Positions 1 through 64,000 of a stretch of DNA of 64,000 bases are shown here, piece after piece. The notes under the pieces are model-generated. The model searched no databases. It saw only the letters and a list, made by a program, of their open reading frames with translations, and was not told where the DNA came from. The DNA comes from Halorubrum trapanicum (GTDB lineage: Archaea; Halobacteriota; Halobacteria; Halobacteriales; Haloferacaceae), in assembly GCF_002355655.1 (NCBI RefSeq), contig NZ_AP017569.1, positions 62,001-126,000 on the forward strand, written 5' to 3'. The stretch's first letter is position 1. The number at the start of each line of letters is the position of its first letter. Made by a program: the position numbers and the translations under genes.

Positions 1-807
1 ACCGAGGCGGAGGTCGACGCGCTCCGCGACGCGGTCGGCGCGGGCGAGGGCGACGCGGTCGCCATCGTCGCGGCCGATCCCGAGACCGCCGACCTCGCGG
101 TCGAGGCGGCCGCCGAGCGCGCGGAGACCGCGATCGAGGGCGTCCCCGAGGAGACCCGCGGCGCGAACGACGACGGGACCACGCGCTACCTCCGGCCGCT
201 GCCGGGCGCCGCGCGGATGTACCCCGAGACGGACGTGCCGCCGGTCGAGCCGGACCCCTCCGACGTGGAGACGCCCGAACTCCTCGACGAGAAGGCCGAG
301 CGGTACGAGGCGGAGTTCGGGCTCGACGCCGGCCTCGCCGAGCAGGTCGCGTTCGGCCAGCGGTTCCCCCTCTTCGAGGCCGCGGTCGAGCGCGGCGTCG
401 ACCCCACCTTCGCAGCGACGACGCTGGAGTCGACGACGACCGAGATCCGGCGCGACGGCGCGCCGGTCGAGAACCTCACCGACGACCACTTCCTCGCCCT
501 CTTCGACCTCGTCGAGGACGGCGACCTCGCGAAGGAGGGCGTCCCCGAGGTGCTGACGACGCTCGCGGAGAACCCCGATCTGTCGGCGAGCGAGGCGGTC
601 GAGGAGGCCGGACTCTCGGGCGTGAGCGAGGACGAGGTGCGCGAGGCGGTCGTCGAGGTCGTCGAGCGCAACGCCGACCAGATCGAGGCCGAGGGGATGG
701 GCGCGTTCTCCGGGCTGATGGGCGAGGCGATGGGCGCCCTCCGCGGGAAGGCCGACGGCGAGGTCGTCTCCGACGTGTTACGCGAGGAGATCGGCAAGCG
801 GTCGTAG
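1..807 (+). CDS. gatE: Glu-tRNA(Gln) amidotransferase subunit E, C-terminal part (5' end outside window)
   Basis: The reading frame is open from base 1 to the TAG at 807, so only the last 268 codons are present. The motif RPLPGAARMYPETDVPP, followed by an acidic helical C-terminus (GatB/Yqey-like tail, roughly the last 150 residues), is typical of archaeal GatE, which with GatD converts Glu-tRNA(Gln) to Gln-tRNA(Gln) in the cytosol. The upstream in-frame peptide (TEAEVDALRDAVGAG onward) would be part of the GAD-type insert domain. An internal ATG at 217 is not the real start, because conserved family sequence precedes it. The gatD partner is not in the window. Confidence 0.9.
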   Translation, partial: TEAEVDALRDAVGAGEGDAVAIVAADPETADLAVEAAAERAETAIEGVPEETRGANDDGTTRYLRPLPGAARMYPETDVPPVEPDPSDVETPELLDEKAERYEAEFGLDAGLAEQVAFGQRFPLFEAAVERGVDPTFAATTLESTTTEIRRDGAPVENLTDDHFLALFDLVEDGDLAKEGVPEVLTTLAENPDLSASEAVEEAGLSGVSEDEVREAVVEVVERNADQIEAEGMGAFSGLMGEAMGALRGKADGEVVSDVLREEIGKRS

Positions 808-874
808 CGCGCTTCCCGTCCGTTAGGCCCGTTTTTTACGTGTCGCGAGGTCCTGCTTCGTCCCGAGAACGACG

Positions 875-1405
875 ATGGCAGACTCACCCCCGGCCGACCC
901 GTCGGACGACTCGTCCTCGCCGGACCGGACGCCGAACCCGTCAGTCGCGAAGACGCGCGGCGACCGCGTCTCCGACGCGACGAACCGCTTCATCCACGGC
1001 GTCGAGCTGGCCGCGGCGGCGCTGTTCGCGCTCCTCTTCGGCATCGGCGTCGTCGACCTCGCGATCCAGATCGCCGAGTCGGTCCCGACCGGCGCGATCA
1101 CCGATCCGAACACGGTCATCGGCTTCATCGAGACCGGGCTGCTGTTGCTCATCATCGTCGAGGTGTACGAGACGGTCGTCGCCTACATCGAGCAGAGCGA
1201 CACCCGTCGGATCGTCAGGCTGGTGATCTACACCGGCGTCATCGCGATGGTCCGGAAGGTGATCATCTTCCGTACCACGGAGTACCCCTCCACGCAGGAC
1301 GCCCTGTTCGCCGCGGTGTCGTACACGATCATCATCGCCGGGCTCGTGGCGCTGTTGTACGTTGAGCGCTCGGTCGGGTCGTCGCTGGTTCCGGACCCGG
1401 AGTGA
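875..1405 (+). CDS. PsiE-like (phosphate-starvation-inducible) membrane protein
   Basis: 176 aa. A polar, acidic N-terminus of about 45 residues is followed by four hydrophobic segments (about 47-70, 83-103, 115-133 and 145-165). The segment LLLLIIVEVYETVVAYIEQ and the following IxMVRKVIIFR block match the PsiE family. A second gene at 60424 has the same core (LLLLIIVEVHRTLVAYA, then VSRRVISFRPE), so the two are distant paralogues. The family's biochemical role is unknown. A T-rich TATA-like stretch (gttttttacg) lies about 40 nt upstream of the ATG. Confidence 0.7.
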   Translation: MADSPPADPSDDSSSPDRTPNPSVAKTRGDRVSDATNRFIHGVELAAAALFALLFGIGVVDLAIQIAESVPTGAITDPNTVIGFIETGLLLLIIVEVYETVVAYIEQSDTRRIVRLVIYTGVIAMVRKVIIFRTTEYPSTQDALFAAVSYTIIIAGLVALLYVERSVGSSLVPDPE

Positions 1406-1434
1406 GTTCCGGGACCCGTTCGTGAGTCCCGACG

Positions 1435-1917
1435 TCAGTCCGTCAACTCTTCGATCAGCGTGTCGAGGTCGTACGTCGCCGGCGCGCGCGGCTCGTCGCG
1501 CAGCGTCGCGATCGTGAACGTCGAGTTCGTCCGCTCGACCTCCGGTATCGCCTCGAAGTCGCTGATGAGCCGCTCGACGGTGTCCGACGAGGAGAGCCGC
1601 GCGAGGACGACGAAGTCCGTCTCGCCCATCGTGAAGAACGCCTCCGTGACACCCTCGACCGCGAGCAGTTCCTCCGCGAACTCCTCGTAGGGCCCCTCGT
1701 AGCTCGCGAGCACCTCGACGATGACTGTGACGCCGAGCCCGAGCGCCTCGTGGTCGAGGTCGTACAGGTCGTTCTCGATGACGCCGTCCTCGCGGAGGTT
1801 GTTCAGCCGGTAGTGGATCGTCGACACCGGAATCCCGGTCTCCTCGTGGAGCCGCTCCGGGCTCCCGGTGCCGAGATCGGAGATGGCCTTCACCAGCCGC
1901 ACGTCGCGCTCGTCCAT
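1435..1917 (-). CDS. Lrp/AsnC-family transcriptional regulator
   Basis: 160 aa. Residues 1-60 form the winged helix-turn-helix (SPERLHEETGIPVSTIHYRL) and residues 68-145 the RAM effector-binding domain (VTVIVEVLASYEG, then TMGETDFVVLARL). It is divergent from the EamA permease gene at 2100, with a paired inverted repeat in the shared 182-bp gap, so it probably controls itself and that permease. The ligand cannot be told from sequence; small amino acids are usual for the family. Start: ATG at 1917, 24 nt after a TATA-like box, consistent with a leaderless transcript. Confidence 0.9.
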   Translation of the reverse strand: MDERDVRLVKAISDLGTGSPERLHEETGIPVSTIHYRLNNLREDGVIENDLYDLDHEALGLGVTVIVEVLASYEGPYEEFAEELLAVEGVTEAFFTMGETDFVVLARLSSSDTVERLISDFEAIPEVERTNSTFTIATLRDEPRAPATYDLDTLIEELTD

Positions 1918-1940
1918 ACGCCCCCTTCCCGTGATGGTCT

Positions 1941-1951
1941 GTTATATATTA
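1941..1951 (-). promoter_or_regulatory. TATA-like box of the Lrp/AsnC gene
   Basis: TAATATATAAC read on the minus strand, ending 24 nt before the ATG at 1917. The spacing is that expected for a leaderless haloarchaeal mRNA. Confidence 0.6.
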
Positions 1952-1955
1952 CGAC

Positions 1956-2007
1956 CGATACGGTTGTAGTCGAGTTCAAGATTCGCTCTCATTTCGGAAC
2001 CGTATCG
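1956..2007. promoter_or_regulatory. Paired inverted operator candidate between the regulator and permease genes
   Basis: CGATACGGTT at 1956-1965 and its exact reverse complement AACCGTATCG at 1998-2007. The centres are 42 bp apart, four helical turns, so both arms face the same side of DNA. The left arm is itself near-palindromic (ACCG-ATA-CGGT). Lrp-type octamers commonly use such phased sites. The pair lies upstream of both divergent TATA boxes. Confidence 0.6.
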
Positions 2008-2066
2008 CACGCAGTTCGTATGTGTGATTGTTCGTTCTCGATCTCGACTGATCCGAGAGACGAGCT

Positions 2067-2077
2067 TAACTATATTG
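2067..2077 (+). promoter_or_regulatory. TATA-like box of the EamA permease gene
   Basis: TAACTATATTG, ending 23 nt before the ATG at 2100. Leaderless spacing. Confidence 0.5.
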
Positions 2078-2099
2078 AATAATTTTGAACCAGTAGCCA

Positions 2100-3041
2100 A
2101 TGAACCTGCGGAACCTACTCTCTACTCCCGAATCGATCCTCGCGGCGTTCGTCCTCCTCGCGACGCTGTGGGGCACCTCCTTCGTCGCCATCGAGGCCGG
2201 GTTACACTACTTCCCGCCGCTGCTGTTCGCCGGCGTCCGCTACGCGATCGCCGGTGCGGTCGTGTTGGGCGTCGCCGCGGTCGCCTCCGGCAGGACGATG
2301 CCCCGTGGCCGCGACGAGTGGCTCGGGGTCGCCGTCGCCGGGGCCTTCGTGATCGCCGCGTACCACGGGCTCCTCTACGTCGCGGAGCTGCGCATCTCGG
2401 GCGGGGTCGCGGCCGTGGTCGTGAGCCTCGCGCCGGTGTTGACCGCCGTGTTCGCGGCCGTCCTCCTCCCGAACGAGCGCCTCGGGCCCTTCGAGATCGG
2501 CGGGTTCGCCCTCGGGATCCTCGGCGTGATCGTGATCGCCGACCCGACGGAGGCCGGACTCGGCAGCGCCGCGCTGTTCGGCGTCGCGCTCGCGTTCGCC
2601 GGCGCGGTCGCCTTCTCGCTGGGCGCCGTGCTGCTCCGCCCGCTGCGGACCGACCTCCCAATCGCCGCGCTCCAGGGGTGGGCGATGGTTTCCGGCGCCG
2701 GGCTCCTGTTCGCCGGCGCCGCCCTGCTCGGCGAGTCGCCCGCGGCGATCGTCTGGAACGCGACGTCGATCGCGTCGCTGTCGTATCTCACGCTGCTGTC
2801 GGGCGTCGTCGCGTTCCTGATCTACTTCGCGCTGCTCGACGAGGTCGGGCCGACCCAGCTCCACCTCGTCGGCTACGCGGAGCCGGTCGTCGCCGCGGTG
2901 GGGAGCTGGGTCCTGCTCGGCAGCTTGATCGAGGCGGAGGCGGTCCTCGGCTTCGTCGCGATCCTCGCCGGCTTCCTCGTCTTGGAGCGCCGCGAGATCG
3001 CCGCCTACGTCGGCGTCGAGGACGCGCTCCGGGCGCACTGA
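2100..3041 (+). CDS. EamA/DMT-family transporter
   Basis: 313 aa with ten predicted membrane segments arranged as two EamA repeats. The first starts at about residue 12 (LAAFVLLATLWGTSFVAIEAG) and the second near residue 155. Family members export or import metabolites such as amino acids or drugs across the cytoplasmic membrane; the substrate is not predictable. The gene is transcribed divergently from the Lrp/AsnC gene across a shared operator candidate, which suggests an amino-acid-related efflux role (inference). Its 3' end converges on the membrane-protein gene at 3070. Confidence 0.88.
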   Translation: MNLRNLLSTPESILAAFVLLATLWGTSFVAIEAGLHYFPPLLFAGVRYAIAGAVVLGVAAVASGRTMPRGRDEWLGVAVAGAFVIAAYHGLLYVAELRISGGVAAVVVSLAPVLTAVFAAVLLPNERLGPFEIGGFALGILGVIVIADPTEAGLGSAALFGVALAFAGAVAFSLGAVLLRPLRTDLPIAALQGWAMVSGAGLLFAGAALLGESPAAIVWNATSIASLSYLTLLSGVVAFLIYFALLDEVGPTQLHLVGYAEPVVAAVGSWVLLGSLIEAEAVLGFVAILAGFLVLERREIAAYVGVEDALRAH

Positions 3042-3069
3042 AGAACCCGAATCCGGCGGTTTCTATCCT

Positions 3070-3645
3070 TCACTCTCCGATATCCCGACTCAGCCCCGCC
3101 CGGAGGTCGCGGCCGAAGTAGTGACCCAGCAGCGCGAGGACCAGGCCGACCCCTCCGCCGACGGCGACGAGCGGGAGCCCCCACTGCGAGAGGTAGTCGA
3201 TCCCGATCGGGAGGAACCCGACGCCGAGGACGCTCGTCACCGCGCTCGCCGCGCCGGCCGCGCCACCGGCGATTCCCGTCTCGACGTACCGGCGCGTCGA
3301 GAGGACGAGGCCGAGCAGGAACGCGGCGAGGAACACGCCGCCCGCGGTCCCGATCGTCCCGCCGATGAGCGGGATCAGGCTTCCGACGAAGGACCCGACC
3401 GCGACGGTCACGAGCGCGAGCGCGAACGCCTTCGCCGAGAACCACCGACCCGAAACGCCGATTCGACCGGAGTCGCCGGAGCTTCCGGCGCTCCGCGCGC
3501 TCTCGGTGCCCGTGTCGGCCGCCGCGGCGTCGCCGGAATCGGCGCCGGACGACCCCTCACCGCCCGCGAGGTCGTCGTCGAGGAGGTCGTCGAGATCGTC
3601 CATCGGGTCGTCGTCGGACGACTCGCGCTCCTTGGAGGGTTGCAT
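3070..3645 (-). CDS. Membrane protein with acidic N-terminus, function unknown
   Basis: 191 aa when started at the ATG at 3645 (MQPSKERESSDDDPMDDL). The longer open frame upstream is Arg-rich and unlike the rest, so it is probably not coding. About 70 acidic and Ala/Ser-rich residues precede several Gly-rich membrane segments containing PLIGGTIGTAGG, a pattern reminiscent of DUF456-type proteins, but the assignment is not secure. It is convergent with the EamA gene. Confidence 0.7.
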   Translation of the reverse strand: MQPSKERESSDDDPMDDLDDLLDDDLAGGEGSSGADSGDAAAADTGTESARSAGSSGDSGRIGVSGRWFSAKAFALALVTVAVGSFVGSLIPLIGGTIGTAGGVFLAAFLLGLVLSTRRYVETGIAGGAAGAASAVTSVLGVGFLPIGIDYLSQWGLPLVAVGGGVGLVLALLGHYFGRDLRAGLSRDIGE

Positions 3646-3786
3646 ACCGGACGGTTCGGGCCCGCGGACTTGGCTTTTGTGCCGCGATCGGCGTTCGCGC
3701 TCCCGGTCGCCGCGCGGTCGCGTGTGACGCGGTACCGTTCGTCGTTTCACCGGAAACGAGGTGTGGGGTCCGTCGGTTCGCCGCGC

Positions 3787-4200
3787 TCAGCGGCCGTCCG
3801 CTCCCGCGTTTTCGCCGCTCGCGTCGGCGTTCCGCCCGCCCCACACGCGCTTGTCGACGAGCGCGACCGTCATCGGTCGGTCGACCGGAATCTGACACGA
3901 GAGACGCGGGTACCCGAACCGGTCGGCGAGGCGGTCGTGCCAGTGGTCGGCCGGCGGTCCCTCGCGAACGCGGACGCCGCAGGTGGCGCACAGCCCTCGC
4001 CCGCCGCAGTTGAGGCGGCGGGTCGCGGGCGCGTACGGCGACAGCCCGGCGTCGAGCAGGGCTCGGCGGAGGTTGCCGCCGCGCTCGACGTCGAGTTCGA
4101 CGCGCTCGTCGCCGTCGACGACGACGAGCGGCACCGTCTCGGACCCGTCGTCAGGTCCGTCGTCGCCGTTGCCCCCACCGCCGCGGTCGCCGTCGCTCAT
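3787..4200 (-). CDS. 2Fe-2S ferredoxin
   Basis: 137 aa. The cluster ligands are visible as C65-x5-C71-x2-C74 (LNCGGRGLCATC) and C102 (RLSCQ), giving the C-x5-C-x2-C...C spacing of adrenodoxin/bacterial-type rather than the C-x4-C-x2-C of plant-type ferredoxins. The first 20 residues are an acidic Gly/Asp-rich halophilic extension. It is a soluble one-electron carrier; the partner is not indicated by the neighbours. Divergent from birA, with 96 bp between starts. Start: ATG at 4200; an apparent much longer frame through birA is an antisense shadow. Confidence 0.88.
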   Translation of the reverse strand: MSDGDRGGGGNGDDGPDDGSETVPLVVVDGDERVELDVERGGNLRRALLDAGLSPYAPATRRLNCGGRGLCATCGVRVREGPPADHWHDRLADRFGYPRLSCQIPVDRPMTVALVDKRVWGGRNADASGENAGADGR

Positions 4201-4296
4201 CGGCGGTCCTTCGCGCGCCGGACACAAAGCGTCCCGGACCCGACCGGGCGTTCGAGACCCGGAACGGCTTTCGGCGCGGGCGTCGGAACGGGCGGT

Positions 4297-5286
4297 ATGG
4301 ACACGCGCCGCGCGCTGCTGGACGCCCTCGCGGCCGACGACGGTCCCGTCTCCGGCCCCGCCCTCGCCGAGTCGCTCGGCGTCTCGCGGGCGGCCGTCTG
4401 GAAGGCCGTCGAGGGGCTCCGCGAGGAGGGGTTCGCGGTCGCGTCGACGCCCGAGGGGTACGTCGCCCCCGAGGATCCCGGCTACTCCGGGCCGGGGATC
4501 GCGTTCGGGCTCGACGCCCCCTACTCGGTGGAGTACTACGACCGGATCGGATCGACGAACGCGCGGGCCCGCGAGCTCGCCGGGGAGGGCGCGGCCGACG
4601 TCGCCGTGGTCGCCGACGAGCAGACGGGGAGCCGGGGGCGCCTCGACCGCGAGTGGGTGGCGCCGAGCGGCGGCGTCTGGCTGTCGGTCCTGACGCGCCC
4701 CGACGTGCCGACGGCGCGGGCGCCGCTGTTCACCCTCGCGGCCGCGGTGGCGACGACCGACGCCGCCCGCGAGGCCGGCGTGGACGCGCGGATCAAGTGG
4801 CCGAACGACGTGCTCGTCGGGGAGGAGGCCGACGAGTCGGGCGAGGGCGACTCGGACCCGACCGGCCGCGGCGGCCGGAAGCTGGCGGGGATCCTCACGG
4901 AGATGGAGGGGGAGGCCGACCGCGTCGGCTGGCTCGTCGTCGGCGTCGGGGTCAACGCGAACATCGATCCGGAGACGCTGCCCGCGGGCGCGGCGTCGCT
5001 GTCGGCGGAGCGCGGGGAACCGATCGACCGGCGGCGGTTCGCCGCGACGCTGCTCGAACGCTACGCGGCGCTGACGGCGTCGCCCGCGGCGCTCGACGGG
5101 GTCCTCCCGGCGTGGCGCGAGCGGGCGAGCACGCTCGGGCGGCGCGTCCGCGTCGAGGCCGCGGACGGGGTCGTGGAGGGAACCGCGGTCGACGTCGCGG
5201 GGCCGGGCGCGCTCGTGGTCGACACCGACGAGGGGCGGCGGCGCGTCCACGCGGGCGACTGCGAACACCTCCGCGACGCGGAGTGA
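4297..5286 (+). CDS. birA: Biotin--[acetyl-CoA-carboxylase] ligase, bifunctional repressor type
   Basis: 329 aa. Residues 1-55 form a winged HTH (ALAESLGVSRAAVWKAVEGL). The catalytic domain shows STNARAREL, DEQTGSRGRLDREW (biotinyl-AMP loop), IKWPNDVLV and the GVGVNAN motif. A C-terminal SH3-like domain begins around residue 275 (LGRRVRVEA). It attaches biotin to carboxylase carrier domains and, having the HTH, may also repress transcription. Residues about 185-200 are an acidic halophilic insert next to the catalytic lysine region. Confidence 0.93.
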   Translation: MDTRRALLDALAADDGPVSGPALAESLGVSRAAVWKAVEGLREEGFAVASTPEGYVAPEDPGYSGPGIAFGLDAPYSVEYYDRIGSTNARARELAGEGAADVAVVADEQTGSRGRLDREWVAPSGGVWLSVLTRPDVPTARAPLFTLAAAVATTDAAREAGVDARIKWPNDVLVGEEADESGEGDSDPTGRGGRKLAGILTEMEGEADRVGWLVVGVGVNANIDPETLPAGAASLSAERGEPIDRRRFAATLLERYAALTASPAALDGVLPAWRERASTLGRRVRVEAADGVVEGTAVDVAGPGALVVDTDEGRRRVHAGDCEHLRDAE

Positions 5287-5321
5287 CTCGGGACGGCGGA
5301 GGCGCCGGCCGCTGCGTCCGC

Positions 5322-5933
5322 CTACCCGGTTTCCGTCGCGTCGGAGACCGAGCCGTCCGCGTCGGTCCCGGCGGCGCCCGTCTCGCCCGCGCTCGTCCCG
5401 CTCGCGGTCGCGGACTCCTCGCCGCCCGCGGAGCCGCTCGTGTTCGCCGATTCGGTCGCGCTCTCCGATTCGGCGGCGCTCGGCGGCTCCTCCCCGTCGC
5501 CGATCCGGACGGTCAACACCGGGACCGACGAACCGCGGACGACCTTCTCCGCGACGCTGCCGAGGAGCAGCCGGTCGATCCCGCCGCGCCCGTGGGTTCC
5601 CATCACGACGAGGTCCGAGTCCGTCTCCTCGGCGTGAGTGACGATCTCGCGGCTCGGCGACCCCTCGACGACGGCGGTCTCGACGTCGACGTCGCGGTCC
5701 GCGGCCAGCTCTTCCACCGTTTCGAGCGCCGCCTCCGCGTCGTCGTACAGCAGGTCGCCGACGCCCTCCCAGGTCGTCTCCATCGGCATCCCGGCGTACC
5801 GCGCGGTGTCGACCACGTAGATGGCGCGGACCGACGCCCCGTGGACCGCGGCGAGGTCGAGCGCGTGGCACACCGCCAGCTCCCCCTCCGAGGAGCCGTC
5901 GGTCGGAACCAGGATTCGGTCGTATAGGGGCAT
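5322..5933 (-). CDS. Universal stress protein (UspA family) with long Ser/Thr/Ala/Glu tail
   Basis: 203 aa from the ATG at 5933; a GTG two codons upstream is possible. Residues 1-147 form a complete Usp fold with the ATP-binding signature GTHGRGGIDRLLLGSVAEKV followed by SVPVLTVR. The family usually ends there. Here a low-complexity tail of about 55 residues follows (Ala, Ser, Thr, Gly, Glu; no hydrophobic core). Cytosolic; nucleotide binding is likely. It stands alone between the convergent birA and the divergent DUF5789 gene. Confidence 0.9.
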   Translation of the reverse strand: MPLYDRILVPTDGSSEGELAVCHALDLAAVHGASVRAIYVVDTARYAGMPMETTWEGVGDLLYDDAEAALETVEELAADRDVDVETAVVEGSPSREIVTHAEETDSDLVVMGTHGRGGIDRLLLGSVAEKVVRGSSVPVLTVRIGDGEEPPSAAESESATESANTSGSAGGEESATASGTSAGETGAAGTDADGSVSDATETG

Positions 5934-6055
5934 GTTCACATATGACGTGTCACCGACAGCGGATAACTCTTTACAGTTTTTGCTGGTTCCTCGCCGGTAT
6001 CCGTCGAAGCGGTACCAGGGCGCGCGTTTATGCCTCGTCCCGCCGACGGGACGGT

Positions 6056-6313
6056 ATGACCGACGAGATCAACCTCTCCCGGCTCGAACCGACGCTCGAA
6101 GCGCGCGAGTACCCCGCCGACCGCGAGGCGCTCGCCGAGTCGTTCGCGGGCACGACGGTGCTGTTCGCCGACGGCGACGCCGACCTCGGCGACCTGCTCG
6201 CGGACGTCGACCAGGAGACGTTCGCGAGCGCGGCCGACGCGTACGCCGCGCTCCAGAACGTCCTCCCGATCGAGGCGCTCGGCGAGCCCGGGCAGTCCGA
6301 CGGCGACGCCTGA
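6056..6313 (+). CDS. DUF5789-family small protein
   Basis: 85 aa from the ATG at 6056; the longer upstream frame has an atypical composition, and a TATA-like cgtttatg sits about 28 nt before this ATG. The pattern EYPADREALAESFAGTTV, then a short beta stretch and LLADVDQETFASAADAYAAL, fits the haloarchaeal DUF5789/DUF2795-like family of small soluble proteins of unknown function. No catalytic motif is visible. Confidence 0.72.
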   Translation: MTDEINLSRLEPTLEAREYPADREALAESFAGTTVLFADGDADLGDLLADVDQETFASAADAYAALQNVLPIEALGEPGQSDGDA

Positions 6314-6381
6314 CCGGCGCGGCCGGAAACTCGCCCCCGCTCCTCGTCACCGCTCCCCACGCCACGGCGCGTCTCGCATCG

Positions 6382-6389
6382 CTTTTTAC
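6382..6389 (+). promoter_or_regulatory. TATA-like box of the YchF-type GTPase gene
   Basis: CTTTTTAC, centred about 27 nt upstream of the ATG at 6412. A leaderless transcript is expected. Confidence 0.5.
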
Positions 6390-6411
6390 CGCGGATCGCG
6401 CACTGGTGGTA

Positions 6412-7614
6412 ATGAGCTACCGGATCGGTCTCGTCGGCAAGCCCTCGGTGGGGAAGTCGACGTTCTTCAACGCCGCGACCATGAACGACGTGCCGGAGGG
6501 CGCGTACCCGTTCACCACCATCGACCCGACCGTCGGCGAGGCGTACGTCCGCGTCGACTGCGCCGCCCCCGAGTTCGACGAGACGTGTACGCCGAGCGTC
6601 GGCGTCTGCCGCGAGGGGACGCGGTTCGTCCCCGTGAAGCTCGTCGACGTCGCCGGGCTGGTCCCGGGCGCCCACGAGGGCCGCGGGCTCGGCAACCAGT
6701 TCCTCACCGACCTCAACGAGACCGACGTGCTGATCCACGTCGTCGACTTCTCGGGGGAGACCGACATCGAGGGGGAGGCGACCGAGGGCCACGACCCGCG
6801 CGAGGACATCGACTTCTTAGAGGAGGAGCTGGACGCGTGGTACCTCGACGTGTTGGAGAAAGGGCTCGAGAAGTTCGAGACTCGGTACCACGGCGCGGAC
6901 GCCGCTATCGAGGCGGAGCTCGCCGACCAGATGTCCGCGTTCGGCATCGACAAGGACCGGATGAAGCGCGTCATCCTCGCCGAGGGGCTCGAACTCGATC
7001 CGGAGACGTGGGACGACGCCGACAAGGCCGACCTCGCCCGCGAGATCCGCAAGCGGACGAAGCCGATGGTCGTCGCCGCCAACAAGATGGACACCCCCGA
7101 GGCGCAGGCGAACTGGGAGGAGATCACGACCGACCCCGACTACGACCACCTATCCTTCGTCCCCTCCAGCGCCCACGCGGAGAAGGCCCTCAAAAACGCG
7201 GACGAGGCCGGCGTCGTCGACTACACCCCCGGCGAGAGCGGCTTCGACGTCGTCGGCGACGTCTCCGGCGAACAAAAGGCCGGCCTCGACCAGATCGGCG
7301 AGTTCGTCGACGAGTACGACGGGACCGGCGTCCAGGGCGCGCTCGAAGCGGCCGTCTTCGACGTGCTGGGCTGTATCGCCGTCTTCCCCGGCTCCGCGAA
7401 CGGGAGCAAAGACGAGAAGGGCGTCTTCCGCGACTGCTTCATCCTCCCGGAGGGATCGACCACCGAGGATTTCGCGTACCACATCCACTCGGACATCGGG
7501 GAGGGGCTCCTCCACGGCACCGACTGCCGGAGCGGCAGGCAGGTCGGGACCGACCGCGAACTCTCCCACCGCGACGTGATCGAACTGGTCTCGACGAAGC
7601 AGGCGGCGCCGTAG
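6412..7614 (+). CDS. YchF/OLA1-related translation-associated GTPase
   Basis: 400 aa. G1 is GKPSVGKS (about 8-15), followed by the switch TTIDP, the G3 region DVAGLVPGAHEGRGLGNQFL, which is diagnostic of the YchF/DRG-Obg group, G4 NKMD (about 224), and a C-terminal TGS domain (about 315-395, with AYHIHSDIGEGLLHGTDCRSG). It is an archaeal branch of the family, thought to act on ribosomes. Start: ATG at 6412 with a leaderless promoter. ptsH lies 79 bp downstream on the same strand and is functionally unrelated. Confidence 0.92.
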   Translation: MSYRIGLVGKPSVGKSTFFNAATMNDVPEGAYPFTTIDPTVGEAYVRVDCAAPEFDETCTPSVGVCREGTRFVPVKLVDVAGLVPGAHEGRGLGNQFLTDLNETDVLIHVVDFSGETDIEGEATEGHDPREDIDFLEEELDAWYLDVLEKGLEKFETRYHGADAAIEAELADQMSAFGIDKDRMKRVILAEGLELDPETWDDADKADLAREIRKRTKPMVVAANKMDTPEAQANWEEITTDPDYDHLSFVPSSAHAEKALKNADEAGVVDYTPGESGFDVVGDVSGEQKAGLDQIGEFVDEYDGTGVQGALEAAVFDVLGCIAVFPGSANGSKDEKGVFRDCFILPEGSTTEDFAYHIHSDIGEGLLHGTDCRSGRQVGTDRELSHRDVIELVSTKQAAP

Positions 7615-7693
7615 TCGGGGCGACTGCGGCACCGGTCCGGCGACCTCCGGCGACTCCGATCAGCTATTACCCGCCGGGGTCCAACCCGATCCC

Positions 7694-8056
7694 ATGGAAC
7701 GGACCGTCACGGTCGAACCCGAGGCCGGCCTCCACGCGCGCCCCGCCTCGAAGCTGGTACAGACGGCGAACCGATTCGACGCCGACGTGTCGATCGGGCG
7801 CGACGACGACGGCGACGACGGCCTCGTCCGCGCCGACAGCATGCTCTCCGTCAGCGGGCTGAACGTCGAGCACGGCGAGTCGGTCCGCGTGGTCGCCGAG
7901 GGGCCCGACGCCGAGGCCGCGCTGGACGCGGTCTGCGACCTCCTCGCGAGCCCGGTCGAGGAGGCGCCGGAGGGGGAGGCGGACGAGGGGGCCGAGACCG
8001 ACGGCGGCGACGCGGGCGAGACCGACGGCGGCGACGAGGCGGGGGACGCGCCGTGA
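7694..8056 (+). CDS. ptsH: HPr phosphocarrier protein
   Basis: 120 aa. The phosphorylatable histidine is H14 in EAGLHARPAS. The HPr fold ends at about residue 88 and is followed by an acidic tail of about 32 residues containing a repeated ETDGGDAG motif, a halophilic extension. HPr passes phosphate from EI (next gene, overlapping by 4 nt) to EIIA-type acceptors; here the evident acceptor is DhaM, encoded just beyond ptsI. The position of the Gram-positive regulatory Ser46 motif is not obviously conserved. Confidence 0.93.
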   Translation: MERTVTVEPEAGLHARPASKLVQTANRFDADVSIGRDDDGDDGLVRADSMLSVSGLNVEHGESVRVVAEGPDAEAALDAVCDLLASPVEEAPEGEADEGAETDGGDAGETDGGDEAGDAP

Positions 8057-9777
8057 GGACGCTCGACGGCGTCGGCAGCACGCCGCGTGCGGGGGTCGGG
8101 ACGGCGCGCTGGTACCGCCCGGACGCCGACCTGACGCTCCCCGACCGCCCGGATCCCGACTCGGTCGACGTCGACGCGGAACTGGATCGCTACGAGGCGG
8201 CCCGGGACGACGTGCGCGAGGCCCTGCGCGAGGCCCGCGACCGGACCGCCGAGCGCGTCGGCGAGGAGGAGGCGGCGGTGTTCGAGGCCCACGAGGGGTT
8301 CCTCGACGATCCGACGATAGTCGAGGACGTGGAGGCCGCGGTCCGCGGCGGGACGCCCGCGGCGCACGCCGTCGCGGACCGGTTCGACGAGGCGGTCTCG
8401 CAGTTCGAGGGGATGGAGGGCCGGATGGCCGAGCGCGCCGACGACCTGCGCGACGTCCGCGACCGGCTGCTCCGCGCGCTCCTCGACCGCGAATCCGGCG
8501 GGTCGACCGCCGCCGACCTCGCCGCGCTCCCCGAGGGGACGGTCCTGCTCGCGGAGCGGCTCACCCCGAGCGACACCGCCGCGCTCGACCCGGACGCGGT
8601 CGCCGGAATCGCCACGGTCGAGGGGGGCCGCACCTCACACGCCGCGATCATCGCGCGGTCGCTGGCGATCCCCGCGGTCGTCGGCGTGGGCGAGGCGCTC
8701 GAATCGGTCGCGGACGGAGAGACCCTCCTCGTCGACGGTGAGGCCGGCGAGGTCGTCGTCGACCCGAACGAGGCGCGCCGCGACGCGGTGCGGGAGGCGG
8801 GTCCGGACGCGATCCGCGAGCGCGTCGAGACGGCAGACGGCCGGCCGGTCGAGGTCGCGGCCAACGTCGGCGGCGAGGCCGAGTTGGGGCCGGCCGCCGA
8901 GCGCGGCGCCGACGGGGTCGGGCTGTTCCGCACCGAGTTCCTCTTCGTCGACCGCGAGGCACCGCCGAGCGAGGCGGAGCAGTACGAGGCCGTGACGGCG
9001 GCGCTGTCGGCGTTCGACGACCCCAAGGACCGGGTCGTCGTACGCACACTCGACGTCGGCGGCGACAAGCCGGTCCCCTACCTCGACCTCCCGGACGAGG
9101 AGAACCCGTTCCTCGGGCGGCGCGGGGTCCGGCTGTCGCTCGACGAGCACGCGGACCTCTTCGAGACGCAGCTCCGGGCGCTGCTCCGGGCCGCCGCGAC
9201 CGAGGCGGGCGACGGGCTGGCCGTGATGTTCCCGCTCGTGACGCGGGTCGAGGAAGTCGAGCGCGCGGTCGACGCCGTCGACTCGGTCGCCGACGACCTC
9301 ACCGACGAGGGCGTCGCCCACGCGGTCCCCGAGCTGGGCGCGATGGTCGAGACGCCGGCGGCGGCATTCCTCGCGGACGCGCTCGCCGACCGCCTCGACT
9401 TCCTGAGCGTCGGGACGAACGACCTCTCGCAGTACGTGATGGCGGCCGACCGCGGGAACGACGCGGTCGCCGAGTACCACGACCCGCTCCACCCGGCGGT
9501 GCTGCGCGCGCTCGACCACACGACCGCGGCCGTCGAGGGGACCGACGCCTGGGTCGGGATGTGCGGCGAGATGGCCGGCGATCCGGCGCTGACGGAGCTG
9601 CTCGTCGGGCTGGGCTTCGACGAGCTCAGCATGAGCGCGGTGACGGTCCCGGACGTGAAACGGCGGATCCGCGGGGTCGATGCCGACGCCGCGGCGTCGC
9701 TCGCGGCCGACGCGGTCGCCTGCGAGACGCGGAGCGAGGTGCTGGACGTGCTTGGCCTCGACGACCGCGCGGCGTAG
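8053..9777 (+). CDS. ptsI: PTS enzyme I (phosphoenolpyruvate--protein phosphotransferase)
   Basis: 574 aa, full length. GTG start at 8053 in a GTGA overlap with ptsH, so the two are translationally coupled. The N-terminal domain carries the active-site histidine in GGRTSHAAIIARSLAIPAVVG. The PEP-binding barrel shows GLFRTEFLF, RTLDVGGDK, FLGRRGVRL, the SVGTNDLSQY signature and CGEMAGD. It transfers phosphate from PEP to HPr. It faces the dhaM end of dhaKLM, with convergent stops 43 bp apart. Confidence 0.95.
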   Translation: MRTLDGVGSTPRAGVGTARWYRPDADLTLPDRPDPDSVDVDAELDRYEAARDDVREALREARDRTAERVGEEEAAVFEAHEGFLDDPTIVEDVEAAVRGGTPAAHAVADRFDEAVSQFEGMEGRMAERADDLRDVRDRLLRALLDRESGGSTAADLAALPEGTVLLAERLTPSDTAALDPDAVAGIATVEGGRTSHAAIIARSLAIPAVVGVGEALESVADGETLLVDGEAGEVVVDPNEARRDAVREAGPDAIRERVETADGRPVEVAANVGGEAELGPAAERGADGVGLFRTEFLFVDREAPPSEAEQYEAVTAALSAFDDPKDRVVVRTLDVGGDKPVPYLDLPDEENPFLGRRGVRLSLDEHADLFETQLRALLRAAATEAGDGLAVMFPLVTRVEEVERAVDAVDSVADDLTDEGVAHAVPELGAMVETPAAAFLADALADRLDFLSVGTNDLSQYVMAADRGNDAVAEYHDPLHPAVLRALDHTTAAVEGTDAWVGMCGEMAGDPALTELLVGLGFDELSMSAVTVPDVKRRIRGVDADAAASLAADAVACETRSEVLDVLGLDDRAA

Positions 9778-9820
9778 ACCGCATCGGAGCGAGAGCGGGG
9801 CGGCGACGAGCCGGCCCGTC

Positions 9821-10222
9821 TTACAGCTTCTCGATGTCGCGGGCCGCCTCCGCCTGCTCGCGGACGGACTCGACCGTGGCCGACGGGTCGGTGGCCGCGA
9901 CCGCCGCGTTGACCGCGCCCTCGAGGACGGGGGCGTCGGCGATTACCGCCTCCGCCTCGCTCAGTTCGACGGCGACGTCCGCGTTCATCACCGCGCTGCC
10001 GAGGTCGACGAGGACGACGACGCCGTCCGCGTCGGCGGCGTCACTCCCCTCCCCGGCCGCGGCGTCGATGGCGTCCTCGATGGCGTCGGGGACGGTGCCG
10101 ATCCCGCCCTTCCCGTCGCCGCCGACCGGCTCGATGCGGGTGTCGCCGGCCATCTCGGCGGCGACCTCCGCGATCCCCTCCGCGGCGCGCTCGCTGTGCG
10201 AGACGACGACGATCCCGACCAT
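9821..10222 (-). CDS. dhaM: Dihydroxyacetone kinase phosphotransfer subunit DhaM
   Basis: 133 aa: a single EIIA-Man-type domain with the phosphorylatable histidine at H9 (IVVVSHSERAAEG) and the LVDLGSAVMNAD motif. Unlike E. coli DhaM it lacks fused HPr and EI-like domains, so it depends on separate HPr and EI, which are encoded immediately next door. Its start overlaps the dhaL stop (TGATG), making it the last gene of dhaKLM. Confidence 0.93.
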   Translation of the reverse strand: MVGIVVVSHSERAAEGIAEVAAEMAGDTRIEPVGGDGKGGIGTVPDAIEDAIDAAAGEGSDAADADGVVVLVDLGSAVMNADVAVELSEAEAVIADAPVLEGAVNAAVAATDPSATVESVREQAEAARDIEKL

Positions 10223-10959
10223 CAGTCGTCCTCCGAGGCCGCCGCGGAGCCGTCGTCGGCCGCCTCGTCCGGATCCTCGTCCGGGATCGTCGGCGACGAG
10301 GCGTCCGTCTCGGGGACGTCGACGCCGACCCGGTTCGCGGCGACGTCGAGGACCTCTTCGAGGATGAACAAGGTGCTGGTTGCCCCCGGGTCCTGGTGGC
10401 CGACCGAGCGCCAGCCGAGGTAGGAGGCGCGGCCCTTCCGCGCGCGGATCGGGACGGTGAACGCGACGCCGCGCTCGGCGGCGTCGACCGCCTTCGCGAG
10501 CGCCTCGACCGGCGGGAGGTCGTCGACCTCGATCGACTTCTTGAACGTGTGGACCGCGGGGGTCAGCGCGTCGACCATCGTCTGGTCGCCGACGCGCGCG
10601 TCGCCGCGGTCCTCCACCTTCTCCAGGTAGGTCTCCGCGAACGCGACCGCGGTCTCGGGGGTGATCCCCTCGTCGAGCTCGCCCGCCGCGAACACGAGCG
10701 ACCCGCCGAACAGCGGTCCGGAGGCGCCGCCGACCTCGGCCATCAGCGTCTTGCCGACCGTCTTCGCGACGGCCTCGGCGTCCGGGTCGTCGAGGTCGCG
10801 CGCGGCGTCGGCCGCCTCGGCCCAGCCGCGCGCCATGTTCCCGCCGTGGTCGGCGTCGCCGATGGCGGAGTCGAGCTGCGTCAGGTGGTCGCGCTCGGCC
10901 TCGATGCGCTCGGCGACCGCCTCGACGGCCGCGACGACCGCGGCGCCGTCGTCGGTCAT
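10222..10959 (-). CDS. dhaL: Dihydroxyacetone kinase ADP-binding subunit DhaL
   Basis: 245 aa. The nucleotide and Mg-binding aspartates lie in LTQLDSAIGDADHGGNMARG, with SGPLFGGSL after them and SYLGWRSVGHQDPGA near residue 185. In PTS-type systems the ADP stays bound and is re-phosphorylated by DhaM. The C-terminus (last 40 residues) is acidic. The ATG at 10959 overlaps the dhaK stop by 4 nt (ATGA); the open frame farther upstream is dhaK antiframe. Confidence 0.93.
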   Translation of the reverse strand: MTDDGAAVVAAVEAVAERIEAERDHLTQLDSAIGDADHGGNMARGWAEAADAARDLDDPDAEAVAKTVGKTLMAEVGGASGPLFGGSLVFAAGELDEGITPETAVAFAETYLEKVEDRGDARVGDQTMVDALTPAVHTFKKSIEVDDLPPVEALAKAVDAAERGVAFTVPIRARKGRASYLGWRSVGHQDPGATSTLFILEEVLDVAANRVGVDVPETDASSPTIPDEDPDEAADDGSAAASEDD

Positions 10960-11954
10960 TTCTTCGTCAGCGCCGGGGTGTCGGCCGGCGCGTCGAACAG
11001 CTCCTTCAGCTCGTCGTCGACCGCGCACACCGTGATCGACGCGCCGGCCATGTCGAGCGAGGTCATGTAGTCGCCGACCCACGCGTCGTACGTCTCCAGG
11101 CCGCGCTCGCCGAGCAGCTCCTGGAGCCGGCGGTTGACGACGAACAGCTCCATCTGCGGCGTGGCGCCCATCCCGTTGACGACCGTGAGCACCTCCTGCC
11201 CCTCGTCGAGGTCGAGGTCGTCGAGGACCGCCTCGGTGAGGTGTTCGGTCACCTCGTCCGCGGGCATCGCCTCGGTGCGCTCGGTGCCCGGCTCGCCGTG
11301 GATCCCGATGCCGAGCTCGATCTCGTCGTCGCCGAGATCGAAGGTTGGCTCGCCCTTCTCTGGGGTGACGCAGGAGGTGAGCGCCGTGCCCATCGTGCCG
11401 ACGTTGTCGACCACCTTCTCCGCGACGCGCTTGACCTCCGAGAGGTCGGCGCCCTGCGCGGCCTTCGCGCCCGCGGCCTTGTGGACGAGGATGGTCCCGC
11501 AGACGCCGCGGCGCCCGGAGGTGTACAGCGAGTCCTCGACGGCCACGTCGTCGTTCACCACGACGCTCTCGACCTCGACGCCCTCCATCTCCGCGAGCTC
11601 GATGGCGGTCTCGAAGTTCATCACGTCGCCCTCGTAGTTCTTGATGATCGCGAGGACGCCGTCGCCCGCGTCGCAGGCGCCGATCAGCGCCTCGAACTCG
11701 TCGGCGGTCGGCGAGGAGAACACGTCGCCCGCGGCCGCCCCGTCGAGCATGCCGTCGCCGATGTACCCCGCGTGCGTCGGCTCGTGGCCGCTGCCGCCCC
11801 CGGTCACCAGCGCCACCTTGTCGTCGACCGGCGCGTCGTCGCGCACGAGCACCTGCGTGTCCGGCAGCCGCCGCAGGCGGTCGGGATGCGCCGCCGTCAT
11901 CCCGTCGAGCATCTCGTCGACGACGTCGTCCGGATCGTTGATCAGCTTCTTCAT
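10956..11954 (-). CDS. dhaK: Dihydroxyacetone kinase substrate-binding subunit DhaK
   Basis: 332 aa. It has GGGSGHEPTHAGYIG at about residue 50, DVFSSP, the NYEGDVMNF segment, and the histidine that forms the hemiaminal with dihydroxyacetone in GIGIHGEPGTER (about 220). The first gene of dhaKLM: DHA plus phosphate from PEP, through EI-HPr-DhaM-DhaL, gives DHAP for glycolysis. DHA is a plausible overflow product of glycerol use in brines (established for other haloarchaea; inferred here). A TATA-like box at 11982-11989 predicts a leaderless mRNA. Confidence 0.95.
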   Translation of the reverse strand: MKKLINDPDDVVDEMLDGMTAAHPDRLRRLPDTQVLVRDDAPVDDKVALVTGGGSGHEPTHAGYIGDGMLDGAAAGDVFSSPTADEFEALIGACDAGDGVLAIIKNYEGDVMNFETAIELAEMEGVEVESVVVNDDVAVEDSLYTSGRRGVCGTILVHKAAGAKAAQGADLSEVKRVAEKVVDNVGTMGTALTSCVTPEKGEPTFDLGDDEIELGIGIHGEPGTERTEAMPADEVTEHLTEAVLDDLDLDEGQEVLTVVNGMGATPQMELFVVNRRLQELLGERGLETYDAWVGDYMTSLDMAGASITVCAVDDELKELFDAPADTPALTKK

Positions 11955-11981
11955 GATCGTTGGTACCGACTCGCGCTGAGC

Positions 11982-11989
11982 GGTTAAAC
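11982..11989 (-). promoter_or_regulatory. TATA-like box of dhaKLM
   Basis: GTTTAACC on the minus strand, about 28 nt before the dhaK ATG at 11954. Confidence 0.5.
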
Positions 11990-12052
11990 GTAGTGGGGGC
12001 GAGGGTCGCCGCACCGCCGGCAGAAAGATTGCTCGCCGCGCCCGGCGAGCGG

Positions 12053-12415
12053 TCAGTTCGGTTCGACGTCGAGGGTGCCGCACTCGCGACAGCGGAACGC
12101 GCCGCCGTCGGTTCGGTCCGGCACGCGGAACTCGTGGCCGTGTTCGCAGACGCCGCCGTCGTCGAACGCGTCCGCGACCGGGTCGAGGTCGACCGACTCG
12201 CAGGCCGGGCACGCGTACGTCCCGTTCCCGATCTCGGTCGGCGCGGCGAAGTAGTGGCCTTTCAGGCAGCGGCCGCCGTTCCGGATCCCCTCGGCGCCCG
12301 GCGAGACGTTCTTCGCGTTGCACCGCGGGCAGTAGTAGGTGCCGCCCCCGGTGCGGCCCGCCGACGCGAAGTAGTGGCCGTTCGAACAGGTCCCGCCGTC
12401 CTCGAACATGTCCAT
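12053..12415 (-). CDS. Triplicated zinc-module protein (three 40-residue repeats)
   Basis: 120 aa from the ATG at 12415. It consists of three copies of one module with exact 40-residue periodicity: C10, H14, C29, C32; C50, H54, C69, C72; and C90, H94, C109, C112. Each reads GG-x-C-x3-H-[YE]F...C-x2-C. It is therefore expected to bind three zinc ions as small ribbons. No enzymatic domain is present; protein-protein or nucleic-acid scaffolding is possible. It is monocistronic, between dhaK and a small membrane protein. Its function is not recognised. Confidence 0.8.
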   Translation of the reverse strand: MDMFEDGGTCSNGHYFASAGRTGGGTYYCPRCNAKNVSPGAEGIRNGGRCLKGHYFAAPTEIGNGTYACPACESVDLDPVADAFDDGGVCEHGHEFRVPDRTDGGAFRCRECGTLDVEPN

Positions 12416-12523
12416 ACCCCGGCGCACGGTGAACTGCGGTATAAATTCCCGGCCTCGATTCGTTCAATTATTTCGAAACGAGCCGCGGTCGCTCGGCGCC
12501 GCGCCGCCTCGCTCGGCGTCGGG

Positions 12524-12730
12524 TTACAGCGCCCAGCTGGCGAGGACCCCGAGCACCACCACGGCGCCGAGGACGGTCAGCGCGCCGCCGACGAGCGGCG
12601 AGTCGGCGAGCAGCGGGACGCCGACCGCCACCGCCGCGAGGCCGGCGAGCAGGAGGAGGATTTTCAGGATGATCGTGGGGACCAATTCCAGGATAACGTC
12701 GAAGACGAGTTCGGCTATTTCGTCGAGCAT
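12524..12730 (-). CDS. Small two-helix membrane protein
   Basis: 68 aa, almost entirely hydrophobic: an amphipathic N-terminus (MLDEIAELVFDVILEL) and two membrane segments (about 15-40 and 45-66). Composition and GC3 match the chromosome, unlike the AT-rich island that begins about 130 bp to its right. It resembles small haloarchaeal membrane proteins of unknown role. Confidence 0.6.
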   Translation of the reverse strand: MLDEIAELVFDVILELVPTIILKILLLLAGLAAVAVGVPLLADSPLVGGALTVLGAVVVLGVLASWAL

Positions 12731-13056
12731 GGGTTTGAGGGCGTTTGGCGGTGGCCGTTGACTGATAAAAATATTCGGTGGTTCGGAACTCGTGGAGCGT
12801 GGTCTGGGCGACGTCGCGGTTCGCGCGGTCGGCGCGGACGATCGTCGCGAGCGCTGCCGGGTACTCTTATCTGAGAGTATATTCTAAAACTTCTGATAAA
12901 GAATTAATTAAGAATTATTACGAATAAAAGAATTCACTGACTCACAGTAAGGATAACTGTATCTTACAGGAGATCTAAATATAGTAAAATAGAGTAGACA
13001 TCTAGCCTCAATTATTTAACCTGCCAATCCAGTTGGAAATGTAGCTACATACCAAC
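12731..13056. other. AT-rich non-coding left boundary of the island
   Basis: No gene is seen. Base composition changes abruptly at about 12860-12880. An inverted repeat, TACTCT at 12862-12867 and AGAGTA at 12874-12879, sits at the transition. To its right are stretches such as AAGAATTAATTAAGAATT that contrast with the GC-rich flank. A TATA-like ATTTAACC (about 13013-13020) could serve the gene at 13057. No integrase or clear attachment duplication was found. Confidence 0.6.
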
Positions 13057-13971
13057 ATGAGCGCAGATGAGGAACAAATACCCGAAGAAGATATTTCTAC
13101 AGTAATTACCCTACAACAATCTCACTACCAGCATGTCCAATCAATGGCAGCCACATTCCTCAGTATTTTACTTACGCTTGTTATTGCTGTTGGGGGTTTG
13201 GTATCCGCGGGATTAATATCGATACAACCTCCGGAAGTACCGTCGGGTGTGGAGCCATTCAATATGTTAGTTCTATGGACATTCAATTTCTCAATACCTC
13301 AGGGATCTGTGAAAATGCTGGTGAGTACAGGAATCGGTTACTCGGTATTGTATGTCGTTACTGGATTCCTCATTATACTCGTTGCTTGTTCGAAGCTTCT
13401 CTCCTGTCTGAATATTGAGGTTCTCAAACCTAATGAATCCATTAGGGGCATTAACGAACTGTCTACTACCTATGACTCAGATCCAACTGAAAGGATTAAA
13501 ACAGGCTGGGTATTGGACAACTCGAAACTGAACTCCAGAATTGATCGTAAATTTAGAAGTGCCCAACTTCATCTGGCGTTGGGGACATTTTTCATACTCT
13601 ACGCCACTCTCCGTATCTTATTTGCTTCAGATCTTGTTGTTGGATACTTACTCATACTAGTTTGCTCTCTCCCACTCTTCGTACTGAGTGTGTTGCTGTA
13701 CTACCCCTGTATATGCTTAAAAGATATCTACCACTTCTACTGTTCAACTACTGTCCCGGAGAAGCATCGTGATACAGTGCTCCAATCTCAAATATTGAGC
13801 GCAGTCTTAGGCGTTGCTCTGGCTTGGAATAGAGATTTCAAAATAACTGAGCGACTTAATCACCACCCTATCGTATACTTGTTCTATATCACTGGGATGC
13901 TCATTTTTTTAATACCATTTAGTGCAGACTTTATTGTCTTTATAGATGTTATTCTTTCAAATATTTTTTAA
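13057..13971 (+). CDS. Orphan multi-pass membrane protein, AT-rich (probably acquired)
   Basis: 304 aa. Hydrophobic segments lie at about 30-58, 80-112, 170-190, 193-220, 240-258 and 268-300; a polar cytosolic stretch (about 115-168) contains several Lys/Arg. Codon use is AT-rich (TTA, ATA, AAT are common), unlike typical haloarchaeal genes, and the protein is much less acidic. No family was recognised. Its 3' end overlaps the rhomboid gene by 15 nt in convergent orientation. The features fit a recently acquired membrane effector, but this is inference. Confidence 0.7.
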   Translation: MSADEEQIPEEDISTVITLQQSHYQHVQSMAATFLSILLTLVIAVGGLVSAGLISIQPPEVPSGVEPFNMLVLWTFNFSIPQGSVKMLVSTGIGYSVLYVVTGFLIILVACSKLLSCLNIEVLKPNESIRGINELSTTYDSDPTERIKTGWVLDNSKLNSRIDRKFRSAQLHLALGTFFILYATLRILFASDLVVGYLLILVCSLPLFVLSVLLYYPCICLKDIYHFYCSTTVPEKHRDTVLQSQILSAVLGVALAWNRDFKITERLNHHPIVYLFYITGMLIFLIPFSADFIVFIDVILSNIF

Positions 13972-14784
13972 ACCAGTACTAACCAATACTCCTACTATCA
14001 GGCCGACTCCGTGACCCACAATATTCGTAAACGTCCCACCCTCCACCAGCCCCACTGGAAACAGCGATACCACCAAAACCGCCAGCACAGTCACGACAAG
14101 CCCGCCAGAAACGACCCGAAATGCGAACGCTCGCGACGCGACATCGACCATCGGTAACTCCCAATCTCGCTCATACAGCGTCCCGATTACCTGAAGCCCG
14201 ATTCCGAACGTGACGAGGCCGGCGACGAGCGGTTGAATCCCTCCCGAGTACACCACGCTGACCAGTAGCATCAGGAACAACACGAGCGACTCGCCGACGA
14301 CCTTCGCGAGCTCCGATCCGTACGTATCCTTGACGGCGACGACGAACGCGACGAGCAGGAATCCAACGAACCCGCCGACGACGCCGGAGAAGCCACGAGA
14401 GTATCCTGTGTTTTCAGGCAGGAAAGTACCGAAGGCCAGTAGATTCCCGACGTTGACCACAATCGGGGTGACGAGGAGCAGCGCGATGGTCGTCCGTCGG
14501 AACCACTGTCGTCGATTGGTGTGGAGACAGAGCCCGTACGCGAACCCCACAGCGAGGAAGTAGCCGATGAGATTCCCGCTGAGGTGGCTGACGCTCGCGT
14601 GGACGTACGCAGCCGTAAATACGGTGTACCACTGTGGGTCACTCGGCGTGAGCGCGAGTTGCTGTTGGAGGGTTGTTGGCGTGAGGAAGTAAACTACTGA
14701 TAAAAGACCCGGTATACTCAATAACAGGAGTACATCTGAGCCTATCTCGTAACGAACCGGTGTTCCTGTGTCAGTCACGGCCAC
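13957..14784 (-). CDS. Rhomboid-family intramembrane serine protease
   Basis: 275 aa, six or seven membrane segments. The rhomboid hallmarks are in order: H-x-S-H-L-x-G-N with N71 (HLSGNLIG), the nucleophile in GFSG (S133), and the partner histidine in NIVGHGVG (H258). GTG start at 14784; the ATG just upstream (14788) is out of frame and soon stops. It would cleave membrane-anchored substrates within the bilayer. Composition is intermediate between island and chromosome. Neighbours are an orphan membrane protein and a DUF4209 protein, so its substrates might be encoded locally (speculative). Confidence 0.8.
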   Translation of the reverse strand: MAVTDTGTPVRYEIGSDVLLLLSIPGLLSVVYFLTPTTLQQQLALTPSDPQWYTVFTAAYVHASVSHLSGNLIGYFLAVGFAYGLCLHTNRRQWFRRTTIALLLVTPIVVNVGNLLAFGTFLPENTGYSRGFSGVVGGFVGFLLVAFVVAVKDTYGSELAKVVGESLVLFLMLLVSVVYSGGIQPLVAGLVTFGIGLQVIGTLYERDWELPMVDVASRAFAFRVVSGGLVVTVLAVLVVSLFPVGLVEGGTFTNIVGHGVGLIVGVLVSTGLKNI

Positions 14785-14805
14785 TCATCTATCCCACTAC
14801 GTGTT

Positions 14806-16731
14806 TCAAGCATTATCTCCCGAGCACCGGAGATGGTCCTCAGTGGATGTGGTCTCAACCATTCCGACCGCTTCTAACACCTTTACTCTAGCATATGCGA
14901 GTTCGTGTGGTATGTCAAATTGGCTAGCGATTTCTTTGACCGAAGGCTGAGTGGATGTAATATACTCCACAAGCTCATCGTCTTTCACATCTGGGGTTTC
15001 ACGGTACGGTTTGATCGCAAACTCAAATCCCCCTGAACCGTACGATACACGCTCTGGAATTCCATACTGACTCCAGAAATGGGTCTTACTGAATCTAGCT
15101 ATAATTCGAAGGAGGTCGACTAGAATACACATCGACCTATATTGGTCGTTCTCACTAGGACGAAGTAATCCGTGAGCAACTCTATTTCGGATATTCCCCA
15201 TTAGGAGCTGCCCAACAGGCTCGTTATACATGTACTCTAAATACCTTCCAAATCCCCCGTCAAGATATTCCTTAGTCTTTGGTAGAAGGCTTCCTAAGGT
15301 CCGAGTACCTGTTCCGTCTTCCATCAGGGCATCAACGTCTTCTCCTTTCTCACGGAGGATCGTATAGAGAGTTGACTCAATATGTGGTGCTCCAAGATGT
15401 ATCGCTTCCGCGTGCCTTTGTTCAAATACGGCGGTGATCATAGTCGTCAGGTAGTATATGTTATCTGAATCTAGCACCGGAATCTGATTTATAAACTCGT
15501 ACAGGTCTGCTTCAAACAGTTCCCTATCCGTGATCAGGGAAGAAAATACACTAATTAGAAGAGGAATTCTGATCTGTGTATCAATAATATATTGCGACGA
15601 TATATCTGCGTCTTCGGGATCGAATTCAACCAAGTGACCGCTGTAGGACAGTCCCATTGTACCGATCATCTCTAGGAGTGGTGTCCCATCTGAAATCTGA
15701 TCAGGGTTTGGAACGAACTGCTCATTTGTGAGGAGCCAGAATAGAGCTGCTTGCTTATCGTACACCTCTGATATCTGTTCAAACCGAGATAAGTACCGGT
15801 TTATCTGCCACTTGTGCTGTGTGTCTCCGCCAGTATATTCGATCTTCGCCCCATCTCTTTTGAGATCACGAGCAGCAGATTCTGCGGCCCTGCGCAGGTT
15901 TCTTTTCCATTGATTCTTTTCCTCCTCTGATAATCTCTCCATCGCGAGGTCATCTTTTAGACCCTCCAGCAACTCATCCGCCTCTAACATCGAACTTCGG
16001 TCTCCCTGTTGTTTTGAGTTGAGCCTGTATGTTTCCACATACCGATCTCTGAGTCCATCATCCTCTACATCTACAATTTCTGCCAATTCAATCGTCTCAG
16101 CAAGAAGGTCTCTCTCTTGGAAAAAAGAATTATCTTGGCGAAGTTTGTTTGTAGCCTGAATACAGGCGCTGATTGCTTGTATTCCATATTCAGGATTCTC
16201 CTCTAAATTGTCCGGATTATCTAATAGGAGTCTTACGAGGTCGCCAAAGGCACCTAATGGAATATCATCCTCCTCAGCAAGCTTCTCAAGTTGACTCACA
16301 GCTCGCTGGATCTCCAAGTCGAAGTTCATCGAAAGCTTAGCTTGGAGAGGGATGAGCCGTTGTAGACAAAAGACGGCGACATAATGCCACGCGCGGCGAT
16401 CAGCTCGCTTGTAGCCCAGATCAAGCAGATGTACCGCTGCTCTGCCGTGGTGGTACTTGCTTCTGTTAACTTCCCATTCGGCGATCCCGAGTATGGCAAT
16501 CAGTTCGGGATGAAATTCCGTGGTGGCGTCAACTGCTGATCGTATTTTTCCAACAGGCTCCTCACCGGTATAATCGGCAAACACTATCCACTGGTATACT
16601 GAGCGGAGGTCAGAGGAATACCTGTACGCATCATTTTCGCTCTCAAGCGCTTGGCGGCGGTGTTCATCAATGTCCTCCGCGTCGGGAAAATAGTGTGCGA
16701 CTTCGTTCTCTGATGGAAATCGCAGTATCAT
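14806..16731 (-). CDS. DUF4209-type protein with RNxxxHG (HEPN-like) motif and C-terminal winged helix
   Basis: 641 aa, AT-rich codon usage. The C-terminal third carries HLGAPHIESTLYTILREKG, GTRTLGSLLP and RNRVAHG (R515-G521). This is the conserved RNxxxHG signature of DUF4209, and it also satisfies the R-x4-H rule of HEPN RNases. Residues about 585-635 look like an appended HTH (PSVKEIASQFDIPHELAYARVKVLEAVG). The N-terminal 400 residues are helical with no recognised domain. HEPN proteins frequently act in antiviral or abortive-infection systems; here the role is inferred from motif and island context. Start: ATG at 16731. Confidence 0.72.
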   Translation of the reverse strand: MILRFPSENEVAHYFPDAEDIDEHRRQALESENDAYRYSSDLRSVYQWIVFADYTGEEPVGKIRSAVDATTEFHPELIAILGIAEWEVNRSKYHHGRAAVHLLDLGYKRADRRAWHYVAVFCLQRLIPLQAKLSMNFDLEIQRAVSQLEKLAEEDDIPLGAFGDLVRLLLDNPDNLEENPEYGIQAISACIQATNKLRQDNSFFQERDLLAETIELAEIVDVEDDGLRDRYVETYRLNSKQQGDRSSMLEADELLEGLKDDLAMERLSEEEKNQWKRNLRRAAESAARDLKRDGAKIEYTGGDTQHKWQINRYLSRFEQISEVYDKQAALFWLLTNEQFVPNPDQISDGTPLLEMIGTMGLSYSGHLVEFDPEDADISSQYIIDTQIRIPLLISVFSSLITDRELFEADLYEFINQIPVLDSDNIYYLTTMITAVFEQRHAEAIHLGAPHIESTLYTILREKGEDVDALMEDGTGTRTLGSLLPKTKEYLDGGFGRYLEYMYNEPVGQLLMGNIRNRVAHGLLRPSENDQYRSMCILVDLLRIIARFSKTHFWSQYGIPERVSYGSGGFEFAIKPYRETPDVKDDELVEYITSTQPSVKEIASQFDIPHELAYARVKVLEAVGMVETTSTEDHLRCSGDNA

Positions 16732-16877
16732 GTTATATTGTCAATAGACACACCACAATTAAATCACACGGCGAGGTGCTTCCCACAACCGTCAAGTTAC
16801 CACTATACGGTGTATCCGTGGAATTGTTTCAATAGGCTCGGGAAACCCTCAAGAGACCACTCTCACAAAACCTGTCT

Positions 16878-17566
16878 ATGAGTGACGTGGTCTACGCGAT
16901 TCGGATTTCTCACCTCGAATACTCCGGGCTCAAAATCATGGACATCAAGATCGGCAAGTCCACCGACATCGATAACACCCTCCGACAGGACAGCAGAGGC
17001 AACCGCGACATCGAACTGCTCGACATGTGGACGCCGAACCCCGACACTCCACCGCCGAGCGCGGCGTCCACGCAGTCGCCGAGCGGTACGCCTACGACAA
17101 ACAGAGCGAGAAGTTCGTCTTCCTCCAGGGCGCGTATCAGGAGTTCGCCGAGACGGTCAACATGCTCCTCCGGAACGTCGGTCGCGAGGACCTCGCTGCG
17201 GAGTCGACGTCGAGCGAGTCGGACGACGTCGACGACTACACCGGCACGACGCCCTCGGTGATCAAGGTCCTCGGCGAGACGCACGACGTCGACAGCTGGG
17301 CAGATGCGCTGACAGTCGCCGTCGCAGCGATCCTTCGCGATGTTGACGACCACGAGCGGATCAAAGAGGTCTCCGGACGCAAACGGACCTACTTCGTTGA
17401 AGAGGGCCAGCAGTCGGAGCTCGTCAAGCCCCGACAGATTCCGGACACCGATCTGTACCTTGAAACCAACTTCTCAGCGAACGACTGCGTTCGAAAAATC
17501 GAGCAGGTGATGGCGAAGTACGGGTACGACAGAGCTGAACTGGTGGTATTCACTGAGGAAGTCTGA
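16878..17566 (+). pseudogene. GIY-YIG/T5orf172-type nuclease gene broken by a single frameshift
   Basis: The frame from the ATG at 16878 encodes VVYAIRISHLEYSGLK, then IKIGKSTDID, typical of the T5orf172/GIY-YIG fold, up to about WTPNPD (17044). It then degenerates into Arg/Ser-rich sequence. The natural continuation (STAERGVHAVAERYAYDKQS, then EKFVFLQGAYQEF) lies in the -1 frame and runs to the stop at 17566. One base appears to be missing at about 17040-17050. The second half (about 150 residues) ends in a region also seen with restriction-type proteins (YFVEEGQQSELVKPRQI). It is either a pseudogene, a sequencing error or a recoding site. Confidence 0.72.
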
Positions 17567-17729
17567 CTGAAAACAGATGATCTCGATCTCCCACTCGGCC
17601 TGTCCGTCTCCCTCGTAGCCGGTTTCGTCGATACATTGGTGCCGAAAGTTGGTAGCGAGCCATTCCCAGCGATAGATATACCTTTCCGCCCCTCCGAAAT
17701 TCGGTCGAAACCGATGGGTCGAGATGGTG

Positions 17730-17738
17730 GTATAAAGG
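17730..17738 (+). promoter_or_regulatory. TATA-like box before the antitoxin-PIN pair
   Basis: GTATAAAGG, about 43-50 nt before the ATG at 17780. This supports 17780 as the start rather than earlier in-frame codons. Confidence 0.45.
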
Positions 17739-17779
17739 ACGGCGCGGGGAGCGGACACCCTGGTCAGATAGACCTTCGT

Positions 17780-18553
17780 ATGCCTCTCGGGTCCGTCGTT
17801 CGACAGATTGAGGCCGCGACCTCAATATCGATCGACGATCCGGAGGCGTTCTTAGAAGCCGTCGTTGATGATATCTTGGCCCAACCGCTGGACACCCGAT
17901 TCACCGACTCCATCGAGGTTTTTGAGGAGCACGTGACCGAAGAATTCGGCACTATCGAAGCGTTCGCATCGATTCTTCCGGTCGACAACGAGAACGCGAT
18001 ACAGTTCGTAGAGAGTATGCTGGATATGGCGATGGACGACCTTGTCAAGGATGCGCTCCACGCGGACGATCCGACCGGGTACCTCATTCTGTTGTCCGCT
18101 TTCGAGTTTCTCAACTCTTGTCTACTACTCAGTCGTCGCGATGATCTCGATGAGAGCCAACGGAGGATTCTCGCGTCATCGTTCATCGCGGTATACGCAC
18201 GAATCTACCGTGCTTGGCAGATCGAGAAAGAGAAATCTGAGGTTGATCTGGGGCCGCTGGCTCAAGATCTCGTGTGGGCTCGGGATGCGTTACTCGGTGA
18301 ACTCCTTCCCCCCTCAGAGGAATATCCTGACCCGTCCAATACCTCGGCCTATCAGTCGGTCGAGGTTCAACGCCGAGCGGGGGCTGTACTCGTCTACGAT
18401 AGAGACGAGATATCCATTGGTCGAGGTGCCGAATTGGCAGGGCTCACTCAAAACGAGTTCCAGAAGGTTTTGAAAGCTTCCGACGTCGAGATCCAATACG
18501 GTCCGGAATCAGCTGAAGAGTTGCTCTCTGAAGATAGGTTGATTGATGAGTGA
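17780..18553 (+). CDS. UPF0175-tailed antitoxin-like protein
   Basis: 257 aa from the ATG at 17780; the frame is open farther upstream (from a TTG at 17636), but that segment overlaps the promoter. Residues 201-257 resemble UPF0175 antitoxins: EISIGRGAELAGLTQNEFQK (HTH), then VEIQYG and EELLSED. Residues 1-200 are a helical domain not usual for UPF0175 proteins, which are about 90 residues long. The stop overlaps the PIN gene start by 8 nt, so the pair is translationally coupled and fits an antitoxin-toxin order. Confidence 0.7.
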   Translation: MPLGSVVRQIEAATSISIDDPEAFLEAVVDDILAQPLDTRFTDSIEVFEEHVTEEFGTIEAFASILPVDNENAIQFVESMLDMAMDDLVKDALHADDPTGYLILLSAFEFLNSCLLLSRRDDLDESQRRILASSFIAVYARIYRAWQIEKEKSEVDLGPLAQDLVWARDALLGELLPPSEEYPDPSNTSAYQSVEVQRRAGAVLVYDRDEISIGRGAELAGLTQNEFQKVLKASDVEIQYGPESAEELLSEDRLIDE

Positions 18554-19031
18554 AAGCGCGTTCGTACTGGATAATTCTGTCCTCTCCGCGTTTAGCGGCT
18601 CCGGATGGTTCGAGAGCATCGCTTTCTGGAGCGATACGCACGAACTTGTGACGTCAGCACGGGTCTGGGAGAACGAGTACGTACCACACCACGATCGGGC
18701 GGAAGCGCCGGATTGGCTATCGATCGAGGAAGCGAATCTAAACGAATTGGTAATCGAGCGCTCGGTTCGTCTCGGAGACGCTGATTACTCTCTCATCCGT
18801 CTCACTGAAGATCGGTCCGACTGTACCCTCGTTACGAACGATAAACGGGTCCTGACAAAAGCGGAGGAAAACGACCTCGACAACATGTGGGGATCGAAAT
18901 TTCTGAAAGAGACGTTCGAGCAGTGCGGGATATCGAGAGAACGGTATCAAGCGGGACTGTCGAGCTACTTCGAAGACGTTCCGATCAGTTCGGAGGTCAG
19001 ACAGGTCTTACGTGATGCTGAGAAGTTGTGA
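18546..19031 (+). CDS. PIN-domain toxin (VapC/DUF3368-like)
   Basis: 161 aa from the ATG at 18546, which overlaps the antitoxin stop. Acidic metal-site residues are recognisable: D9 (FVLDNSVLSAF), E42/E44 (VWENEYVP), D78/D80 (LGDADYSLI) and D99 (VTNDKRV). This matches the PIN RNase arrangement. The probable action is endoribonucleolytic cleavage of tRNA or mRNA unless bound by the upstream antitoxin. Toxin assignment comes from domain and pairing; no direct evidence. Confidence 0.8.
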   Translation: MSESAFVLDNSVLSAFSGSGWFESIAFWSDTHELVTSARVWENEYVPHHDRAEAPDWLSIEEANLNELVIERSVRLGDADYSLIRLTEDRSDCTLVTNDKRVLTKAEENDLDNMWGSKFLKETFEQCGISRERYQAGLSSYFEDVPISSEVRQVLRDAEKL

Positions 19032-19086
19032 ACGACGATAGAAGGATAATAGCTGATTCAAGAGGCACACGAATTAGCAGACGAAA

Positions 19087-19402
19087 TCACACCTTCTGCG
19101 GATCGAAGTTCATCACCAACCGCTCTTTGACGTCCTTCCCTTCCCCACGCTTCCCGCTGTTGATGAACCCCTTCTCGTCGCGGTCGAGCACGCACACGTC
19201 CTCGAACGTTCTCGGCAGGTCCTCGTAGCCGACGTACGGCAGGTCGCAGTAGAACTCGGTGTCCTTGCTGTCGTACTTCTCGAAGTCTCGGCCTAGCCGA
19301 GGTTCTTGACGACCACGTCCACGAATCGCTCAGCGAACTCGCCGCGACGGTCGAAAATCACCGCGTATGCCTCGACGCCCTCTGACTCAGACGAAGCTAT
19401 TT
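19087..19402 (-). pseudogene. Decayed C-terminal gene fragment
   Basis: On the minus strand a coding-like stretch reads SEGVEAYAVIFDRRGEFAER, then FVDVVVKNLG and an in-frame TAG at 19295. After a one-base shift it continues as DFEKYDSKDTEFYCDLPYVG, then YEDLPRTFEDVCVLDRDEKG, and ends at the TGA at 19087. High coding quality on both sides of a frameshift with no start codon points to the 3' remnant of a lost gene. The family was not recognised. It lies between the PIN gene and a conserved membrane protein, at the right side of the accessory island. Confidence 0.55.
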
Positions 19403-19426
19403 GCTCGCTCAGAGACACGCTCACGC

Positions 19427-19879
19427 ATGGCCCCCACCCTGCCGGACGACTTCGAAGCGCGGTTCTGGCGCCGCCACTCCAATCCGAAGAGCGGCTGGAG
19501 TCGCACGGTCCTGCTGCCGGCGCTCCTCTTCGCCGTCTATCACCGGAAGCCGCGACTCGCGGGCGCCGCGCTCCTGTTCACCCTCTTGAACCCCGTCCTG
19601 TTCTCCCCGCCGGAAGACGACGACGCCTGGATGACTCGCGTGGTGCTGGCCGAACGGTGGTGGACGCGCGAACGGAAGGCGGGCATCTTCGATCGCACGT
19701 ACCCGAACTGGCTCAACCTGGTCAACGTCCCCGTCTCGGTGTACGCGTTCGCCGCCGCGTACCGCCGTCGACCCCTCCGGGCCGCCCTCGCCGGAGCGCT
19801 CGCGATGGCACTGAAGTTCTGGTACGTCGGCGCGCTGGTCCGGCGATACGACGCCGCCGACCGACCGGAGGACCGATAG
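19427..19879 (+). CDS. Haloarchaeal membrane protein (DUF6653-like)
   Basis: 150 aa from the ATG at 19427. Signature stretches are FWRRHSNPKSGWSRTVLLPA, VLFSPPEDDDAWMTRVVLAE and ERWW. There are two or three membrane segments (about 28-65 and 105-145). The pattern matches a small haloarchaeal family I associate with DUF6653, whose function is unknown. GC-rich codon usage marks the return to chromosome-like sequence. It is upstream of hicB-hicA but separated from them by about 200 bp. Confidence 0.65.
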   Translation: MAPTLPDDFEARFWRRHSNPKSGWSRTVLLPALLFAVYHRKPRLAGAALLFTLLNPVLFSPPEDDDAWMTRVVLAERWWTRERKAGIFDRTYPNWLNLVNVPVSVYAFAAAYRRRPLRAALAGALAMALKFWYVGALVRRYDAADRPEDR

Positions 19880-20046
19880 CGGGCGTCTCCGGCAACGACC
19901 GTCCCGACACGGCGGTGTCCCGACCAATGGTGCCCGAGCTGTTCGCCTCGTCTGTTCGCGAGGGCGTTTCTGGAAGGCCTCGCGAACCGCGATCCCGGTG
20001 CCGTCTCGGAGTGCCTTCAGGCGTGAACTGGACTCACCGACAGAAC

Positions 20047-20055
20047 GCTTATTCG
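20047..20055 (+). promoter_or_regulatory. TATA-like box of hicB-hicA
   Basis: GCTTATTCG, about 25 nt before the hicB ATG at 20077. Confidence 0.4.
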
Positions 20056-20076
20056 AGCGGTCCCCGAAAGACGGGT

Positions 20077-20337
20077 ATGGCGAGTGCGACGCGCGACGCC
20101 CACGACGGAGAGGGCGTCGAGTTCATCCACGGGGACGACGGCTCGATAACCGCCAAGGACATCGAGACCGGTGTCGCCTCCTTCGGCGACACGAAGGCCG
20201 AAGCACTCCGGATGCTCGCGGAGGCGATCGAACTCCATGAAGGCGGCGGCGAGCCCGTCACCGAGGAGGACCTCGAAGAGTGGGGTCTCGAAGACTCGGA
20301 ACCCGGTGACGAGGAGCTTCCCGACTTCATGGAGTGA
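20077..20337 (+). CDS. hicB: HicB-family antitoxin
   Basis: 86 aa. Partial RNase H-like HicB fold: EFIHGDDGSITAKDIETGVA, then SFGDTKAEALRMLAEAIELH, followed by an acidic tail (EPGDEELPDFME). No C-terminal DNA-binding domain is visible, so autoregulation may need another factor. The stop TGA at 20335-20337 directly abuts the hicA ATG at 20338. Here the antitoxin precedes the toxin, the reverse of the classical hicAB order. Confidence 0.85.
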   Translation: MASATRDAHDGEGVEFIHGDDGSITAKDIETGVASFGDTKAEALRMLAEAIELHEGGGEPVTEEDLEEWGLEDSEPGDEELPDFME

Positions 20338-20589
20338 ATGGTCCGGACGAACTTCTCCGGGCGCGAGATCGCGTCTGTGCTTCACGACTTCGGCTACGAG
20401 CGCGTCGGTCGGGTCGGAAGCCACCTGAAGATGCGATACGAATTGCCGGACACGGACGAGGTTCGAGTCGTGACGGTACCGATGGCGTCGGAAGACGAGA
20501 TACCGACCGGGACGCTCCAGTCGATCGCCGACCAGTGCGGCGCCGACGATTTCCACGCGTGGTGCGAGTGGATCGACGAGCATCGGTGA
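20338..20589 (+). CDS. hicA: HicA-family mRNA interferase toxin
   Basis: 83 aa. A double-stranded RNA-binding-like HicA fold with the catalytic histidine in GRVGSHLKMRYE (H29). Upstream, FSGREIASVLHDFGYERV matches the HicA helix. It is expected to cleave mRNA independently of ribosomes when free of HicB. The C-terminus, ending IDEHR, is slightly longer than in minimal HicA proteins. An open frame in the same phase continues past its stop. Confidence 0.88.
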   Translation: MVRTNFSGREIASVLHDFGYERVGRVGSHLKMRYELPDTDEVRVVTVPMASEDEIPTGTLQSIADQCGADDFHAWCEWIDEHR

Positions 20590-20745
20590 CCGGAGGTCAC
20601 GCTCGTCGACCACGACCTCGACGCTACGCCCGTCCGGGCGCTGCTGCTCGCCCGCGTGACCGGGAGCGACACCCCGGCGTTCTGGGTCAATGGCGCGAAC
20701 CGGGCGAACGGACGGCATCTCTCCGACACAAAGACGAGCCGGTAG
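20590..20745 (+). pseudogene. Possible degenerate coding fragment after hicA
   Basis: Directly after the hicA stop, in the same phase, about 51 codons read PEVTLVDHDLDATPVRALLL, then ARVTGSDTPAFWVNGANRAN and a TAG. There is no start codon or ribosome-binding site, and the composition is protein-like. It may be a relict of another gene's end captured by the TA locus. No family was assigned. Confidence 0.3.
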
Positions 20746-20836
20746 CGACCGACTGAGGGGCCGGCGCGCCGGCGAGAACCGCGCGGACCGATAACCGACC
20801 GCCGCTCTTCCGATCGGCCACCAGCTCACCGACGGG

Positions 20837-22036
20837 TCACGACACCGCGTCGCGGACCGCGTCGGGGACGTCCGCCCGGTCGACCTCCCGAACCGACGCG
20901 GCGTCGACGTCTGCGCCCCCGTACTTGTACCCCGACCCGGTCAGTATCACGGCGACGTCGTCGTCGGAGCCGAGCTCGCCGGACGCGGCGAGCTCCCGGA
21001 CGGCGGCCGTGGCCACGGCGCAGGACGGCTCGACGGAGACCCCGGCGTCGACCGCGAGGCGCTCCGTCTCGGCCAGCATCGTCTCCTCGTCGACGGAGAC
21101 GACGGCGCCGTCCGTCTCCGAGACGGCGGCCAGCGCTCGGTTCCCGCTCGGCGGGTCGGCGTTGTTGATCGAGACGGCCGCCGTCGGCTCGCCCTCGACG
21201 GCCTCGACGCGCGACGCGCCGCGTCGGTACGCCCGCGCGATCGGGTCACAGCGCGCGGCCTGCGCGAGGTAGATCCGCGGCACCGCCGAGAGCAGTCCCG
21301 CGGCGTTCAGCTCGCGGAGCGCCTTCCAGACCCCGCTCGCCTGCCCGCCGCTGCTGACCGGCAGGACGATCGCGTCGGGGGCGTCGGGCGCGAACGCCTC
21401 GCAGATCTCGTACGCGACCGTCTTCTGGCCGGCCACCCGAAGCGGGGCGTCCGAGTTGAGGAACGCGACGCCGAGGTCGCCGTCGAGGGTGTCGTCGTAG
21501 AGCCGCCCGTAGTCGCCGCGGACCCGGAACAGGTGCGGGTCGTGTTGGGCGATCATCGCGAGCCGCGAGTCGGGCGTGTCCTCGGCCACGAGGATGACCG
21601 CTTCCCGGTCCGCCGCGGCCGCGTGGGCGGCGACGCTCAGCGCCATGTTCCCGTGCGAGACCGTTCCGACCGGGCTGTTGGTCCGACCGATGCCGACCGC
21701 GGTCCCGCGGTCCTTGAAGCTCCCCGTCGGGTTGACGCCCTCGACCTTGAGGTGGATCCGCGGGCCGTCCGCCGGTTCGATCGACGGCGCGCGAAACAGC
21801 GGCGTTCCGCCCGCGGCGGCGGCGAGCCCGTTCGGCCGCGCCGCGGGGAGTACGGACTCGTATCGCCAGAGGGTGTCTCGTCCGAGCGAGGCGCCGTTCT
21901 CCGTGGGTTCGCTCGCGTCGGGCCAGTCGAACGCCGCGGCGTCGGTCTCGAACCAAAGCGGCTCGCCGCAGCGACAGCGCGCCGCGTCCCCGAACGCGTA
22001 CGTCTCCCCGCAGTCGTAACACGTCAACTGCTCCAT
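20837..22036 (-). CDS. thrC: Threonine synthase
   Basis: 399 aa. The N-terminal zinc-ribbon-like segment CYDCGETY...CRCGEPL is typical of archaeal threonine synthases. The PLP lysine is in VNPTGSFKDRG (about 109), the phosphate-binding loop in SSGGQASG (about 228), and a C-terminal ILTGSGYKYG is present. It converts O-phosphohomoserine to threonine, the last step of that pathway; a related PLP lyase function cannot be excluded. Start: ATG at 22036. No other thr genes are adjacent. Confidence 0.85.
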   Translation of the reverse strand: MEQLTCYDCGETYAFGDAARCRCGEPLWFETDAAAFDWPDASEPTENGASLGRDTLWRYESVLPAARPNGLAAAAGGTPLFRAPSIEPADGPRIHLKVEGVNPTGSFKDRGTAVGIGRTNSPVGTVSHGNMALSVAAHAAAADREAVILVAEDTPDSRLAMIAQHDPHLFRVRGDYGRLYDDTLDGDLGVAFLNSDAPLRVAGQKTVAYEICEAFAPDAPDAIVLPVSSGGQASGVWKALRELNAAGLLSAVPRIYLAQAARCDPIARAYRRGASRVEAVEGEPTAAVSINNADPPSGNRALAAVSETDGAVVSVDEETMLAETERLAVDAGVSVEPSCAVATAAVRELAASGELGSDDDVAVILTGSGYKYGGADVDAASVREVDRADVPDAVRDAVS

Positions 22037-22191
22037 ACCCCCCTCTCACGTGCGGCGTACAAATGACTGGCCACGGGCGAACGAGCCAGGACCTCGGTCG
22101 ACTAACGAAGATCGAGGGAGAGCGGTGCCTATCGGCGTGACTTTTCTCGGACAAGACGCGGTAGCAGTGCCTCTAGCGGGTTAAAACGACG

Positions 22192-22227
22192 AAATTGGGT
22201 GGCTGGGGAGTCCCAGCCCACCAATTT
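22192..22227. repeat. Long hairpin beside tRNA-Ile (16-nt arms, 4-nt loop)
   Basis: AAATTGGGTGGCTGGG at 22192-22207 faces CCCAGCCCACCAATTT at 22212-22227 across a GAGT loop. The arms pair except at two adjacent positions. On the minus strand it lies about 30 nt past the tRNA 3' end; on the plus strand it lies inside a short Arg/Ser-rich open frame that ends at 22249. Confidence 0.7.
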
Positions 22228-22246
22228 ACTCGGGCGGAGCCCGAGT
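22228..22246. repeat. Second hairpin beside tRNA-Ile (8-bp perfect arms)
   Basis: ACTCGGGC at 22228-22235 and GCCCGAGT at 22239-22246 with a GGA loop. It directly abuts the previous hairpin with no spacer. It could end a processed tRNA precursor or be the right end of a vanished IS200/IS605-type element. Confidence 0.65.
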
Positions 22247-22256
22247 TGAATCAAGG

Positions 22257-22330
22257 TGGGCCAACACGGATTTGAACCGTGGACCTCCCGGTTATCAGCC
22301 GAGCGCTCAACCTGACTGAGCTATTGGCCC
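22257..22330 (-). tRNA. tRNA-Ile (GAU anticodon)
   Basis: 74 nt, no intron. Acceptor arm GGGCCAA (22330-22324) pairs with TTGGCCC (22264-22258); discriminator A at 22257; CCA is not encoded (CC follows by chance). D-arm GCTCAGTCAGGTTGAGC; anticodon stem CTCGG/CCGGG with loop CTGATAA giving anticodon GAT; T-arm CACGGTTCAAATCCGTG. The canonical cloverleaf is complete. Confidence 0.95.
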
Positions 22331-22433
22331 AGGCGAGCGCATTCAGTCGTTGCGCGGGTAGGATTTTAAGGGTTTCCTTTCGGAAGCCGGCCGCAGTGTG
22401 GCGGTTTCACGGGGACTCACGATGCCCGCGCAG

Positions 22434-23078
22434 TCAGTCGGTTCCCTTCCGCTCCTCCTCTTCGACGGTGAAATCCACGTCGACGACGTCGTCGTCCGCC
22501 GACGCGCCGCCGGCGTCCGCGTTCCCGCCGGTGCCCCCGTCGGGGTCGGAGCTGTCGCCGCCGTCGAACCCGTCGGGACCGTTTCCGGAGGCGCCACCGG
22601 GACCACCGCCGGGGAAGCCACTCCCGCCGCCCATCGTGAAGCCGCCCTCGCCGTCGTTCGGGAAGCCGCCGATGTACACGTTCCCGGAGAGGAAGCCGTC
22701 CGTCTCGCGCTCGATGTACGGGACGACGACGTACTTCTTCAGGGCCACGCGGATGGGGACCCGAGAGAGCGGGAGCGCGAGCAGGAACCCGACCGCGTCG
22801 GTGACGAGCCCCGGTGTGAGCAGGAACGCGCCCGCGGCGATGAGCAGCCCGCCGTCGAGCAGCTCGTCGGTCGGGGGCGTCCCCTGCGCCGCCTTGCGCT
22901 GGATTCGCGCGAGGGTCGCGCGCCCCTCGGCGCGTAACAGGAGCATCCCGAGGACGGCCGTCAACACGACGAGGGCGACCGTCATGGCCCACCCGAGCCG
23001 CGTCGCGACCACGATCAAAAACAGCGCGTCCACGAGGGGGACGACGAGCAGCAGCGCGAGCAGCGTTCGCGGGCGCAT
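22434..23078 (-). CDS. FxsA-family membrane protein
   Basis: 214 aa from the ATG at 23078. Residues 1-120 form the FxsA domain with three or four membrane segments (LLALLLVVPLVDALFLIVVA, GWAMTVALVVLTAVLGMLLL, then the GGLLIAAGAFLLTPGLVTDA signature). Beyond it is a Gly/Asp-rich tail of about 90 residues (GGGSGFPGGGPGG, then an acidic end), common in haloarchaeal versions. FxsA in E. coli is linked to phage exclusion (suppressor of F exclusion of T7); the archaeal role is unknown. Confidence 0.88.
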   Translation of the reverse strand: MRPRTLLALLLVVPLVDALFLIVVATRLGWAMTVALVVLTAVLGMLLLRAEGRATLARIQRKAAQGTPPTDELLDGGLLIAAGAFLLTPGLVTDAVGFLLALPLSRVPIRVALKKYVVVPYIERETDGFLSGNVYIGGFPNDGEGGFTMGGGSGFPGGGPGGASGNGPDGFDGGDSSDPDGGTGGNADAGGASADDDVVDVDFTVEEEERKGTD

Positions 23079-23228
23079 ACCCCCGCCTTTCCGCCGGGCG
23101 CCCATAGCCCTTTTCGTCGCGGCCGGGGTCTAACGGGGATCCGGGCCGCGCTCGCGACCCCAGTCGTTCGCGTCGGCTGCGTCCGCCGCGACCGCCACGG
23201 CTTTGCCCGCCCGGTCCGAGCCCGCGGT

Positions 23229-23936
23229 ATGGACATTGTCGGCGCGCTCGGACGCGACCCGCCGGACCGCGAGTCGCTCCCGCGGTGGGTCGCGCCGCTC
23301 CCGAAACGACTGGAGGACGTCGCCTTCCGGTTCGCGTGGGTCATTATCGCGATCAACCTCGTCGGCACCGCGTTCGGCTTCTGGTACTACCGGTTCCAGT
23401 TTCAGGAGCTCCCGACCGAGATGTGGGTCTTCATCCCGGACAGCCCGGGCGCGACGCTGCTCATCGCGCTCGCGCTCGGCGCGTGGGCGCTCGGCCGGTC
23501 GAGCGACACGCTCGCCGCGCTCGCGTTCTTCGGGAACGTCAAGCTTGGACTGTGGACGCCGTACGTCCTCGTCGTCTTCTGGCCGGAGTTCCTCGCGCTC
23601 AACGGCCCGGCGCTGTACGCGTTCCTCTTCGTGAGCCACCTCGGAATGGTGGTTCAAGCGTTCGTCCTCCACCGGATCACCGACTTCCCGCTGCGGGCGG
23701 TGGCGATCGCGACCGCGTGGTACACGGTCGACCTGCTGATGGACTACTTCGTGCCCGTGATCGGCGAGGTCACCCACACCTCGCTGCCGTACGCTGACGG
23801 CGCGCCGTGGTTCACCACGACCGTTCTCCAGGTCGCGGCCGCTGGCGCGGTCGCGCTCACCGTCGTCCCGCTGTTCTGGGCGCTCGGCACGCGGATCGCG
23901 ACGCTCCGGAACCGAGCGAGCGACTCCGAGGCGTGA
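23229..23936 (+). CDS. DUF1405 membrane protein
   Basis: 235 aa, six or seven membrane segments. Characteristic stretches are INLVGTAFGFWYYRFQF, FIPDSPGATLLIA, FFGNVKLGLWTPYV and LMDYFVPVIG, which match DUF1405 (YpjA-like). Function unknown; an integral membrane protein of the cytoplasmic membrane. Divergent from fxsA with about 150 bp between starts; followed after 59 bp by the enolase-superfamily gene on the same strand. Confidence 0.85.
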   Translation: MDIVGALGRDPPDRESLPRWVAPLPKRLEDVAFRFAWVIIAINLVGTAFGFWYYRFQFQELPTEMWVFIPDSPGATLLIALALGAWALGRSSDTLAALAFFGNVKLGLWTPYVLVVFWPEFLALNGPALYAFLFVSHLGMVVQAFVLHRITDFPLRAVAIATAWYTVDLLMDYFVPVIGEVTHTSLPYADGAPWFTTTVLQVAAAGAVALTVVPLFWALGTRIATLRNRASDSEA

Positions 23937-23995
23937 TCGGACGGCGCCGCGATCGCGCTCACCGATTTAAGTGATCGGGCGGCGTCGGATCGGCC

Positions 23996-25042
23996 ATGAG
24001 CCACTACGAGCGGATCGCGGACCTGTCGGTGACCATCGAGTCGGTCGCTCGCCGGCGACACGTCGCCGACACGACGAGCGGGTTCGAGCGCACGACCACG
24101 GAGTATCGGCTCTCCGGCGACGGCCTCGTCGGCCGCGGCGAGGACGTGACCTACGAGACCGCCGACCACGACGCGCTCGCCGAGGCCGATCCGATCGACA
24201 TCGAGGGGGAGTGGACGATCGACGAGCTGTCGGACCGGCTCGAAGAGATCGACCTCTTTCACGGAACTCCCCCGGAGAGCGAGGCTTCGCGCAACTACCG
24301 CCGGTGGGCGGTCGAGAGCGCGGCGCTCGACTTAGCGCTCCGACAGCGGGAGGAGTCGCTGGGTGAGCGGCTCGGCGTCGACCCCGAGCCGGTCCGCTTC
24401 GTCGTCTCGACGCGGCTCGGGGATCCGCCCTCGACCGACCGCGTCGAGGAACTGCTCGCGCACAATCCCGACCTGGAGTTCAAGCTCGACCCCACGCCGG
24501 AGTGGCCCGAGGAAGCGTTCGAGACCCTCCGGAAGACCGACGCCGTGCGCGTCCTCGACCTGAAGGGGTGGTACGAGGGGACCGACGTCGACGTCGAGCC
24601 CGACCCGGAGCTCTACCGCGACGTGTTCGCGGCGTTCCCGGCCGCCGTCGTCGAGGACCCGGCGTTCACGCCCGCGACGGGCGCGCTCGTTCAGCCGCAG
24701 GCGGACCGCCTCTCGTTCGACTACCCGATCGACGGCGTCGAGAGCCTCGAATCCCTCCCGGTCGAGCCGGGCTGGTGTAATATCAAGCCCTCGCGGTTCG
24801 GCACCCTCGAATCGCTGTTCGAGACGATCGCCTACTGCGAGCGGAACGGGATCGAACTGTACGGCGGCGGCCAGTTCGAGCTCGCGAGCGGCCGCACGGC
24901 GATCCAGACGCTCGCCGCGCTCTGTTACCCGGACGGGCCGAACGACGTGGCGCCGCGGGCCTACAACGACCCCGACACCGAGCCCCCGTACCCGAAGAGC
25001 CCGCTCCGGCCGAGCCGCGACGCGGTCGGCTTCGAGTTCTAA
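23996..25042 (+). CDS. Enolase-superfamily protein (MLE/MR-like)
   Basis: 348 aa. The C-terminal barrel is recognisable from LEFKLDPTPEWPEEAF, VLDLKGWYEG (D-x-K), AAVVEDPAF and WCNIKPSRFG with its lysine, then YGGGQFELASGR. Usual metal ligands (D/E/E) and the KxK pair are only partly conserved, so substrate and even catalytic competence are uncertain; o-succinylbenzoate synthase-like or dipeptide epimerase-like roles are possible. It ends 35 bp before the structured repeat element. Confidence 0.75.
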   Translation: MSHYERIADLSVTIESVARRRHVADTTSGFERTTTEYRLSGDGLVGRGEDVTYETADHDALAEADPIDIEGEWTIDELSDRLEEIDLFHGTPPESEASRNYRRWAVESAALDLALRQREESLGERLGVDPEPVRFVVSTRLGDPPSTDRVEELLAHNPDLEFKLDPTPEWPEEAFETLRKTDAVRVLDLKGWYEGTDVDVEPDPELYRDVFAAFPAAVVEDPAFTPATGALVQPQADRLSFDYPIDGVESLESLPVEPGWCNIKPSRFGTLESLFETIAYCERNGIELYGGGQFELASGRTAIQTLAALCYPDGPNDVAPRAYNDPDTEPPYPKSPLRPSRDAVGFEF

Positions 25043-25147
25043 ACCGACGGGACTCCGATCGGTGACTGGGTCAACTACTTATAAATAGCTCTGCGGTGGC
25101 GCGCGCCTCCGAGCGCCCGAAGGGCGCGAGGAGCGCCGCGCGAGGGA

Positions 25148-25180
25148 GTCAGTCGCCGGAGCGAAGCGACGGCGACTGAC
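25148..25180 (+). repeat. Hairpin H2 of element A
   Basis: GTCAGTCGCCG (25148-25158) pairs perfectly with CGGCGACTGAC (25170-25180); loop GAGCGAAGCGA. The corresponding hairpin in copy B uses different arm sequences but is flanked by the same blocks. Confidence 0.85.
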
Positions 25181-25237
25181 GAGGCTGGGGAGGCGTGAGG
25201 TGCTGTGCGGGGCGGTGCGGGGTGGGACTCAAAGGGG

Positions 25238-25333
25238 CAGCCGCGAGGCGGCCGCTGGCGACGCAAGCACCGCAAGGAGTGAGCGGAGCGAACGACTGAG
25301 GAGCGCAGCGAGCGTGCGGCCGCCTCGCGGCTG
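25238..25333 (+). repeat. Long hairpin H3 of element A (18-bp perfect stem, 60-nt loop)
   Basis: CAGCCGCGAGGCGGCCGC (25238-25255) and GCGGCCGCCTCGCGGCTG (25316-25333) are exact reverse complements. The loop includes GCAAGCACCGCAAGGAG and GGAGCGCAGCGAGCGT, both conserved in copy B. Confidence 0.9.
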
Positions 25334-25498
25334 GGGCTTTGGCGGTGTTCGCTGTCGATCCGCGGTTAGCTATTTATAAACGAGCGGCTGGGGCTTTGGC
25401 GGTGTTCGCCGACGATCCACAGGCGACCATTTATAAGCGAGCGCCTGGGGCTTTGGAGGTGTTCGCCATCGATCCACAGTCGACTATTTATAAATAGA
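25328..25498 (+). repeat. Three tandem 57-bp repeats ending in TATA palindromes (element A tail)
   Basis: Units start at 25328, 25385 and 25442. Each begins CGGCTGGGGCTTTGG (CGCC in the third), continues GGTGTTCGC and GATCC, and closes with ATTTATAA before CGAGC or the terminal CTATTTATAAATAG. The copy B tail has the same 57-bp spacing between two of its TATA motifs. Confidence 0.88.
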
Positions 25499-25544
25499 CG
25501 ACCGCATCCACGGAGCAATCGACTTCCCCCTTACACACCACCAC

Positions 25545-26165
25545 TTATGAAACGAACTTCAGCAGGTCGTCGCGGTTGTGGTCGTGGAACCGGGTCCGCA
25601 GACACTCTTCCAGAGATTCGATGTCGCCTCGTTTCGCGCAGATCGGTGCCACGCGGTCGGACCACTGCTGCCACGGCGGGTACAGCCCGAGCCGATCACA
25701 GATCTCGTCGAGCCGCTCGTCGACGTCGTCGATCTTGTCGGTCTTGTTGACGGCGACGATGGGTTCGACGCCCACGTCCTCCAGGAAGCCGAACATCTCC
25801 ACGTCGTGGGGGATGTTCCCGCGCTCGGCGTGGCGGTCGATGATGTCGACCGCGGCCTTCCCGTCCATCACGACGACGCCCGCGAGGATCGAGTCGGCGT
25901 TGTCCTCCAAGTAGCGCACGATGTCCGTTTTGATCTGCTCGCGGTGCTCGTCCTCGACGCCGGACATGAAGCCGAACCCGGGGAGGTCCGTGAACATGAA
26001 GCTCTCGCTGGCCCAGTCGAAGTGGTTCGGCTGGCGGGTGACCCCCGGCTTGCCGCCGGTCGAGAAGTCGTGGCCCGTCAGCTCGCGCATCAGCGTGGAC
26101 TTGCCGACGTTCGAGCGCCCCACGAGGACGACCTCGGCGTCGCGGTCCGGCCGGTCTTCGAACAT
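25545..26165 (-). CDS. engB: Ribosome-biogenesis GTPase EngB/YihA
   Basis: 206 aa. G1 GRSNVGKST (about 16-24), G2 region with [13 protein letters not shown]3 DLPGFG, G4 NKTD (about 139) and G5-like ICAKRGD. The family assists large-subunit assembly. Length and motifs are normal. Start: ATG at 26165. The stop lies about 47 bp from the right end of repeat element A, so that element may serve as, or contain, its transcript end. Confidence 0.93.
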
Positions 26166-26235
26166 ACCCGACCGTGCGCGCCTGAACGGGTTAAAAGGCG
26201 CGTCGCGGAGCGGACCGCGACGCCCCCCGCGTCCC

Positions 26236-26526
26236 TCAGTCGGTCGACGGCGTCATCGACCGGCCCTTGGCGACGCCGTCGGCGATCACCTTATAAATCG
26301 CACCGAAGATCCCGGCGAAGACGACGACCGCACCCAGAAGCCCCACGAGCAGACCGAACAGCGCCAGCCCGAAATTCGGCTCCTGTCTGAAGCCGGTCTC
26401 GGTCGCCGCGGCGACCATCCCGCCGCCGACGGCGGCGATGACTTGGCCGACGATCACCACCGCGACGTAGTAGATCATGATCCGGAAGCCGTACGTGATC
26501 CCCTCGGTCACCGAAACGGTGTCCAT
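26236..26526 (-). CDS. Small membrane protein, function unknown
   Basis: 96 aa from the ATG at 26526. There are two or three hydrophobic segments (about 13-45 and 53-80) rich in Val, Gly and Ala, ending [17 protein letters not shown]. It lies 70 bp upstream of engB on the same strand, so co-transcription is possible. Resembles generic haloarchaeal small membrane proteins; no family recognised. Confidence 0.65.
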
Positions 26527-26635
26527 GGGTGTGAAAAACATCAGGCACACATAGTGTTTGCTTCAACTACATGTACTATCCGGGCGGCTCACCCGTCGGC
26601 GGAACGTTGATGCCCGCGAGCGGACAGGTCGACGC

Positions 26636-27385
26636 ATGGACAAACAGACCGTCCGCGAGGCGGTGTGGGACGCCTTCGACGAGGGCGACCAGGCGCGGTT
26701 CCCGTTCCCGCCCCACGACCGGATCCCCAACTTCGCCGGCGCCGACGCGGCGGCGGAGCGGCTCGCGGAAACCGAGGCGTGGGACTCGGCCGCGACGCTG
26801 AAGGCCAACCCCGACGCGCCGCAGCTCCCGGTCCGACGGGCCGCGCTCCGCGCCGGCAAGACGGTCTACGTCGCGCAGCCGCGGCTCCGCGACCCGGACC
26901 CGTTCCTCCGGCTCGACCCCGCGGAGATCCCGCCCGAGGAGATCGACGACGCCACGACCGTCTCCGGCATCTCCGAGTACGGGGCGCCGACCGCGCCCGA
27001 GGCCGTCGCGCACGTCGACCTGATCGTCGCCGGCTCCGTCGGGGTCACGACCGACGGCGCCCGGATCGGCAAGGGCGAGGGGTACAGCGACCTGGAGTGG
27101 GCGGTCCTCCGCGAGCTCGACGCGGTCGGTTCGGACACGACCGTCGCGACCACCGTCCACGAGTGCTCCCTCCTCGACGGGCCCGAGTCGGCGGTCGGCG
27201 CCGACGTCGACCTCCCCGACCCCGACGCGCACGACGTGCCCCTCGACCTCGTTGCGACGCCGGAGCGGACGGTCCGGACCGACACGCCGTACGCGCGACC
27301 GGACGGTGTCGACTGGGACGCGCTCGGCGCGGAGAAGCTGTCGGAGATTCCCGTCCTCGCGGAGCGAGCGCCTGAAAAGGAGTGA
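26636..27385 (+). CDS. 5-formyltetrahydrofolate cyclo-ligase family protein
   Basis: 249 aa from the ATG at 26636. The C-terminal half carries the family's substrate and nucleotide loops: VDLIVAGSVGVTTDGARIGK and GEGYSDLEWAVLREL (G-x-G-x-G-x-x-D). The N-terminal FPFPPHDRIPNFAGADAAAE fits archaeal MTHFS-like members. It would convert 5-formyl-THF to methenyl-THF with ATP; archaeal homologues may use modified folates. Divergent from the small membrane-protein gene at 26526. Confidence 0.88.
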   Translation: MDKQTVREAVWDAFDEGDQARFPFPPHDRIPNFAGADAAAERLAETEAWDSAATLKANPDAPQLPVRRAALRAGKTVYVAQPRLRDPDPFLRLDPAEIPPEEIDDATTVSGISEYGAPTAPEAVAHVDLIVAGSVGVTTDGARIGKGEGYSDLEWAVLRELDAVGSDTTVATTVHECSLLDGPESAVGADVDLPDPDAHDVPLDLVATPERTVRTDTPYARPDGVDWDALGAEKLSEIPVLAERAPEKE

Positions 27386-27417
27386 CCGCGGATCGCGATC
27401 GGCGTGTGCGACCGCGA

Positions 27418-27621
27418 CTAATCAGCGTGCTGCGGCGTCGGCGCGGACCGCTCCGACCGGTGGTCGGCGACGTGGCCGCACTCCGGACAGACGACGGTGC
27501 GCTCGTCGCCGTCGCTGACGACGAGCCACCCGTTCGACAGGGGACTCTCGAAGCGACACTCCGGACAGAAGAGGACCGACTTCCCGCGGGAGGGCGGGGA
27601 ACCGCTGGCGTCTGCGTTCAT
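27418..27621 (-). CDS. Small zinc-ribbon protein
   Basis: 67 aa. Two CxxC pairs, CPECRFESPL and CPECGHVADH, form one zinc ribbon; the linker contains LSNGWLVVSDGDERTV. Typical of the many single-domain haloarchaeal zinc-finger proteins under 70 residues, some of which affect motility and biofilm in Haloferax (known for other members, not shown here). The ATG at 27621 has a TATA-like context upstream. Confidence 0.78.
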   Translation of the reverse strand: MNADASGSPPSRGKSVLFCPECRFESPLSNGWLVVSDGDERTVVCPECGHVADHRSERSAPTPQHAD

Positions 27622-27836
27622 GTATCGGATCAGGGCCCGGAGCTATAAGGGTCTTTTTCGACCTGATCGTTCAGTATGATCGGGATTAACATGCGTGTCT
27701 GTCACGTTCTTTCAGAGATAACAGATCGATCATTTCTAAAACCAGAGAAATACTGATCGACATCTGTCACCATCGTTCGATGACGTTCGGCCGGCGGGCG
27801 GACTCCGACCGCTCTGAACCTCCGTCGCTCCCCGAC
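27622..27836. other. AT-richer intergenic region between zinc-ribbon gene and raSEA
   Basis: No gene was seen. The part from about 27655 to 27760 is AT-rich and contains several GATC/GATCGAT motifs and TTTCTAAAACCAGAGAAA. It serves as the 5' region of the zinc-ribbon gene and the 3' region of raSEA. Confidence 0.4.
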
Positions 27837-28931
27837 CTACCGCGCGAGCGGCATGTTGTAGCTCGTCTCTTCCGCCATCACGTACTCCCAGGTGGCCTCG
27901 CACTCGCAGGACACCTGCTCGAAGACGCTCGGGTCCTGCCGCTTGTCGAAGTCCTTGATCGCGGTCTGGACGCGGTCGTCGCACTCGCCGCAGTTGTGCG
28001 CGCCGCGGTCGGAGCCGTGCCCGACGGGGTCCGAGACGACGATGGCGTCGACGTCGGCAGTCGCTTCGAGGACGTGCGCGACCGACCAGAGCCACGGCGG
28101 GCGGTAGCCCCCCTCGAAGAACAGCTCGTCGACCATCGTGTACCGCTGGACGTTCGTGGGGTTCATCGAGACGGTGTGGCAGCCGTCGACGTCGGCGCAG
28201 CGGCGGATCGAGTCGATCATGTCGGCGGCCGCCTCCGGCTCCGCGAGGAAGGGCGGCTTCATCAGGAGGTACGCCTTGATCCCCACGTCCGCGTCGAACT
28301 CGCCGTCGGCCGCGGCCGCCTCCGCGCAGGCGTCCTCGAAGTCGGCGAAGTCGAAGTACTTGTTCACGCAGTCGTGGCGCACCCGGTCCGTCGCGGTCTC
28401 CAACCCGACGGCCACGTCGGTCGCGATGCCGTGGTCCGCGAAGTCGGCGATCTTCTCGCGGTCGACGAAGTCGGGCAGCGACTCGACGACGATCCGGTCG
28501 CGGTCCGCGAACGTCTCGGCGATCGCTCGCCGGGTCTCGGCCGGCACCTCGCGCTCGTCGAGGAAGGAGCCGGAGGTGTAGATCTTGATCAGCTCGGCCG
28601 GCTCGTCCGCCTCCTCGGCCTCGTGGTCCAGACACGCGTCGATCTGCGTCATCAGGTCCTCGTGGGCGACGCTGCCGCCCTCGACCGACTCCGCGACGTA
28701 GCCGCACATGGTACAGCCGCCGGCGCGGGCCCAGCGACAGCCGCCCGTGTTCAGGATGATCGTCAGGGAGTTCACCACGCCGTCGGGCGTGTTGTCCTCG
28801 TCGATCCACACGCGGGTCGGCTCCGTCGGGTCGTACGTCTCCGAGCGCTCGGCGCGGATGTCGCGCATCACGGCGTTGTGCGCGTCCATCCCGCGCCCCT
28901 GCTCGTACGCGTCGGGGCTCGGCTTGCTCAT
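27837..28931 (-). CDS. Archaeosine biosynthesis radical SAM protein RaSEA
   Basis: 364 aa. Radical SAM cluster motif GCRWARAGGCTMCGY with C65-x7-C73-x2-C76. Further family stretches are KIYTSGSFLDEREVP, ESLPDFVD, VGLETATDRVRHDCVNK, IKAYLLMKPPFL and SMNPTNVQRYTMVDELF. With ArcS it forms archaeosine synthase, converting preQ0-lysine-modified G15 of tRNA to archaeosine. ArcS is not in the window. C-terminal cysteines (CGECDD, CECEATW) probably bind zinc or support the fold. Start: ATG at 28931. Confidence 0.93.
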   Translation of the reverse strand: MSKPSPDAYEQGRGMDAHNAVMRDIRAERSETYDPTEPTRVWIDEDNTPDGVVNSLTIILNTGGCRWARAGGCTMCGYVAESVEGGSVAHEDLMTQIDACLDHEAEEADEPAELIKIYTSGSFLDEREVPAETRRAIAETFADRDRIVVESLPDFVDREKIADFADHGIATDVAVGLETATDRVRHDCVNKYFDFADFEDACAEAAAADGEFDADVGIKAYLLMKPPFLAEPEAAADMIDSIRRCADVDGCHTVSMNPTNVQRYTMVDELFFEGGYRPPWLWSVAHVLEATADVDAIVVSDPVGHGSDRGAHNCGECDDRVQTAIKDFDKRQDPSVFEQVSCECEATWEYVMAEETSYNMPLAR

Positions 28932-29096
28932 TGTCGGGGGAAGCGGGCGAGCGCGTAAAGCGGTGTCGTCATCGCGGGGTTGACCGCCCGCGGGACCCGG
29001 CTGCGACGACCGCGGGCGGCCGGTCCTGGAGCGACCGGTTGCGAGCCCTTCTCAAGAAGAGAGATATTGATAAATATATACTATTTCATAGAAAGA

Positions 29097-29105
29097 TTTT
29101 ATATG
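29097..29105 (+). promoter_or_regulatory. TATA-like box of the 5'-nucleotidase-like gene
   Basis: TTTTATATG, centred about 27 nt before the ATG at 29128, within an unusually AT-rich 70 bp that also includes a palindrome CTTCT-CA-AGAAG at about 29049-29060. Confidence 0.55.
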
Positions 29106-29127
29106 GGCCGCTAAGTGGAATAAATCG

Positions 29128-31065
29128 ATGTCACGAGACCGTGACTACGGACGGCGTGACGTGCTGCGAGCGGGTGGAATCGTGCTCGGCGGGTCGCTCG
29201 TTTCCGGGTCGGCGACGGCCGCGGACGGCGACGGGTCGACGACGCTGACGCTTCTGTCGTACAACGACGTTCAGACGGCGGCCGCGGAGGACAAGAAGTT
29301 CCCGCGGCTGGTGACGCTTATCGAACAGCGCCGGGCGGCGGCCGACGGCCCCGTCGTCGTGGTCGGCGGCGGCGACCAGGTGGGGCCGCACGCGCTCAGT
29401 CCGATCTCGCAGTGGCGCGCGCCGGTCGACGTCCTCAACGAGGTCGGTCCGGACGCGGACGTGATCGGGAACCACGAGTTCGACTACGGGTTCGATGCCA
29501 TCTTCAACGTGACGGCCGACTCCGAGTTCCCCTGGCTGGCGACCAACCTCGTCGACAGCGAGACGGGCGAGGCGTTCGACGGCACGGAGTCGGAACGGAT
29601 CGTCGATCGCGGCGGCGTCAGCGTCGGGATCATCGGCCTCGCCGACGAGGGGGCGACGACCGGGAAGACGAACATCGACTTCGAGGCCGAGGGCGTCACG
29701 ATCGAGGACTACACCGAGACGGGGCCCGCCGAGGCGAAGCGGCTCAAGGAGGAGGAGGACGTCGACGCCGTCGTCGCGCTCGCGCACACGGGGATCGACG
29801 ACGCGGAGGACCTCGCCGAGGCCGACGCCGCCGACGACATCGACGTGATCGTCGTCGGCGACGACGAGCGGTTCTACCCGCCGGAGGAGGTCGACGGGTC
29901 GATCATCTCGGAGGCGCGAGCCCGAGCGGCCTACCTCAGCGAGATCGAACTGACGATCGAGGGCGGCGAGGTGACCGCGTTCGACGGCCAGCTGATCGAG
30001 GTCACCGAGGACATCGCGAAGGACCCCACCGCGTCGAGCATCATCAACGACTACCGCGCGGACGTGGGGCTCGACGAGGTGATCGTGGAGGCCGAGACGC
30101 CGCTCGACGCGACGTTCGGCTCGAACTACCACCGCGAGACCGGCTACGGGAACCTGATCACCGACGCGATGCGCGACCGCGCCGACGCCGACGTCGCGAT
30201 CACGAACTCGGGGGGCATCCGCTCGGACTCGGTGTACGGGCCCGGCGAGATAACCGGCGGTGACATCTTCAACACGCTGCCGTTCCCGAACACGCTCGTC
30301 ACGGTCGAGCTGACGGGCGAGGAGCTGGTCGAGACCTTGGAGAGCCAGATCGTCACGCTGGAGAGCGAGACCGGACAGGACCTCGGCGAGGAGGTCTCCC
30401 AGCAGGTCAGCGGCGTGCGCTTCGAGTGGGTCCCCCACGAGGGCGTCGACGAGCAGATCCGGGACGTGCGCGTCGGCGGCGAGCCGCTCGACCCCGACGG
30501 GACCTACGAGGTCGCCGTCAACAGCTTCATGGCCAACGGCGGGAGCGGCTACCCGCTCGAAGACAAGCCCGTGGTGGAGGCGACCGACGAGCTGCTCGTG
30601 ACGCTCGTCGTCGACTACCTGCGAGAGCGCGACACCGTCGCCCCGACCGTCGAGGGGCGGATGCAGCGCGTCGACCGCGACCTCTCCGACGCCGCCGTCA
30701 CCGTCGACGGGAACGGGAAGGTGGTCGCGCAGTTCGACGCGCCCGACGACGTCCAGTCGGTCGCCGAGGACACCGTCGCCGTGTGGACGCCCGACGGCGA
30801 CCACGTCGACGCGGAGCACGTCGCCTTCGGCGAGGGCGACGAGACGCTGGTCGTCCGCGTCGACGACGGCGACCTCGCGGACACGATCGAAGACGCGGAC
30901 GACGGCGACGAGGTCCCGCTCGACCTCTACGCCGAGTACGAGTCGAGCGAGTACGACCACGTCTACTTCGAGCGCTCGCGGCTGAACGCCGACGTGGCGA
31001 CGACCGTGCGGCGCCGGGGACGGGGCGCTCCCGGCCGCGGCCGGGCCGACCCGCCGGGGCGCTGA
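29128..31065 (+). CDS. Secreted 5'-nucleotidase/UshA-like protein with altered metal site
   Basis: 645 aa. Tat-type signal (RRDVLRAGGIVLGGSLVSG), so exported. The metallophosphatase domain shows YNDVQ (D47, with Q49 where the canonical D-x-H has His), GGDQ, GNHEFDYG (N115, H116) and AHTG (H220), but GDDER (244-248) stands where GH[ST]H is expected. The C-terminal nucleotide-binding domain is intact (TNSGGIRSDS, NSFMANGGSGYP). It probably acts at the cell surface on nucleotides or related phosphates, with changed metal chemistry. A non-conserved acidic region (about 510-620) precedes an Arg/Gly-rich end. Confidence 0.85.
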   Translation: MSRDRDYGRRDVLRAGGIVLGGSLVSGSATAADGDGSTTLTLLSYNDVQTAAAEDKKFPRLVTLIEQRRAAADGPVVVVGGGDQVGPHALSPISQWRAPVDVLNEVGPDADVIGNHEFDYGFDAIFNVTADSEFPWLATNLVDSETGEAFDGTESERIVDRGGVSVGIIGLADEGATTGKTNIDFEAEGVTIEDYTETGPAEAKRLKEEEDVDAVVALAHTGIDDAEDLAEADAADDIDVIVVGDDERFYPPEEVDGSIISEARARAAYLSEIELTIEGGEVTAFDGQLIEVTEDIAKDPTASSIINDYRADVGLDEVIVEAETPLDATFGSNYHRETGYGNLITDAMRDRADADVAITNSGGIRSDSVYGPGEITGGDIFNTLPFPNTLVTVELTGEELVETLESQIVTLESETGQDLGEEVSQQVSGVRFEWVPHEGVDEQIRDVRVGGEPLDPDGTYEVAVNSFMANGGSGYPLEDKPVVEATDELLVTLVVDYLRERDTVAPTVEGRMQRVDRDLSDAAVTVDGNGKVVAQFDAPDDVQSVAEDTVAVWTPDGDHVDAEHVAFGEGDETLVVRVDDGDLADTIEDADDGDEVPLDLYAEYESSEYDHVYFERSRLNADVATTVRRRGRGAPGRGRADPPGR

Positions 31066-31082
31066 CGCCGTCGCCGCCGAGC

Positions 31083-31147
31083 GGCTCAGCGGTCGGCGTG
31101 ACGGCCGGTCGTCGCCGCCGAGTGGCTCAGCGGTCGGCGTGACGGCC
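31083..31147. repeat. 41-bp tandem duplication at the end of the VanZ gene
   Basis: GGCTCAGCGGTCGGCGTGAC at 31083 recurs at 31124, with GTCGCCGCCGA repeated alongside; a partial third unit adjoins the VanZ stop region. It looks like a local duplication in the 3' non-coding sequence between two converging genes. Confidence 0.6.
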
Positions 31148-31167
31148 CGCCGTCGCCGCCGACGGGT

Positions 31168-31683
31168 TCAACCGCTGCCCGCCGCCGACGGCTTCCGGAG
31201 GACGGCGGCGACCGCCGCCCCGATCGCCGCCCCGACGGCGTTGACCGCGGCGTCGGTCCACGCGAACGAGCGCCACGGGACCGGCGCCTGCGCGAGTTCG
31301 ACGCCGAACCCGACGCCGATCGCGACCGCGACGCCGACGCAGATCGGGACCGCCGCGGGGACGCGCTCCGGGCGTGCGCGCCCGACATCCCTCGTCACGA
31401 GCGCGGCGAGCACCGCGTATCCGACGAGGTGAAACGCCGTGGTGACGCCGATCCACGCCGGGAGGACGCCGCCCGGGCGGCCGCCCCCGGACGCGGCGCC
31501 CGGTACCGGGAGGAGCGACGCGACGACGACGAGCGCCGCGAACGCGACGGCGGGGCGGCGCGGACCGCGGCCGGCCGCTCGGCGTCGATCCCCCCGCCGA
31601 CTCCCGCGCTCGTCGTCCGGATCGGCGCTCGTCACGGTCCGGGTTTCGGTCCGGTTCGGGTTAACTCCCCGTTTCGACGCCAT
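31168..31683 (-). CDS. VanZ-like membrane protein
   Basis: 171 aa. An Arg/Asp-rich cytosolic N-terminus (about 43 residues) is followed by four membrane segments; FHLVGYAVLAALVTRD and GFGVELAQAPVPWRSFAWTD with NAVGAAIGA match the VanZ/YfiM-type core (the E-x-x-Q and D-x-x-x-N positions are visible). Function in archaea unknown. Convergent with the nucleotidase gene. Confidence 0.8.
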   Translation of the reverse strand: MASKRGVNPNRTETRTVTSADPDDERGSRRGDRRRAAGRGPRRPAVAFAALVVVASLLPVPGAASGGGRPGGVLPAWIGVTTAFHLVGYAVLAALVTRDVGRARPERVPAAVPICVGVAVAIGVGFGVELAQAPVPWRSFAWTDAAVNAVGAAIGAAVAAVLRKPSAAGSG

Positions 31684-31834
31684 CGCCCCGAATCCGCGGC
31701 TTAACCGCCGGACGAGAGCGTTTCGAGCGAACGGCGATCGAATCTCGGTCCCGACCGGATAGTAATCGGTTCCGGTTACGGCGCCGAATCAACACCTAAC
31801 ACGGTGTAGTCCCAATATAATGATAGAGCATTAC

Positions 31835-33766
31835 ATGACTGAAATGGGCGGCTACAGAGACCGTGTGGCACAGGTCGACCTCGGCGGCGGCGAGGTCAGC
31901 TACCGCGGGATCGACGACGACGACGCGGAGAAGTACATCGGCGCGCGCGGGCTCGGCGTCAAGTACGTCTTCGACAAGGGTCCCGACGTGGACCCGCTCG
32001 GACCGGAGAACCGACTGGCGTTCATGACGGGCCCGCTCACGGGCACCCAGACCGTGATGAGCGGTCGGATCGCCCTGGTAACGAAGTCCCCGCTGACGGG
32101 GACCGTCACCGACTCGCACCACGGCGGCTGGTCCGGCGCGCGGCTCAAGTGGGCCGGGCTCGACGGCATCCTGCTCGACGGCGCGAGCGACGAGCCGGTC
32201 TACCTGTTCGTCGAGGACGGTGACGTGGAGGTACGCGACGCCTCCCACCTCTGGGGCCAGGGCGTCCACGACACCATCGACCAGCTCGGCGAGGAGGTCG
32301 ACGGGAAGGTCGGCCGCGACGTCTCCGTGATGGCGATCGGCCAGGGCGGCGAGAACGAGGTGCGCTACGGCTGCGTCATCAACGAGGACGACCGCGCCTC
32401 GGGCCGCGGCGGCACCGGCGCCGTGATGGGCTCGAAGAACGTGAAGGCGGTCGTCGTGAAGTCGGGCACCGACATGCCCAAGCCCGCCGACCCGGAGACG
32501 TTCCAGGAGGGCTACCAGCAGGCGATGGAGGTCATCCGCGAGTCCGACGTCACCGCGCCCAACGAGGGCGGGCTCTCGATGTACGGGACGAACGTCCTGA
32601 TGAACGCGACCGAGGAGATGGACGGGCTCCCGACGAAGAACGCGAAACACACCTCGACGGAGGCGTACAGCGAGGCCGACGGCGTCGACGTGCAGGCCGA
32701 GCGCGTCTCCGGCGAGAACGTCCGCGAGAACATCCTCGTCGACGAGCCGACCTGTCACTCCTGTCCGGTGGCGTGTAAGAAGGAGGTCGAGGTCGACGTG
32801 ACCCACAAGGGGCAGGACCTGAACGTCCGCATGGAGTCGTACGAGTACGAGTCCGCGTGGGCGCTCGGCCCGAACTCGGGGCACGACGACCGCGACGAGA
32901 TCGCCGTCATGCTCGACCGGTGTAACGACCTCGGCATCGACACCATCGAGGCCGGCAACATGATGGCGATGGCGATGGAGATGAGCGAGGAGGGGAAACT
33001 GGAAGGCGTCGGCCACCTCGACTGGGGCGACTCCGAGACGATGATCGACCTCATCGAGGAGATCGGCCACCGCTCCAGCGACCTCGGCGACCTCCTCGCG
33101 GAGGGCCCCGAGCGCGTCGCCGACGCGAAGGACGCGCACGGCAACAAGCTCTCCGTCAAGGGCCAGACGATGGCCGCGTACGACCCGCGCTGTATGAAGG
33201 GCATGGGGATCGCGTACGCGACCTCCAACCGCGGCGCCTGCCACCTGCGCGGGTACACGCCGGCCGCCGAGATCCTCGGCATCCCGGAGAAGGTCGACCC
33301 GTACGAGTGGGAGGGCAAAGGCGAGCTCACCGCCACCTTCCAGGACTTACACGCGGTGTCGGACTCGTTCGACATCTGCAAGTTCAGCGCGTTCGCGGAG
33401 GGGATCGAAGAGTACGTGCTCCAGTACAACGGCATGACCGGCCGCGACCTCTCGGAGGACGACCTCTTCGAGGCCGGCGAGCGCGTGTACAACCTCGAAC
33501 GGTACTTCAACAACCTCGCCGGCTTCGACGGCGCGGACGACACGCTGCCGAACCGGTTCATCGAGGGGCACCCGGACGCCATCCCCGGCACGGGCGCCAG
33601 CGAGGGGGAACTCGTCGAACTCGACAAGCTGAAGGCCGAGTACTACGAGACCCGCGACTGGGTCGACGGCGTCGTCCCCGACGAGAAGCTCGAGGAGCTC
33701 GGCATCGACATCGGGCCCGGAACCGGCGTCTCCGCCGGCGACTCCGCGGCCCCGGCCGACGACTGA
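31835..33766 (+). CDS. aor: Aldehyde:ferredoxin oxidoreductase (tungsten enzyme)
   Basis: 643 aa from the ATG at 31835 (MTEMGGYRDR); an ATG at 31820 adds five residues and one at 31844 would suit the TATA-like ATATAA at 31815-31820. Domain 1 carries IGARGLGVKY and GRIALVTKSPLTG with SHHGGWSGARLKWAG (tungstopterin contacts). The 4Fe-4S ligands are CHSCPVAC (about 309) and a distal Cys in SDSFDICKF (about 510). It oxidises aldehydes to acids, reducing ferredoxin, in the cytosol. It could couple to the sugar-degradation pathways; the partner ferredoxin is not adjacent. Confidence 0.93.
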   Translation: MTEMGGYRDRVAQVDLGGGEVSYRGIDDDDAEKYIGARGLGVKYVFDKGPDVDPLGPENRLAFMTGPLTGTQTVMSGRIALVTKSPLTGTVTDSHHGGWSGARLKWAGLDGILLDGASDEPVYLFVEDGDVEVRDASHLWGQGVHDTIDQLGEEVDGKVGRDVSVMAIGQGGENEVRYGCVINEDDRASGRGGTGAVMGSKNVKAVVVKSGTDMPKPADPETFQEGYQQAMEVIRESDVTAPNEGGLSMYGTNVLMNATEEMDGLPTKNAKHTSTEAYSEADGVDVQAERVSGENVRENILVDEPTCHSCPVACKKEVEVDVTHKGQDLNVRMESYEYESAWALGPNSGHDDRDEIAVMLDRCNDLGIDTIEAGNMMAMAMEMSEEGKLEGVGHLDWGDSETMIDLIEEIGHRSSDLGDLLAEGPERVADAKDAHGNKLSVKGQTMAAYDPRCMKGMGIAYATSNRGACHLRGYTPAAEILGIPEKVDPYEWEGKGELTATFQDLHAVSDSFDICKFSAFAEGIEEYVLQYNGMTGRDLSEDDLFEAGERVYNLERYFNNLAGFDGADDTLPNRFIEGHPDAIPGTGASEGELVELDKLKAEYYETRDWVDGVVPDEKLEELGIDIGPGTGVSAGDSAAPADD

Positions 33767-33835
33767 CCGAGCCCGCGTCGCGGACGCGGTCGCCGCCCAC
33801 TTGTTTTTAAGTGATCTCCCCCGGTAGCGCCGGCC

Positions 33836-34174
33836 ATGGCGCACGACCCGCTCTCGCCCTCCGAGGTCCTCCGCACGCCGCTTGGTGCCGTCCTCGCGGC
33901 CGTGAGTCTCCTCGTGTTCGTGTACTCGCTCGTGATCGTCGGGCAGATCCTGCTCGGCGTCATCGTCGTCCTCGCGCTCTCGGTCGGCCCGTACATCTCG
34001 TACCGGCTGTTCGCCGCGCTCGACTCGCTCGCCGACGCCGCCCAGCGGATCGCCGACGCCCGCGAGCGCGAGGTCGGAGGGGGCGAGGAGGCGCGGTTCG
34101 ACCGCCCCGTCGACCGCGACGCCGCTGAGACGCGCGAGCGGTCCGGGGAGCGCGCGACCGAGCGCGAGCGCTGA
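33836..34174 (+). CDS. Small two-helix membrane protein with charged tail
   Basis: 112 aa. Two membrane segments (about 17-37 and 39-60; VLAAVSLLVFVYSLVIVG, LLGVIVVLALSVGPYISY) are followed by a cytosolic helical tail of about 45 residues rich in Asp, Glu and Arg (ADAREREVGGGEEA). No family recognised. It is followed after 38 bp by another membrane-protein gene on the same strand; the two may be co-transcribed. A T-rich TATA-like TTTTTAAG lies about 30 nt before its ATG. Confidence 0.68.
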   Translation: MAHDPLSPSEVLRTPLGAVLAAVSLLVFVYSLVIVGQILLGVIVVLALSVGPYISYRLFAALDSLADAAQRIADAREREVGGGEEARFDRPVDRDAAETRERSGERATERER

Positions 34175-34212
34175 CGCGACCGTTTATCTCCTCCCGCCGC
34201 GACCGGACGGGT

Positions 34213-34581
34213 ATGAACTGGCGACTCGTCGCAGCGCTCGGCGTCGGCGTGACCGCGTTCCTCCTCGCGGCCGTCACCGTCACGGAACTGCTCGCGGCGA
34301 CGATCGAGTTCTCCGCGCTCGTCGGGCTCCCGGTCGGAATCTTCGTCGGCGCAGCGGCCGCGGCGGCGACGCGGTTCCGCCTCTGGAAGAACCCGGGCGT
34401 GCGCCCCGCGCTGCTCGGCGTCGCCGCGGTCGGCTACGCGATTCTCGGCGTCGCGGCCGCCTCGTACGCGATCTCGTCCGTCCGCGGGCTGGTGAGCGTC
34501 GAGCGCGCTCTCGCCGTCGCCCTCCTCGTCGGCGTCGTCGCCTTCGCGGTTGCGACGCGGCGATCGGACCGGTTCGACTGA
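34213..34581 (+). CDS. Four-helix membrane protein, function unknown
   Basis: 122 aa with four hydrophobic segments (about 5-27, 33-50, 62-84 and 97-115), separated by short charged loops (RFRLWKNPGVRP). The pattern resembles haloarchaeal membrane proteins without assigned function. Converges with the azlD end of the trmJ-azlCD operon, 34 bp away. Confidence 0.68.
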   Translation: MNWRLVAALGVGVTAFLLAAVTVTELLAATIEFSALVGLPVGIFVGAAAAAATRFRLWKNPGVRPALLGVAAVGYAILGVAAASYAISSVRGLVSVERALAVALLVGVVAFAVATRRSDRFD

Positions 34582-34615
34582 CGCGCTATACGGCGGCAGA
34601 CCGCCGCCGTCCGGC

Positions 34616-34972
34616 TCAGGCGAACACGACGAACCGGAACAGCCACAGCGCCCCCATTCCGGTCGCGATGGTCGCGAACACGTTCTCCGTCCGCCACGCG
34701 ACCGCGCCGGCGACGGCGCCCGCGATCAGCCGCTCGTCGAGGAGGGTCGCGGCGACCGACGGCCCCAGCGTCACCAGGTCGGGGAGGACGAGCGCCGCGA
34801 GGACCGCCGGCGGGACGTACCGCAGCGGCCGCTGAACGCGCGTCGGGACCCCGTCGATCCGGCCGAAGAGGTGGATGAAGGAGAGCCGGATCCCGTAGGT
34901 GACGACGCCGATGGCGACGATGGCGACCCAGGCGCGCGGCGAGGCGACGAGGCCGGCGAGCGCGTCGGTCAC
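34616..34972 (-). CDS. azlD: AzlD-family branched-chain amino acid exporter subunit
   Basis: 118 aa, four membrane segments, with VVTYGIRLSFIHLF near the N-terminus and ALVLPDLVTLGPS in the middle, as in AzlD/BrnE small subunits. GTG start at 34972. It works with AzlC (upstream gene) to export branched-chain amino acids and analogues; the specificity is inferred from the family. The start region (GGAGGTGACGGCCTCGTGAC) is a near-copy of the end of azlC, indicating a short duplication. Confidence 0.85.
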   Translation of the reverse strand: MTDALAGLVASPRAWVAIVAIGVVTYGIRLSFIHLFGRIDGVPTRVQRPLRYVPPAVLAALVLPDLVTLGPSVAATLLDERLIAGAVAGAVAWRTENVFATIATGMGALWLFRFVVFA

Positions 34973-35018
34973 GAGGCCGTCACCTCCGAGCCGACGGCGG
35001 CCGTCGCGAGGCCGGTCG

Positions 35019-35714
35019 TCACGACGCCGTCACCTCCGTCACCAGCCCCGCCCCGATCCCGCACAGCGCGCCGACGAGCAGCCCGAGGTTGAGCGGGAGC
35101 CCGGCGGCGACGACCGCGACCGCGCCGGCCGCGACGCCCGCGACGGTGGTGGGACGGTCCTTCATCGCGGGCACGAGGAGCGCGAGGAACACCAGCGGCA
35201 CGGCGAAGGTGAGCCCCCACGCGTCGGGGACGCCGGCCCCGAGGACGACCCCCGCCACCGTCCCGATCTGCCAGACGATCCACAGCGACGCGGCCGCACC
35301 GAGGTAGTAGCGCCACCGGCTTCGGTCCGGGTTCTCGTCGAACTCCGCGACCGAGAGCGCGTACGCCTGATCGGTGAGCAGGTAGGCGAGCCCCGCGCGG
35401 AGTCGGCGCCCGTACTCCGCGAAGTGCGGCGCGATGGAGGCCGAGTACATCAGCATCCGGAGGTTGATCACCATGGCCGTGCCGACGACGACCGCGAGCG
35501 GGGCGTTCTCGCCGAGCAGCTCCAGCGCGGCGAGCTGGGAGGCGCCCGCGAACACGATCACGGACATCCCGACCGCCTCGGCCAGCCCGAGGCCGGCGTC
35601 GACGGCGGCGATGCCGGCGACGAGCGCGAACGGCGCGATACCGAGCATGAGCGGCGACACGTCGCGCACGCCGGCCAGCAGGTCCTCGTCGAGAGCGGGG
35701 CCGCGCACGGTCAC
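35019..35714 (-). CDS. azlC: AzlC-family branched-chain amino acid exporter subunit
   Basis: 231 aa. GTG start at 35714, overlapping the trmJ stop (GTGA); another GTG two codons in is possible. Family motifs include GIAPFALVAGIAAVDAGLGL, FAGASQLAALELL, INLRMLMYSAS and LTDQAYALS. Large membrane subunit that pairs with AzlD (46 bp downstream). The overlap with trmJ shows translational coupling between tRNA methylation and an exporter gene, a link with no obvious functional basis. Confidence 0.88.
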   Translation of the reverse strand: MTVRGPALDEDLLAGVRDVSPLMLGIAPFALVAGIAAVDAGLGLAEAVGMSVIVFAGASQLAALELLGENAPLAVVVGTAMVINLRMLMYSASIAPHFAEYGRRLRAGLAYLLTDQAYALSVAEFDENPDRSRWRYYLGAAASLWIVWQIGTVAGVVLGAGVPDAWGLTFAVPLVFLALLVPAMKDRPTTVAGVAAGAVAVVAAGLPLNLGLLVGALCGIGAGLVTEVTAS

Positions 35715-36556
35715 TGCTCCTTGGGGTACGGCGGCTCGTCGTACTTCGCCGCGAGGTGGTCGGCGTGTTCCAGCTTCGCGTTCGCCTTCCGGAAGGTGCC
35801 GAGCAGCGAGTGGACCTCCCGTTCCGTCGGGTGCGCGCGGCCGAGCAGCCGGCGCATCAGCAGCGCGTTCTTCTCTCGGACGTGGTCGCGCTGGCCGGTC
35901 GCCGCGAGGAACTCGTCGAAGAACTCGTGGAATCGCTCGACGTCGGGCTCGGGGGCGCGGGTCACCTCGGTGTCGGGCAGCTGCGTCTCGTCGACGGTGA
36001 GGTCGCGGAGCTCGTATAAGAGTACAGTCGCGGCCTGCCCGAGGTTGAGGACCGGGTAGTCGTCGTCGGCCGGGATCGAGCACACCTCGTCGAGCCGCGA
36101 GAGCTCCTCGTTGTTGAGCCCGCGCCCCTCGCGGCCGAAGACGATGGCGGTGGGCGCGTCCACGGTCTTCAGCGACTCGCGCAGCTCGACGGGCGTCTTG
36201 AACGGGAAGCGCTCGTGGCTGCGGTCGTCCTCGCCGGTGATCGCGGTGGTGCCGACGGTGTGGTAGTTCGCGACGACCTCGTCGAAGGTGACCTCCTCGG
36301 CGTTCGGCAGCACGTCCTCGCGGGCGTGGCCGGCGAAGCCGTACGCCTCGCCGTCCTCCTCGATCTCCGGCGGGTCCACGAGCTTGAGGTCCGAGAGTCC
36401 GAAGTTCTTCATCGCTCGCGCGATGGTGCCGACGTTGCCCGGCGTCTCGGGCTCGACGACGACGACCACGGGTTTTTGACGGGACCGGTCGGCCTCTCCG
36501 GGGCGCTCTTCGGCGGCGTCCGTCTCCGCCGTGTCGTCCGCTTCGCCGCCGGTCAT
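35711..36556 (-). CDS. trmJ: tRNA (cytidine/uridine-2'-O-)-methyltransferase TrmJ
   Basis: 281 aa. SPOUT knot motifs: [20 protein letters not shown] (about 31-50), [13 protein letters not shown], and [22 protein letters not shown]-terminal helical extension ([13 protein letters not shown]...) is typical of TrmJ. It methylates position 32 of tRNA. An acidic N-terminus (25 residues) is a halophilic addition. The ATG at 36556 overlaps the stop of the preceding gene (ATGA). Confidence 0.9.
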
Positions 36557-37143
36557 CGGTCCGACGGGTAGTCGGCCGAGAGGTCGAGGTCGGAGTCCGC
36601 GAGCTCCTCCTCGGTCAGCTCCTCGCGTTCGGTGTCCTCCTGCCCGGCGAGTTCGAGGATGTCGATCCGCTCGCCCTCGAAGTCGGCTTCGAGCCGCTCT
36701 TGAATCTCCTGCTGGTCGGGCAGGTCCGGGAGCCCGTCGGGGTCCTCCTCGACGTGTTCGACGGAGCCGTACCCCTCGGGGGCCTCGTTGCCGGCGGCGA
36801 CCCACTCGTGGAAGCGGTCGGCGAACTCGACCGATCCCTTGTGCTCGCTGCCGCCTTCCTCGCGGAACCAGTACAGCAGGTCGGGCTCGTGTTCCGGGCA
36901 GAGCAGGACCTCGCCGTCCGGCTCGCCGTACACGATCTCCGCCTCGTTACAGAGATGAATCTCCTCCTCGCCGTAGTCGAGGTAGCAGACGTCGCAGGGC
37001 TCCTCGACGAGGCCGACGAGCCGCAGGAGTCGCTCCCGGGGGTCCTCCGGGATCTCGTCGAGGGGCTTCAGCTCCTCGTCGTCGGTGAATATCTCGTCCT
37101 CCTCGAAGCGCCACCCGCGGAGGCCGATGCTCACTTTCGCCAT
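36553..37143 (-). CDS. Conserved haloarchaeal protein with Cys/His cluster
   Basis: 196 aa from the ATG at 37143 ([20 protein letters not shown]). The Cys/His pattern PCDVCYLDY...LCNE...LLCPEHEPD suggests one zinc site at about residues 50-85. The rest is acidic and helical ([20 protein letters not shown]) and ends in a Glu/Asp-rich tail. It is the first gene of the operon with trmJ, azlC and azlD, so a link to tRNA or RNA metabolism is possible. Function unknown. Confidence 0.75.
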
Positions 37144-37257
37144 GTCGTAGGCTACGCTCCGGCGGCGATAAAAGCGCGTCCTTCCCGGCACGAGGGCGGT
37201 CGCTCCGCCGTCCGGCGGAACCGGCTTTTTAAATCCACGAATCACTTCGGTGTGTGT

Positions 37258-37857
37258 ATGAGACGGCGTCGGCTTCTGGGAGTGGCCGCTGTCGCGACCG
37301 CGGGCGCCGCGGCGGGCTGTCTCGGGGGCGGTGATCCGGCGGGTGACGGCGAGGTAGCGGGCGACGACGGCGAGGTAGCGGGCGACGGCGGCGATTCGAG
37401 CGGTGACGGCACGAGCGGCGGAACCGGCGGCGACGACGTCGAGTGGCCCAGCGAGCCGTACGCCGACTACGAGACGACGACCGTGGCCGTTGAGGGGGCC
37501 GACGGAGAGGAGAAGGGGTCGGTGACCGCGGCGGTCGCCGACGCCGGCGACAAGCGTCTCCTCGGGCTCAGCGACGCCGAGGCGCTCCCGGAGGACGGCG
37601 GGATGCTGTTCGTCTACGACGCGCCCCGGGACTCGCTCACCTACGTGATGCGGCGGATGAGCTTCGGCATCGACATCGTCTTCGTCGACGGCGACCGGGA
37701 GATCGTCCGGATCCACAACGCGCCCGAGCCCGGCCCGAACGAGGACGGCGAGGAACAGCAGTACGACGGGTCGGGCCAGTACGTGCTTGAGGTCCCCTAC
37801 GAGTGGACCGACCGCCACGGCGTCGAGGTGGGCGACTCGCTGCGATTTGATTTATAA
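37258..37857 (+). CDS. DUF192 lipoprotein
   Basis: 199 aa. Lipobox signal [19 protein letters not shown] with Cys21 as the lipid-anchored residue, then a short internal repeat (DGEVAGD twice) and an acidic linker. DUF192 spans about 70-199: [63 protein letters not shown] cell-surface protein of unknown function. Its TAA stop (37855-37857) is embedded in the TTTATAAA palindrome that begins repeat element B. Confidence 0.88.
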
Positions 37858-37987
37858 ATAGAATTTAGGTGGCTGTGCGACCGTTTATAAATAGCTGGTG
37901 ACGGACTAACGATGAACACCGCTAGCGTCCCGGTCGCTCGCTTATAAATGGCTGGTGACGGATCGCCGGCGAACACCGCCAAAGCCC

Positions 37988-38091
37988 CAGCCGCGAGGCG
38001 GGCGCACGCTCGCTGCGCTCCTCGGTCGGTCGCTCGTTTCACTCGCTCCCTCCTTGCGGTGCTTACGTCGCCTGCGCCCGCCTCGCGACTG
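37988..38091 (-). repeat. Long hairpin H3 of element B
   Basis: Plus-strand arms CAGCCGCGAGGCGGGCGC (37988-38005) and GCGCCCGCCTCGCGACTG (38074-38091) pair over 18 bp with one wobble-type position. Compared with copy A, one C-G pair has become G-C. Confidence 0.85.
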
Positions 38092-38147
38092 CCCCTTTGA
38101 GTCCCGCCCGCCCGCGACCGCACAGCACCTCACACCTCCCCAGCCTC

Positions 38148-38196
38148 GTCGGGCGCGTCCTTCGGGCTCCCTTCGGTCGCCCTCGGAGCGCCCGAC
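38148..38196 (-). repeat. Hairpin H2 of element B
   Basis: GTCGGGCGC (38148-38156) pairs with GCGCCCGAC (38188-38196). It is in the same place as H2 of copy A and has the same flanks, but different arm bases and a longer loop. Confidence 0.8.
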
Positions 38197-38314
38197 TCCC
38201 TCGCGCGTGCGACTCGCGCCCTGCGGGCGCTCGTCGGCACGCGCCACCGCACCGCCGATCATTTATAAATAGATGTGCGACTCGTTCCCCGGCGAGCGCG
38301 TCGGGTACTCGCCC

Positions 38315-38322
38315 CGTTTATG
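38315..38322 (+). promoter_or_regulatory. TATA-like box of folP
   Basis: CGTTTATG, centred about 27 nt before the ATG at 38346. Confidence 0.5.
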
Positions 38323-38345
38323 TCGCTCGCGCCCGTGCTGATCGT

Positions 38346-39614
38346 ATGCGAAACGTGGACGCCGCGGGGCTGGGGATCGGCGACGACCACCCGCCCCGGA
38401 TCATGGGCGTGCTCAACGTCTCCGAGGAGTCGCCGTACGACCCCAGCGTGTACGACGACCCCGGCGAGGCCGCCGCGTACGTCGACGAGGAGCTGATCGG
38501 CGAGGGCGCCGACATCGTCGACGTCGGCCTCGAATCGGCCAACAAGGACCTCGACGTGCTCTCGGCCGAACAGGAGCTCGACCGGCTCGACACCGCGATA
38601 GAGACGCTCGAATCGACCTCGGGCGACGCCGTCTGGTCGATCGAGACGCGCTACCACGAGGTCGCCGACGAGGCGCTCTCGCGCGGCTTCGACATGGTCA
38701 ACGACATCTGCGGCTTCGCCGACCCCGAGATGCCCCGCGTCTGCCGCGAGCACGACGCGGCCGTCTCGAAGATGGCCTCGCCGCCCGATCTGGAGCGCCC
38801 GGGCGCCATCGAAGATGTCGACGAGATATACGAGGCGCTGTCGATGAACGGCTTCACGGACAAGACGATCCTCGACCCCGCGTTCGGCGGCTGGTCCGCG
38901 GCGAAGACCCACGCGGACGACCGCGAGACGTTCCGCCGCCTCCGGGAGTTCCGCGGCTACGGTCGTCCCCTCCTCGTCTCGATCAACCGCAAGAGCTTCC
39001 TCAAGACGGTCGCCGGTCGCAGCACCGAGGAGGCGCTCCCGGTCTCGCTGGCCGCCACGTCGATGGCGGTCGAGCGCGGCGCGCACGTGGTCCGCACCCA
39101 CGACGTGGGCGAGACGCGCGACGCCGCCCTCGTCGGCGCCGAGTTCGCCCGCGACCGCCACCGCTCCGGCGGCGACTCCGACGCGGTCGCCGTCGAGGAA
39201 CTCAACGTGACGACGGTCCGCGAGGCCGAGCGCCACCTCGACCGGATCGGCGCGTCGGAGGCGACCCGAGGGAACCGCGACGCGGCCGGCAACGCGGTCG
39301 TCCGCACCTACGAGCTCACCGGTCTCGGCGACGCGGCGGTCGGCGCCCTGCGCGCCGCGACCGTCGGCGGCGACGCGAGCGGCGCCGCGTTCGCACTGGG
39401 CGACCCGAACCGGGCGCGACCCGCGACGACCGACGGCGGTACCGGCGACGCGACGCCCGGCGGCGACGGATCCGTCCCGGACGCACCCGCGGCGGACCGC
39501 CGCGGCCTCCTGATCGGGACGCCCGCCGCGATCGAGTCAGTCAGAGAGGCGGTTTCCGGCGTCTCTGAGGCGCTCGACGCCGCGCTCGCGGGTATCGACC
39601 CCCACGTGAGTTAA
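38346..39614 (+). CDS. folP: Dihydropteroate synthase-type protein
   Basis: 422 aa from the ATG at 38346. The pterin-binding barrel shows IMGVLNVSEESPYDPS (family SFYD-like loop), ADIVDVGLESANKD, NDICGFADPEM, ILDPAFGGW, RPLLVSINRKSFL and a late RTHDVGETRDA. The C-terminal 130 residues are an extension rich in Gly/Asp/Ala, longer than in bacterial enzymes. The next gene, mptE, makes the 6-hydroxymethylpterin pyrophosphate substrate, so the pair covers consecutive pterin steps. Haloarchaea need folate; this enzyme condenses the pterin with p-aminobenzoate. Confidence 0.9.
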   Translation: MRNVDAAGLGIGDDHPPRIMGVLNVSEESPYDPSVYDDPGEAAAYVDEELIGEGADIVDVGLESANKDLDVLSAEQELDRLDTAIETLESTSGDAVWSIETRYHEVADEALSRGFDMVNDICGFADPEMPRVCREHDAAVSKMASPPDLERPGAIEDVDEIYEALSMNGFTDKTILDPAFGGWSAAKTHADDRETFRRLREFRGYGRPLLVSINRKSFLKTVAGRSTEEALPVSLAATSMAVERGAHVVRTHDVGETRDAALVGAEFARDRHRSGGDSDAVAVEELNVTTVREAERHLDRIGASEATRGNRDAAGNAVVRTYELTGLGDAAVGALRAATVGGDASGAAFALGDPNRARPATTDGGTGDATPGGDGSVPDAPAADRRGLLIGTPAAIESVREAVSGVSEALDAALAGIDPHVS

Positions 39615-39657
39615 GAGAAAGTTTATGCCCTCGTGTAGACAACCGATCGACCGGACG

Positions 39658-39698
39658 CCGGAGGGGCACGCGGGTAGGGGTACTCTGTGCCACTCCGG
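39658..39698 (+). promoter_or_regulatory. Hairpin in the folP-mptE gap (possible leader or attenuator)
   Basis: CCGGAGGGGCAC (39658-39669) pairs with GTGCCACTCCGG (39687-39698), 11 of 12 positions; the loop is 17 nt. A TATA-like TTTATG at about 39621-39626 lies upstream, which would give mptE a leader of about 130 nt, long for a haloarchaeon. It may instead be a folP 3' structure. Confidence 0.45.
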
Positions 39699-39776
39699 TC
39701 CATACCATAATTCGCCCGGGGAGCGGCGGCGCTATTCGGCGCCGGACGTGACGTCCGCACAGAGCGTGATCCGCCC

Positions 39777-40487
39777 GTGAACTTCGCGACCTTCGAGCCC
39801 GTCTACGAGTCGATCCTCGCGGACTTCGGCTTCGACCGCGCGGCCGACGAACGCGCCCGCGACGTCGCCGCCGACCTCGCGTCGCCGTTCCCGCTCGACC
39901 GCCTCGGCGACTGGGCGGGCGAGACGGTCGCCGTCGCGGGCGCGGCGCCGTGCCTCGCCGACGAGGTCGCGCTCGCCCGCGACGCCGACGTCGTCGTCGC
40001 GGCCTCCACGGCCGCCGACGTCCTCGCCGACCGCGGCGTCAGCGTCGACTGTATGGTGACCGATCTCGACAAGAACCCGGAGACCGCGGCCGAACTGACC
40101 CGCGACGGCGTCCCCGTCGCCGCGCACGCTCACGGCGACAACCTCCCCGCCGTCCGCGAGTGGCTCCCGCGCTTCGCCGACGAGTCGACGCTGGCGACGA
40201 CGCAGGCTGCTCCGGTCGGGCCGGTCCGGAACGCCGGCGGGTTCACCGACGGCGACCGCGCCGCGTTCCTCGCCGACCACGTCGGGGCCGGCGAACTCGT
40301 CTTCCCGGGCTGGAACTTCGACGACCCCGACGTCGACCCGGTGAAGGCGCGGAAGCTCGACTGGGCCGCCCGCCTCCTGCGCTGGCTCGAACGGCGACGC
40401 GGCGAGCGGTTCGAGATTCTGGACGGCCGGCGGGAGGCGGCCGACGCCGCGCTCCGGACGACTCTCGGTGACCGGTTCGACGACTAA
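39777..40487 (+). CDS. mptE: 6-hydroxymethylpterin diphosphokinase MptE
   Basis: 236 aa, GTG start at 39777. DUF115-type fold: VAVAGAAPCLADEVALARD (nucleotide loop), VDCMVTDLDKNPE, AHAHGDN, FPGWNFDDPD and KARKLDWAARLLRWL. It makes 6-hydroxymethyl-dihydropterin pyrophosphate for the preceding dihydropteroate synthase. The family was first characterised in methanogens and is the archaeal replacement of FolK. It overlaps the convergent creatininase-family gene by 4 nt. Confidence 0.9.
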   Translation: MNFATFEPVYESILADFGFDRAADERARDVAADLASPFPLDRLGDWAGETVAVAGAAPCLADEVALARDADVVVAASTAADVLADRGVSVDCMVTDLDKNPETAAELTRDGVPVAAHAHGDNLPAVREWLPRFADESTLATTQAAPVGPVRNAGGFTDGDRAAFLADHVGAGELVFPGWNFDDPDVDPVKARKLDWAARLLRWLERRRGERFEILDGRREAADAALRTTLGDRFDD

Positions 40488-41269
40488 CTCGATTCCCGCT
40501 CGACCCGGGGCTCCGGGAACAGCTCCTCGTCGTCGCGCTCGCCGATCCACTCCGCCAGCTGGACGAGCTGGTCCGCGGCGGCCTCGAACAGGCGCTCTGC
40601 CTTTTCCGCCGTCACGTCGGTCGGGTCGCCGAACGCGCCGTTCGCGGAGTTGTCGACCGAGTCGTAGAACGTCCGGGCGCCGTGGACGGTCGTCTCCGCG
40701 CTCTCGAGGTCGACGAGGCCGCCGTCGCGGGCGTCTTCGAGCCGGTTCTCGCGGACGAGCTCGGGCGCGAGATGGGTGATCATCGCGGTCTCCTTCGGAC
40801 CGGCGTGGGGGCCGTTGCGCTCGAACAGCTCGTCGACCAGCTCCGGGATCGACTCGTCCCACATCCACTCGACGGCGTAAGCCACCTCGTCCTCGTGGAG
40901 CCGGCGGCCGACCTCCCGGAGGTGCTGGACGTTGCCGCCGTGGGCGTTCACGAACACGATACGGTCGATGCCGTGGTACGCGAGGTTCCGCGAGAACGAC
41001 TCGACGTAGTCGCGGAACTCCGGCGGGTCGACCCACATCGTCCCCGGGAACTGTCGGTGGTGGGGGCTGACACCGACGTTGACCGTCGGCGTTCGGAACG
41101 CGTCGGAGCGGTCCGCGGCCGCCGTCGCGAGCCCCTCGGCGATCAGGTGGTCGGTCGCGAGCGGGAGGTGCGGGCCGTGCTGTTCGGTCGAGCCGAGCGG
41201 GACGAGCGCGACGGAACCGGGAGACAGCGCGTCGCCCAACTCCGGCCAGGTGTGGTCCGCGAGGTACAT
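40484..41269 (-). CDS. Creatininase-family hydrolase (possible ArfB-type formamide hydrolase)
   Basis: 261 aa from the ATG at 41269. The metal site is visible: PLGSTEQHGPHLPLATDHLI (Glu, His, Asp), GVSPHHRQFPGT, VNAHGGN and an acidic glutamate in AGPKETAM. The archaeal family includes ArfB, which deformylates the FAPy ribotide in riboflavin/F420 synthesis, as well as creatinine amidohydrolases; the exact substrate is uncertain. Divergent from NAC. Members are cytosolic, oligomeric metal enzymes. Confidence 0.82.
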   Translation of the reverse strand: MYLADHTWPELGDALSPGSVALVPLGSTEQHGPHLPLATDHLIAEGLATAAADRSDAFRTPTVNVGVSPHHRQFPGTMWVDPPEFRDYVESFSRNLAYHGIDRIVFVNAHGGNVQHLREVGRRLHEDEVAYAVEWMWDESIPELVDELFERNGPHAGPKETAMITHLAPELVRENRLEDARDGGLVDLESAETTVHGARTFYDSVDNSANGAFGDPTDVTAEKAERLFEAAADQLVQLAEWIGERDDEELFPEPRVERESS

Positions 41270-41394
41270 ACCTCCGCCTCGCGCGCGACACGTATCAACC
41301 CCGTCGTCTCGGTCGGGTTCGCCGGGATCGGGCGGAGCAGATCGCCCCGACATCGAGCGCGCCGGTCCTCGCCGCCGCGCCGGCTCTGCGCCCC

Positions 41395-41417
41395 GTGTCG
41401 ACACCCTTTTTGTGTCG
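41395..41417. promoter_or_regulatory. Palindromic operator/promoter candidate of nac
   Basis: GTGTCGACAC (41395-41404) is a perfect palindrome, and CGACAC (41399-41404) pairs with GTGTCG (41412-41417) across CCTTTTT, which is probably the TATA element; the nac ATG is at 41437. Confidence 0.4.
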
Positions 41418-41436
41418 TCCGGCCGAACCGGTTGGC

Positions 41437-41856
41437 ATGTTCGGAGGCGGCGGCATGAACCCGCGGAAGATGAAACAGATGATGAAACAGATGGGAATCG
41501 ACGTCGAGGAGCTCGACGCCGAGCGGGTCGTCATCGAGACGGCCGACGGCGACGACCTCGTCTTCGACGGCGCTCAGGTCACCAAGATGGACGCACAGGG
41601 CCAGGAGACCTACCAGATCGTCGGCTCGCCGGACGCGGTGGCCGACGCGGGCGCGGGCGGCGGCGCGACGGCAGTCGAGGGGGGCGACGAGCCCGCGCTC
41701 GACGACGGTGACGACGCGGACGACGGTGACGACGGCATCCCCGAGGAGGACGTGAAACTGGTCGCCCAGCAGGCGGGCGTCTCGAAGGAGGCCGCCCGCG
41801 AGGCGCTGGAGGCGGCCAACGGCGAGCCCGCGCGAGCGATCGCCGACCTGCAGTGA
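41437..41856 (+). CDS. nac: Nascent polypeptide-associated complex (NAC) protein, alpha-type
   Basis: 139 aa from the ATG at 41437 (MFGGGGMNPRKMKQMMKQMG, a hallmark of archaeal NAC). The NAC domain occupies about 20-70 (ERVVIETADGDDLVFDGAQV). A C-terminal UBA domain lies at about 97-139 (EDVKLVAQQAGVSKEAAREA). It forms a homodimer at the ribosomal exit tunnel. The stop overlaps the trmI GTG start by 4 nt, so the two are coupled, a pairing conserved in many archaea. Confidence 0.93.
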   Translation: MFGGGGMNPRKMKQMMKQMGIDVEELDAERVVIETADGDDLVFDGAQVTKMDAQGQETYQIVGSPDAVADAGAGGGATAVEGGDEPALDDGDDADDGDDGIPEEDVKLVAQQAGVSKEAAREALEAANGEPARAIADLQ

Positions 41857-42593
41857 CGGACGCCGCGTACCTGCTCGTCCACGAGGACCGCGAGTACTTA
41901 CTAGAGCCCGGCGAGGAGTTCGGCACCGACCTCGGCGTGATCGAGGTCCCCGAGGACGTCGCGGCCGGCGACGAGGTCGAGACGCACCTCGGCACCGTCT
42001 TCGAAGTCCGCGCGCTCCGCGGCCCCGACCTGTTCAACCACCTCGAACGCACCGGCGCGCCGATGATGCCGCGCGACGTGGGGCTCGTGATGGGCCACAC
42101 GGGCGCGTCCGGCGGCGACCGCGTCCTCGACGCCGGCACCGGGACGGGGATCCTCGCGGCGTACCTCGGCCGCGCGGGCGCCGACGTGACGACCTACGAG
42201 GTCGACCCCGAGTTCGCCGAGGTCGCCCGCGGGAACATGGCGACCGCGGGCGTCGCCGACCGCGTCGAGGTCCGGACCGGCGACCTCACCGAGGAGCTGG
42301 ACGCGCTCGCCGAGGGCGAGCCGTTCGACGTCCTGACGCTCGACACGGGAGACGCCCCGGCGGTCGTCGAACGCGCCGCCGACCTGCTCGCGCCCGGCGG
42401 TCACCTGGCCGTCTACTCCCCGTTTGTCGAGGGGACCCGCGACGCGGTCCTCGCCGCCCGCGAGGCGGGCCTCTCGGAGGTCGAGACGCTCGAAACGATC
42501 CAGCGCGAGATGGACTTCTCCGACCGTGGCTCCCGCCCCTCCACGGCGGGCGTGGGGCACACGGGGTACCTCGTGTTCGCGCGAGCGCCCTGA
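41853..42593 (+). CDS. trmI: tRNA (adenine-N1)-methyltransferase TrmI
   Basis: 246 aa; GTG start at 41853 within GTGA. The N-terminal small beta domain (residues 1-70) is followed by the Rossmann methyltransferase: VLDAGTGTGILAAYLGR (SAM motif I), TYEVDPEFAEVARGN, VRTGDLTEEL and LTLDTGDAPAV. It methylates A57/A58 in the T-loop of tRNA. Adjacency to nac points to a translation-related operon. Confidence 0.9.
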   Translation: MTDAAYLLVHEDREYLLEPGEEFGTDLGVIEVPEDVAAGDEVETHLGTVFEVRALRGPDLFNHLERTGAPMMPRDVGLVMGHTGASGGDRVLDAGTGTGILAAYLGRAGADVTTYEVDPEFAEVARGNMATAGVADRVEVRTGDLTEELDALAEGEPFDVLTLDTGDAPAVVERAADLLAPGGHLAVYSPFVEGTRDAVLAAREAGLSEVETLETIQREMDFSDRGSRPSTAGVGHTGYLVFARAP

Positions 42594-42709
42594 GTTCGGC
42601 GCTCACGACGTTTCTCTCCCGTCGCTTTCTCTCCCAGTTTTCCTCCCTCAGCGGCGCGCCCCCGTGACCGGCGCAACGCTCATTCGGATCGCGGTAGTCA
42701 CCGATCGGT

Positions 42710-43720
42710 GTGACCGCGGACGACGCCGGAACCGAGGCCGACTCCGAGGCCGCGAGCGACGACTTCGACGGGGCGTCCGAGATCGCCGACGTCCTTCCGC
42801 GTCCCGACGACCCGCTCGCCGAGGCGGTCGAGGCCGCGCTGGCGGGGCGGTCCGCGGTCGTCGCGGTCGGCGTGCCGATCCGGCTGCTCCCGGCAGTGCT
42901 CGCGGCCCGAGAGCGCTCGTCGGGGGACCCGTGGCGGATCGCGTGCCGCCCCGGCGTCGTCGACGCGCTCTCACGGGCGCTCGTCCTCGGCAGCGCGGTC
43001 GCCGAGGCGGTCGAGGGCGGCGAAATCCGGATCCGGACCGGCGAGCCGCTCGGACACGGGACGGGCGGGACGCTGTTCGCCGGCCCCGAGCGCGTCGACG
43101 CCGTGGTCGGCCCCCGGGGAGGTCGGACGCTCGCGACGACGGCGGCCGACGCTCAGGTAGCGGCGGCCGGTTCGGAGGCTGTCGACGGCACCCGCGCGAC
43201 GGCCGAGTCGCGGTTCGACGCGGCGTCGGCGGCGACCGTCGGGATGCCCTCGCGGACTCGGCTTCTCGCCCATGCGCGCGAGGTCCTCGACGACCGGTTC
43301 GCGGACGACCTGGCGGCCCTGCTGGCGTCGCTCGCTCCCGGCGAGTTCGGCCGCACGACCGGGGTGACGGACCGGACGCTGCTCGTCGCGCTCGCGGCGC
43401 GACACGACCACCTCTTCCGGGACCTGCGGACCTGGGTCGGGACCGACGGCGTCGGGATCGCCCCGGCCCAGGAGTTCACCGGTGACCGGCAGGCGCTCGT
43501 GGATCGGGGGCTGATCGAGTCGATCAAGGTGCCGATGGGGCCGGGGCGGCCGATGCTCCGGCTCCGCGCGGTCGACGACGCGCTGTTGCGCGCCCGCGTC
43601 GAGGAGGTGCCGAGCGTCCTCCGAGGTCGGTTCGCGCTGCCGACCGACGCGGACGGGCGGATCCGGGACGACGCGAGCCGCGAGGGGCGACGGCCGGTGT
43701 GGGAGCGGCGGCGGTGGTGA
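42710..43720 (+). CDS. TbsP-like (DUF5821) transcriptional regulator
   Basis: 336 aa; GTG start at 42710. An acidic N-terminus is followed by an alpha/beta domain (about 25-200) with TRLLAHAREVLDDRFADDLA. A C-terminal winged helix at about 220-300 has LLVALAARHDHLFRDLRTWV, then GLIESIKVPMGPGRPMLRLR, very similar to haloarchaeal TbsP regulators, where the wing ends in VP-x-x-x-GRPR-x-R-L. In Haloferax TbsP acts with TrmB on gluconeogenic genes (established there). The target here is unknown; it is upstream of an aminotransferase gene. Confidence 0.7.
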   Translation: MTADDAGTEADSEAASDDFDGASEIADVLPRPDDPLAEAVEAALAGRSAVVAVGVPIRLLPAVLAARERSSGDPWRIACRPGVVDALSRALVLGSAVAEAVEGGEIRIRTGEPLGHGTGGTLFAGPERVDAVVGPRGGRTLATTAADAQVAAAGSEAVDGTRATAESRFDAASAATVGMPSRTRLLAHAREVLDDRFADDLAALLASLAPGEFGRTTGVTDRTLLVALAARHDHLFRDLRTWVGTDGVGIAPAQEFTGDRQALVDRGLIESIKVPMGPGRPMLRLRAVDDALLRARVEEVPSVLRGRFALPTDADGRIRDDASREGRRPVWERRRW

Positions 43721-43811
43721 CTCCCCGAGACAGATTCGGCTTCGGGTCCCCGGATCGGCCCGCCGGTCCCACGTAACAAGAACTAACTCGCGGCGGCGCC
43801 CTCACACGGAC

Positions 43812-44933
43812 ATGACGACGTTCTCCGACAGGGTCGAGCGGATCTCGATAAGCGGGATCCGCGAGGTGTTCGAGGCGGCCGGCGACGACGCGATCAACCT
43901 CGGGCTCGGCCAGCCCGACTTCCCGACGCCGGACCACGCCCGGCGGGCGGCCGTCGACGCCATCGAGTCCGGGAAGGCCGACGCCTACACCGAGAACAAG
44001 GGGATCCGGTCGCTGCGGGAGGCGATCGCCGAGAAGCACCGCGCCGACCAGGGGGTCGACCTCGACCCCGGGAACGTCGTCGCGACCGCGGGCGGCAGCG
44101 AGGCGCTCCACGTCGCCCTCGAAGCCCACGTCGACGCGGGCGACGAGGTGTTGATCCCGGACCCGGGATTCGTCTCCTACGACGCGCTGACGAAGCTGAC
44201 CGGCGGCGAGCCGGTCTCCGTGCCGCTCCGCGACGACCTCACGATCGACCCGAACGCCATCGAGGACGCCATCACCGACGACACGGCGGCGTTCATCGTG
44301 AACTCGCCTGGCAACCCCACGGGCGCGGTCTCCTCCGAGGCGGACGTCCGGAAGTTCGCCCGCATCGCCGACGAACACGACGTGCTCTGTATCTCCGACG
44401 AGGTGTACGAGTACACCGTCTTCGACGGCGAGCACCACTCGCCGATCGAGTTCGCCGAGACCGACAACGTCGTGGTCGTCAACTCCGCCTCGAAGCTGTT
44501 CTCGATGACGGGCTGGCGGCTCGGGTGGGTGTACGGCGCCGAGGAGCGCGTCGAGCGCATGTTGCGCGTCCACCAGTACGCGCAGGCGTGCGCCTCGGCG
44601 CCGGCGCAGTACGCCGCGGAGGCCGCGCTGCGGGGCGACCGCGGCGTCGTCGACGAGATGACCGACTCCTTCGAGCGCCGCCGCGACATCCTGCTCGACG
44701 GCTTCGACGACATCGGCATCGACTGCCCGACGCCGCAGGGCGCGTTCTACGCGATGCCGCGCGTCCCGGAGGGGTTCGTCGACGAGTGTCTCGACCGCGG
44801 CGTGGTCGTCGTCCCCGGTGAGGCGTTCGGCGAGGGCGGCGCCGGCCACGCGCGCATCTCGTACGCGACCGACGAGGACGAGCTCCGCGAGGCGCTCGAC
44901 GTGATGGCCGAGGCGTACGAGGCGGTCCGCTGA
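43812..44933 (+). CDS. Pyridoxal-phosphate-dependent aminotransferase (AspC/AspB type)
   Basis: 373 aa. Class I aminotransferase fold: INLGLGQPDFPTP, AYTENKGIRSLREAIAEKH, NSPGNPTGAV, CISDEVYEYTVF and the PLP lysine in NSASKLFSMTGWRLGWVYG, then YAQACASAPAQYAAEAAL. An aspartate or aromatic aminotransferase role is plausible; substrate specificity cannot be determined. Start: ATG at 43812, with AACAAGAACTAA-type AT bases about 25 nt upstream. Confidence 0.88.
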   Translation: MTTFSDRVERISISGIREVFEAAGDDAINLGLGQPDFPTPDHARRAAVDAIESGKADAYTENKGIRSLREAIAEKHRADQGVDLDPGNVVATAGGSEALHVALEAHVDAGDEVLIPDPGFVSYDALTKLTGGEPVSVPLRDDLTIDPNAIEDAITDDTAAFIVNSPGNPTGAVSSEADVRKFARIADEHDVLCISDEVYEYTVFDGEHHSPIEFAETDNVVVVNSASKLFSMTGWRLGWVYGAEERVERMLRVHQYAQACASAPAQYAAEAALRGDRGVVDEMTDSFERRRDILLDGFDDIGIDCPTPQGAFYAMPRVPEGFVDECLDRGVVVVPGEAFGEGGAGHARISYATDEDELREALDVMAEAYEAVR

Positions 44934-44956
44934 GGCGGGCTCGAAACGCCTCGCCC

Positions 44957-45955
44957 TCAGTTGTCCTCTCCCTCCAAAATACGGAGGGAGCGTTCGTAGT
45001 ACTCACCGTCGTACCGAATCATTTCCCTCTCGGTCTCGCGGACGTCGGCGTCGTTCAGAATATTCCCGTCGATGTACGGGCGAGCGTCTATCGCGCGGAG
45101 TAGTTCGACGTAGGCGTCGGAGTACGGGTGCGTCTCGCTGTACTCCTCGCCGTCCGCCCCCCTGACGATCCGTCTGGCCTCCGCGGAGAGGTCGTCCGAC
45201 GTGATTCTGGAGCCGACGAACGTCCCTCGGAGGATCGCTTCCATCCGTTCCGGGGTCTCGGCGATCGCTTCCGCGGTCGGGCGGTACACCGCCTCGTGGA
45301 ATCGCTCGCGCTCGATTTCGACCCGATAGGTGGTGTCTCGATAGGTCACGTGGTCGGGGTCGCCGTCGTCGAGCAGCGCGCTCTCGGTCCGAGCTGACTC
45401 GGCTCGGTACACGTAGCCACCGCGCTCGACCAGCCCGAGCGGGTAGCCTCCGTCGTGCCCGCGGGCCCGCGCGGCGAAGTGGGCTATCCCGACTGCGCGC
45501 TGGTCGCCCTCGGGGAGGTCCCCGTCCTCGCTGGCGTCGACCGCCGACTCGACGTCGTCGTCGGGCTCGAAGAGGCGGAGAACCGGGTGCGTCTCGACGA
45601 CCTCGTCGACGACGACGGAGCCGAGCTGGTAGTAGGTCCCGTCACGGAGGACGTACGCCGGGTCGTCGGGGCTCGCGAAGAACGGCTTGCGGTGCTGGGT
45701 CGTGTACGACTCGCCCGCCAGAACCGCGTCGAGGGCCGCCTCGTCCCACCCTTCGGGCGGGTCGTCGCGGTCGTGAGCGTAGCGGTCGCGCAGCGTCCCG
45801 TCGATCCGCGAGAGCGAGAGCCTGAGCTCCGGTCCGTCGCCGTCGTCCGCGTCGCCGTCGCTGCCGGTTCCGAGACAGCCAGCGGCGGCGGCGCCGATGC
45901 CGCCCGCGAGCGCGCCGGCGAGGAGTCGGCGGCGGGAGGGCGCGAGTTCGTACAT
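44957..45955 (-). CDS. Haloarchaeal lipoprotein, function unknown
   Basis: 332 aa from the ATG at 45955. Lipobox RRRLLAGALAGGIGAAAAGC, so lipid-anchored outside the membrane. The body is acidic, repetitive in Asp/Glu, with YYQLGSVVVDEVVETHPVLRLFEPDDD and TTYRVEIERERFHEAVYRP. No enzymatic motif recognised. Divergent from metK. It resembles lineage-specific surface lipoproteins. Confidence 0.8.
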   Translation of the reverse strand: MYELAPSRRRLLAGALAGGIGAAAAGCLGTGSDGDADDGDGPELRLSLSRIDGTLRDRYAHDRDDPPEGWDEAALDAVLAGESYTTQHRKPFFASPDDPAYVLRDGTYYQLGSVVVDEVVETHPVLRLFEPDDDVESAVDASEDGDLPEGDQRAVGIAHFAARARGHDGGYPLGLVERGGYVYRAESARTESALLDDGDPDHVTYRDTTYRVEIERERFHEAVYRPTAEAIAETPERMEAILRGTFVGSRITSDDLSAEARRIVRGADGEEYSETHPYSDAYVELLRAIDARPYIDGNILNDADVRETEREMIRYDGEYYERSLRILEGEDN

Positions 45956-46100
45956 GCGGGCCGTACAGGCGGGCGACTGAAAGGTATTGCCGAAACGCAA
46001 ACGCCGGCTTGAGTCACCGGGGCCGACGCCGACGGAGCGAGCGTCCGCCCCCGGCTGGAATTACCTCAGGTTATTCGACGCCACTGAAGAGTTTCCGCAA

Positions 46101-46107
46101 GTTATAC
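46101..46107 (+). promoter_or_regulatory. TATA-like box of the SAM synthetase gene
   Basis: GTTATAC, about 27 nt before the ATG at 46134; AT-rich context compared with the flank. Confidence 0.45.
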
Positions 46108-46133
46108 CGTCGCCCGCGGAGTATCCGGCGGTA

Positions 46134-47336
46134 ATGGACCGGAACATACAGGTCAGCCGCCTCGACCGGCAGGCGGTCGAGGACCAGGAGGTCGAAATCG
46201 TCGAGCGAAAGGGGATCGGTCACCCCGACTCCATCTGTGACGGCGTCGCGGAGTCCGTCTCGCGGGCCCTCTCGCAGCTCTACTTGGACCGCGTCGGCAA
46301 GGTGCTGCACTACAACACCGACGAGACGCAGCTGGTCGCCGGCCGCGCGGCGCCCGCGTTCGGCGGCGGCGAGGTCGTCGAGCCCATCTACATCCTCATC
46401 GTCGGCCGCGCCACGAAGGAGTACGACGGCGAGCAGCTCCCGGTCGACTCGACCGCGCTGGCGGCCGCCCGCGAGTACCTCTCCGAGGCGATCCCGGAGC
46501 TGGAGTACGGCACCGACGTGGTCGTCGACGTCAAGCTCGGCGAGGGCTCGGGCGACCTCCAGGACGTGTTCGGCGAGGAGACCCAAGAGGTCCCGATGGC
46601 CAACGACACCTCCTTCGGCGTCGGCCACGCGCCGCTCACCGAGACGGAGACCATCGTCCACGAGGCCGAGCGCGCGCTCAACACGACCTACCACGACGAC
46701 CACCCCGAGCTCGGCCCCGACGTGAAGATCATGGGCAAACGCGAGGGCGACCGGATCGACATCACCGTCGCCGCCGCGATGGTCGACGCCTACGTCGACG
46801 GGCTCGACGAGTACGACGATGCGGTCGCGTCCGTCCGCGAGTACGTCGACGGCCTCGCTCGCGACTACACCGACCGCGAGGTCGGCGTCGACGTCAACAC
46901 CGCCGACGACTACGACGAGGGCTCCGTCTACCTCACCGTCACCGGCACCTCCGCCGAGCAGGGCGACGACGGCTCGGTCGGCCGCGGCAACCGCGCGAAC
47001 GGGCTCATCACCCCGAACCGACCGATGTCGATGGAGGCGACCTCCGGGAAGAACCCCGTCAACCACATCGGGAAGATCTACAACCTCCTCTCGACCCGCG
47101 TCGCCGAGTCCGTCACGGGCGAGGTCGACGGCATCCGCGACCTCCAGGTCCGTCTGCTCTCGCAGATCGGCCGCCCGATCGACGAGCCGCACGTCGCGGA
47201 CGCGCAGATCGTCACGGAGGAGGGCGTCGCGCTGGACGACATCGAGGCGGACGTCCTCGACATCGTCGACCGCGAGCTGGCCGACGTGACGGACGTGACC
47301 CGCAGCGTCATCGAGGGCGACGTCTCGACGTTCTGA
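46134..47336 (+). CDS. Archaeal S-adenosylmethionine synthetase (MAT)
   Basis: 400 aa, archaeal class (not homologous in detail to bacterial MetK). Motifs include [84 protein letters not shown] and [14 protein letters not shown]. It makes SAM from methionine and ATP in the cytosol. Start: ATG at 46134; the frame farther upstream is not coding. Its product feeds the several methyltransferases in this window. Confidence 0.95.
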
Positions 47337-47441
47337 GCGGGCCGCCGGCCGACCGCTCCGGCGCGGTCGCTCGTCCGGTCACTCGCTCCGCCCCGCCCGG
47401 CGACCGCAACGGATTTGCGCCGCCCGGTCCGAAGTGCGCCC

Positions 47442-47894
47442 ATGACGCGGGTGTGTCTCCTCGGCGACCCCGACGTGGAGCTCTCCTACGAGCTGCTCTC
47501 CCGCGAGACGGCTCGCGACGCGCTCGCGACCTACGACGTCGAGGAGCCGTTCGAGAACAGCGTCGCCGTCGACACCGTGAGCCTCGGCGCCGCCGTCTCC
47601 CTCCTCAACGACCTCGACTGGTACCTCGTCCGCTTCGTCGAGGAGGCGCTCGTGCTGGAGCCGTCCGTCGCGACCGACGAGTGGCTCTCGCGGGGCCTCG
47701 CCCGTGAGGTTCGCGACGGCGACGTCCCGCCGGAGGAGACCGACCAGCGCCTGAAGGTGTTCGGGCTCGTCGACGGCCGCCCGGTCGAGCCCCTCTTCGT
47801 CCGCCGGCGACAGGGAGAGACGCCCGAGTACGACCTCCGCGACGTCGACGAGACGGTGATCGTCCGCGTGAGCGAGTCCGAGTTCTCCGGATGA
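47442..47894 (+). CDS. DUF5804-like haloarchaeal protein
   Basis: 150 aa from the ATG at 47442 (MTRVCLLGDPDVELSYELLS). A small alpha/beta protein with VSLGAAVSLLNDLDWYLVRF and EYDLRDVDETVIVRV at the end. No catalytic motifs. The family (I associate it with DUF5804) is haloarchaeal and of unknown function. Convergent with the next gene, 16 bp away. Confidence 0.65.
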   Translation: MTRVCLLGDPDVELSYELLSRETARDALATYDVEEPFENSVAVDTVSLGAAVSLLNDLDWYLVRFVEEALVLEPSVATDEWLSRGLAREVRDGDVPPEETDQRLKVFGLVDGRPVEPLFVRRRQGETPEYDLRDVDETVIVRVSESEFSG

Positions 47895-47910
47895 AAGCGG
47901 AGGCCCCTCC

Positions 47911-48456
47911 TCACTCGTCGACTTCCGCGAGGATCCGTGTCCGGACCGGGTCGACGTCGACCGGCGCCCACGCCTCCACGTCGTAGGTCACGTCCGCGAG
48001 CGTCTCCAAGCGGTCGTCGTCGCCTTCCCCTATCGCCTCGATCGCCTCCTCGCGGAGCCGGTCGAGCACCGCGTCCGCGAGTGCCTCGCGGTCGACGCCG
48101 CGGTCGGGCACGTCGAGGATGTGCGGGAGGTCCTCGGCGCCCTCCGGGAGCGTCGGGAACGCCGCCGGACCGACCGCGAGCGCGGTCGACTCCTCGGCGT
48201 GCTCGGTTTCGGCGTCCGCGAGGTCGCCCGCGTCGCCCCCCGAGAGCGCGTCGGCCGGCGCCGGCACGAGCGCGTACTCGGCGACCGCGAGGTCGATGGC
48301 GGCGTCGATGGCGTCCTCGTCGACCTCGGCGCGCTGCTTGAACGCAAGCTCGGAGAGCGCCCGCGACAGCTCCGTGCGGGTGAGCCACCCGAACAGGTCG
48401 ACGACGCCGGCGAGGTCGTCGCGCGCGGCGACGCTCGGCCCGCTTCCGTCCGCCAT
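47911..48456 (-). CDS. Conserved haloarchaeal protein
   Basis: 181 aa from the ATG at 48456. The N-terminal half resembles a small helical/HTH region (GVVDLFGWLTRTELSRALSE, then LAFKQRAEVDEDAID). The second half (FPTLPEGAEDLPHILDVPDR, DREALADAVLDRLREEAIEA) is helical and acidic. It directly follows the glycosyltransferase gene (starts 1 bp apart), so they are co-transcribed. A regulatory or accessory role is possible; no family assigned with confidence. Confidence 0.7.
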   Translation of the reverse strand: MADGSGPSVAARDDLAGVVDLFGWLTRTELSRALSELAFKQRAEVDEDAIDAAIDLAVAEYALVPAPADALSGGDAGDLADAETEHAEESTALAVGPAAFPTLPEGAEDLPHILDVPDRGVDREALADAVLDRLREEAIEAIGEGDDDRLETLADVTYDVEAWAPVDVDPVRTRILAEVDE

Positions 48457-48457
48457 C

Positions 48458-49642
48458 TCAGTCCTCCCCCGGAGCGGGCTCCGCCTGCCCGTCGTCGGTC
48501 GCCTGAGCGCCGGCGGCGTCGATCCCGCCGGTCGCCCCGTCGCCGCGAACCCCATCGAGGTCCGCGCGCGCGGCCTCCCGGACCTCATCGGGGTCGACCG
48601 GCGCGTCCTCCCACGCCGGGAGCCGGGTGTCGGGACCGGGCTCGCCGAGCGCCTCGGCATAGGTCGCCACCTGCGACCGCTCGTCGGCCGCGTCGTACGA
48701 GAGGCCGTTGAACCCCGCGTCGGTCGCGTAGCCGTCGACCAGCGTCTCCGCGGCGTCGCGGTACCGCTCTGCGAGGCCGTCGTAGTCGACGTCGACGCCG
48801 GCGTCCTCGACCGCGCGCAGCGTCGCCGCGCCGACCGCCCGGCTCATGTCGGCGAGCCCGGTCGGCCCCTCGACGGAGCGGTGGTCGTGCTCGTAGCGCC
48901 CGAGGTCGACCTGCGCGCTGTCCGCGAAGCCCGCGTGGCCGAACGCCTCGCCCAGCGTCCCGACCTCCAGCCCCCAGCCGCGCTGGACGCGGAGCCGCGA
49001 GACGAGGTCGCTCGTCGCCGCGAATTCGCCCGCGAGCGCGTAGCGGAACGCGGAGAGGTACTCCAAGACGTCGGGCGTTCGGCCGGGCGCGGCGTCGCCG
49101 AGCGCGCGGACGAGCGGCCGGAAGAACAGCCGGAACAGCCGTCCGTACAGCGAGCCGTCCTCGACGCGGGCGTAGTACCCCTTCGAGAAGTCGTAGCCGC
49201 GCCCCAGCGGGAACAGCAGTCGGTTGACGAACGCCGGCGAGTAGGTCTTCGTGTCGGCGTCGTGGACGACGACGAACTCCTCGTCGAGCGCGCGGCCGAG
49301 GGCGAGCCACACGTCCCGCCCCTTGCCGCGCTCGCCGTCGAGCCCCCGCGCCTCCAGCAGCGACGCGAGCCGCGGGCCGTCGCACCACAGCGTCTCGACG
49401 TCGAGGTCGAACCCGTCGAGCCAGTCCGCGAACGATCCGACGCGGTCGGCCGACGCCCGCAGCGGCACGATCACCCGGGCCGGGTCGACCGTCTCCAGCG
49501 TCGAGAGCACGCGCTCGGCCGCGAGCGTCCCGTACTCGCGCTCGGTCATCGGTACGACGACCGCCGCGCGGTCCGTCGGGGCGTCGGGCCGGTGGTCGGT
49601 CAACGCGTGAAGGGTCGTCACGCGCTCCTGAACGTACTCCAT
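48458..49642 (-). CDS. GT81-like glycosyltransferase (glucosyl/mannosyl-3-phosphoglycerate synthase type)
   Basis: 394 aa. GT-A fold: AVVVPMTEREYGTLAAERVL (nucleotide-sugar binding), VVHDADTKTYSPAFVNRLLF with the metal-binding D-x-D, then YDFSKGYYARVEDGSLYGRL and QRGWGLEVGTLGEAFGHAGF, as in glucosyl-3-phosphoglycerate synthases. The family makes compatible solutes; whether this enzyme does so in a salt-in haloarchaeon is unclear, and a polysaccharide role is an alternative. It begins an operon with the gene at 47911. Confidence 0.78.
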   Translation of the reverse strand: MEYVQERVTTLHALTDHRPDAPTDRAAVVVPMTEREYGTLAAERVLSTLETVDPARVIVPLRASADRVGSFADWLDGFDLDVETLWCDGPRLASLLEARGLDGERGKGRDVWLALGRALDEEFVVVHDADTKTYSPAFVNRLLFPLGRGYDFSKGYYARVEDGSLYGRLFRLFFRPLVRALGDAAPGRTPDVLEYLSAFRYALAGEFAATSDLVSRLRVQRGWGLEVGTLGEAFGHAGFADSAQVDLGRYEHDHRSVEGPTGLADMSRAVGAATLRAVEDAGVDVDYDGLAERYRDAAETLVDGYATDAGFNGLSYDAADERSQVATYAEALGEPGPDTRLPAWEDAPVDPDEVREAARADLDGVRGDGATGGIDAAGAQATDDGQAEPAPGED

Positions 49643-49746
49643 TTACCGATCACACGGGAGCGACGCTCAAAACAGGTGCGGTACCGTAGGCGCGTGCCGG
49701 TCTCGGCCGGTCGCGCGAGCGACCCGACCGATCGGCCCCCGACCGC

Positions 49747-50931
49747 TCAGGCCGCCCGCGTGTCGGCCGCCGCACCGCCGGGGACGCGTCCGAGGCGGTA
49801 CAGGGCCGCGTACGCGGCGACGAGGACAACTAAGCCGCCCGCGAGCGCGAGGAAGACGGCGTCGTACGTCGCGCCCGCCTCGACCGCCTCGCCGACGACC
49901 CACGAGCCGGCCGCCTGCGTGGTCATCATCCCGGCGGAGAACATCGCGTACGCCGACGCGCGCGACTCGTCCGGCAGCGACGCCAGCAGGTACGTGTCGC
50001 CGGCCGGGAACAGCATGTGGATGGCGAAGCCGACGACGACGCTCGCGGCGATCACCGCGGCGAGCCCCTCCGCGACGACGACGAGGACGACGCCCACGAC
50101 GAACGACGAGACGATGCCGAGCAGGTACGGCACGTGGGGGAGCCGGTCCGCGAGGTCGCCGGAGACGAGGAACGCGGGCACGCCGGCGGCGAAGATCACC
50201 GTCAGGAGGTTCCGAGCGGTCGCCCGCGGCAGCCCCTTGTCGATCATGTACAGCTCGTAGAAGTTGAACAGGCCCTGCCAGACGAAGCTCGTGAGGCCCA
50301 TCAGCACGACGCCGGCGGCGATCAGCTTCCACTCGCCGCGGGCGGCCGCGAGGAAGTCGGTGTCCCCCGAGCCGGCGTCCGGGAGGTCGGTCCGCTTCGC
50401 GAGCGCGACGAACAGGACCGTGCTGGCCGCCGCGGCGAGCGCCAGCGCGTAGAAGGCGTACCGCCAGTCGTACCACAGCGCGACGGTGACCGCCGGCGCG
50501 GCGATGACGGCGGAGAGCTGGCTGGCCATCCCGTGGACGCCCATCACGCGACCGACGCGTCCCGGGAACAGCTCCGAGATGAACGGGTTCGCGGCGACGA
50601 AGTAGACGCCGGAGGCCAGCCCGATCGCGAAGGCGGCGACCATTAGCGCGAGCACGCCCGGCGCGAGGGCGACGCCGAGCGCGCCGGCTGTCAGCATCGC
50701 GCCGGAGACGACGATAACGCTGCGCCGCGTGAAACGCGTGAGCGCCCACCCGGCGGGGAGCCGCGGAGCGGCCGAGCCGAGCCACGCGAGCGTGACGATG
50801 AGCCCGGCGGTCCCCTCCTGGATCCCGAACGCGTCGATGAACTCGCCCACGAGGGGGGCGAACACGACGCGCGCGAAGTTGACGAGGAAGACCAGCGCGC
50901 AGAGCGATCCGAACAGCCTGGTCCGTGACAC
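49747..50931 (-). CDS. MFS transporter
   Basis: 394 aa, twelve membrane segments. Major-facilitator features: first segment LFGSLCALVFLVNFARVVFA, the loop GWALTRFTRRSVI (about 60-72), GELFPGRVGRVMG in the 4-5 region and a second half starting about 205. Substrate unknown; small sequence cues suggest a drug or metabolite exporter. Start: ATG at 50931. Monocistronic, divergent from the zinc-finger gene at 51106. Confidence 0.88.
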   Translation of the reverse strand: MSRTRLFGSLCALVFLVNFARVVFAPLVGEFIDAFGIQEGTAGLIVTLAWLGSAAPRLPAGWALTRFTRRSVIVVSGAMLTAGALGVALAPGVLALMVAAFAIGLASGVYFVAANPFISELFPGRVGRVMGVHGMASQLSAVIAAPAVTVALWYDWRYAFYALALAAAASTVLFVALAKRTDLPDAGSGDTDFLAAARGEWKLIAAGVVLMGLTSFVWQGLFNFYELYMIDKGLPRATARNLLTVIFAAGVPAFLVSGDLADRLPHVPYLLGIVSSFVVGVVLVVVAEGLAAVIAASVVVGFAIHMLFPAGDTYLLASLPDESRASAYAMFSAGMMTTQAAGSWVVGEAVEAGATYDAVFLALAGGLVVLVAAYAALYRLGRVPGGAAADTRAA

Positions 50932-51073
50932 GGCGGCGTTTCCCCGCGCCCGGACACAAGCGTTGCGAAAGCGCCCGGGCGCGCCCTTCGGGACCCCGAC
51001 CGCCGCGGGTGACGCCGAGATCCCCCGCCCGCCGCCGGTTTCGGCCGAGTCGTCAGACCCGCGTCGGACGGGG

Positions 51074-51082
51074 TTTTTATCC
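51074..51082 (+). promoter_or_regulatory. TATA-like box of the HVO_0758-type gene
   Basis: TTTTTATCC, centred about 28 nt before the ATG at 51106. Confidence 0.5.
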
Positions 51083-51105
51083 GCCCCGCCCCCGAACGCC
51101 GGAGT

Positions 51106-51276
51106 ATGAAATCCACGCGCAAGGGGCTCCGCGACGGCGACCTGATGAAGGACACCTACGAGCGCCTCAACTGCGCCGACTGCGAGCAGGTGTTGAAGAA
51201 GGAGAACGACCCCGACGAGGTGTTCTCGGTCCGTATCTGCCCGGAGTGCGGCAGCCGCTACAAGGAGCTTCGCTGA
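51106..51276 (+). CDS. HVO_0758-family small zinc-finger protein
   Basis: 56 aa. Sequence begins MKSTRKGLRDGDLMKDTYER; zinc ligands are in LNCADCEQ and RICPECGSRYKEL, two CxxC pairs. It matches the HVO_0758 family of haloarchaeal zinc-finger microproteins. Start: ATG at 51106, stop TGA at 51274-51276. Divergent from the MFS gene. Confidence 0.9.
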   Translation: MKSTRKGLRDGDLMKDTYERLNCADCEQVLKKENDPDEVFSVRICPECGSRYKELR

Positions 51277-51362
51277 CCGCGCCGCGCCCCGCGTCGGGGA
51301 CCGAACTCGTCGCCGCCCCGCTTCGAGCCCTCACGTCTCTCTCCTCTCGCCGACCGCCGCCG

Positions 51363-52709
51363 TCAGGCGTCGAGCGACGCTTCGACCGACTCCGCCACCC
51401 CCTGCGCCTCCCCCGTGACGATCTCGATCCACCGGTACCGAGCGTACGCCTCGACCGTCGACCGAGCGGTCCGTTCGGACGCGGTGAGGGCGGCGTCCGG
51501 CTCCCGGAACAGCGACCGGAACCGCGTCGACAGCCACCGCGCCAGCGGGTTCTCGTCGCCCGCCAGCGACCCAGTCGACTCGATCGCCGCGGTCCGCGCC
51601 GCGCCGATCGCGGCCGCGTCGTCGGGGAACATCGCGTCGCCCGCCTCCACCCGCCCGGCGACGGCGTCGAGCGCCCGGAGCCGCGTCAGCGCGAGCGCCG
51701 TCCAGGTCAGCCCGGTCGCCGGGTGGTCCGGCTCGTAGTCGCCGAACGCGACCGGGTCGAACCACATGTCGTCGAAGCTCCGGTAGACCGCGCTCGTCAG
51801 CAGGGAGTCGCTCGGCGCGCCGGGGGCGACGGCCCGGTCGTCGACGAAGGCGTCGGTCCCCGGGCTGTGCCTGAGGTCCTCGACGTCCTCGCCGTGGAGC
51901 TCGCGGAGCCGGTCGCCGACGGCGCGCCCGAGGCGGTTCATCTCGCGGCGGAGGGGTTCGGCGACGGCCGCCGGGTCGGCGAGCGACGCCGCGTACCGGT
52001 CCCGGAGGTACCGCCCGGACTCGACGTACGACTGGACTCGTTCGAGGTCTCCGACCGCCTCCCCCGTCCGAAGCGGGTTCTCGCGGTCGGCCGGGCCGGC
52101 ACCGACCAGCGTCCGACGCCGCGCCTCGTCGTACCAGCGCTCGATCGGGCCGTACATCGCGGCGCCCGCGAGCGGGTCGGCGGCGGGACCGGGGAGCGCG
52201 TCCAGCGTCTCGGACGCGCGGCGACGCACCGTCCCGAGGTCCGGCGCCACCCCGCTCGGGTCCCCCTCGACGGTCACGGCGGCCCACGTGGCGACGGCGG
52301 CCGCCGCGCGGCCGCGGGCCGTCGCGTACCGCTCCGCCGCCGCTAGCGGGGGAAGCGCCTCGCCCTCGACCGGCAGCGCCTCGCGGGCCGCCGCCCGCTC
52401 CGTCTCGATCCGCTCTCGAATCTCGCCGTTCGGGAGCCGCTCCGCGGTCAGGGGGTCCGGAATCGGGCTCAGCAGGCGGTCGACGCGGTCCGCGAACGCG
52501 GCCGCGACCGCGGGCTCGACGTCGACGGGGACGAGCCGCGGGCGGTCGGGGACCGGCTCGTCGAACGCCCGCGGGACGGCGGCGACGTCGAGCGACGGCG
52601 GGTCGTCCCAGAACCGGCGGCCGCCTCCGCCGCCGGCACAACCGGCCAGCGAGCCGAGCGCGGCGGCGCCGGCCGCGAGCGCGCCGCGACGGGTCAGTCG
52701 GCGCCCCAT
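51363..52709 (-). CDS. Haloarchaeal lipoprotein, second gene of a lipoprotein pair
   Basis: 448 aa. Signal with lipobox RRGALAAGAAALGSLAGCAG, therefore membrane-anchored outside. The mature part is mostly helical (many Ala/Arg/Asp), with FDDMWFDPVAFGDYEPDHPA and RYRWIEIVTGEAQGVAESVE near the end. No enzyme motif seen. The start overlaps the stop of the preceding lipoprotein gene (TGATG), so the two are coupled and their products may form a complex. Confidence 0.78.
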   Translation of the reverse strand: MGRRLTRRGALAAGAAALGSLAGCAGGGGGRRFWDDPPSLDVAAVPRAFDEPVPDRPRLVPVDVEPAVAAAFADRVDRLLSPIPDPLTAERLPNGEIRERIETERAAAREALPVEGEALPPLAAAERYATARGRAAAAVATWAAVTVEGDPSGVAPDLGTVRRRASETLDALPGPAADPLAGAAMYGPIERWYDEARRRTLVGAGPADRENPLRTGEAVGDLERVQSYVESGRYLRDRYAASLADPAAVAEPLRREMNRLGRAVGDRLRELHGEDVEDLRHSPGTDAFVDDRAVAPGAPSDSLLTSAVYRSFDDMWFDPVAFGDYEPDHPATGLTWTALALTRLRALDAVAGRVEAGDAMFPDDAAAIGAARTAAIESTGSLAGDENPLARWLSTRFRSLFREPDAALTASERTARSTVEAYARYRWIEIVTGEAQGVAESVEASLDA

Positions 52710-53371
52710 CAGAAGTCACCCCACTCGTCGGTCGCCGTGGCGTTTCCGGGCACGGTCGCGTTCCCGTCGATCACGGCGTACTCCGTGTCCGTCGTCGCGC
52801 ACGGCGAGCGCCCGCTGGCGCCGGAGCCGGTGAGCCGCTCGTCGAGCGCGACAGGGAGCCGGAAGAGGAGTGCGAGCGCGACCCGCGTGTCCGCTTCGCA
52901 CGCCTCGTCCGGCGGCCTGAGTTCTCGGCAGTACTCGTACTCGACGTGCCCGGGTTCCCACGACACCGAATGGATCACGATCCGCTGACACGACTCGACG
53001 CCGGCCGGCGAGACGTACACCGTCTCCGCGTCGTAGTCGGTCTCATCGAGGAACGACCGGACCCGCTCGCGGTCGACGTCGGAGACGCCCTCGGCGACCG
53101 TGAGGTCGGCCGCTCGGTCGGCGCTCGTGATCAGTTCGCGCCCCGTCGGCACGAACTCGTCCTCGTCGTTCACGTCGGTGCCGTAGAGAAGGACGCTCTT
53201 CCCGTTCGGGTTCCGCGGCTTCACCACCGTCGGGTCCGTGTCGGTGCCCGAGGCCTGTCGTCGAACGGACTCCGCCTCCGGATCGCTCGCGTCGCCGCCG
53301 AAGCACCCGGCGAGCGCGCCGACCGCGCCGACGGCGGCGCTCCCGAGGAGGGCTCGTCGCGTGGGGGACAT
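52709..53371 (-). CDS. Haloarchaeal lipoprotein, first gene of a lipoprotein pair
   Basis: 220 aa from the ATG at 53371. Lipobox RRALLGSAAVGAVGALAGCF; then an acidic linker and a compact domain with GKSVLLYGTDVNDEDEFVP, VRSFLDETDYDAETVYVSP and several cysteines (ESCQRI, EYCREL, EACEAD, SPCATT), which could form two disulphides outside the cell. No known family. Coupled to the 448-aa lipoprotein gene. Confidence 0.78.
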   Translation of the reverse strand: MSPTRRALLGSAAVGAVGALAGCFGGDASDPEAESVRRQASGTDTDPTVVKPRNPNGKSVLLYGTDVNDEDEFVPTGRELITSADRAADLTVAEGVSDVDRERVRSFLDETDYDAETVYVSPAGVESCQRIVIHSVSWEPGHVEYEYCRELRPPDEACEADTRVALALLFRLPVALDERLTGSGASGRSPCATTDTEYAVIDGNATVPGNATATDEWGDF

Positions 53372-53471
53372 GCGACCGACTTGGACCGGTCTCGACAAAC
53401 GCTTTGTGGCGTCGCGATCGCCGCTTCCCCCGGCGCCGTTCGCCGCGGTTGCGCGCCGTCACCCCTCGTCG

Positions 53472-54584
53472 TCACTCGAAGACGGCGTCGAACGCCTCGG
53501 CGCCGAGCGGGTCGAAGGTGCCGGCCGCGACGTTCTCGCGGACGTGGTCGGGGTCGGTCGCCCCGACGAGCGACGAGGTGACGCCGGGAGCGCTCCGCGC
53601 GAAGTTGAGCGCGCGCTGGGCCGGCGTCTCCCCCGCGAGCGTCGCGTCCACGTCGGCCGGGATCGCGCCCTCGGCCGCAAGCTCGCCCTGCCCGATGCTC
53701 GCGCTCGTCACCTTCGAGAGCCCGGCCTCGTGAGCGAATTCGAGCGTCGAAACGGGCCCGTCGGCGTCGGCCCCGGGCGGCGCTGGCTGGTTCCGCCGCG
53801 TGAACGCGTCCGCCATCGCGACGTTGAAGGGGAGCTGTATCGCCTCGAACCCGTGGTCGTCGTCGGGCCCGACCGCCTCGCCGGCGGCCTCGGCCCGGGC
53901 GAGCACCTCGGCGAGCGAGAGGTAGTCGTCGGCGTCCTGCGGGACGCGGAACGCGCTCCACGTCGCGACGCCGTACGCGCCGATATCACCGGCCGCGCGC
54001 CGGCGTTCGAGGGCCTCGAAGACGGCATCGATCCGGTCGTACACCTTCTCTCGCGACCGGGCCGCCAGCTGCGTCTCGGGGTTGTGGACGTAGAAGCAGT
54101 CGACGGCGTCGAGGCCGAGGCGGTCGAGCGAGCGGTCCAGCGACCACTCCAGGTATTCAGGCGTCATCGCGTGCGCGCCGTTCGCGAGGTCGGCGGGGTC
54201 GACGATCCCGGGCTCGACGAACCGCTCGCGGACGTACGCGCTCGGGTCGTCGGGGCGCTCGCCGTCGAACGGGAGGAACCCCCCCTTCGTCGCGACGACC
54301 ACCGACTCGCGGTCGACGGGGGCATCTCGGAGCGCCTCGCCGACGACGCGCTCGGCGCGGCCGCAGCGGTAGTTCGCCGCGGTGTCGACGTGGTTCACGC
54401 CCGAGCGGAGCGCCAGTCCGATCGACTCGCGGGAGGCCGCGTCGACCGCGGGCGTCGGATCGCCGAGGTACGTCCCGATCCCGACGCTGGAGACCACGCC
54501 CGGTCCGAACCGTCGGAAGTAGGTGCGCCCGAAGGCGTCGCCGAACCGGTTCCGGTACCCCCAGAGGGCCTCGCGAGTCGCCAT
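53472..54584 (-). CDS. Aldo/keto reductase
   Basis: 370 aa. AKR barrel with the catalytic tetrad in order: Asp and Tyr in GVNHVDTAANYRCGRAE, Lys in VVATKGGF and His in CFYVHNPETQL. The cofactor loop near the end (SSLVGATDPDHVRENV) fits NADPH binding. Longer than most AKRs because of an extended N-terminus and loops (GFLPFDGERPDDP). Substrate unknown. Start: ATG at 54584. Confidence 0.9.
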   Translation of the reverse strand: MATREALWGYRNRFGDAFGRTYFRRFGPGVVSSVGIGTYLGDPTPAVDAASRESIGLALRSGVNHVDTAANYRCGRAERVVGEALRDAPVDRESVVVATKGGFLPFDGERPDDPSAYVRERFVEPGIVDPADLANGAHAMTPEYLEWSLDRSLDRLGLDAVDCFYVHNPETQLAARSREKVYDRIDAVFEALERRRAAGDIGAYGVATWSAFRVPQDADDYLSLAEVLARAEAAGEAVGPDDDHGFEAIQLPFNVAMADAFTRRNQPAPPGADADGPVSTLEFAHEAGLSKVTSASIGQGELAAEGAIPADVDATLAGETPAQRALNFARSAPGVTSSLVGATDPDHVRENVAAGTFDPLGAEAFDAVFE

Positions 54585-54686
54585 GTGGTCGGGGTAGTCG
54601 GCTCGCGGGTAAAAGTCGCGCGGGAGGCCGGGTCGCCGCGGTCCGCTCCGGCCCGCCGCGTTCCGTGCTACCGCCGTGACCGCCGA

Positions 54687-55316
54687 TCAGTCGTCCACGC
54701 GGAAGGTCCGCGTGGTGTCCCTGTCGCCGCGGACGACGTCGACCTCGACGAGGCCCAGCGAGGTGAATACCTCGCCCCAGTCCCGGTAGTACAGCGGCGT
54801 CTCCTCGTCGACGTAGTTCACGTCCGGGTCGCCCGACGCCGACTCGCGCGCCGGGTCCTCGATCTCGGCCGTGACGAGCACCTCGTCGGTGATCCGCGCG
54901 ATCTCCGCGAAGGCCGACTCGACGTCCGGATGGAGGTGTTGGAGCGTCTCGACCGAGTACACCGCGTCGAACGCGTCGTCGTCGAACTCCCCGACGAGGT
55001 CCTCTATCGCGCCGCAGTAGAACGTGCCGTCCGCGGCGAGTTCGGGGTAGGCGTCTCGCATCGTCTCGAACGCCTCGGCGTTGATGTCGACCCCCGAGAG
55101 GTCTTCGAACCCGTGGTCGGCGAGGTGTTCGAGGTGACGCCCCGACCCGCACCCCAGTTCGAGGACGGCCGCGTCGCGGTCGAGGTGCGCGTCGAGCGCC
55201 TCGCGGATCAGCGCGCTCGTCTCGTTCGGCCCGTAGTGCGCGTAGTACGCCGGCGAGTACTCGCCCGCCCGGTTCGTCCACGACTCTCGGACGGAATCTG
55301 GTTCCACGTGTGCCAA
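54687..55316 (-). CDS. Class I SAM-dependent methyltransferase
   Basis: 209 aa with a TTG start at 55316; a GTG three codons in (55307) is an alternative. Motif I is VLELGCGSGRHLEHLADHG, then VDINAEAFETMRDAYPEL, a post-I loop FYCGAIEDLVGEF and a motif with YSVETLQHLHPD. A Methyltransf_11/25-type enzyme; the acceptor is unknown. Divergent from dacZ with about 120 bp between starts. Confidence 0.85.
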   Translation of the reverse strand: MAHVEPDSVRESWTNRAGEYSPAYYAHYGPNETSALIREALDAHLDRDAAVLELGCGSGRHLEHLADHGFEDLSGVDINAEAFETMRDAYPELAADGTFYCGAIEDLVGEFDDDAFDAVYSVETLQHLHPDVESAFAEIARITDEVLVTAEIEDPARESASGDPDVNYVDEETPLYYRDWGEVFTSLGLVEVDVVRGDRDTTRTFRVDD

Positions 55317-55435
55317 CGCGGGTAGAGAGGGAAAACGCCGTCGGCCGGCGTCCCGCCCAGGCCCGTCGGCCCCGCCCCGGCGTCAGACGCCCGCACGACG
55401 CAACGACTATACGGACTCCCGGAGTCACGCCTACA

Positions 55436-56245
55436 ATGGCCTCGCTCACCGACCACCTTGCGGACCTCGTCGCGGACGTGGACGCCGCGCTGCTGTTCTC
55501 CCCGACGAGTTCCTTCTACGAGCGATTCGCGGACGCCGAGGTCGAGGTCGTCGTCGTCGCGCCCGACAACGACGTCGACGCGGAGACGTTCGTCGAGCTC
55601 CCCCTCCCGTTCGACAACGTCAAAGACCGGATCCGGTTCGGCATCGAGGGCGCGATGGACGAGGGCCTCCTCGCCGAGGGCGACGAGGTCGCGTGCGTCG
55701 CCTCGGTGTTCGACGGCGGCTCGGACGCGGTGATCCGGGCGACCGTCGACGAGGGGGTCCACACCGGCATCTACGACCTGTTCGCCAACTCGCGGGCGGA
55801 GCCGAGCGTGATCCGCGACGTGTTCGAGGTCGCGATCGAGCTCGGACAGAAGGGGCAGAAGGGGAAGCCGGTCGGCGCGCTGTTCGTCGTCGGCGACGCG
55901 GGGAAGGTGATGAACAAGTCGCGACCGCTGTCGTACAACCCCTTCGAGAAGAGCCACGTCCACGTCGGCGACCCGATCGTGAACGTCATGCTCAAGGAGT
56001 TCTCGCGGCTCGACGGCGCGTTCGTCGTCTCCGACTCCGGGAAGATCGTCTCGGCGTACCGCTACCTCGAACCCGCGGCCGAGGGGGTCGACATCCCGAA
56101 GGGGCTCGGCGCGCGCCACATGTCCGGCGCGGCGATCACCCGCGACACGAACTCGACCTCCATCGTCCTCTCCGAGTCCGACGGACTCGTCCGGGCGTTC
56201 AAGGCCGGGGAACTCGTCTTGGAGATCGATCCGGAGGAGTACTGA
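55436..56245 (+). CDS. dacZ: Diadenylate cyclase DacZ (c-di-AMP synthase)
   Basis: 269 aa from the ATG at 55436. The C-terminal DAC domain has the DGA motif (LKEFSRLDGAFVVSDSGKI) and the RHR-type motif (GLGARHMSGAAITRDT). The N-terminal pyruvate-kinase-like part (about 1-130) is as in archaeal DacZ. It condenses two ATP to c-di-AMP, which in archaea is tied to osmotic homeostasis (known for Haloferax). The MscS-type channel gene follows after 3 bp, so they share an operon. Confidence 0.92.
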   Translation: MASLTDHLADLVADVDAALLFSPTSSFYERFADAEVEVVVVAPDNDVDAETFVELPLPFDNVKDRIRFGIEGAMDEGLLAEGDEVACVASVFDGGSDAVIRATVDEGVHTGIYDLFANSRAEPSVIRDVFEVAIELGQKGQKGKPVGALFVVGDAGKVMNKSRPLSYNPFEKSHVHVGDPIVNVMLKEFSRLDGAFVVSDSGKIVSAYRYLEPAAEGVDIPKGLGARHMSGAAITRDTNSTSIVLSESDGLVRAFKAGELVLEIDPEEY

Positions 56246-56248
56246 CCC

Positions 56249-57037
56249 ATGTCCGCGGCCCAGATCGCCGTTCCCGAGTTCCTCGCGAGCGTCCCGTACC
56301 GGATCTGGCTGGCGCTCGGCGTGCTCCTGTTTGGAGTCGTGTTGGCGTACCTCACCGGCGTGATCAACCGCCGGCTGCTCCGGCGCGCCGGCGTCCCCGA
56401 GGTGATCGAAGGCACCGCCTTCGAGCGGACGGCTCGCGAGTTCGACACCTCCACGGTGCGGATCTTGGCGCAGCTGTCGAGCTACTTCATCGTCGCCGTC
56501 ACCGTCATCGTCGCGCTCACCGTCGCGGACGTGAACTACCTCGAACAGTTCTGGTCGGGCGTCGCCGCGTTCCTCCCGCGGCTGTTCGTCGCGGTGGTCG
56601 TGTTCATCGTCGGCGTCGTCGTCGGCGACAAGGCGGAGCTGCTCGTCGCCGAGCGCCTCCGGGGGGTCAAGCTCCCCGAACTCGGCGTGGTCCCGACGCT
56701 CGTGAAGTACAGCGTCGTCTACGTCGCGACGCTTGTCGCGCTCGGGCAGATCGGCGTCCAGACGCTCGCGCTCATCGTGTTGCTCGCGGCGTACGCGTTC
56801 GCGCTCGTCCTGTTCGCCGCCCTCGCGACGAAGGACCTGGTCGCGTCGGCCGCGGCCGGCGTCTTCCTCCTCCTCCGGCAGCCGTACGGTATCGGCGACG
56901 AGGTGCGGGTCGCCGGCGAGCGGGGCGTCGTCCAAGAGGTGGACCTCTTCGTCACGCACATCGAGACGGACGGCGAGGAACACGTCGTCCCGAACCACGC
57001 GGTGTTCCGCGAGGGGATCGTGCTGATCCGCGAGTAG
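56249..57037 (+). CDS. MscS-type mechanosensitive channel
   Basis: 262 aa; four or five membrane segments, the pore-lining one rich in Ala/Gly (KDLVASAAAGVFLLL), then the beta domain RQPYGIGDEVRVAGERGVVQ, EVDLFVTHIETDGEEHVVPN, ending IVLIRE. The long C-terminal alpha/beta cage of E. coli MscS is absent. It starts 3 bp after dacZ, so channel and c-di-AMP synthase are co-expressed; release of solutes on hypo-osmotic shock is the usual role. Confidence 0.85.
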   Translation: MSAAQIAVPEFLASVPYRIWLALGVLLFGVVLAYLTGVINRRLLRRAGVPEVIEGTAFERTAREFDTSTVRILAQLSSYFIVAVTVIVALTVADVNYLEQFWSGVAAFLPRLFVAVVVFIVGVVVGDKAELLVAERLRGVKLPELGVVPTLVKYSVVYVATLVALGQIGVQTLALIVLLAAYAFALVLFAALATKDLVASAAAGVFLLLRQPYGIGDEVRVAGERGVVQEVDLFVTHIETDGEEHVVPNHAVFREGIVLIRE

Positions 57038-57143
57038 CGCCGCCGACCCGACCGCCTCCATTTATATATCTCCCTCGTCAGCCGTTCCCACGCTGTGAAA
57101 GTAGCCGGCCCGCTATAACCCGACGCACCGCCAACGTTCAGAC

Positions 57144-57809
57144 ATGACCCCCGATACCGCGAGCGTCGCCTGCGACGGCTGGGACGGCAGCGAGTGCGAG
57201 GGGACGCCCCACTGCCCGCCGCGCTGTCCGCGGTTCGTCGACAAGGAGGGCGCGCGCTGGACGATCCGGCCCGCGGTCGACGCGGACGAGCCGCTCCTCG
57301 CGGAGATGTACGACCGGTTCGACCGCGCCGACCGCGCGCAGGGGCTCCCGCCCGTGAGCCGCAACCGGTGCGCCGAGTGGATCCGGTCGATGCTCTCCGA
57401 GGGCAACAACGTCGTCGCGGAGCGGGACGGCGAGCTCCTCGGCCACGCGATGTACACGCCGACCGACGCCGCGGTCCCCGAGCTCGCCGTGTTCGTCCAC
57501 CCAGACGCGCAGGACCGGGGCGTCGGCACGGAGCTGTGCCGGCACGTGATCGCGAACGCCGCCGCGGCCGGGCGTGAGGGGATCGAGCTCCACGTCGAGA
57601 CCGGGAACCGCGTCGCTCGCAGCGTCTACGGGACGGTCGGGTTCGAGGTCGTCGAGCGTCGCGGGGACCTCCTGATGCGGCTCGACCTCGACGACCCGGT
57701 CGCGACCGAGGTCCGCTGGCCCCCGCTCGCCCGCGAGGGGCCGACGGAACCCGCGGTCGACCTCTCGCCGGCCGACGGCGGGGCCGGGCGATCCCCCGCG
57801 GACGACTGA
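57144..57809 (+). CDS. GNAT-family N-acetyltransferase with N-terminal Cys cluster
   Basis: 221 aa. The GNAT core spans about 40-185: WTIRPAVDADEPLLAEMYDR, VAERDGELLGHAMY, ELAVFVHPDAQDRGVGTELC (acetyl-CoA loop), NRVARSVYGTVGFEVVERR. Before it, residues 8-30 hold five cysteines and a histidine (CDGWDGSECEGTPHCPPRCP), a likely zinc-binding knuckle not general to the family. Acceptor unknown. Start: ATG at 57144. Confidence 0.87.
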   Translation: MTPDTASVACDGWDGSECEGTPHCPPRCPRFVDKEGARWTIRPAVDADEPLLAEMYDRFDRADRAQGLPPVSRNRCAEWIRSMLSEGNNVVAERDGELLGHAMYTPTDAAVPELAVFVHPDAQDRGVGTELCRHVIANAAAAGREGIELHVETGNRVARSVYGTVGFEVVERRGDLLMRLDLDDPVATEVRWPPLAREGPTEPAVDLSPADGGAGRSPADD

Positions 57810-57896
57810 GGCGGAGTGGCGCGCGACACCCCTCACGGGGACAGCCCCGTCGCCACCGCAACCGTTAGGCCCCGCCGACCCCAGGGTACCGTAACC

Positions 57897-60365
57897 GTGG
57901 ACGACGCCATCGAGTGGCTGCGGGACCGCCCCTTCTACGAGGGACAGATCGCCGACCACCGGCGGCTCCCGGCGCGCGAGCCCGAGTTCGCCGACGTCGA
58001 CCTCGAACCGCGCCTCGCCGACGCGCTCGCGGACCGCGGGATCGACCGGCTCTACCGCCACCAGGCCGACGCGATCGAGGCGGTCCGGGACGGCGACGAC
58101 GCCGTCCTCGCGACCGAGACGGCCAGCGGCAAGTCGCTCGCGTACACCGTCCCCGCCTTCGAGGCCGCGATGGACCGCGGCGGGCGGACGCTGTACGTCG
58201 GCCCGCAGAACGCGCTGATCGCCGACCAGGAGGAGTCGCTGTCGGAGCTGGCCGCGGACCTCGGCTTCGGCAGCCGGGTCTCCGTCGACTCGTACACCGG
58301 GCGCCTCTCGCGGGCGGAGAAGCGGGACGTGCGCGACCGCCGACCGACGGTCCTCCTCTCGAACCCGGACATGCTCCACTACGCGCTGCTGCCGTACGCC
58401 GAGCGCCTGTGGGACTGGTTCTTCTCCTCCTTAGAGTACGTCGTGATCGACGAGGTCCACAGCTACCGCGGCGTGTTCGGCTCGCAGGTCGCGCTCACCC
58501 TGCGTCGGCTCGCGCGGACCTGCGAGCGGTTCGACTCCGCCCCGCAGTTCGTCTGCTGTTCGGCGACGATCAACAACCCCGTCGACCACGTCGCGACCGT
58601 CACCGGCCGCGACTCGGACGGGATTACTCTGGTCGACGAGGACACCTCCGGCCGCGGGCCGCGCGACTGGGTGCTGTGGAACCCGCCGGAGTACGACGAC
58701 GACTGGCAGGAGCGCGGCAGCGGCCGCCGCAAGTCGAGCCACACGGAGAGCAAGCGGCTGTTCGTCGACCTCGTGACCGCCGGCCAGCAGACGCTGGCGT
58801 TCACCCGGGCGCGACAGACCGCCGAGCAGTACGCGACCGACAGCGCGAGCGACCTCCGGGAGCGGGGCGAGCGCGACCTCGCCGGAAAGGTCGGCGCGTA
58901 CCAGGCCGCGCTCACCGACGACCGGCGCCGCGAGATCGAGGCCGACCTCCACGCCGGCGACCTGCGCGGCGTCTGGTCGACGAGCGCCCTCGAACTCGGC
59001 GTCGACGTGGGCGGGCTGGACGCCGTCGTCCTCGACGGCTACCCCGGCACGCGGATGTCGGCCCACCAGCGCGCGGGCCGCGCCGGCCGCGGCGACGACC
59101 CCGCGCTCGTGGTGATGGTCGGCGGCGAGGACCAGCTGGACCAGTACCTGCTGCGCAACCCGAGCGACTTCTTCGACGCGCCGCCGGAGGACGCGATCTG
59201 CGACCCGGAGAACGGCCAGCTCATGCCCGACCACGTCGCCTGCGCGGCCGACGAGAACTGGCTCTCGCCCGAGGACGAGCGCTTCTTCGGCGACTCGTTC
59301 CCGGGCGTGGTGGCGGACCTCACCGACGAGGGGGTGCTGAACCGGCGCGAGGCGGCCGCGGGGACGCGGTGGGTCCACGCCGGCGGGTCGAGCCCGCAGC
59401 AGTCCGTGAACCTCCGCACCGCCGAGGAGCGCGAGGTCTCGCTGATCGAGCGGTCGGGCGGCGAGACGGTCGCGACGCTCGGCTTCGCCGACGCGCTCCG
59501 GGACGCCCACCCCGGCGCAATCTACCACCAGCAGGGGCGCACCTACGAGGTGACGGAGCTGGACCTCGACCGCGACGTCGCCGAGCTCCAGCAGTCGTGG
59601 GCCGACTACTACACGCAGGTGCGTTCCGACAAGGACATCGTCGTGAACCAGGACCTCGACGAGCGCGCGCTCTCGGCGCGCCCGGACGTGCCGGTCCGCT
59701 TCGCTGACGTCACCGTCACGGAGCGGATCACCGGTTTCGTCCGGAAGGACGCCGCGACGGGGGAGTCGCTGGGCGAGTCGACCCTCGACCTCCCGGAGAC
59801 GACGCTGCGCACGAAGGCGCTGTACTTCCCCGTGCCCGAGGACGTCGAGCGCGAGATGCGGCGCCTCGGCGACGCGCTCGACGAGGGCGGCGCGGAAGCG
59901 GAGACGGCCAGCGCCGACGGCGGCGAGGCGCCAGATGGCGCACGCGACGGCGCCGACGGCGAGGCGCCCGACGACGCCGGCGAACCGATCCCCGGCGGCG
60001 AGTACGCGTTCAACGGCGGCATCCACGCCGCCGAACACGGGATCATCTCCCTGTTCCCGTTCCACCTGCTGTGCGACCGCGCGGACGTCGGCGGCATCTC
60101 GACGCCGCACCACCCGCACACCGAGGGCCCGGCGGTGTTCGTCTACGACGGCTATCCGGGCGGCGTCGGGCTCACCCGCCGCGGGCACCGCCGGATCGAG
60201 GAGCTGATGACGCGGACGGCGCGGCTCATCGACACCTGCGACTGCGAGGGCGGCTGCCCCGCCTGCGTCCAGTCGCCGCACTGCGGCAACGGGAACGACC
60301 CGCTGGCGAAGGCGCCCGCGGTCCGGCTGCTGGAGTCGCTGACGGGCGCCGACGCGGACCGCTGA
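57897..60365 (+). CDS. Hrq1/MrfA-type DEAD/DEAH-box helicase with DUF1998 zinc domain
   Basis: 822 aa from the GTG at 57897 (an in-frame GTG at 57816 would add 27 residues of atypical sequence). Helicase motifs: Q/H-motif LYRHQADAIEAV, I ATETASGKSLAYT, Ia YVGPQNALIADQE, II IDEVHSYRG, III CSATINNP, V STSALELGVDVG, VI HQRAGRAGRG. The C-terminal DUF1998 region has cysteines C-D-C-x4-C-x2-C (DTCDCEGGCPACVQSPHCGN). The family repairs mitomycin-type crosslinks. An acidic insert of about 45 residues lies at 690-740. Photolyase is two genes on. Confidence 0.92.
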   Translation: MDDAIEWLRDRPFYEGQIADHRRLPAREPEFADVDLEPRLADALADRGIDRLYRHQADAIEAVRDGDDAVLATETASGKSLAYTVPAFEAAMDRGGRTLYVGPQNALIADQEESLSELAADLGFGSRVSVDSYTGRLSRAEKRDVRDRRPTVLLSNPDMLHYALLPYAERLWDWFFSSLEYVVIDEVHSYRGVFGSQVALTLRRLARTCERFDSAPQFVCCSATINNPVDHVATVTGRDSDGITLVDEDTSGRGPRDWVLWNPPEYDDDWQERGSGRRKSSHTESKRLFVDLVTAGQQTLAFTRARQTAEQYATDSASDLRERGERDLAGKVGAYQAALTDDRRREIEADLHAGDLRGVWSTSALELGVDVGGLDAVVLDGYPGTRMSAHQRAGRAGRGDDPALVVMVGGEDQLDQYLLRNPSDFFDAPPEDAICDPENGQLMPDHVACAADENWLSPEDERFFGDSFPGVVADLTDEGVLNRREAAAGTRWVHAGGSSPQQSVNLRTAEEREVSLIERSGGETVATLGFADALRDAHPGAIYHQQGRTYEVTELDLDRDVAELQQSWADYYTQVRSDKDIVVNQDLDERALSARPDVPVRFADVTVTERITGFVRKDAATGESLGESTLDLPETTLRTKALYFPVPEDVEREMRRLGDALDEGGAEAETASADGGEAPDGARDGADGEAPDDAGEPIPGGEYAFNGGIHAAEHGIISLFPFHLLCDRADVGGISTPHHPHTEGPAVFVYDGYPGGVGLTRRGHRRIEELMTRTARLIDTCDCEGGCPACVQSPHCGNGNDPLAKAPAVRLLESLTGADADR

Positions 60366-60423
60366 GCCGGACCCGCGCGGCTCACCCGAAACCACTTGCT
60401 GCCGGGCGCCGACGGGTCCGTCG

Positions 60424-60870
60424 ATGGAGTTCGACCTCGACGACGCGGCCGATCCCGCGGCGCGGGCGATGGAGTGGCTCGTCCTCGGCGCGGCGTACTT
60501 CCTGCTCCTCCTCTTCCTCGTCGGCGTGTTCGACCTGTTCGTCTCGCTGTACCGCCTCCTCGTCGCCGGCGACTTCACCGACCCGGCCGAGGTGGTGGAA
60601 CTGCTCGACAGCGTCCTCCTCCTGTTGATCATCGTCGAGGTCCACCGGACGCTCGTCGCGTACGCCCGCGGGCAGCCGGTCCTCCGGATCGTCGTGAGCG
60701 CCGCGATCATCGCCGTCTCCCGACGGGTGATCAGCTTCCGACCGGAGGACTACGGCGGGGGCAACGAGGCGCTGCTCGCGGCCGCGGCGCTCGGCGCCCT
60801 GACCCTCGCGCTCACGGTCGGCTACTTCCTCCTCGACCGCGTGAGCGTTCCGGGGTGGCTGGAGCTCTGA
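60424..60870 (+). CDS. PsiE-like membrane protein (paralogue of the gene at 875)
   Basis: 148 aa with four hydrophobic segments (about 17-43, 58-78, 85-104 and 114-138). The core LLLLIIVEVHRTLVAYARGQ and AIIAVSRRVISFRPEDYG is shared with the 176-aa PsiE-like protein near the window start. This copy lacks the 45-residue polar N-terminus. It lies 58 bp after the helicase gene and before the photolyase gene, all on the plus strand. Function unknown. Confidence 0.72.
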   Translation: MEFDLDDAADPAARAMEWLVLGAAYFLLLLFLVGVFDLFVSLYRLLVAGDFTDPAEVVELLDSVLLLLIIVEVHRTLVAYARGQPVLRIVVSAAIIAVSRRVISFRPEDYGGGNEALLAAAALGALTLALTVGYFLLDRVSVPGWLEL

Positions 60871-60960
60871 CCCGAGGGCGCGGGGGATTCCGACCGTCGC
60901 GGCCGGCGTCTCCCTCGCCGGTCCCGGTGGTTTCACGGTGGCCGCGCCCGTGTCGATCCC

Positions 60961-62484
60961 ATGGAGCTGTTCTGGCACCGACGGGACCTCAGGGTCGCCG
61001 ATAACGTCGGCCTCGCGGCCGCGTCGGGAACCGGTGACGCCGGCGGCGCAGGCGACGTGGACCGCGGGCCGGCGGCGCCCGTCTTCGTCTTCGATCCCGG
61101 CGTGCTCGACCACGCGAGCGACGTCCGGGTCCGCCGCCTGCTCGACGGGCTGGCCGCGCTCCGCGACGACTACCGCGAGCGCGGGAGCGACCTGCTCGTC
61201 GCGCGCGGCGACCCCGAGACCGTCCTCCCGGAGCTCGCCGCGGCGCTCGACGCCGAGCGCGTCGTCTGGAACCGCGACTACTCCGGGCTCGCCCGCGAGC
61301 GCGACGCCGGCGTCAGGCGCGCGCTCGACGCGGTCGACGTCGCGCGCGATGCCCGCCACGACGCGGTCCTCCACGACCCCGACGCGATCCGGACGAACGC
61401 CGGCGACCCCTACTCGGTGTACAGCTACTACTGGAAGAAGTGGACCGACCGCGCGAAAGCGGAGCCGGCGCCGACGCCGACCGGCGAAGACCTCGTCGAC
61501 GCCGACCGGCTCGCGGACGCGGTCGACGCCGTCGACGCGCTCGGCAGCGACGACGGAGCGGTCGCGGACGCCGCCGTCGGGGACCTCCCGACCCCCGCGG
61601 ACCTCGGCTTCGCGGAACCGGACGCGGATCTCGGCCCCGCAGGTACGGCTGCCGCTCGCGAGCGTCTCGACGACTTCCTCGACGAGGCCGTGTTCGCCTA
61701 CGAGGCCGAGCGCGACTACCCCGCGAAGGGGGCGACCTCGCGGCTCTCGGCGTTCTTCAAGTACGGCGAGATCGGGGTCCGGGAGGCGTACGCCGCCACG
61801 GAGGAGGCGATGGCCGAGGCGGAGTCCGACGCGCGCCCCGAGGACGCCCCCGAGCAGGTCGAGGAGTTCCAACAGCAGCTGGCGTGGCGGGAGTTCTACG
61901 CGCAGGTCCTCTTCCATAACCCCGAGGTGGTCACCGAGAACTACAAGACGTACGAGGAGGGGATCGAGTGGCGCGACGACCCCGAGGAGATCGCGGCGTG
62001 GAAGCGCGGCGAGACGGGGTACCCCATCGTCGACGCCGGGATGCGCCAGCTGCGCGAGGAGGCGTTCATGCACAACCGGGTGCGGATGATCGTCGCCTCC
62101 TTCCTCACGAAGGACCTCCTCGCCGACTGGCGACATGGCTACGACCACTTCCGCGAGCACCTGGCCGACCACGACACCGCCAACGACAACGGCGGGTGGC
62201 AGTGGGCGGCCTCGACGGGGACCGACGCGCAGCCCTACTTCCGTATCTTCAACCCGATGACGCAGGGGGAGCGCTACGACCCCGACGCGGAGTATATAAC
62301 GAGCTACGTCCCCGAACTCCGGGGGCTCGACGCCGACCTGATCCACGAGTGGCACGAGCTGTCGCCCACGCAGCGCGCGAACGCCGCGCCGGAGTACCCG
62401 TCGCCGATCGTCGACCACTCCGAGCGCCGCGAGGAGGCCCTCGCGATGTACAAGCGGGCGCGCGGCGAGGACCCGGATGACTGA
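60961..62484 (+). CDS. phr: Deoxyribodipyrimidine photolyase
   Basis: 507 aa. N-terminal photolyase domain MELFWHRRDLRVADNVGLAA with the antenna-binding fold; the FAD-binding region has GATSRLSAFFKYGEIGVREA, WREFYAQVLFHNP, YPIVDAGMRQLREEAFMHNR, RMIVASFLTKDLLADWRHG and DNGGWQWAASTGTDAQPYFR. All CPD photolyase signatures are present, with acidic insertions at about 20-37 and 165-215. Light-driven repair of UV damage. Near the Hrq1-type helicase and a PsiE gene. Confidence 0.94.
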   Translation: MELFWHRRDLRVADNVGLAAASGTGDAGGAGDVDRGPAAPVFVFDPGVLDHASDVRVRRLLDGLAALRDDYRERGSDLLVARGDPETVLPELAAALDAERVVWNRDYSGLARERDAGVRRALDAVDVARDARHDAVLHDPDAIRTNAGDPYSVYSYYWKKWTDRAKAEPAPTPTGEDLVDADRLADAVDAVDALGSDDGAVADAAVGDLPTPADLGFAEPDADLGPAGTAAARERLDDFLDEAVFAYEAERDYPAKGATSRLSAFFKYGEIGVREAYAATEEAMAEAESDARPEDAPEQVEEFQQQLAWREFYAQVLFHNPEVVTENYKTYEEGIEWRDDPEEIAAWKRGETGYPIVDAGMRQLREEAFMHNRVRMIVASFLTKDLLADWRHGYDHFREHLADHDTANDNGGWQWAASTGTDAQPYFRIFNPMTQGERYDPDAEYITSYVPELRGLDADLIHEWHELSPTQRANAAPEYPSPIVDHSERREEALAMYKRARGEDPDD

Positions 62485-62519
62485 CGACCTCCGAGCGAAA
62501 AACGGGCGTCGGAGTCGGC

Positions 62520-63485
62520 TCAGTCGGCGACCGCGGCCACCATCCCCTGCTTGTAGTACCGCTGGAGCGTGACGAACAGGAGGATGGGGACGATCATCGT
62601 CAGCACCGAGCCGGCGGCGACGAGCCCCCAGTCGATCTGGAGGCGCCCCTTCATCAGGGGCAGCACCTGCGGCGCGAGCTGGTTCTCGCGGGACCGCATG
62701 AACACGAGGGGGAAGAAGAAGGAGTTCCACACCCACGTGAACTGGATGACCGCCACGGAGACGAGCGCGGGGGCGGAGTACGGCAACACGATCGACTTGA
62801 AGATCTGGTAGCGGGACGCGCCGTCGATCCGAGCCGCCTCCTCCAGCTCCTCGGGGAGCCCGAGGAGGAAGTTCCGGAGGAACATGACGACCCACCCCAT
62901 CCCCCAGCCGATGTGGACCAGGATGAGCCCCATGTACGTGTCGAACAGGCCGGTCGTCCGCAGCGTGTTGTAGTTGCCCATCGCCACCAGCTCCGGCGGC
63001 GCCGCCATGACCACGATGAGCAGGAAGAACAGCCCGGTCTTCAGCGGGAAGTCGAAGCGGGCGAACGGGTACGCGACCATCGTCCCGAGCAGCGTCACGG
63101 CGAGGACGGACGGGATCGTGACGATCGCGGTGTTCAACATCGCCTGCCGCATGGGCCCGGACTGGAACGTCCAGGCCTCTGCGTAGTTCTCGAAGGTGAT
63201 AGTGAACGTCTCGAAGTTCCACCAGCCCTGAATGATCTGGTCGAGTGGGCGGACGGAGGCCATGAACAACCCGATGAGCGGGACGAGCCACAGGAGCGCG
63301 ACGCCGATCGCGATCGCGTACCGCAGCGCGCGCGGGCCGCTCGGCACCGCCGCGCGGATCCGCTCGGGGAGGGGTCGGTCGGCGGTCGGCGCGGTCTCCG
63401 GCGGCTCGTGGTACACGTGCCCGCCGTCGGTCTTCGGCTCGCTTTCGGCGTCGGTCGGATCGTCTGCGTTGTGTGTGTCGGTCAT
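62520..63485 (-). CDS. Sugar ABC transporter permease (MalG type)
   Basis: 321 aa, six membrane segments after an acidic cytosolic N-terminus (about 45 residues). The EAA loop for ATPase contact reads ELEEAARIDGASRYQIFKSI. It is the second permease of a carbohydrate importer; the preceding gene, 6 bp upstream, is the MalF-type partner. ATPase and binding protein are not in the window (probably outside to the right). The sugar is not determinable. Confidence 0.92.
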   Translation of the reverse strand: MTDTHNADDPTDAESEPKTDGGHVYHEPPETAPTADRPLPERIRAAVPSGPRALRYAIAIGVALLWLVPLIGLFMASVRPLDQIIQGWWNFETFTITFENYAEAWTFQSGPMRQAMLNTAIVTIPSVLAVTLLGTMVAYPFARFDFPLKTGLFFLLIVVMAAPPELVAMGNYNTLRTTGLFDTYMGLILVHIGWGMGWVVMFLRNFLLGLPEELEEAARIDGASRYQIFKSIVLPYSAPALVSVAVIQFTWVWNSFFFPLVFMRSRENQLAPQVLPLMKGRLQIDWGLVAAGSVLTMIVPILLFVTLQRYYKQGMVAAVAD

Positions 63486-63491
63486 AGTCGA

Positions 63492-64000
63492 TCAGTCCAT
63501 TGACGCGATGTACCACGCCATCGGGAGCGCGATCAGGAGTTCGATGAGCGCGACGACCATCGCCTTGCTGTACTCGATCGGGACGGAGAACGCCGCCTGG
63601 TACACCTCGAGGCCCAGCACCGAGAACACCCCGCCCGGGCCGCCGGACGGGCCCCCGGCCGCGTAGACGATGGCGAAGATCCGGATCACCCAGATCATGC
63701 TCATGATCACCACGACCGCCGTCACAGGCTTGACGAGCGGCCAGATGATGTCCTTGAACCGCCGGAACCGTCCCGCGCCGTCGACGCGGGCGGATTCCAG
63801 CAACGCCGGATCGATCCCCGCGAGCGCGGAGCTGTACAACAGCATGCTGAACCCGGTCTGGACCCAGACCCCGCCGGCGATGAGCGCGTAGATCGCGATC
63901 TGCGGCTCCTGGACCCAGTTCCTGACCTGCCCCTCCAGCCCGATCGACCGGAGCAGCCCGTTGAAGATGCCGGCCTGCGGGTCGTAGACGAACAGCAGCA
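63492..64000 (-). CDS. Sugar ABC transporter permease (MalF type), 5' end outside window
   Basis: The minus-strand frame is open from the window edge (169 codons seen). Visible are LLFVYDPQAGIFNGLLRSIG, VWVQTGFSMLLYSSALAGID and the EAA loop LLESARVDGAGRFRRFKDII, followed by SMIWVIRIFAIVYAAGGPSG and a terminal helix. It pairs with the MalG-type permease directly downstream. The ATG at 63845 is internal, not the start. Confidence 0.92.
   Translation of the reverse strand, partial: LLFVYDPQAGIFNGLLRSIGLEGQVRNWVQEPQIAIYALIAGGVWVQTGFSMLLYSSALAGIDPALLESARVDGAGRFRRFKDIIWPLVKPVTAVVVIMSMIWVIRIFAIVYAAGGPSGGPGGVFSVLGLEVYQAAFSVPIEYSKAMVVALIELLIALPMAWYIASMD

Follow-up and report, generated by a model that had tools for sequence, protein, structure and literature searches.

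Scattered between the genes of Halobacteria is a repeat family that we read, at a probability of roughly 55%, as an ancient, vertically inherited component of the chromosome whose plus strand folds as a single strand, with the fold under selection. Pairing between hairpin arms is preserved across copies and across haloarchaeal families. Copies A and B, in which the pairing can be followed letter by letter, lie in the window, by which we mean the whole 64,000-nucleotide stretch of Halorubrum trapanicum contig NZ_AP017569.1 that was analyzed (positions 62,001 to 126,000 of the forward strand).

Architecture of the element

Copy A runs from a TATTTATAA-like left end through hairpins H1 and H2, a G-rich linker and hairpin H3 to three tandem 57-bp units (Table 1). 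The consensus of 84 full copies has, in its 5' part, the AT motif, GGTGCGGTGGCGCG, H1, GCGCGAGGGA and H2, and in its 3' part GAGGCTGGGGAGG-G-rich-GGGACTCAAAGGGG, H3, GGGGCTTTGG.GGTGTTCG and one or more 57-bp units that end in TATTTATAA; element length is ~300-420 bp. The basal arms of H1 are almost invariant in the alignment. CAAAG (25230-25234) and CTTTG (25337-25341) form a short helix around a GGG/GGG internal loop (columns 7-11 with 125-129), and the H3 apex of copy A alternates 2-bp steps with tandem G.A mismatches and carries a GGA triloop.

Table 1. Features of copies A and B, in window coordinates.
Feature	Position	Strand	Remarks	Basis
Element copy A, whole	25076..25497	+		nhmmer/blastn against own genome; repeats
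Left AT motif	25077..25088	+	TACTTATAAATA; near-palindromic, TATA-box-like	
Hairpin H1	25099..25142	+	GCGCGCG..GAA triloop..CGCGC	folding; alignment
Hairpin H2	25148..25180	+	arms vary from copy to copy; read as an exchangeable module	
Conserved G-rich linker	25181..25237	+	GAGGCTGGGGAGGCGTGAGG...GGGACTCAAAGGGG	consensus
Hairpin H3	25238..25333	+	arms 25238-25255 / 25316-25333	
Three tandem 57-bp units	25327..25497	+	each with GCGGCTGGGGCTTTGG.GGTGTTCG and TATTTATAA	
Element copy B, whole	37939..38271	-	H2 38148-38196, H3 37988-38091	

Copies from other haloarchaeal families have the same core, with GACTGAAAGGGG and GGGGCTTTC, and their H3 arms are wholly different in sequence with pairing retained. 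At one orthologous site across species, H3 takes two forms: in one the stem is long, and in the other a tandem G·A/A·G comes after 13 pairs. Four copies at site A in relatives (L162, L163, L166 and L183) hold additional hairpin cassettes inside the H3 apex, of the form TGGTTCGAGA...TCTCGTCATCACGA...TCGAACGA, with a different one in L183. Elements differ in their number of 57-bp units, from 1 up to at least 6, and the spacing of the units is exactly 57 in 67 cases. Every unit holds the TATTTATAA palindrome and repeats the H3 3' arm region, which could give the 5' arm alternative pairing partners. The linker has several plus-strand G-runs, in addition to the GGG/GGG internal loop of H3, and a G-quadruplex in this region is conceivable.

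Distribution and inheritance

A 19-base motif from the 3' end of the element occurs 220 times in the H. trapanicum genome, whereas the reversed control gives 0. In this genome we placed about 126 elements, none of them overlapping a gene as predicted by a simple custom gene finder. Both strands are used equally. Lagging-strand insertion predicts a chromosomal strand bias, but element orientation shows no runs relative to replication and favors neither strand over the length of the chromosome. Motif sites with no more than one mismatch number 140, and all are on the main chromosome. Among 72,556 plasmid records, 5 have the element, each as a single copy; phage records gave 0 matches, and viral contigs gave 0 matches to the exact pattern. 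The 58-bp intergenic promoter repeats of the HF2 virus were rejected as relatives because their quoted conserved motifs differ.

The element is carried by 52/52 Halorubrum genomes, and a covariance model found the H3 core in 93 of 116 sampled Halobacteria. In a phylum-wide sample of 148 genomes, an H3 match was present in 19, all of them Halobacteria, and the sampled non-haloarchaeal genomes of the phylum gave no match to the model. The model used was R2, since the first model, R1, was misregistered and missed the lower stem; outside Halorubrum scoring covered the best candidates of each genome, so the figures there are not full copy counts. The repeat is previously uncatalogued: Rfam returned nothing at gathering score and chance matches alone at E up to 10, and the open literature searched held neither a haloarchaeal match for the motif nor a recurring name for the repeat.

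Genome comparisons were built on the stretches around copies. Where such stretches are ~90% identical between species, most elements are common to both and stand at orthologous places. The site of copy A adjoins engB and is kept in most Halorubrum retaining the gene pair, with a few copies decayed. In Halorubrum alkaliphilum and Halorubrum sp. JWXQ-INN 858 (L271, L273), the same gene pair lies ~17-33 bp apart and the element is absent. The idea that orthologous copies are more alike than paralogous ones was dropped, the values being about 0.85 and 0.84-0.85.

Active mobilization in trans, as of a non-autonomous transposon of the PATE, MITE or REPIN kind, would fit with more than 100 dispersed copies sharing common ends, with the element-free sites just described and with the few plasmids that have single copies. 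However, positions are conserved, no match came from viruses, and near-identical copies are absent, presence and absence having been compared at the species level; indeed, no pair of whole elements in the genome exceeds 94.5% identity. Nor do the sites compared show clear terminal repeats or target duplication. Moreover, the Y1 (RAYT) transposase (PF01797) was not found in four near-complete Halorubrum carriers (G009, G015, G019 and G045), and Y1_Tnp was rejected as an obligate partner. Active transposition is therefore, in our judgment, improbable. The sole Y1_Tnp gene (IS200-type) found in the genome is at chromosome 683859-684209, ~2 kb from copies at 686385 and 687426 (L085).

Base pairing and covariation

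The H3 arms of copy A form 18 Watson-Crick pairs with no interruption. Relative to copy A, H3 of copy B (read on the minus strand) has a T·G wobble in place of C-G at pair 4, G-C in place of C-G at pair 15, and A-T at pair 19, where copy A has T/T; its other pairs are as in copy A. The H2 arms are GTCAGTCGCCG...CGGCGACTGAC in copy A and GTCGGGCGC...GCGCCCGAC in copy B, different at nearly every position, and each set pairs within its own copy between flanks (GCGAGGGA and GAGGCTGGGGAGG) that are identical in the two. The first-pass annotation had described the exact complement in H3 of copy A, the flipped pair and the wobble in copy B, and the nearly complete change of the H2 arms, and had these letters right. 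It had taken the pattern to mean that structure is kept and not sequence. For H3 this holds, on the evidence of covariation and of pairing across families; for H2 the support is weaker.

Covariation was assessed within the genome by a G-test with APC and a tree-based substitution-shuffle null, in a custom implementation rather than with R-scape. Seven pairs were significant (E<0.05), every one in H3, so that the covariation anticipated for both hairpins was found in H3 and at no pair of H2. Base pairs covarying beyond phylogeny, a hallmark of structured RNA, are thus present; covariation alone cannot decide between RNA and DNA, because DNA hairpins also covary. Across the first 12 pairs of 223 unique H3 matches, 93.9% of cells are Watson-Crick, versus 72% when arms are swapped between copies. 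In a cross-family set of 34 sequences, 96.3% of cells pair, compared with 79% after shuffling and 27-44% after sliding, and two-sided changes were seen at 16 of the 26 H3 pairs in these sequences from several families. At an orthologous site followed across species, H3 pairs 7-13 alternate among C-G, G-C, A-T and T-A, with few intermediates. The H2 end stem has a mean of 7.7 pairs versus 5.2 for swapped halves; in the corresponding test of the H1 end stem, the arms were barely distinguishable from swapped controls with that anchor. Arms that fail to pair, which would have told against a kept structure, occur in decayed copies only (for example, L173).

Column permutation found significantly long tracts common to 76 pairs of copies, and the strongest of them cover H2, H1+H2 or the H3 apex; where rates vary along the element, this test can overstate significance. 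H3 of L107 and H3 of L114 differ by one base in 145. The sharing of hairpin modules as tracts between distant copies is thus supported statistically, and the simplest reading is that whole hairpins are exchanged as modules between them. Such exchange would explain the near-total difference between the H2 arms within identical flanks. What had been presented as compensatory change in H2 would accordingly be, in part, replacement of a whole module, rather than stepwise compensation alone.

Complementary arms could also arise with no selection on structure, if hairpins formed at replication forks underwent correction by template switching inside the palindrome, mutation alone thereby keeping the arms matched. 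Two-base flips with few intermediates (208-228, 212-224) are what such a process would leave, and the H3 apex is inverted relative to the arms in L129 (2511-2636) and apparently also in L179, which points to recombination, or exchange, between arms. Yet template switching leaves unexplained the invariant unpaired blocks, the conserved GA/GA and GNA loops (see below) and retention both class-wide and at orthologous sites, and G.T wobbles remain uncorrected. We consider it an implausible account of the family.

Loops and the folded strand

In the H3 apex, two-base-pair steps form a ladder with GA/GA tandem mismatches between them, and of 180 copies 136 end it in a GNA triloop; this count is not independent, GA/GA flanks having been favored in the search. 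Any base can stand at N, and the loop is closed by GC..GC, AC..GT or GT..AC steps. The apex tetraloops, about 23, are essentially all GNNA, with a pyrimidine at the third place in 22, and therefore not GNRA. Over all element hairpins, GNA makes up 25% of triloops, versus 4.7% in flanking DNA, and the GNYA:GNRA ratio is 24:12, reversed to 11:31 in the flanks. When GNA and GNNA loops are closed by two or more G-C pairs, they form extraordinarily stable DNA mini-hairpins, with a Tm of ~78 C for GCGAAGC (PMC4686876). The H3 apex agrees with these d(GCGAAGC)-type hairpins in the loop rule and the two closing pairs; they have been described as short DNA fragments and tools, whereas here such a loop recurs at the tip of H3 in a family of genomic repeats.

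Mispairs in the lower H3 stem are G·T in 70 cases and A·C in 24, which marks the plus strand as the wobble-tolerating one; the bias is clean in this stem only, and H1 and H2, which are poorly aligned, do not have it. Both the loop counts and the G·T counts are weakened by the relatedness of the copies, which makes them not independent. The purine G.A motifs likewise indicate that the plus strand is the folded one, unlike in a symmetric cruciform. Together, the GNA/GNNA loops with their two closing pairs and the excess of GNYA over GNRA favor a folded plus strand of DNA, and from these sequence features we infer that the folding molecule is probably single-stranded DNA rather than RNA. Of the earlier proposal of an RNA or cruciform, the folded structure is retained, with the loops favoring plus-strand DNA over RNA and the G.A motifs telling against a symmetric cruciform. 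An RNA could also have GNA loops together with sheared G.A pairs, and with RNA energies the fold is good too (z -4.0). Folding energies make no choice between the strands; RNAalifold gives -224 for the plus strand and -195 for the minus strand.

The strongest competitor is a structured RNA, in which copies would be transcribed by read-through or from TATA-like ends and the plus-strand RNA would fold and act, for example, at 3' ends, in stability or in protein binding. The strong covariation, the RNAalifold values and the preference of the H3 stem for G.T over A.C are all compatible with it, as are plus-only pairs in the H3 extension that require G.U, the TATA-like character of both ends in Halorubrum and the enrichment of elements in convergent over divergent gene gaps (odds ratio 2.96, p 0.001). 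Against it, the loops are GNA/GNYA instead of GNRA/UNCG, TATA-like ends (the left AT motif included) were seen in none of the other-genus copies that were read, the upstream gene is directed into the element in only 64/124 cases, no commoner than away, and Rfam has no match. On balance we think an RNA unlikely.

Discussion

Like the REPIN/RAYT and REP/BIME repeats of bacteria, the element forms intergenic hairpins, in tens to hundreds of copies on a chromosome, and persists vertically; it shares with REPINs, whose transfer on plasmids is considered unlikely (PMC8049555), the character of dispersed, chromosomal hairpin repeats. It differs from REPINs in its ~300-420 bp, three hairpins, G-rich linker and tandem G.A steps, and in having one architecture conserved class-wide. 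Inspection of the 84-copy consensus found no REP unit, that is, no GTAG/GGAG-type head beside a short hairpin in inverted pairs. REPINs persist in E. coli genomes that lack RAYT (PMC8049555), and the failure to find Y1 in the four carriers therefore lowers the case for a REPIN link and does not exclude it. With the tested defining features of REPINs lacking, the element is not to be filed as a REPIN.

Among haloarchaeal elements, PATEs are likewise non-coding and palindromic, heterogeneous in sequence and free of inverted terminal repeats (PMC3119063). By description PATEs are linked to IS605-type ends and to movement between strains, whereas copies of the element are old and hold their positions; the element should not be filed there either. 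The SMRs and MITEs of Haloquadratum are also short, non-coding and dispersed, but SMRs span ~80-110 bp, are bounded by terminal inverted repeats and occur as near-identical copies (PMC3119063). The ends of the element described here bear palindromic TATTTATAA.

We favor a resident chromosomal family whose plus strand, when single-stranded, would form H1, H2 and H3 joined by the conserved G-rich linker. Single-stranded DNA may be exposed in, for example, replication, repair or transcription. The fold would be the selected feature, through recognition by a host protein or through a hairpin-dependent step of copying or exchange, and the repeat would behave as a REPIN-type resident population; no dedicated enzyme for it was found. 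More tentatively, the repeats may make up a class-wide system in Halobacteria, with over 100 chromosomal sites per Halorubrum genome at which one DNA strand folds into GNA mini-hairpins and G.A zippers, is recognized by a host machine of replication, recombination or chromosome organization, and has its hairpins exchanged as modules between sites.

The element is an abundant non-coding feature of Halorubrum chromosomes, conserved over most of an archaeal class. With hundreds of natural copies, covarying arms and fixed loop rules, it makes selection on folded single-stranded DNA versus RNA testable in vivo, and its copies offer a route to study the spread of modules from site to site in polyploid archaea.
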